IMG/VR virus record: IMGVR_UViG_3300048834_001358
Coordinates: 1-21,516 of that record
Length of the DNA: 21,516 bases
DNA from: a virus
Reading direction: 5' to 3' (one strand)
Both the position numbers and the translations under genes were made by a program. Below are positions 1-21,516 of this stretch, in pieces (positions within the stretch are counted from its first letter, which is position 1; every line of letters begins with the position of its first letter). The notes beneath the pieces are model-generated. The model did not search any database and was not told the origin of the DNA. It worked only from the letters and a program-made list of their open reading frames with translations.

Positions 1-405
1 TCAGGCGGCCCGGTTGAGCAGCAGTTGGGTCACCGTGGTGCCGAAGAGCATGGCGTATTCATCGATGAGCCGCCCGTCAATCCCGGCCCATTCGCCCCGA
101 TCGATCCGCAGGACGACGCTCCGGCTGCATCCGAGCGTGCTTGCGATCATCTCTGAGGAGACATCCTTTTCGGACTTCCGCAACTCACGCAGTTGCGCCC
201 CCACCAGCGAGGCGCCCTCATGGAGAATGGGCCGCCTGATCCGAGGGACCTCGGGTGGCGGTTCTTCATCGCCATCTCTCAAAAACGGCCGCAGCATGTA
301 GGGAAAACAGAGCCGGATCACGTGTTCGGTGAACGCTGCCCACAGGGTCGACGGGATGGAAACGAGCGCCGAACCAAGCCATTCGAGGAACGATTCTACC
401 GACAT
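1..405 (-). CDS. XRE-type helix-turn-helix protein with hydrophobic N-terminus
   Basis: A 134-residue product. The frame stays open to an ATG at 555, but the ATG at 405 has a GGAGGG five bases upstream, so I chose that start. Residues about 67-132 look like a Cro/C1/XRE helix-turn-helix: a first helix (QLRELRKSEK), then SSEMIASTLG, a recognition helix SRSVVLRIDRGE, and a closing helix with the family-typical pattern ending FGTTVTQLL. Residues 5-42 are unusually hydrophobic and aromatic for a repressor and could form an amphipathic or membrane-associated helix pair. It is transcribed away from the control region at 406-915, so a lysogeny-type repressor or regulator acting there is the natural inference. 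The DNA-binding call rests on pattern only; the target sites and the role of the N-terminus are unknown. Confidence 0.7.
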   Translation of the reverse strand: MSVESFLEWLGSALVSIPSTLWAAFTEHVIRLCFPYMLRPFLRDGDEEPPPEVPRIRRPILHEGASLVGAQLRELRKSEKDVSSEMIASTLGCSRSVVLRIDRGEWAGIDGRLIDEYAMLFGTTVTQLLLNRAA

Positions 406-516
406 CGATGCCCTCCAGATAGGTTGGCCACCTGGAGCGGAGGGGTAGCGATCGCCGCGACCAATATTGCATTCCATGCAATACCGGAGTACGATCACGC
501 TGAAAGCACCATCCCC

Positions 517-533
517 AACCGCCCCAGGCGGTT
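517..533. promoter_or_regulatory. Small perfect hairpin in the HTH-gene leader
   Basis: AACCGCC (517-523) and GGCGGTT (527-533) form a perfect seven-pair stem with a three-base loop. It lies about 110 bases upstream of the ATG at 405, within the expected minus-strand leader. No run of T follows on either strand, so an intrinsic terminator is not supported. Confidence 0.4.
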
Positions 534-543
534 TCGGAAAACG

Positions 544-585
544 GCACCGGCTCATGTCTCGGGCTGGCCCCCGAGACGCCGGTGC
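544..585. promoter_or_regulatory. Long two-part hairpin in the HTH-gene leader
   Basis: GCACCGGC (544-551) pairs with GCCGGTGC (578-585), and GTCTCGGG (556-563) pairs with CCCGAGAC (570-577). This gives a 16-pair stem interrupted only by a four-base bulge, with a six-base loop. Read on the minus strand the stem is followed by CGTTTT, a weak U-tract, so it could act as an attenuator or terminator ahead of the HTH gene, or simply stabilise the leader. A further GCCGGTGC copy at 655-662 could compete for the same pairing partner. Confidence 0.5.
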
Positions 586-702
586 TAGGTGTTGGCCTTC
601 GCCATAACGCTTCCTTCCACGATCCTTACTCCTCTATTGATACCATGCCTAAGCGCCGGTGCGATTAATAGCAGCGCCAGGGCCGCTACGCTGTCCGTAC
701 AC

Positions 703-710
703 CACTAGTG
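703..710. promoter_or_regulatory. CACTAGTG palindrome, left copy
   Basis: This eight-base palindrome is repeated exactly at 845-852. With one extra base each, CCACTAGTG here and CACTAGTGG there form an inverted pair 142 bases apart. It could be a protein-binding site; an eight-base match alone is weak evidence. Confidence 0.25.
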
Positions 711-781
711 AAGCACCTGTGACGGCCAGAAACAAGCTTTGCCACAACGTCAAGTTTTACGCCGTTGCGGTGCTCACTCGG

Positions 782-836
782 GTCACATAGCGCCACACAG
801 AACCGCAGCGGTGTCAGCCTGTCGTCGCTATGTGAC
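782..836. promoter_or_regulatory. Nested inverted repeats, likely operator
   Basis: GTCACATAGCG (782-792) is matched exactly by its reverse complement CGCTATGTGAC (826-836). Almost concentric inside lies the perfect palindrome ACCGC-A-GCGGT (802-812). The TGTGAC half-site occurs again at 718-723 and, without its first T, in the dyad at 832-847. Multiple spaced copies of one half-site between divergent genes are typical of phage repressor operators. The protein of 1-405 is the obvious candidate binder, by inference only. Confidence 0.5.
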
Positions 837-847
837 TAAACAGTCAC
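832..847. promoter_or_regulatory. GTGACT-N4-AGTCAC operator-like dyad
   Basis: A perfect six-base inverted repeat with a four-base spacer, sharing its left arm with the larger inverted repeat and overlapping a CACTAGTG palindrome (845-852). It lies where the -35 element would fall for the -10-like TATGAT at 870-875. A protein bound here would be expected to affect transcription of the gene at 916. Confidence 0.5.
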
Positions 848-869
848 TAGTGGCGATCCAGCATGCGGG

Positions 870-875
870 TATGAT
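870..875 (+). promoter_or_regulatory. Possible -10 element TATGAT
   Basis: TATGAT matches the sigma-70-type TATAAT at five of six positions and lies 46 bases before the ATG at 916. No good -35 hexamer is seen at the usual spacing, so the promoter may depend on an activator or may be incorrectly placed. Confidence 0.3.
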
Positions 876-877
876 AT

Positions 878-891
878 AGAACAATAGTTCT
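878..891. promoter_or_regulatory. LexA (SOS-box)-like dyad AGAAC-AATA-GTTCT
   Basis: A perfect five-base inverted repeat around AATA. It contains the GAAC-N4-GTTC core known for LexA of Gram-positive bacteria and also reported for Chloroflexota. It sits immediately after the -10-like TATGAT, about where transcription would start, and 25 bases before the start codon at 916. Binding there would repress the promoter. The flanks do not fully match the CGAAC-N4-GTTCG form, so the site is a candidate only. Confidence 0.45.
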
Positions 892-915
892 TATTTGTTG
901 GCGAAGGAGGATCCC

Positions 916-1212
916 ATGACCGTTGGTGGCTCTAAAGAGGTAGGTGGCTTGACCCGCGAGGAGTGGATCGCCTACCGGGAGCTCGCCGAGGAAGCGCTTC
1001 AAGCCTGGGACCATGGCGAGGCGACGCACGTCTCGGGGACTACCCAGGCCGATCTCGCGGAACTGGTGCTCTACTGCGGCGCCCAGGTGCAGCGGCTCGA
1101 CGAGGGGGACGAGGGGCTTGAGGCGGTTGGCATCCGGTGGCCGATGCGCTCGCTGATGCGGGCTATGGCACCGGCGGCGCAGGCGCGACTAAAGGGTCAT
1201 GAAGGATTATGA
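916..1212 (+). CDS. Small hypothetical protein behind the LexA-like site
   Basis: 98 residues from the ATG at 916, chosen because AAGGAGG lies five bases upstream; an in-frame TTG at 895 is less likely. I do not recognise the family. The product is mostly helical in appearance, rich in Ala, Glu and Leu, with a single Cys and no signal peptide, membrane segment or metal-binding cluster. It is the first plus-strand gene after the operator region and ends 56 bases before the DUF5131 gene, so the two may be cotranscribed. A small regulator or an early phage protein is possible, but nothing in the sequence decides. Confidence 0.65.
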   Translation: MTVGGSKEVGGLTREEWIAYRELAEEALQAWDHGEATHVSGTTQADLAELVLYCGAQVQRLDEGDEGLEAVGIRWPMRSLMRAMAPAAQARLKGHEGL

Positions 1213-1268
1213 CGGCCCTTTCTGCTAATGTGGAGTAGTCAACGCCTAATTAAACGGGAGGGGCGGTC

Positions 1269-2039
1269 ATGGCACTGCAATCAGGAATCGAGTGGACTGA
1301 CGCGACCTGGAATCCAGTAACCGGCTGTACTCAAGTCTCAGCTGGCTGCGACCACTGCTATGCACTGACGTTTGCTGAGCGATTCCGCGGAGTCCCAGGA
1401 CACCACTTTGAGCAAGGATTTGATCTGCGCCTCTGGCGGGAACGACTTCTATTGCCGCTGCGCTGGAAGAAGCCACGACGCATCTTCGTGAATTCGATGT
1501 CGGACCTGTTCCATATCGGAGTCCCTGAGGATTTCATTTTGGAAGTGTTCGATACAATGGTTAGAGCAAACTGGCATACGTATCAGGTATTGACAAAACG
1601 CCCACAAAGGATGTATCGATTATCAAGTAAGCTCCCGTGGCCTCAGCACATCTGGCTGGGTGTGTCGATCGAATCGGATACGGTGGCGTGGCGCGCAGAC
1701 TTCTTGCGCCGCGTTCCGGCCGCCGTGCGCTTTATCAGTGCTGAGCCGCTTATTGGTTCGGTTAGCACCCTCGATTTAGAGGGAATCGACTGGATAATTG
1801 CGGGAGGGGAAAGCGGACACGGGCACCGGGATTGTAACGCGGACTGGGTGAGGGATCTTCGAGACAGGTGCCAAGAGGAGCGCGTGGCGTTCTTCTTTAA
1901 GCAATGGGGCGGCCGGACCCCAAAGATGGGCGGCCGCTTGCTCGACGGAAGAACCTGGGACGAGTACCCAACTCCACGATTGAGGAGTAAGGCGGATGCT
2001 GACCGAGTCGACATCAAAGGAGGACTTCTTTCAGTATAG
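1269..2039 (+). CDS. DUF5131 / phage Gp37-Gp68 three-Cys-motif protein (radical-SAM-like)
   Basis: 256 residues with a GGGAGG-type site before the ATG. The N-terminal block WNPVTGC...GCDHCYA gives Cys20-x6-Cys27-x2-Cys30, the three-Cys motif of this family, which resembles the iron-sulfur cluster loop of radical SAM enzymes with a longer first spacing. Other family hallmarks follow in order: NSMSDLFH (75-82), LTKRP (108-112), WLGVSIE (129-135), FISAEPLIG (155-163), IIAGGESG (176-183, glycine-rich) and FFFKQWGG (208-215). Length and motif order look complete. Its 3' end overlaps tcmP by 44 bases, the known family pairing, so the two probably act together. Substrate and reaction are not established; nucleic acid modification is a guess from the fold. 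Codon use is less GC-biased than in the structural genes, suggesting separate acquisition. Confidence 0.92.
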   Translation: MALQSGIEWTDATWNPVTGCTQVSAGCDHCYALTFAERFRGVPGHHFEQGFDLRLWRERLLLPLRWKKPRRIFVNSMSDLFHIGVPEDFILEVFDTMVRANWHTYQVLTKRPQRMYRLSSKLPWPQHIWLGVSIESDTVAWRADFLRRVPAAVRFISAEPLIGSVSTLDLEGIDWIIAGGESGHGHRDCNADWVRDLRDRCQEERVAFFFKQWGGRTPKMGGRLLDGRTWDEYPTPRLRSKADADRVDIKGGLLSV

Positions 2040-3138
2040 GCGCCCTTGGTCGGCGATTAAGCACCGCATTCTGTCGAAGTATGTTGATGCCTATCTAAGG
2101 ATTCGAGGAGGAAGTCAGCCCGAGATTGTGTTCTTGGATGCTTTCGCGGGAAGTGGAGGGTACGGTCCCGATCCGGACTCCCAGGTCGCTGGCTCACCGG
2201 TACTGGTAGCTCGGCTCGCGCAGGAGCGGAAAGAGAAGGGGCTTCAGAACCGGTTCTTTGCCATCTATACGGAAGAGAACAAGGCTAATTACGAGCGCCT
2301 AAAGCGTGCGCTCCAGCCCTTCGATGATGATCTCTACAGGGTGTTCCACGGTCGGTTCCAGGAGCATATCTCCCAAATCCTTGAGCTCATGCATCAAAGT
2401 CCGGCCATTTGCTTCCTTGATCCATTCGGAGTTGAGGGCATATCTCCACGCGATATTGGGGCGCTGGGAGAGAGGGCCGATACTGAATTCATGCTCATTC
2501 TGCATGTCGGCAGTCTTCGACGCCTGGCCGGCTTCGAAGATAGCATGGCGCCTGACGCCCGTGAAAAGATACGACTCGTATCTGAAGTATTAGATGAAGA
2601 TCCAGACAGTCTCTCTCCCAAGTGGTTGGGCGCCTTTCGCTCACTCAATACCGACGAGTGGGAGAAGTGGGTAGTTGACCGGTATATCAGCAACTTGCTG
2701 AAACGAAGCCCCGACCTTCAGTACGCTTGCAGCTACCCTGTGCGAGAAGCCTACAATAGCCGACCTAAGTATTACTTCATCTTTGCCAGTAGAGCCCCAT
2801 ATGGAGTCGTTCCCCTAAACGACATTTGTGCTGCCGAGGAGGAAGAACTCTTTCAAACTATCGCGAGTGTCCGCCGAGACATGCCCACACAAATGTCGCT
2901 GTTCGCCGCGCCAGACCCCAACGCAAAGGCAGAGGATGAGATCGTACGTCGCATCAAGGGAGAGCTCGAGAGGTATCCGAGCCTCCCGCGCCGAGAGTTG
3001 GTACTTCGGCTCTGCTATGCGAGTTTTGGAGAGCATAGGCGCAAGGTGTATCACAAAGCGATCAATTTGATGATCGATAGCCAGATCATCACCAAGGGCC
3101 CGGGGCCGATCGACGAAGCTCTCCTCACCCTTACATGA
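1996..3138 (+). CDS. tcmP: Three-Cys-motif partner protein TcmP
   Basis: 380 residues. The ATG at 1996 lies inside the end of the DUF5131 gene in another frame, with GAGGAG eight bases upstream, so translation is probably coupled. The N-terminus (WSAIKHRILSKYVDAYLRI, 18-36) is typical of the family. FLDAFAGSGGYG (46-57) looks like methyltransferase motif I and CFLDPFGVEG (139-148) like motif IV, suggesting a Rossmann-type SAM-binding fold. YYFIFASRAPYG (259-270) is another conserved-looking block. Residues about 315-380 resemble a winged helix (PRRELVLRLCYASF...KAINLMIDSQII) that could bind nucleic acid. TcmP is known as the regular genomic partner of three-Cys-motif proteins; what the pair does is not established. 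The gene has markedly lower GC than the capsid and tail genes, which fits a mobile cargo cassette. Confidence 0.9.
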   Translation: MLTESTSKEDFFQYRRPWSAIKHRILSKYVDAYLRIRGGSQPEIVFLDAFAGSGGYGPDPDSQVAGSPVLVARLAQERKEKGLQNRFFAIYTEENKANYERLKRALQPFDDDLYRVFHGRFQEHISQILELMHQSPAICFLDPFGVEGISPRDIGALGERADTEFMLILHVGSLRRLAGFEDSMAPDAREKIRLVSEVLDEDPDSLSPKWLGAFRSLNTDEWEKWVVDRYISNLLKRSPDLQYACSYPVREAYNSRPKYYFIFASRAPYGVVPLNDICAAEEEELFQTIASVRRDMPTQMSLFAAPDPNAKAEDEIVRRIKGELERYPSLPRRELVLRLCYASFGEHRRKVYHKAINLMIDSQIITKGPGPIDEALLTLT

Positions 3139-3141
3139 ATC

Positions 3142-3171
3142 GCGCAGGCCTCGTAGACTCGGGGGCCGCGC
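3142..3171 (+). terminator. Weak terminator-like hairpin after tcmP
   Basis: GCGC-A-GGCC (3142-3150) can pair with GGCC-GCGC (3164-3171), with one bulged A and a 13-base loop, starting four bases after the tcmP stop. Only TT follows directly, with more T a few bases on, so a true intrinsic terminator is doubtful. Its place between convergent reading frames makes a transcript end plausible. Confidence 0.25.
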
Positions 3172-3195
3172 TTCAATAGTCGTTTAGCGAGCTGC

Positions 3196-3597
3196 CTACC
3201 GCTTGGCCTGCTCCACCGCTGGCGCGATCCCGCCCGGTTTCAAGAACTCGCTATAGATCACTGTCGCTGGCTCCAAGACGATCATCAGGCTCGTCACCAG
3301 ATCCTCAGCATTGAGCTCGCCAGTGAAGGCGCTCGTGCTGGCTGCGGCCAATGCACTCGGAGCAAAGGCCGTCAGACCATTTGGCGGAGGGGTGCAGCAC
3401 TGTTGCGCAATCGCGGAGATCGTCAGGGGCAGGAAGGCGCCGGTCCGGAACCTCAGGCGGCCGATGCGTTCGTCGAGGGCGACCACTCACTTCGCCGGCA
3501 CAGCGCCACGATCGATCGGCCGGGTCGGATCTCACTGAACCATGACCAACGGTAGCGGCACCGAGTCGGGGACAATCTGTGCCCCGGATGTAGCCAT
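3196..3597 (-). pseudogene. Decayed minus-strand gene with two in-frame TGA codons
   Basis: A minus-strand frame runs from an ATG at 3597 to TAG at 3196-3198, interrupted by TGA at 3532-3534 and 3487-3489. The longest intact part is 3196-3486 (96 residues, from a GTG). Reading it, I estimate GC at codon positions 1/2/3 at about 60/52/78 percent, the profile expected of a real gene in high-GC DNA; the plus-strand reading of the same triplets gives the wrong order. Residues flow sensibly across both stops (PLVMVQ, then DPTRPIDRGAVPAK, then VVALDERIGRL), as if two TGG codons had become TGA. I do not recognise the family, and no ribosome binding site is evident at 3597. It could instead be a short intact gene starting at 3486, or chance openness. 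Confidence 0.35.
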
Positions 3598-3649
3598 ATA
3601 GCAACTAAATGATCTACAACTAGCGACGATACGGAGGAAGGGACGGTAG

Positions 3650-4972
3650 ATGACCACCATGAAGCTGGGCACGCTGGCCCGCATCACCACACGACCGGAG
3701 CTGGCCACCGACCGGCTGCTCACCATCGCCCGAGAGCGGGCACCCGATCCCTCGGTGTTCGATCAGGTGACGCCCTTCTTCTGGCAGGTGCGGGCATCGA
3801 GCAACCGGCTCGACTTCTACGACACCCGGATGCGCCCGCAGACGACGCTCGCCAACTTTGCCCGCGCGCTGGCCGAGGGCGTCTCCTACCAGGACTCGCA
3901 CCACACCCGGAAGAACGGCTGGGGCCAGAGCCTGACTGGCTACACACGGGAGACGGATGACACCGATCCCGACACCGGCGACCAGATCACCGAGGTCTGG
4001 GCGGAGTTGTTCACCCTCCCGGGTCTTGAGCTCTCCGGCCAAACGACCGACAGCTTTATCGACGCGGTGCGGGCCGGCATCTGGCGCGATGTCTCGGTTG
4101 GCTTCTACGCCTCCGACATCGAGTGCTCGATCTGCGGGCAGCAGTCGTTTGAGTGGTGGAAGGACGACGGGTGCCGCCACATTCCGGGTCACACCTACAC
4201 AGTCGAGGACAAGGAACTGCGGGCCTTCGCCTGGATCAACGACGGCGAGCTGGTCGAGCTCTCCCAAGTCTACAAGGGCGCATCACCCGCCGCCGCCGTG
4301 ATCAAGGCAGAGCAGATGAACGAGGCCGGCCGGCTCTCCGAAGGCGAACGAGCCTTCATCGAGCGGCGGCACGGCGTTCGGGTCGCGGAGCCACCGCGGC
4401 TGTGGGCGCCTGGACAGGTCGCCTACACGGATACCCGCCACAAGGACGGGCAAGGATTGGAGCAACGGGTGAGCAAGGAGCAGATTGAACAGCTGACGGA
4501 TGGCACTCGGCAGGCGATCGAAGAGGCCCTCAGCCGCGTCGCTGATCTCGACATCACCGTCCCCGGGGTGGATCAGCCGCTGGGTGCCCGCGTCACGGCC
4601 CTCATCGATGCGGCCGAGCAGATTGTCGCCGAGCGGGCAGCGCTGACCACGGATCTCGCCGAGGAGCGGGCCGCGCGGACCAAGGATCAGGCCGAAATCG
4701 AGCGGCTGCGGCCGCTGGCAGATGACGGTGTGGCGTACCGGGCGCAGCTCATCGACGACGCCATCGCCGCCGGCGTTCGTGCTCACGGCACCGGTTTCCG
4801 CGAGGAGGTCTACCGCGGCATTCTCGACCGGTTGGACATCGCCGGCATTCGCACCATCCTGGAGGACTTCTCCCGCCAGGGAGACGCACTCTTGGCCGGG
4901 CATCGCATCACGCGCGACGCGGAGGAGGCGCCGTCCGAGCGGACGGTCGATCCGGACCGCCACCGCGGCTGA
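3650..4972 (+). CDS. Prohead protease fused to scaffold domain
   Basis: 440 residues; GGAGGAAGGGA lies just upstream of the ATG. The N-terminal half shows the pattern of HK97/U35-type prohead serine proteases: a His pair in YQDSHHTRK (His84/85), the serine block RDVSVGFYAS (Ser149 the likely nucleophile), and the late strand ELVELSQVYKGASPAAAV (200-217). An insertion after the serine carries Cys159-x2-Cys162 and Cys175-x-His177, a probable zinc-binding knuckle seen in some phage proteases. Residues about 270-420 are charged and heptad-like (for example EERAARTKDQAEIERL), as expected for an internal scaffold that nucleates capsid assembly and is then cleaved. The decoration and capsid genes follow, the usual order. 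Portal and terminase genes, normally just upstream, are absent. Confidence 0.82.
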   Translation: MTTMKLGTLARITTRPELATDRLLTIARERAPDPSVFDQVTPFFWQVRASSNRLDFYDTRMRPQTTLANFARALAEGVSYQDSHHTRKNGWGQSLTGYTRETDDTDPDTGDQITEVWAELFTLPGLELSGQTTDSFIDAVRAGIWRDVSVGFYASDIECSICGQQSFEWWKDDGCRHIPGHTYTVEDKELRAFAWINDGELVELSQVYKGASPAAAVIKAEQMNEAGRLSEGERAFIERRHGVRVAEPPRLWAPGQVAYTDTRHKDGQGLEQRVSKEQIEQLTDGTRQAIEEALSRVADLDITVPGVDQPLGARVTALIDAAEQIVAERAALTTDLAEERAARTKDQAEIERLRPLADDGVAYRAQLIDDAIAAGVRAHGTGFREEVYRGILDRLDIAGIRTILEDFSRQGDALLAGHRITRDAEEAPSERTVDPDRHRG

Positions 4973-5052
4973 CCCAGTCAGTTATCGCGCAGGTGGAGCA
5001 GGGCATCACAGGCGCTCAGACGGAACCGCGTATTGGATGGGAGGAAGAAGCG

Positions 5053-5439
5053 ATGGCGAATCCACGGATGGTGCATGAATTCGAGGAGCTGTTCGTCAGG
5101 CGAGCCACGATGGCCGGTGACGAGACGATCCCCTTCGAGCGGGACCAGCCCTATGGCACCAAGTACCGGCATGCGCCGGTCAAGTTCACCGCCAGCAAGA
5201 CCGTTGGCCTCTGTGCGGATGGCGACACACCGTTCGGCTCACTGGAGCGGGTGGAGGCGGACGGCTCGGTCGTCGTGGCCTGGCTCGGTTCCGTGCTCTA
5301 CGCCGGCGCCGCCAGCGCGGATGCCGGGGTGGTCGGAGACGGCGCCGGCAAGGTGCGGGATGCTGACCCGGATGCGTCCGAGGTGGGCCGGGGTATCACC
5401 GGCTCGTCCGAGGGCGGGCGCGTCGTCGTTTTTCAGTAA
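5053..5439 (+). CDS. Probable capsid decoration (cement) protein
   Basis: 128 residues. The frame extends upstream to 4993, but the ATG at 5053 has GGGAGG eight bases before it. The product is Gly/Val-rich and beta-strand-like: a short charged N-terminus, then alternating hydrophobic strands, a Gly/Ala/Asp-rich segment and the closing strand GGRVVVFQ. This resembles the DUF2190-type capsid cement proteins found between protease and capsid genes. Position supports that role: it lies directly between the protease-scaffold and major capsid genes. The assignment rests on gene order and general composition, not a diagnostic motif. Confidence 0.6.
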   Translation: MANPRMVHEFEELFVRRATMAGDETIPFERDQPYGTKYRHAPVKFTASKTVGLCADGDTPFGSLERVEADGSVVVAWLGSVLYAGAASADAGVVGDGAGKVRDADPDASEVGRGITGSSEGGRVVVFQ

Positions 5440-5494
5440 GCCGCCTTTTGAGTAGCCGCTTAACCACCTTTTCGATCAGAGGGAGCAACAAGGA

Positions 5495-6691
5495 ATGATC
5501 ACGACGCGGGACCGGGCACAGGAGCTGGGGAAGCGGCTCAGCCTCGAAAGCATGGAGCGGGCCTACCGGGCCGGCATGAACCTCTCCCGCTGGCTGGAGG
5601 AGCAGGATCCGAGCGCTGAGTACACCGACGGACTCGACGCCTTCGAGCGCCAGCTCGCTATCGCCGGCATCACGACAACCACCAACCGGGAGCGCGGCTT
5701 CTACGCCGATCGCTTCGAGAAGTTCGAGGAAGCCGGTGAGGCCGGGCGCGCCCTCCAGATCGAGTGGATGGCCCGCCAGTACCGCAAGGTCGCCGGCATG
5801 ACGCGGAGCATGTTCAGCTCGGACAGCTCCGCGGTCGGGACGATCATGCGGCCCTACGTCGACGCCGCGCAGGCCCGCTACGCGCAGATGTCGCCGGCGA
5901 TTCCGCTGGCGGAGCTGATCGCCCTCCACACCCAGATTGACTCGAACGTTTACCGGGCGCTCTACCTCAACGACGACGAGAAGGAGTACCGGATGGTCCG
6001 GGTTGGCGAGGCTGCGGAAATCCCGGGCGCCACGCTGACCGAGGGCGAGCGGCCGATCGACCTCTACAAGTATGGCCGCAAGCTCAAGATCAGCTACGAG
6101 GCGCTGCGCCGCGTGCCGATCGACACGGTCGCCTTCTACATCGCCCGCATGGCGATCCAGGCCGAGGTCGACAAGGTCAAGACCGTGCTCGACGTGATCG
6201 TGAACGGCGATGGCAACGCTGGCACCGCCGCTCAGGTCATCAAGCTCTCCGACGTCGACGGCAATGCGACGCTCGGCGTGCTGACCCTCAAGGGCTGGCT
6301 CGCCTTTAAGATGAAGTTCCGCAATCCCTATGCGCTGACGCACGAGCTGGCGCGCGAGGATGCGGTGCTCCAGCAGCTCCTCCTGACCACCGGAAGCGCC
6401 AACGTGCCGGTGCTGACCCTGGCCGGCGCGGCGCACTTCGGCGGCTTCACCCCGATCAACCCGGCACTCGGTGACAACGTGCGCTACGGCATTACCGACG
6501 ATGCCCCGGCCGCCAAGGTCATCGGCATCGACGCCCGCTATGCCATCGAGCAGGTCAGCGAGATCGGCGGCACTGTCCAGGAGTCGATGCGCTGGATCAC
6601 CAACCAAACCCAGGATTTGGTGTTCACCGAGGTTGAGGGCTACGCGGTCATCGACAGCAAGGCGGCCAAGATTCTCGATCTCGCGAGCTAA
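5495..6691 (+). CDS. Major capsid protein, HK97 fold
   Basis: 398 residues with an AGGGAG site about nine bases upstream of the ATG. The N-terminal 100 residues are helical and charged, a possible delta-domain or N-arm. The central and C-terminal parts show the pattern of HK97-like capsids: strand-rich E-loop-like region (EKEYRMVRVGEAAEIPG), the long spine-helix segment (TVAFYIARMAIQAEVDKVK), a domestic loop with NGDGNAG, and the C-terminal IDARYAIEQVSEIGG block ending in strands with TEVEGYAVID. Gene order (protease, decoration, capsid, connectors) agrees. No frameshift or truncation is seen. A 37-base hairpin follows after 48 bases. Confidence 0.85.
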   Translation: MITTRDRAQELGKRLSLESMERAYRAGMNLSRWLEEQDPSAEYTDGLDAFERQLAIAGITTTTNRERGFYADRFEKFEEAGEAGRALQIEWMARQYRKVAGMTRSMFSSDSSAVGTIMRPYVDAAQARYAQMSPAIPLAELIALHTQIDSNVYRALYLNDDEKEYRMVRVGEAAEIPGATLTEGERPIDLYKYGRKLKISYEALRRVPIDTVAFYIARMAIQAEVDKVKTVLDVIVNGDGNAGTAAQVIKLSDVDGNATLGVLTLKGWLAFKMKFRNPYALTHELAREDAVLQQLLLTTGSANVPVLTLAGAAHFGGFTPINPALGDNVRYGITDDAPAAKVIGIDARYAIEQVSEIGGTVQESMRWITNQTQDLVFTEVEGYAVIDSKAAKILDLAS

Positions 6692-6739
6692 ATCAGCGCG
6701 GGGCGGACGCAAGGCCCGGAACGCAGCACGCACCACGGG

Positions 6740-6776
6740 AGGGCGCCGTTCGGCTACACAGCACGAGCGGCGCCCT
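6740..6776 (+). terminator. Hairpin downstream of the major capsid gene
   Basis: AGGGCGCCG (6740-6748) pairs perfectly with CGGCGCCCT (6768-6776) across a 19-base loop. No U-tract follows, so it is not a classical intrinsic terminator. It may stabilise the abundant capsid mRNA or partly reduce readthrough into the connector genes. It ends 12 bases before the GGAGG of the next gene. Confidence 0.4.
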
Positions 6777-6799
6777 CATCGTCATCACGGAGGACCACT

Positions 6800-7306
6800 A
6801 TGAGCGAGCCCACGAGCACCTCGATCAGCAAGATGACCCGCGAAGAGCTGGAGGCCAGGGCCGCCGAGCTGGGGATCGAGGGGGCCGGCGCGATCCCGAC
6901 CATCAAGGAGTTGCGCTCCCTGATCTCCGCCTACGTCGCCGAGATCGCCCCGGCCGACGAGGACGAGGCCGGAGACGGGGCGGCGCCTGAAGCCCAGAAC
7001 GGGCTGCAGAGCGAGGATTCGGGCAATCCCGATAGGGGAGGGGGAGGAGGGGAAGTCTCGTCTCGCGCTCCCGCGGCCGTCCAGGGCCTCGTGGCAGGCA
7101 CGCCGGACGAACTGGCGGCGATCCCGGAGGGCTGCATCGTCGTCTACGGGCTGGGACCGGCCGACCGCTGCGCCTTCTTCGAGCAGCACGACAACCATCC
7201 GGGCGGCGAAGTGTTCATCCAGGGCGGTCAGTTCGGGATCGCCTCCCGGACACCGAAGCTGCTCCGCGCCATCGGCCGCACTCTCTCGATCGTCGAGCCG
7301 AGCTGA
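6800..7306 (+). CDS. Head-region protein with HeH/SAP-like N-terminus
   Basis: 168 residues; GGAGG lies six bases before the ATG. Residues 11-48 (MTREELEARAAELGIEG...TIKELRSLISAYV) match the helix-extended-helix pattern of HeH, SAP or Rho-N-type nucleic-acid-binding domains, common in phage proteins encoded just after the capsid. Residues 50-85 are an acidic, then Gly-rich linker. Residues 90-168 look like a compact alpha/beta domain with CIVVYGLGP and GGEVFIQGGQFGIASRT. The position between capsid and connectors suggests a head or neck accessory role. Beyond the N-terminal domain I cannot name the family. Confidence 0.7.
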   Translation: MSEPTSTSISKMTREELEARAAELGIEGAGAIPTIKELRSLISAYVAEIAPADEDEAGDGAAPEAQNGLQSEDSGNPDRGGGGGEVSSRAPAAVQGLVAGTPDELAAIPEGCIVVYGLGPADRCAFFEQHDNHPGGEVFIQGGQFGIASRTPKLLRAIGRTLSIVEPS

Positions 7307-7309
7307 CCG

Positions 7310-7420
7310 ATGGCGCTGCCGAATCTCGTCCTCCGCCGCACCCGGCCCATCTTCGTCCCAGCCGACCACGCCACCGCCATCTACAAGGCGGCGGAAGGCG
7401 TCAGCAAGGAGGGAGATTGA
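7310..7420 (+). CDS. 36-residue microprotein in the head operon
   Basis: An ATG three bases after the previous stop opens a frame of 36 codons ending in a TGA whose last base is the first base of the next gene's ATG. The frame tiles the gap exactly and has a GC-ending codon bias like its neighbours (MALPNLVLRRTRPIFV at the start). Its end contains the ribosome binding site of the next gene. No strong site precedes its own ATG, so it would be translated by coupling. It has no recognisable family; similar tiny genes sit between capsid and connector genes in other siphophages. Confidence 0.55.
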   Translation: MALPNLVLRRTRPIFVPADHATAIYKAAEGVSKEGD

Positions 7421-7836
7421 TGGTGCTCGATCCCGAGCTGATGACCTCGATCCGCACCCTGATCGGGGTCTCGGCCGAGGTGCTGCCCGACACGGCGCTG
7501 GCCGATCCCCTCCTGGGCGGGGCGGCCGAGCAGCACGTTCTCCTCCAGATCGGCGAGCCGGGCTACGCCACCCGCCCGCTGGCCGAGCAGGCGATCATCC
7601 GGACCGCGGTCGCCTACCGCACCGCCGCCGCCGCCCTGGAGACCGGCGCGGTGCGCGAGGCGCTGACCACCTCCAGCGAGCAGTTCTCGCAGCAGTACAC
7701 CGTCCGTCGCACCGCGCCCGACATCGCCGCCTGGGCGGCCCAGCTCCGCCTCCAGGCCGACGACGTCCTGACGCCCCTGCTGCGGCGCCGGGGCATGACC
7801 CTGTTCGGCGTGGCGCCGGGAGGACGAGGGCGATGA
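7420..7836 (+). CDS. Probable head-tail connector (adaptor) protein
   Basis: 138 residues from the ATG at 7420, preceded by AAGGAGGG six bases upstream; the in-frame TTG one codon earlier is less likely. The sequence is mostly helical, with a long Ala-rich helix (AIIRTAVAYRTAAAALETG) and a second helical block near residues 90-120, the general shape of gp6/gp15-type adaptor proteins that dock under the portal. It overlaps the preceding microprotein by one base and the following gene by four (ATGA). The function is assigned from position and helical make-up; no diagnostic motif is visible. Confidence 0.55.
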   Translation: MVLDPELMTSIRTLIGVSAEVLPDTALADPLLGGAAEQHVLLQIGEPGYATRPLAEQAIIRTAVAYRTAAAALETGAVREALTTSSEQFSQQYTVRRTAPDIAAWAAQLRLQADDVLTPLLRRRGMTLFGVAPGGRGR

Positions 7837-8537
7837 GCATTGGCCTGGAGGCGGCCCGCCGCCGCCTGCTCGACTACATGATCCGGGCCGGAGCGCGGGC
7901 CACCATCGCCCGCAAGCAGCCGATCGTCGGCGAGGAAGGACTGCCGACCGGCGAGAGCTGGGAGACGATCGCGGTCGCGGTGCCGATCATCGTCGAGACC
8001 CGCCGCGCCGACTCCGGCCGGATCGACCCGACCGCGGCGACCGCCAACGACGCCCACCACCGCGAGATCACCCTGCCGCACGACATCCCGCTCCGCTCGG
8101 GCGACCGGCTAACCGTGACCGCGCCGCAGGGGACCGGCATCGAGCCGGTCCAGATCCTCACCGTCAGCGCGGTCGACATGCACTCGCTCGCCCCGGCGCT
8201 CTCCGGCACGGCGACGATCGAGGCGAACGCCGTCGAGACCCACCTGGTCACGATCGAGCGCTGGGACGACGCGGCCGGCGAGTACGCCGCCATCCACACC
8301 CAGACCGCCTGGGTCATCACCGGCCGGCCGGGCGTGGGGAGCGCGGGGCGGGGCGCCAGCGGCGCCGCCGTCTCGGCCACCCTGATCTTCGACCCGGTGC
8401 CGGCCGTCACGCTGGCGCCGGGCGACGCGGTGCTCGGCATCCCTTGGGCGACCGGGGCCTACCTGACCCGGCTGCTGCCGGTGGTCGGCTCCCGCCAGGA
8501 GATCGCCTTCCGCTACACCTTGGGCGACCCGGCCTGA
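7833..8537 (+). CDS. Probable head-completion / connector protein
   Basis: 234 residues, starting in an ATGA overlap with the previous gene and using the GGAGG nine bases upstream. A short helical start (LEAARRRLLDYMIRAG) is followed by a beta-rich body typical of head-closure or stopper proteins: repeated strands, HREITLPHDIPLRSGDRLTV (75-94), and a second beta half including TLIFDPVPAVTLAPGDAVLG. At 234 residues it is longer than usual for single-domain stoppers and may carry two similar beta domains. Placed between the adaptor and the tail-completion gene, a neck role is the simplest reading. Confidence 0.5.
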   Translation: MSIGLEAARRRLLDYMIRAGARATIARKQPIVGEEGLPTGESWETIAVAVPIIVETRRADSGRIDPTAATANDAHHREITLPHDIPLRSGDRLTVTAPQGTGIEPVQILTVSAVDMHSLAPALSGTATIEANAVETHLVTIERWDDAAGEYAAIHTQTAWVITGRPGVGSAGRGASGAAVSATLIFDPVPAVTLAPGDAVLGIPWATGAYLTRLLPVVGSRQEIAFRYTLGDPA

Positions 8538-8899
8538 TGGCGAGCGGCAAGGTCCGGATCGACTGGTCGTCCAGCCCGGAGCAACTGGCCGACCAGACCG
8601 ACGACTGGTGGCTGCGGGTCGAGGAGCGGCTGGCCGAGGAGCTGGAGCGGGTGGGCCAGATGATGGTCGACTACGCCCGGGGGAATCACCCCTGGACCAA
8701 CCGGAGCGGGCAGGCCGAGCGCGAGCTGCACTTCCGGGTCGAGGTCGGCAGCTCCTTCAGTCTGACCCTGGCCCACGGCGCTCCCCACGGCGTCTACCTC
8801 GAATACCGCTGGGCCGGCCGCTGGGGCGTGATCCCGCAGACGATGACCTATGGCTACCCGCTGATCGCCCGGGCGCTGCTGAGCGCCCTCCAGGGCTAA
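8537..8899 (+). CDS. HK97 gp10-like tail completion / minor tail protein
   Basis: 120 residues. The frame is open further upstream, but the ATG at 8537 shares one base with the stop of the previous gene (TGATG). A long N-terminal helix (LRVEERLAEELERVGQMMVDYA) leads into NHPWTNRSGQAE (50-61), the Pro/Trp-Asn-Arg-Ser-Gly pattern of HK97 gp10-type proteins, then HGAPHGVYLEYRWAGRWGVIP (80-100) and a final helix. This fits the family that joins tail to neck. The location immediately before the tail-terminator-like gene agrees. Confidence 0.72.
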   Translation: MASGKVRIDWSSSPEQLADQTDDWWLRVEERLAEELERVGQMMVDYARGNHPWTNRSGQAERELHFRVEVGSSFSLTLAHGAPHGVYLEYRWAGRWGVIPQTMTYGYPLIARALLSALQG

Positions 8900-8915
8900 T
8901 CCGAAGGACCACCCG

Positions 8916-9404
8916 ATGAGCATCCCGACCTTCCAGAACCAGATCGCGGACCGGCTGCGCTCGGACGCGGCGCTGATGGCGCTGCTGCCGGGCGGGGTCT
9001 GGACCCGCCGCATCCGCAAGAACGACGGCCCGCCCGAATCGCCGACGCCGGGCTCGACCCCCGAGGCGTTCGATCACGCCGGGCGGATCAAGCGCTGCGT
9101 CGCGGTGCTGCCCGGCACCGGGGCCGTGGAAAACCCGCTCGGTCCCCATGGCGCTTTCTACGCCTTCCCCGAGATCTGGCTCCGCTGCCTGCCGCACGAG
9201 TCGGAGAAGCAGAAGCTGGAGGAGGCGGCGCTGCGGATCATCGAGATCATCCGGGCGAGCGGCCGGGTCTCCGCGCCGGGCGGAACCGCGGCGACCCTGA
9301 CCGTCGTGGCGCGGATGATGCCAGACGACGACCCCGACCTGCCCCCGGCCGTGGTAGACATGATCCGAGTCCAGGCCGATGGCGTGTGGAGGTTTGCGGG
9401 ATGA
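8916..9404 (+). CDS. Tail terminator-like protein
   Basis: 162 residues, AAGGA seven bases upstream. The start FQNQIADRLRSDAALMALLPGG is typical of tail terminator/gpU or DUF3168-type proteins (N-terminal helix followed by a Gly turn). Later strands (FPEIWLRC) and a helix (EKQKLEEAALRIIEIIRASG) and a final strand (VVDMIRVQADGVWRF) match the alpha/beta layout. Tail terminators cap the tail tube and join it to the head. Position between the gp10-like gene and the tail tube supports this; no single residue is diagnostic. Confidence 0.6.
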   Translation: MSIPTFQNQIADRLRSDAALMALLPGGVWTRRIRKNDGPPESPTPGSTPEAFDHAGRIKRCVAVLPGTGAVENPLGPHGAFYAFPEIWLRCLPHESEKQKLEEAALRIIEIIRASGRVSAPGGTAATLTVVARMMPDDDPDLPPAVVDMIRVQADGVWRFAG

Positions 9405-9667
9405 GCAGCGCTGCGAGCCAGGCGAAGCCAAAGCGACCGATGTCGGTCCGGCGGATCAAGGAGCTGACCTGGGCGATCACCCAACATGGGCTGACCGTGC
9501 CGGCCGGCTACACCTTCGATCCCCGCGGCAATCCGCCCCTCTTCCCGACCGCTCCTCTGGTAGCCAATGAGCTACCAAATGAGAGTGAACAGGATACAGA
9601 CCGGGACGGCGAGGACGGCGAGGACGACGAGGACGGCGAGGACAACGAGGAGGGCAGCGCACCGTGA
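9401..9667 (+). CDS. Small protein with acidic C-terminal tail
   Basis: 88 residues from an ATGA overlap with the preceding gene, GGAGG eight bases upstream. Residues 1-55 are basic and contain a helix (MSVRRIKELTWAITQHG) and the segment VPAGYTFDPRGNPPLFP. Residues about 61-86 are almost entirely Asp, Glu and Gly, encoded by near-repeats of GACGGCGAG. I do not recognise a family. Acidic tails occur on phage assembly chaperones and DNA mimics, but neither role is shown here. It overlaps the next gene by four bases. Confidence 0.65.
   Translation: MSSAASQAKPKRPMSVRRIKELTWAITQHGLTVPAGYTFDPRGNPPLFPTAPLVANELPNESEQDTDRDGEDGEDDEDGEDNEEGSAP
9600..9655 (+). repeat. Low-complexity GACGGCGAG-type repeat
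   Basis: Short imperfect tandem copies of GACGGCGAG/GACGACGAG encode the Asp/Glu/Gly tail of the 9401-9667 product. Such triplet-phase repeats can gain or lose units without breaking the frame. Confidence 0.55.
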
Positions 9668-10194
9668 CCACGACGAAGTGGCAGGACCGCCCGAGCAACG
9701 GCTCGCTGATCAACGCCGAGCGGGATCTCCCGCTGCCGCCCTCCGGACACGTCTGGGTCGAGTGGGTCGGCGAGGCTAGTCCGCTCGATTCGCCGGTCGT
9801 CCGCCTCAACCTGCTGCTCGGCCGCTACAGCCCCGAGCAGGAGGCGGTGATCCGGCGCCTGATGGAGGTCCGGATCGCCCGCACCCACCGCCACACCCGG
9901 ACGATCCGGCGCGGCAACGGCTACGGCCAGGTGCCGACCCTGACGGTCGAGCTGGTCCGCTTCGGTCCCGACCAGCGACGCCGGCCGGGGCAGCGGGGCA
10001 GCTTCATCCAGGCGGTTCCATTCAGGGCCGCCGACGCGATCAAGGCGTCCGACGCCGGGCACGAGTTCGTGATCCACAACGAGCGGGACGGCGAGCAGCA
10101 GAGTTTCCTCCATCTCCCGAACGGTCGGATCTCAGTCGTCAACGAGCAGACCTTCACCGACTTCGGCGGCTTCCGGAGGTCGATGGGATGGTGA
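9664..10194 (+). CDS. Hypothetical tail-region protein
   Basis: 176 residues, starting with GTG in a GTGA overlap with the preceding stop; GAGGAGGG lies about ten bases upstream. The sequence is Arg-rich with alternating strands, a helix (SPEQEAVIRRLMEVRIART) and a C-terminal part including EFVIHNERDGEQQSFLHLP. I recognise no family, no membrane segment and no metal site. It is the middle of three small unassigned genes between the tail terminator and the tail tube. A tail-assembly or minor structural protein is plausible from position alone. Confidence 0.6.
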   Translation: MTTTKWQDRPSNGSLINAERDLPLPPSGHVWVEWVGEASPLDSPVVRLNLLLGRYSPEQEAVIRRLMEVRIARTHRHTRTIRRGNGYGQVPTLTVELVRFGPDQRRRPGQRGSFIQAVPFRAADAIKASDAGHEFVIHNERDGEQQSFLHLPNGRISVVNEQTFTDFGGFRRSMGW

Positions 10195-10433
10195 GCGAGC
10201 ACTTCGATCAGATGCCGCCCACCGCCCGCCAGGAAGTGGTCGTCGGCTGCCCCGGGCACCGGCACACCCACACCGTCATCAACCGGCGTTACCTCCGCTG
10301 GCGCTGCACGCAGAAGAAATGCCGGCGCGAGGGGCACAAGACCTTCCACATCGCGGACTCGCTGACCGGGCGTCTGGTCAGGACCGAGTACGAACGAATC
10401 CAGCCGGAGTTACCGGCGCACGAGGGCGTGTGA
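10188..10433 (+). CDS. Small putative zinc-binding protein
   Basis: 81 residues. ATG at 10188 has GGAGG eight bases upstream and overlaps the previous gene by seven bases; GTG at 10191 is an alternative. Cys21-x2-His24 (CPGH) and Cys40-x4-Cys45 with His50 (RCTQKKCRREGH) form a possible zinc-ribbon-like site, and the segment is very basic, suggesting nucleic acid contact. It vaguely recalls Com-type phage zinc proteins, but the spacing differs. No function can be assigned. Confidence 0.6.
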   Translation: MVSEHFDQMPPTARQEVVVGCPGHRHTHTVINRRYLRWRCTQKKCRREGHKTFHIADSLTGRLVRTEYERIQPELPAHEGV

Positions 10434-10455
10434 TCCGCCCGAAAGGAGCGCAGTC

Positions 10456-10995
10456 ATGGGACAGGCAGAGATCGCACGAGGTCTGGGCGACCTCCAGGTG
10501 GCGCCGCTGACCGGCGCCGATGTGGTCGGCTCCTGGGTCGATTGCCCCGGCGCCCGCTCGCTCGCCTTCAACGTCTCCTCGGACTCCGACGAGCTGGAGG
10601 GCGACAACAGCATCATCGCCAAGGTCCGCAATCCGAAGTCGCTCACCGGCTCGATCGAGATCGGCCAGATCAACCTGGCTGCCCTGGCCGTGCTCCTCGG
10701 CGGGCAGGTCGAGACCGAGGACGTGGGCGAGAACTCGGTCACCCGCCTGAAGGAGTCGGCCGGCATCGGCACCAGCTTCTACCGCATCTGCGGTCAGGCC
10801 CCGGGTGTCGACGTGGAGGGGAGCGCCTACCGCGCCACCATCCTGAAGGCGCTCACCACCACCGGTCTCGACGAGACGATGGAGGTCAACGCCTGGAACA
10901 CCCCGACCCTCGACTTCGAGGGCCTGAACTCGGGTGGCTTCCTGCTCATCCGCGAGCAGTACGAAGAGGAGGTCGCGCTGCCCCCGGCAGCCTAG
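10456..10995 (+). CDS. Major tail (tube) protein-like
   Basis: 179 residues with AAGGAG seven bases before the ATG. The product is beta-rich with features of siphophage tail tube proteins: GSWVDCPGARSLAFNV near the start, a charged loop (DSDELEGDN), then KSLTGSIEIGQINLAALAVL (61-80), and a late domain EVNAWNTPTLDF. Its placement directly before the tail assembly chaperone and tape measure genes is the standard siphophage order. A hairpin follows its stop codon, as is common after highly expressed structural genes. Confidence 0.72.
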   Translation: MGQAEIARGLGDLQVAPLTGADVVGSWVDCPGARSLAFNVSSDSDELEGDNSIIAKVRNPKSLTGSIEIGQINLAALAVLLGGQVETEDVGENSVTRLKESAGIGTSFYRICGQAPGVDVEGSAYRATILKALTTTGLDETMEVNAWNTPTLDFEGLNSGGFLLIREQYEEEVALPPAA

Positions 10996-11014
10996 TTCGA
11001 CCTAGAGGTAGCCG

Positions 11015-11037
11015 GAGGGCCACGATTCGTGGCTCTC
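11015..11037 (+). terminator. Hairpin downstream of the tail tube gene
   Basis: GAGGGCCACG (11015-11024) pairs with CGTGGCTCTC (11028-11037), ten pairs including one G-U, with an ATT loop. No U-tract follows. It may protect or punctuate the tube mRNA so that less transcript reaches the chaperone and tape measure genes, which are needed in far smaller amounts. Confidence 0.45.
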
Positions 11038-11140
11038 ACGGCCCCCTGAACCAGCGAGAACCAGCACGCGAGCAAGTAACCAGCACGGGAAAGCGCGTTT
11101 GGGCGCGGCCCTCAGCAGGACAAGTGCGGAGGAATCACTC

Positions 11141-11905
11141 ATGTCGCAGTCGCAGTATCAGGCGTACAAGGCCCAGCGCTGGGCCGAGCAGCAGGCCCGC
11201 GAAGCCCAGGAGGCCGAGCAGGCGGTCCACGCCCCCTACCTCGGCCCCGAGCCGGTCTCCCCGGTGGCCCCCAAGGCGCCGGTCTCCCCGGCCCCCCGCG
11301 GTCCCAAGCGGCTCGACCCCGCCGCGCTCCGCCGCCGCCGCCAGACCCGCGAGGCCGGCTTCGACTTCACCCTGGAGACCACTCTCGACGACGACGGCAA
11401 TCCCTCGGTCGTCCGCGCCCGCCTCCCGAACCTCCTCGACGCCTCCTCCCTGGCGACCCTGCCGGCCGACATGCGCCGCGAGGTGTTCCAGATGATCGAG
11501 CAGGTGGAGACCCTGGAGGGGAACGGGCAGGGCAGCGGCTTCGGCGATCTCGTCGACGGCATGTCGAGCGATCAGCTCGCGGACGCCTTCGGCGCCATCG
11601 CCTCGGTCGTCGACGCCTACTGCGTGATCGGCTTCGTCGAGCCCCGCTGCTACGCCACCGAGGAGGAGGCCGACGAGCAGGGCGGCGCCTGGGTCGCCGA
11701 CATCGAGTTCGCCGACCGGATGGCCTTCTTCAACTACTGCTCGGCCCGGCAGAAGGGGGCCAGCGCGACGGTCACCCCCTTTCCTGACGGCCGACCGCTA
11801 CCTCCTGTGGGAGCTGGACCGGCTGATTCGGCGGTATCCGGGGCTGGTCAGCCCGAGCACGGTGCTCCGGCTCAATCGCCGGCTGCAACGGGAGGGGCTG
11901 GATGA
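11141..11905 (+). CDS. Tail assembly chaperone, short (gpG-like) product
   Basis: 254 residues. ATG at 11141 is preferred over the upstream ATG at 11099 because GGAGG lies about eight bases before it. A charged, Pro-rich N-terminus (1-70) precedes the chaperone-like core, with DFTLETTLDDDGN, LPADMRREVFQMIEQVE and a helical block to about residue 208 (ADRMAFFNYCSARQKG). After the CCC-TTT-CCT run at codons 213-215 the zero frame turns into low-quality Pro/Gly/Ala sequence and stops, whereas the +1 frame continues as good protein. This is the organisation of lambda gpG/gpGT-type genes just before the tape measure, where a fraction of ribosomes shift frame. Confidence 0.75.
   Translation: MSQSQYQAYKAQRWAEQQAREAQEAEQAVHAPYLGPEPVSPVAPKAPVSPAPRGPKRLDPAALRRRRQTREAGFDFTLETTLDDDGNPSVVRARLPNLLDASSLATLPADMRREVFQMIEQVETLEGNGQGSGFGDLVDGMSSDQLADAFGAIASVVDAYCVIGFVEPRCYATEEEADEQGGAWVADIEFADRMAFFNYCSARQKGASATVTPFPDGRPLPPVGAGPADSAVSGAGQPEHGAPAQSPAATGGAG
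11775..11784 (+). other. Candidate programmed frameshift site, +1 or -2
   Basis: Zero-frame codons are ACC-CCC-TTT-CCT-GAC. A +1 slip of the tRNA from CCC to CCT, or from TTT to TTC (better cognate for tRNA-Phe), moves into the frame that reads FLTADRYLLWEL and then runs to 12239. A -2 slip on the five-C run (CCC back to CCC) would enter the same frame. The slip joins two chaperone halves into a predicted 365-residue protein for either +1 option. Confidence 0.6.
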
Positions 11906-12239
11906 GGAGGCCGCGGCGGCGGTCTGCCTCGACTTCGACCTGGCCGTCGCCGGCTTCGGCGCCTGGGTTGAGCGGCGGCTGAAGGAAACCCGCGAGGTGC
12001 CGCTCCCCCGCAACCAGAAACCGAAACCGGTCAAGCACGTTCCCAAGTACCCGCAGCTCCGCGCCGCGCTTGGTCTCCACGATGACCCGGCGCCGGCCAC
12101 AGCCAAGCCCAGCCGCAAGCGGGCCGTACCGCCCGGAGGGCGGACCAAGACGACCAAGGCGATCGATCAGAAGGTCGACCAGCTCCGGCGCGATCCCGCC
12201 GCCCTGGCCGACTTCCTCCGTCTCGACGGAGACCCCTAG
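11781..12239 (+). CDS. Tail assembly chaperone, frameshift-extended (gpT-like) part
   Basis: About 152 codons in the +1 frame relative to the gpG-like gene. An internal GTG at 11862 exists, but the good protein sequence begins well before it (TADRYLLWELDRLIRRYPG), with no start codon or ribosome site there, so it is read best as a frameshift extension. The sequence has a helical first half (DEEAAAAVCLDFDLAVAGFGAWVERRL) and a basic second half ending with ALADFLRLDGDP. In known phages the extended product binds the tape measure protein while the short product coats it during tail assembly. The stop is 41 bases before the tape measure start. Confidence 0.7.
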   Translation, partial: FLTADRYLLWELDRLIRRYPGLVSPSTVLRLNRRLQREGLDEEAAAAVCLDFDLAVAGFGAWVERRLKETREVPLPRNQKPKPVKHVPKYPQLRAALGLHDDPAPATAKPSRKRAVPPGGRTKTTKAIDQKVDQLRRDPAALADFLRLDGDP

Positions 12240-12280
12240 CGCCAACGCGCTACGCGACACGCTGAAGGAGGTCGTCAGCG

Positions 12281-15200
12281 ATGAGTGCCAACCTCGGCTC
12301 GGCGTCGGGCAGCATCCACCTGGAGGTGGCCCAGGCCCGGCAGAACGTCAAGGCCCTCGCTGGCGACCTTCGTAACTTCACCGGCCAAGTCGGCAGCGGC
12401 TTCGGCGGGGCCAGCGCCTTCATCGACCAGCACGAGCAGTCGATCCGCACGGTCGGCCTGGGGCTGACCGGCCTCGGCACGATTCTCTCCGGCCTCTTCG
12501 GCGCCGGCGTCTGGAACGCCGCCAACGTCGAGGAAGCCTTCTCGATCATGCAGGCCGGCACCGGCGCCACCGGGGCCGAACTCGACAAGCTCCAGCAGAA
12601 GGCGCTCCAGCTCGGTAAGGACACCTCCTTCTCGGCCACCGAGGCCGCGCTCGCCATCACCGAACTCGGCAAGGCCGGCATGCCGGTCGAGACGATCCTC
12701 AACGGCGCCGCCGACGCGGTGGTCAACTTGGCCGTGGCCGGCGAGATGGATCTCACCACCGCCGCCAACCACCTGACCGCCGCCATGAACCAGTACGGCC
12801 TCTCGGCCGACCAGGCGGTGATGGTCACCGACACCCTGGCCCGCGGCGCCGCCGTCTCGACCGCCGACATCGGCGACCTGGCGGCCGGGCTCGGCTTCGT
12901 CGGCACCACCGCCAACCAGCTCGGGATCTCCCTGCCCCACACGACCGCCGCGCTGGCTGCTCTCAACGACCAGGGCGTCCGTGGCTCCCGGGCCGGCACG
13001 AGCCTCAACCAGATGCTGACCAGCATCATCAACCCGAGCCAGAAGGCATCCAGGGTGATGGACCAGCTCGGGTTGAGCATGGGCGGCACCTTCGAGCTGA
13101 TCGACTCCCAGACCGGGCAGATGAAGTCGCTGCCCGAGATCATCTCCAATGTCCACGAAGCCACCAAGGATCTGACCGAGTCGGAGCGCCAGCGCTACAT
13201 CAACCAGATCTTCGGCGAGCAGGGCGGCCGCGCCATGAACGCGCTGCTCCAGACCCAGACCGAGGAGGCCCGCGAGGCCGGCAAGGCGTGGGAGGACTAC
13301 GAGGAGGGGGTCGAGTCGGGCACCACCGCCGCCGAGAACGCGTCCGCCAAGATGGACAACCTGAAGGGCGATCTCGAACAGCTCAAAGGCGGGCTGGAAA
13401 CCCTCTCCTATACCGCCATGAAGGCGTTCCTGCCCGCCTTCCGGGCGGTCGTGCAGGCGCTCGACGGCGTCCTCTCGGCCATCATCGGCCTGCCGCCCGG
13501 TCTCCAGGCGGTGATCGCCGGCCTGATCGGCCTGGTCGGCGTCCTCTCGCTCGGCGCGGGCGGCTTCCTACTGATGCTCCCCCGCATCAACGACACGATC
13601 AAGGCGTACAAGGCGCTGCGGGTCGCGTTCCAGGCCACCTCGCTCGGCAGCAAGGGGCTCAGCGGCTCCCTGCGGGGCCTCAGCGTCGCCCTGCGCGGGC
13701 TGATCGCCGCCCACCCGGTCCTCTTCGCCGTGATGGCGGTCGCCGCCGCCCTGATGCTGGCCTACAAGACCAACTTCCTCGGCTTCGGCGACGCGGTGCG
13801 CAAGGTCGCCGGCTTCATCCGCGACTTCGTGACGAACGTGGTCGAGGGGTTCCGGACCTTCCGGCAGAACACCGACGCTCTCACGGCCGGGCTGGTGGCG
13901 ATCGGCTACGCCCTTAACCTGGCCGGGTTCACCGACTTCGGCGCCAAGGTCTCCGCCTTCGCCGGCAAGATCCGCGAGCTGATCGAGCTGTTCCAGTTCA
14001 TGGAGGGGATGGCGAAGCTCGGCGGGCTGCCGGGGATGGCCGCCCGCTACCGGGCGCTCGGCGCGGTGATCGAGCACCTGACCGGGCTGCCGGTCGTCGA
14101 GATGTTCACCGCCATCGGGGCCGGGATCGACCGGACGGTGGCCGCGGTGCGCAAGATCATCGCCGGCTTCCGGGAGATGGCCGGCGCCCTGCTCGACGGC
14201 AACTGGTCGAAGGCGCTGAAGAAGTTCCAAAAGTTCATCGCCGGGCTCGGCGACCTGCTCGGCGCCCCGGCCAAGTTCATCGGCCAGTTCCTGAAGTCCA
14301 TCAAAACCGGCTTCAAACCGCTCGACAAGGTGCTCTCCAACCTCGGCAAGGTCTGGGTCGACTTCGGCCGCCTGATCCAGGAGGTCTTTCAGGGCGACAT
14401 CAAGGGCGCCCTGGAGGTCGGCAAGCGGCTGCTGCGTCACTTCGCCGACTACCTCCTCTCGCTCGGCCCGCTAATCTGGGAGGGGGCCAAGGCGATCGGC
14501 CGGCTGCTCGTCGACGCCTTCCAGGCGATCGATTGGGGCGCGGTCGGGCGCTTCCTGCTCGACGGTCTGAAGTCGGCCATCGTCGAACTGCGGGAGGTCG
14601 GCTCGGCGATCGGCGACGCCGCGAGCGGGCTGTGGGACTGGATCACCGACTCGATCGGCGACATTGATTGGGGCGGGGTCAGGGATACCCTCCGCAGCGC
14701 TCTGGAGCGGGCCATCTCCGGCCTGTCGGCCGCGCTCGATTGGGTGCTGGAGACCGGCGTCCCGGCCATCGCCGGCTGGATCGTCGACATCGCCGGCGAT
14801 GTCTGGGGCGGCCTGAAGGCGTTGGCCGGCTGGGGCGCCGGCGCCGTCTCCGGCGTCATCGACCTGGCGCTCTCGGTCCTCGACACCCTGGCCGAGACGG
14901 TGCTCTCCGGCTTCGCCTCGGCCAAGGACTGGCTGATCGACAAGCTCCCCTGGCTGGAAGGCCCGCTCGGCGCGGCCGGGGAGCTGCTGTCGGGCGCCTT
15001 CGACCTGACGATGAACGTCGCCGGCAAGGTGGCGAGCACCCTCTCCGACGCCTGGTCGTCGGCCAAGAGCCTGATCTCGTCGGTGTTCTCCTGGCTCGGG
15101 GACTTCTTCGGCATCTCCGACGCCGGCGAGGCGGGCGAGGTCGCCGCCAAGGCGGCCAGCGCCGGCTTCGATCTCGCTTTCAACCTGGCCGGCCAGTTCC

Positions 15201-17761
15201 TCTCCACGCTGTCCGACGCCTGGTCGTCGGTGACGAGCCTGATCGGCTCGGCCGCGTCCTGGATCACCGGCTTCTTCGGGATCTCCGACGCGGGCGAGGC
15301 GGCCGAGGCCGCGACCAAGGCGGCGAGTGGCGGCTTCGATCTCTCCTTCTCGCTGGCGGGGAGCATCCTCTCCACCCTGTCGGACGCCTGGTCGTCGGTC
15401 GGCAGCCTGATCAGCTCGGTCGCCTCCTGGGTGACCGGCTTCTTCGGGATCGGCGATGCCGGCGAGGTGGCGGCCAGCGCGATCAAGAGCGCCAGCAGCG
15501 GCTTCAGCCTCTCCTTCCGCTTGATGGGGAGCCTGATCAGCTACCTCAGCGACGCCTGGTCGTCGATCACCGGCCTGATCGGCTCGGTTGTGAGCTGGCT
15601 GGCCGACTTCTTCGGCATCACCGACGCCGGCGAGGTGGGCGAGACGGTGGTCAAGAGCGCGGCGGCGATCTTCTCCTTCACGACCAAGATCCTCGGGTCG
15701 GTGGCGAGCTACCTCGGCGAGGGGTGGTCGTCGGTCGGCGATCTGGTCAACAAGGCGGCCCACTGGATCTCCGACTTCTTCGGGATCAAGAGCGCGAGCG
15801 ATCTCGGGCAGACCGTCGAGAAAACCGCCACGGCCGCGCTCACCCTGGCGGCCGAGTTCAAGGACGACATCACCGACAACCTCGATTCGGCCTGGGATAG
15901 CGTCACCTCGCTCGTCGGCTCGGTCGGCGGGGTGGCGAAGGATCTGGTCGACGACGCCTGGGGCGGGACGAAAAAGGTGGTCGAGTCGACCGTCGACCTG
16001 GTGGTCACGGTCACCGGCTCGGTCGCCAACGCGATCGACGGCGGGCTGGACTGGCTGTTCGGCGGCGGCGGCAGCGAGGGCTCTCCGGCCGTCTCGCTGG
16101 AGACCCGGCTCAACGAGGTCGCCACTGCCATCGAGACCGGGATCGCCCGGATCGCCGAGGCGTTCGCCGGCTTCGACGCCACCGGCGCGGTCACCGAGCT
16201 GAACGCCAAGCTGGTCGGGGCGCTCGACGGCATGAGCGGCGACTCGATCGGCTCGGCCGCGAAAGCCTGGGTCGCGCGGGGCCTCGCCAAAATCGGGGAG
16301 GGGATCACCAGCGACTCGCTGATGACGATCCCGCGCTCCCTCGACACCGCGCTGCTCGGCGCCTTCGCCGGGATGAGCGGCGACTCGATCAGCGGCGCCA
16401 TCAAGGGCTGGATGACCCGGGCGGTCGGCCTGGCCGTCGCCGAGATGACGGGCCACGGCCTGGCCCTGGCCCGCGGGTTCGACACCGCGGCCGGCGCCGG
16501 CTTCGGGACGCTCTCGGGCGAGTCGCTGAGCGGCGGCATCAAGGGGTGGCTGGCCCGCGGCGTGACGCTGGTCGTGACCGGGCTGACCGTGCTCGGCACC
16601 TCGCTCGCCATCGCCCTCGACACCGCGGTCGGAGCCGGGCTCGGCACCCTCTCGGGCGAGAGCCTGAGCACCGGCATTCTGGCCTGGGTGGTCCGCGCCG
16701 TCGCCCTGACCGCCTCCCTGCTCGTCCCGCTCGGCACCGCCCTGGCGGTCGCCACCGACACCGCGGCGAACGCCGGGTTCGGCACGCTCTCGGGCGAGTC
16801 GCTGTCCGGGGCGCTGGTCGCCTGGCTCGACCGGGCGCAGGCCTTCGCCAGCGCCGCCATCGACATGACGACCCTGGCGACCGGGACGGCCACCAAGCTC
16901 CAGAGCGCGATCGGGCCGGAGCTGACCCGGATCACGACCGGCTTCCGCACCTTCGCCACCAACGTCACGACCGAGATGCGGAAGCTCCAGACCAACGCGA
17001 CGCGGGAGATGACCACCGCGGCGACCAACCTCCGCCAGCGGGCCAACACCGCCCGGACCGATGTCCAGTCGGCCTTCCGCGGCATCGAGTCGGCGGCCCG
17101 GACGATGGCGAGCAACGTCAGCCGGGAGGCGTCCCGGGCCGGCAGCGATCTCGCCAGCCAGCTCCGCAACGGCGCCAACCAGGCCCGCACCGCGATGTCG
17201 ACCGCCATGAACGAGATCGTCGGCATCGTCCAGAACGCGGCGGGGCGGATGCGCTCGGCCGGCTACAGCGTCGGCGCGGCGGCCGGCGACGGCGTGGCCG
17301 CAGGGCTGAACGCCTCGCTCGGCGGGGTCCGCTCGGCGGCGAACGCCCTGATCGACGAGGTCGACCGGGCGATGCGGGCCAAGGCCCAGATCGCCTCGCC
17401 GTCGAAGCTGACCACCTGGATCGGCCAGATGCTCGGCGAGGGGCCGGCAGTCGGCATGCTCTCCAGGCTGCGCGACATTCGCCGGGCGGCCGAGGCGGTG
17501 ATCGACGCCGCCATCCCGGCCTTCAACCCGGCCGCGCTCGACCCCGGCTTCGGCCGCTACATCGAGGACCAGCTCGCCCGCCAGCGCTGGATGACGGCGG
17601 GGCTGGGAGCGAGCGGACCGGGGGCGGGACCGACCATCGGTACCCAGCAGATCGAGATCAATGTCACCCAGGCGCCGGGCGAGGATGGCGAGCAGTTCGC
17701 CAGCCGCGTCGTCTCGCTCCTGGTCGATGCCTACAACGGCGTGAATGGATTGGGGGTTTAG
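12281..17761 (+). CDS. Tape measure protein
   Basis: 1826 residues; AAGGAGG lies eight bases upstream. The N-terminal 350 residues match the TP901-type tape measure core: a Gly/Ala-rich helical start, AANVEEAFSIMQAGTGATGAEL, DTSFSATEAALAITELGKAG, and the IFGEQGGRAMNALL motif. Two hydrophobic stretches, about 410-436 and 478-497, could cross the host membrane during DNA entry. Residues about 923-1207 hold six copies of a 56-residue unit with SDAWSS and FFGI; residues about 1317-1517 hold a second array with a 46-residue unit built on SGESLS. The C-terminus has the usual KAQIASPSK...GEGPAVGM segment. At roughly 1.5 angstrom per residue the tail would be about 270 nm. The protein sets tail length and is ejected ahead of DNA. 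Confidence 0.92.
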   Translation: MSANLGSASGSIHLEVAQARQNVKALAGDLRNFTGQVGSGFGGASAFIDQHEQSIRTVGLGLTGLGTILSGLFGAGVWNAANVEEAFSIMQAGTGATGAELDKLQQKALQLGKDTSFSATEAALAITELGKAGMPVETILNGAADAVVNLAVAGEMDLTTAANHLTAAMNQYGLSADQAVMVTDTLARGAAVSTADIGDLAAGLGFVGTTANQLGISLPHTTAALAALNDQGVRGSRAGTSLNQMLTSIINPSQKASRVMDQLGLSMGGTFELIDSQTGQMKSLPEIISNVHEATKDLTESERQRYINQIFGEQGGRAMNALLQTQTEEAREAGKAWEDYEEGVESGTTAAENASAKMDNLKGDLEQLKGGLETLSYTAMKAFLPAFRAVVQALDGVLSAIIGLPPGLQAVIAGLIGLVGVLSLGAGGFLLMLPRINDTIKAYKALRVAFQATSLGSKGLSGSLRGLSVALRGLIAAHPVLFAVMAVAAALMLAYKTNFLGFGDAVRKVAGFIRDFVTNVVEGFRTFRQNTDALTAGLVAIGYALNLAGFTDFGAKVSAFAGKIRELIELFQFMEGMAKLGGLPGMAARYRALGAVIEHLTGLPVVEMFTAIGAGIDRTVAAVRKIIAGFREMAGALLDGNWSKALKKFQKFIAGLGDLLGAPAKFIGQFLKSIKTGFKPLDKVLSNLGKVWVDFGRLIQEVFQGDIKGALEVGKRLLRHFADYLLSLGPLIWEGAKAIGRLLVDAFQAIDWGAVGRFLLDGLKSAIVELREVGSAIGDAASGLWDWITDSIGDIDWGGVRDTLRSALERAISGLSAALDWVLETGVPAIAGWIVDIAGDVWGGLKALAGWGAGAVSGVIDLALSVLDTLAETVLSGFASAKDWLIDKLPWLEGPLGAAGELLSGAFDLTMNVAGKVASTLSDAWSSAKSLISSVFSWLGDFFGISDAGEAGEVAAKAASAGFDLAFNLAGQFLSTLSDAWSSVTSLIGSAASWITGFFGISDAGEAAEAATKAASGGFDLSFSLAGSILSTLSDAWSSVGSLISSVASWVTGFFGIGDAGEVAASAIKSASSGFSLSFRLMGSLISYLSDAWSSITGLIGSVVSWLADFFGITDAGEVGETVVKSAAAIFSFTTKILGSVASYLGEGWSSVGDLVNKAAHWISDFFGIKSASDLGQTVEKTATAALTLAAEFKDDITDNLDSAWDSVTSLVGSVGGVAKDLVDDAWGGTKKVVESTVDLVVTVTGSVANAIDGGLDWLFGGGGSEGSPAVSLETRLNEVATAIETGIARIAEAFAGFDATGAVTELNAKLVGALDGMSGDSIGSAAKAWVARGLAKIGEGITSDSLMTIPRSLDTALLGAFAGMSGDSISGAIKGWMTRAVGLAVAEMTGHGLALARGFDTAAGAGFGTLSGESLSGGIKGWLARGVTLVVTGLTVLGTSLAIALDTAVGAGLGTLSGESLSTGILAWVVRAVALTASLLVPLGTALAVATDTAANAGFGTLSGESLSGALVAWLDRAQAFASAAIDMTTLATGTATKLQSAIGPELTRITTGFRTFATNVTTEMRKLQTNATREMTTAATNLRQRANTARTDVQSAFRGIESAARTMASNVSREASRAGSDLASQLRNGANQARTAMSTAMNEIVGIVQNAAGRMRSAGYSVGAAAGDGVAAGLNASLGGVRSAANALIDEVDRAMRAKAQIASPSKLTTWIGQMLGEGPAVGMLSRLRDIRRAAEAVIDAAIPAFNPAALDPGFGRYIEDQLARQRWMTAGLGASGPGAGPTIGTQQIEINVTQAPGEDGEQFASRVVSLLVDAYNGVNGLGV
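15047..15940 (+). repeat. 168-base tandem repeat array A in the tape measure gene
   Basis: The phrase encoding SDAWSS or its variant recurs at 15047, 15215, 15383, 15551, 15719 and 15887, each exactly 168 bases apart. Later copies are more diverged. Each unit encodes SDAWSS, a hydrophobic segment with Trp, FFGI, then DAGE and an amphipathic helix. A more degenerate copy with changed length may precede 15047. Confidence 0.85.
16229..16830 (+). repeat. 138-base tandem repeat array B in the tape measure gene
   Basis: Units beginning at the codons for GMSGDS or TLSGES start at 16229, 16370, 16508, 16646 and 16784. Spacing is 141 bases, then exactly 138 three times. The unit encodes SGES-type turn, a Trp-containing helix, a hydrophobic helix and LDTA/FDTA followed by GAGFG. 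The sequence is unrelated to array A. Confidence 0.82.
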
Positions 17762-17762
17762 C

Positions 17763-20369
17763 ATGCCGACCTTTGGCCGTAAGCCGAGCGGCAACGACAT
17801 CGGGGTCGGCCACCTCGCCGCCGGCTGGATTCGGGGCACGATCGCCGGCCGGGTCTCGGCCAACGGCTGGCTCTACCGCTTCGGCGCCCGCGTCGGAAGC
17901 CAGGATGGCGGCACCGTCACCTACCAGCAGGCGCTCTACGAGGCGCCGGGCAGCACGATCACCACCCGGGCCGGCCTCTCTGAGAACGGCTCGATCTCCG
18001 CCCTGCTCACCTGGGGCGGCAACGGGGTCAACCAGACGGTCAAGCCGACCGCGCCGATCATGGTCCGGACCGGCCGGGATTACGCCCTGCCGATCCGCTG
18101 CGTCTCCGGGGCGCTGGCCCACGGCATGGACCACTCCGGCACCCTGATGCACGACCGGGCCATAGCGAGCTTCCCGACCCCGTTCGGGGCGACCGACGTG
18201 CGGCCGGAGGGGCGGCTCTCGACCTGGGCCGAGATCCAGAACAACCGGGCGCCCAAGAAACCGAGCGGCCTGAGTCCGCAGCCGGGCGCCAATGTCGTCA
18301 CCTCGCCGACCCTCGGCGCCGACTTCCGGGACGACGACGAGACCCTGCCCGGCTTCGCCCTCGGCACCGCCGACAAGGTGAAGTCGTACCGCTTCGAGGT
18401 CTGGAACGCCGCCAAGACGAGCCGGCTGCGTGACAGCGGGCTGCTGGCCGCCTCCGGGGCGCAGCAGACGGCGCGGCGGGTCACCTGGGCGCCGAGCACC
18501 CTGACAGCCGGTTCCTACGTCGCCCGCTGCACCGTCTACGACCAGTTCGATGTCCCCAGCCCGCAGGCGGAGTGGACCTTCACCGTCAACACCGGGGGCG
18601 CGGTCAGCCCGGCGATCAAGCCGAGCCACCTGGTCGGGGTCCAGAACGGCTACGACCTGACCAACCGCACCGGCGCGGCCGGCAATGAGCTGGCCCTGAC
18701 GGCCGGCTGGGCACACTCCAGCGGGTTCGCCGCCACCACCGCCAAGCTGCGGGGCAAGTCGGGCGGCGGCACCGTCACCCGGCCCGAGATCGAGATCCCG
18801 CTCTCCCTGGCGAGCGGCGGCTCGACCGAGTTCTCGATCACCGCGGGCAGCGGCGCCTTCGCCACCTGGGCCGCCTTCACGGGCGGGCAGCGCTACACGA
18901 TCGAGGCGCAGTTTCGGGACAGCTCGGGCGGCTGGAGCCAGTGGGTCGCCACCCCGCCCTTCGTGATCAACCCGGCGCCGGGCGTCCCCTCCGGCCTAGA
19001 GCCGGCCAGCGGCGCCGTTTCCGAGCCGCCCCAGCTCTCGGCCGTGATCACCGACCAAAACGACGACAGCGCCGTCCTGACCGCCGAGTTCGCGGTCCGG
19101 CCGGCCGGCTCCTCGGGCGCCGGCGTCGTCGTACCGGAGGCCCGCCGCTCCTACGCGGGCGGGCGCCACTACGCCCAGCTCGCGGCGGCCGAGCTGCCGA
19201 GCTACCAGGGCTACGAGTGGCGGGCGCGGGGCATCGACCCCTGGGGCCGGGAAGGGGAGTGGTCGCTCTGGCAGGCGTTCACCTACGCCCAGCCGCCGAT
19301 CGTCACGATCACGGCGCCGGCCGCGAACGCCACCCTCAACTCCGGCACGCCAGGGATCGCCTTCTCGGTCAACCGCTCGATGCTCCGCTTCCGCATCCGG
19401 ATCTGGAACGACGCCACCGGGGCGCTCGTCCACGAGTGGAACCAGAACGCCAGCGGCACGGTCGGCGGCTACGCCGTCCCGGCCGGCATCCTGCGCAACC
19501 TGATCACGTACCGCTACGAGGTCGAGGTCACCGACACGACCAACCTGGTCGGCCGGGCGACCCGCCTCTTCACGATCTCCTACACCCCGCCGACCGCGCT
19601 CGCCACACTCACCGTCGAGCGGACGCCGGGACCGTTCGAGCCGGCCCAAGCTCCCTCCACCTGGAGCCAGATCACGGTGAGCTGGTCCGAGCCGACTCTG
19701 GCCCAGGCGCCGGTCGCCGAGTTCCAGGGCTACGTGCTGCGGATGACCGCGCTCTCGACCGGCGTGGAGACGACCGCGGCCGTCATCACCTCGCGCAGCG
19801 AGCGGGTCTTTGTCCACCGCACCCCGACGAGCGGCGAGGTCTACGACTACAGCGTCGCCTACCTGGTCGAGCGCAACCAGGTCGACACCGTCGAGAGCGT
19901 GCGGGCGGTCCGGCAGCTCGGGGTCAATCTGACCGACACCGTGATCGTCACCCTCGACGAGGACGCGCTCGGGGCGCCGCTCCGCTTCTGGGAGGACCGG
20001 GGGGTCGACTGGATCACCGACGTGGAAGTCGTGCCGAGCTGGACCGATCAGCCGATCGGCTTCCAGGGGAGCACCAACGCCGACGTGATCGAGGGCACCT
20101 TCGTCGTCATGGACGACGAGCTGGGGTCGTACACCGCCCGCGAGATCGTGACCGCGGTCCGGGCAATGGCCGGCCCGAAGCCCGACGAGGAGGGACGCCT
20201 GCGGCCGCGGGTGATCTCCTACCGCGATCCCAAGGGGCGCAACGCCATCGTCATGCTGACCCAGGGCGGCGAGAGCGACCGCCACGCCCTCACGCTTGGT
20301 GAGATGAGCCTGACCTTTGCCACGATCGCCGTCGAAATCGGCGCCGTGCTCGGCACGGAGGGGAACTAG
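17763..20369 (+). CDS. Large distal tail protein with fibronectin-III-like domains
   Basis: 868 residues from the ATG at 17763, one base after the tape measure stop; an earlier ATG at 17745 would overlap it. The first ~160 residues form a beta-rich head (GHLAAGWIRGTIAGRVSANG). Several Ig/fibronectin-III-like domains follow, each opening near a Pro-rich linker (KKPSGLSPQPGANVVTSPT; PGVPSGLEPASGAVSEPP; PPIVTITAPAANATLNSG; PPTALATLTVERTP) and carrying Trp/Tyr strand patterns such as KSYRFEVWNAA and YRYEVEVTDTTNLVGRATRL. Residues about 720-868 are a separate domain (RFWEDRGVDWITDVEVVPSW) resembling distal-tail modules. Location after the tape measure indicates a tail-tip protein, perhaps contacting the cell surface. 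No enzyme motif is seen. Confidence 0.72.
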   Translation: MPTFGRKPSGNDIGVGHLAAGWIRGTIAGRVSANGWLYRFGARVGSQDGGTVTYQQALYEAPGSTITTRAGLSENGSISALLTWGGNGVNQTVKPTAPIMVRTGRDYALPIRCVSGALAHGMDHSGTLMHDRAIASFPTPFGATDVRPEGRLSTWAEIQNNRAPKKPSGLSPQPGANVVTSPTLGADFRDDDETLPGFALGTADKVKSYRFEVWNAAKTSRLRDSGLLAASGAQQTARRVTWAPSTLTAGSYVARCTVYDQFDVPSPQAEWTFTVNTGGAVSPAIKPSHLVGVQNGYDLTNRTGAAGNELALTAGWAHSSGFAATTAKLRGKSGGGTVTRPEIEIPLSLASGGSTEFSITAGSGAFATWAAFTGGQRYTIEAQFRDSSGGWSQWVATPPFVINPAPGVPSGLEPASGAVSEPPQLSAVITDQNDDSAVLTAEFAVRPAGSSGAGVVVPEARRSYAGGRHYAQLAAAELPSYQGYEWRARGIDPWGREGEWSLWQAFTYAQPPIVTITAPAANATLNSGTPGIAFSVNRSMLRFRIRIWNDATGALVHEWNQNASGTVGGYAVPAGILRNLITYRYEVEVTDTTNLVGRATRLFTISYTPPTALATLTVERTPGPFEPAQAPSTWSQITVSWSEPTLAQAPVAEFQGYVLRMTALSTGVETTAAVITSRSERVFVHRTPTSGEVYDYSVAYLVERNQVDTVESVRAVRQLGVNLTDTVIVTLDEDALGAPLRFWEDRGVDWITDVEVVPSWTDQPIGFQGSTNADVIEGTFVVMDDELGSYTAREIVTAVRAMAGPKPDEEGRLRPRVISYRDPKGRNAIVMLTQGGESDRHALTLGEMSLTFATIAVEIGAVLGTEGN

Positions 20370-20373
20370 CCAC

Positions 20374-21516
20374 ATGAGCATCACCGGACCGATCACCGAC
20401 CAGCGGCTGGGACCGCTCCCGGGCGGGCTGTTCGCGGTCTCGGCGACCCTCTGGCGGGCCGACCGCTACGGGCGCCGGCTGGAGCGGGTCGCCTCCGAGA
20501 TCCCGGTCCAGGGGATGATCGAGTACAACACCGACACCCAGATCACGCGCCGCCTCAGCCTGACCGTCAGTCACCCTGAGCGGCTGCTCCCCTGGCGGGA
20601 CTGGCTGATCCCCGAGGTCACCCTGGCCGATGGCTCGGGCTGGGTCGACACCCGGTCCAAGGGGCACTTCCTGGTCACCCCGCCCGCCACCGAGCTGACC
20701 CCCGGCCGCGACACCGGCGCCATCGAGGCCCAGGATGTGACCATCCTGCTCGCCAACTGGACCTTTCCCGGCACCGTGGTCATCCCGGCCGGGACCAACT
20801 GCGGGGCAGCGGCGCGGGAGCTGGCGCTCGGCGCCGGGTTGATGCCGGCCCAGCTCAACCTGCCCGACACCCCGACCCACCTGGCCGAGGACTACACGAT
20901 CAACCCGGGCGACACGGCGCTCCACCACGTCAACGAGCTGTACGAGAAGGCGAGCTACTACACCGTCTGGGGCGACGACCAGGGCGTGATCCGGACCATG
21001 CCCTACCAGCTCCTCGGCGAGGCGACCCCGGCCCTGACGCTGTCGACGCACGAGGGCCGCGCCCGGATCGTGCCGCCGATCCGCTCCGAGCCGGAGTGGG
21101 GGCGGCTGCGCAACCGGGTGACGGTGCGCAACATCTCCCCCGACCGGGAGCCGATCTCCTACACGGCGATCATCACCAATCGGGAGCACCCGCTGTTCCA
21201 CGACCCGGACGACCCCGACACCTTCCCGCTGGTGCTCTCCGGGGAGACAGTCGAGGACTCCCAGATCGAGACGGTCGGACAGGCCCAGGCGATGGCCGAG
21301 CGGCTGCTCGACGAGGGATCAAGCTTCTACCACCGCCTGACCGTCCAGAGCGTGCTCGACCTCGGCTGCGACGCCCACCAGGTCGTCGAGCTGGACGTGC
21401 GGCAGGGGAGCGAGGCGTACAGCGGGCGCTGGTTCCGCCGCACCTGGGCACTCCAGCTCGCCGGGGCGAAGGGGATCATCACCTCGGAGCTGAACCGGGT
21501 GGAGGGGTGGCGATGA
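20374..21516 (+). CDS. Baseplate hub protein, siphovirus Gp37-like
   Basis: 380 residues; the frame opens earlier, but the ATG at 20374 lies just after the previous stop with GGAGGGG about ten bases upstream. The body resembles the Gp37-like/tail-hub family: WRADRYGRRLERVASE, LSLTVSHPERLLPWRDWLIP (61-80), a segment with SKGHFLVTPP, then ELYEKASYYTVWGDDQGVIR, NRVTVRN, and a C-terminal AQAMAERLLDEGSSFYHRLTV block. Proteins of this type form the central hub under the distal tail ring and contact the tape measure. The stop is the last codon of the window. An ATGA at 21513-21516 suggests that another gene begins there. Confidence 0.75.
   Translation: MSITGPITDQRLGPLPGGLFAVSATLWRADRYGRRLERVASEIPVQGMIEYNTDTQITRRLSLTVSHPERLLPWRDWLIPEVTLADGSGWVDTRSKGHFLVTPPATELTPGRDTGAIEAQDVTILLANWTFPGTVVIPAGTNCGAAARELALGAGLMPAQLNLPDTPTHLAEDYTINPGDTALHHVNELYEKASYYTVWGDDQGVIRTMPYQLLGEATPALTLSTHEGRARIVPPIRSEPEWGRLRNRVTVRNISPDREPISYTAIITNREHPLFHDPDDPDTFPLVLSGETVEDSQIETVGQAQAMAERLLDEGSSFYHRLTVQSVLDLGCDAHQVVELDVRQGSEAYSGRWFRRTWALQLAGAKGIITSELNRVEGWR

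Follow-up and report, generated by a model that had tools for sequence, protein, structure and literature searches.

A conserved TTT_C as the probable +1 frameshift site of a phage tail assembly chaperone lineage

The window analysed here is a single metagenomic viral record of 21,516 bases. It carries a two-frame gene at 11141-12239 (the window gene), in which two conserved halves lie in different, overlapping frames and the second half has no start codon at the junction. Comparison of the window gene with 26 relatives (27 genes, 18 distinct site contexts) showed that all 27 have TTT in frame 0 with C as the next base, and that no other stretch is invariant. This conservation makes it very probable that TTT_C is a genuine signal rather than a quirk of a single sequence. 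On this comparative evidence, it is highly likely that a +1 frameshift at UUU_C by peptidyl-tRNA-Phe yields a 254-aa short chaperone and a 365-aa fused chaperone.

Architecture of the window gene

The window gene lies between genes for a major tail protein and a tape measure protein (Table 1), and the same gene order was found in all annotated phage relatives. Its upstream half matched PF24117 (DUF7391) weakly, with 23.2 bits (E 6e-5) where the curated cut-off is 27 bits. The match to phrog_4336, a tail assembly chaperone family, was weak as well (E 0.005); both matches agree with the position of the gene. Contig relatives, including L014 and L011, also showed weak PF24117 matches under the cut-off. 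Cultured relatives with the same architecture matched PF24117 with 139-154 bits and had strong phrog_4336 matches too. Structure predictions of the two halves were of low confidence (pLDDT 43 and 60).

Frame 0 has no stop between ATG 11141 and TGA 11903, and the +1 frame has none from after TGA 11625 until TAG 12237. A frameshift between the two had been proposed in the first-pass annotation, which pointed to a C5T3C2 run at 11775-11784 and assigned the downstream half to the +1 frame. The run has these coordinates, the +1 frame ends at TAG 12237, and the two-frame arrangement is more than chance, since it recurs, with a downstream offset of +1, in each of the 26 relatives. In the run, frame-0 codon ACC (11774-11776) is followed by CCC, TTT and CCT. 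Reading TTTC as a single Phe step gives a fusion of 365 residues, and the downstream +1 protein starts F(11781)-L-T-A-D-R; the unshifted product has 254 aa. The junction peptide VTPFLTADR, given earlier for a +1 shift, agrees with the frames read here.

Table 1. Features of the tail chaperone locus in the window
Feature	Position	Strand	Remarks
Major tail protein	10456..10995	+	directly 5' of the window gene; phrog_4971, E 2.4e-16
gpG-like upstream half of tail assembly chaperone	11141..11782	+	frame 0; 214 aa to the slip Phe
E-site codon CCC	11777..11779	+	CCG, ACG, GAC, CGA, CAG or GCC in relatives
Putative slip site TTT_C	11780..11783	+	UUU 11780-11782 to UUC 11781-11783; in 27/27 related genes
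T-like downstream half	11781..12239	+	+1 frame; F-L-T-A-D-R to TAG 12237
Unshifted A-site codon CCT	11783..11785	+	rare Pro codon (11/267); shifted A-site codon is CTG, common
Frame-0 tail of short product	11783..11905	+	40 residues past the slip Phe; stop TGA 11903
GGTATCCGGGG block inside the overlap	11833..11843	+	TAT CCG GGG invariant in 7/7 of the window group
Tape measure protein	12281..17761	+	directly 3'; 1826 aa; PF10145, E 1.8e-48; phrog_1533, E 1.3e-84

An offset of this kind could arise from a sequencing or assembly indel or from gene decay, and the window is a single metagenomic record. However, the same offset and site occur in 26 other genes, many of them from cultured, finished phage genomes. 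This extremely unlikely explanation is refuted by the comparison with the relatives.

Two other features of the window were observed. The translated tape measure protein contains several repeats of ~50 residues of the type STLSDAWSS...SWxxxFFGIxDAGE. At 1269-3138, a DUF5131 gene (PF07505, E 4.6e-96) overlaps a 380-aa ORF without a Pfam match, which may resemble a three-Cys-motif partner protein (TcmP).

Conservation of the site among relatives

The 26 relatives comprise metagenomic contigs and cultured phages of Mycobacterium, Gordonia and Nocardia. The contigs were reached through the two chaperone halves and the major tail protein. tblastn of either half, or of the halves of divergent relatives, against cultured phages gave no match; the cultured phages were linked through the major tail protein (~25-31% identity to Mycobacterium phages), and a further search from Troll4 led to the Gordonia Lambovirus phages and Nocardia phage P3.1. 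The upstream half is 40-86% identical in contig relatives; L012 is about 40% identical. Identity of the downstream half is 59-81% in close relatives and 28% in L012. When the window group and the Mycobacterium group were compared as profiles, the probability was 39-45%, which is suggestive only. Genome scans found the module on one MAG contig only, and PF24117 had no other occurrence in 395 genomes of that contig's class; thus, sequenced host chromosomes of the class do not commonly carry the module. L021, a 5.2-kb contig with the phage module, was binned with a Microbacterium MAG; it could be viral and binned there in error, so that its host is uncertain.

On either side of the invariant TTT_C there is variation, in the preceding codon and at positions 2 and 3 of the following one. 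The window reads ACC CCC TTT CCT GAC; its contig relatives read ACC CCG TTT CCT GAC (L004 and L009), AAG CCG TTT CCT GAC (L005 and L006), AAA CCG TTT CGT GCA (L012), GCG ACG TTT CCT GCA (L021), AGT CAG TTT CTG GAC (L014) and AAC GCC TTT CGC CCT (L011). Among Mycobacterium phages, Papyrus, Indlulamithi, Fowlmouth, Troll4 and Hawkeye have CCG, CCC or ACG followed by TTT CGC GAA, and Cuke has ACA CCC TTT CGC AAC. Gordonia phages have GAC TTT CGC GAA, and Nocardia phage P3.1 has CGA TTT CCT GGA. No second in-frame TTTC was found within the shift region of any of the 27 genes. The window gene has one in-frame TTTC, versus 6 in the 5819 codons of the other window genes.

The first-pass annotation had offered three slips at ACC-CCC-TTT-CCT, on TTT-C, on CCC-T and by -2 on the five C, and had looked to relatives for conservation of the C5T3C run. 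The run is not kept: the 26 relatives retain TTTC, most of them without a preceding CCC, so neither the CCC-T slip nor the -2 slip on five C is needed. Of the three slips, only that on TTT-C allows re-pairing (UUU to UUC) in all members.

A +1 slip of tRNA-Pro from CCC to CCU (11777-11780) would resemble the proline sites of Listeria phage PSA, which makes a +1 shift on a proline codon (PMC5009743), and CCC_T is present in four members (the window, Indlulamithi, Fowlmouth and Cuke). We consider this reading distinctly unlikely, since CCG in the closest relative (L004) and in L005, L006, L009, L012 and Papyrus would make the tRNA land on CGU, other relatives carry ACG, GAC, CGA, CAG or GCC at this position, and there is no adjacent stop such as that of the PSA tail gene. 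Because slips at CCC-T and TTT-C give an identical junction peptide, mass spectrometry alone cannot separate them.

A -2 slip, as in phage Mu, would yield the same final frame. GenBank describes the gene of Send513 (L044, NC_042033.1, 15923-17030) as a 'G/T-like -2 frameshift', and the cluster N phage Fulbright is also described as -2 (PMC7975880). Send513 (GAA CCG TTT CGC) and most relatives, however, lack a P-site codon able to re-pair two bases back; such re-pairing is allowed only by the C5 run of the window and, with wobble, by the ACC CCG of L004 and L009. Send513 itself has TTT_C, and a 2012 paper named Mu as the one natural -2 case then known (PMC3498833). A -2 slip is therefore very unlikely.

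Slippage of the polymerase on C5T3, instead of the ribosome, would make use of the short homopolymer run at the site. The longest run in the relatives is at most four, and a C5T3 run is too short for polymerase slippage; the probability of this explanation is close to nil.

The downstream half might also be translated alone, without any fusion, from GTG 11862 in the +1 frame by coupling or reinitiation, and the records of Gordonia phages and of some Mycobacterium phages annotate the halves as separate genes. The earlier annotation had named relatives lacking the run but keeping both halves with a separate start as evidence against a frameshift. Relatives without C5 do exist, but the +1 protein is conserved from its first post-slip residue, at TTC and ahead of any usual start; it begins with FLT-DR in the window group and with FAK(N/D)(R/K) in Mycobacterium phages. 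In close relatives, the 27 codons before GTG 11862 are 78-88% identical in the +1 frame, which has no ATG, GTG or TTG between the slip and 11862. The FAK...RPS stretch of the Gordonia and Mycobacterium phages is conserved 5' of their annotated start. Separate translation is thus very improbable, and a ribosomal +1 slip at TTT_C remains the preferred reading.

The position of such a slip is further limited by a TGA in the +1 frame, located 9-12 nt 5' of the shifted TTC in 13 genes (exactly 9 nt in L004, L005, L006, L009 and L012), which confines the shift to the last few codons at TTT. As a negative control, the chaperone of phage Charlie (cluster N; L050 3037-3943) has a net +1 offset and no in-frame TTTC. 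TTTC is therefore not general to +1-offset chaperones and is specific to this lineage.

TTT is a minority Phe codon in these genomes, often below 15%. In the window its share is 12% (23/194); most contig relatives have 3-12% and most cultured phages 5-27%, e.g., 1/36 in L012, 9/99 in Troll4, 5/109 in Hawkeye and 2/45 in the tape measure gene of L004. The Papyrus and Fowlmouth groups, whose GC content is lower, use it more often, with 45% in Fowlmouth. The product of the TTT fractions over 12 genomes is 3e-13, a value that is overstated because close relatives are not independent and that includes an L004 figure from an out-of-frame reading. Since the relatives share ancestry, 27/27 does not represent 27 independent events; by judgement, not from a tree, there are about ten groups. 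With that number, the invariance of TTT is, on codon frequencies, still far from chance. The T of TTT is not explained by the +1 protein alone, because the post-slip Phe is placed by either frame.

Proposed mechanism and known frameshift systems

In the proposed mechanism, most ribosomes would remain in frame 0 and synthesize the 254-residue G-like chaperone. At low efficiency, P-site peptidyl-tRNA-Phe would move from UUU to UUC, i.e., by +1, and reading would continue in the +1 frame to TAG 12237 to give the 365-aa fusion. Both Phe codons are read by tRNA-Phe, with UUC preferred over UUU (PMC3498833), and in bacteria +1 shifts have been described as particularly likely at UUU_Ynn (PMC5009743). 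In the window, the slip may be helped by the rare CCT in the unshifted A site and the common CTG in the shifted frame. CCT is replaced by CGC, CGT or CTG in some relatives, and CGC is a common Arg codon in several of them; thus, a hungry A-site codon is not a general requirement. Pseudoknot-free folding of the RNA 3' of the site gave widely spread z-scores (+1.6 to -3.2) and no common structure, inspection of the site contexts by eye revealed no conserved upstream Shine-Dalgarno-like element, and no tRNA genes were found in the 21,516-base window.

A close parallel in function is lambda G/GT, which shares the gene position, a short and a fused chaperone from one start, and the inferred role (PMC5009743). 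In lambda, the short form coats the tape measure protein and the fusion recruits the tail tube protein (PMC5009743). By analogy, the two products here would act in the same way, the fusion linking the tail tube protein to the tape measure protein. The signals differ: lambda shifts by -1 at a heptamer, whereas the offset is +1 in all members here, so that a lambda-type slippery heptamer does not apply, and the presumed shift is at UUU_C with a frame-0 overlap of 23-44 codons in nearly all.

A close parallel in signal is influenza A PA-X (UCC_UUU_CGU), in which the UUU_C slip has been documented by mass spectrometry and attributed to better pairing of tRNA-Phe with UUC (PMC3498833). The class of site represented by PA-X, UUU in the P site followed by C, is conserved in 27/27 genes, and L012 (CCG_UUU_CGU), the sole member with a CGU A site, has the same P- and A-site codons. 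The present sites differ in belonging to a bacterial virus and an unrelated gene, and in having a variable A site and a variable E site that is never UCC.

Listeria phage PSA and SPP1 likewise have +1 shifts in genes of the structural (capsid/tail) module (PMC3498833, PMC5009743). PSA slips on a proline codon beside a stop or pseudoknot; here, the codon before TTT varies and proline is not conserved, no stop is adjacent, and pseudoknot-free models revealed no conserved downstream fold. The -2 shift of phage Mu gpGT occurs in the same kind of gene and leads to the same net frame (PMC3498833), but -2 re-pairing is impossible in most members here, Send513 included. Mycobacterium phage chaperones (Papyrus, Fowlmouth and Troll4 groups) and those of the Gordonia Lambovirus phages have a related tail module, the +1 offset and TTT_C; they differ from the window gene in having CGC for CCT and an earlier frame-0 stop. 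The tail chaperone shift of haloarchaeal virus HSTV-2 has likewise been termed 'very likely +1' (PMC5009743).

The overlap and the meaning of the site

The frame-0 stop follows TTT by 40-44 codons in all relatives of the window group. It lies exactly 23 codons past the slip Phe in L022, L023, L025, L026, L033-L039 and L041-L045 (Mycobacterium and Gordonia phages), 26 codons past it in Indlulamithi (L024) and 33 in Nocardia phage P3.1 (L040). Comparison of the window gene with that of L009 revealed 21 differences in 41 overlap codons, versus 97 in 104 codons past the frame-0 stop and 136 in 163 codons upstream. The +1 frame is more conserved in the overlap than in the rest of the gene. Within the overlap, the invariant TAT CCG GGG is also read in frame 0 as GTA TCC GGG, encoding Val-Ser-Gly. 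Two codons that are otherwise in the minority, TAT (17/113 Tyr codons in the window) and GGG, are thus fixed in this block. The block suggests selection on the tail of the short form (dual coding) or on an RNA element.

The G/GT tail chaperone frameshift, +1 shifts in phage structural genes and the UUU_C slip of PA-X are already known. A +1 shift at UUU_C as a conserved tail-chaperone site was not found in the literature searched, of which Xu et al. 2004 was not a part. As judged from re-pairing, the '-2' label of Send513 in GenBank is unsupported by its sequence. The cultured phages Papyrus, Troll4 and Lambo are open to direct test. For the window gene, detection of the junction peptide GASATVTPFLTADR would support a +1 shift, and detection of GASATVTPPFLTADR would mean -2. 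The site also provides an annotation rule for such genes, which are now labelled as -2, as two genes or as hypothetical in public records.

We suggest tentatively, as a possibility that falls somewhat short of even, that a large tail-chaperone lineage has long used UUU_C as a minimal +1 recoding signal, one that needs hardly any support, or none, from RNA structure, rare codons or upstream elements, and that influenza PA-X represents the same solution; the frame-0 tail (23 or ~41 codons) may itself be selected, with the overlap under dual coding. The 18 natural sites, in which TTT_C alone is fixed, lend support to the UUU_C class of frameshift sites predicted by Firth et al. (PMC3498833).
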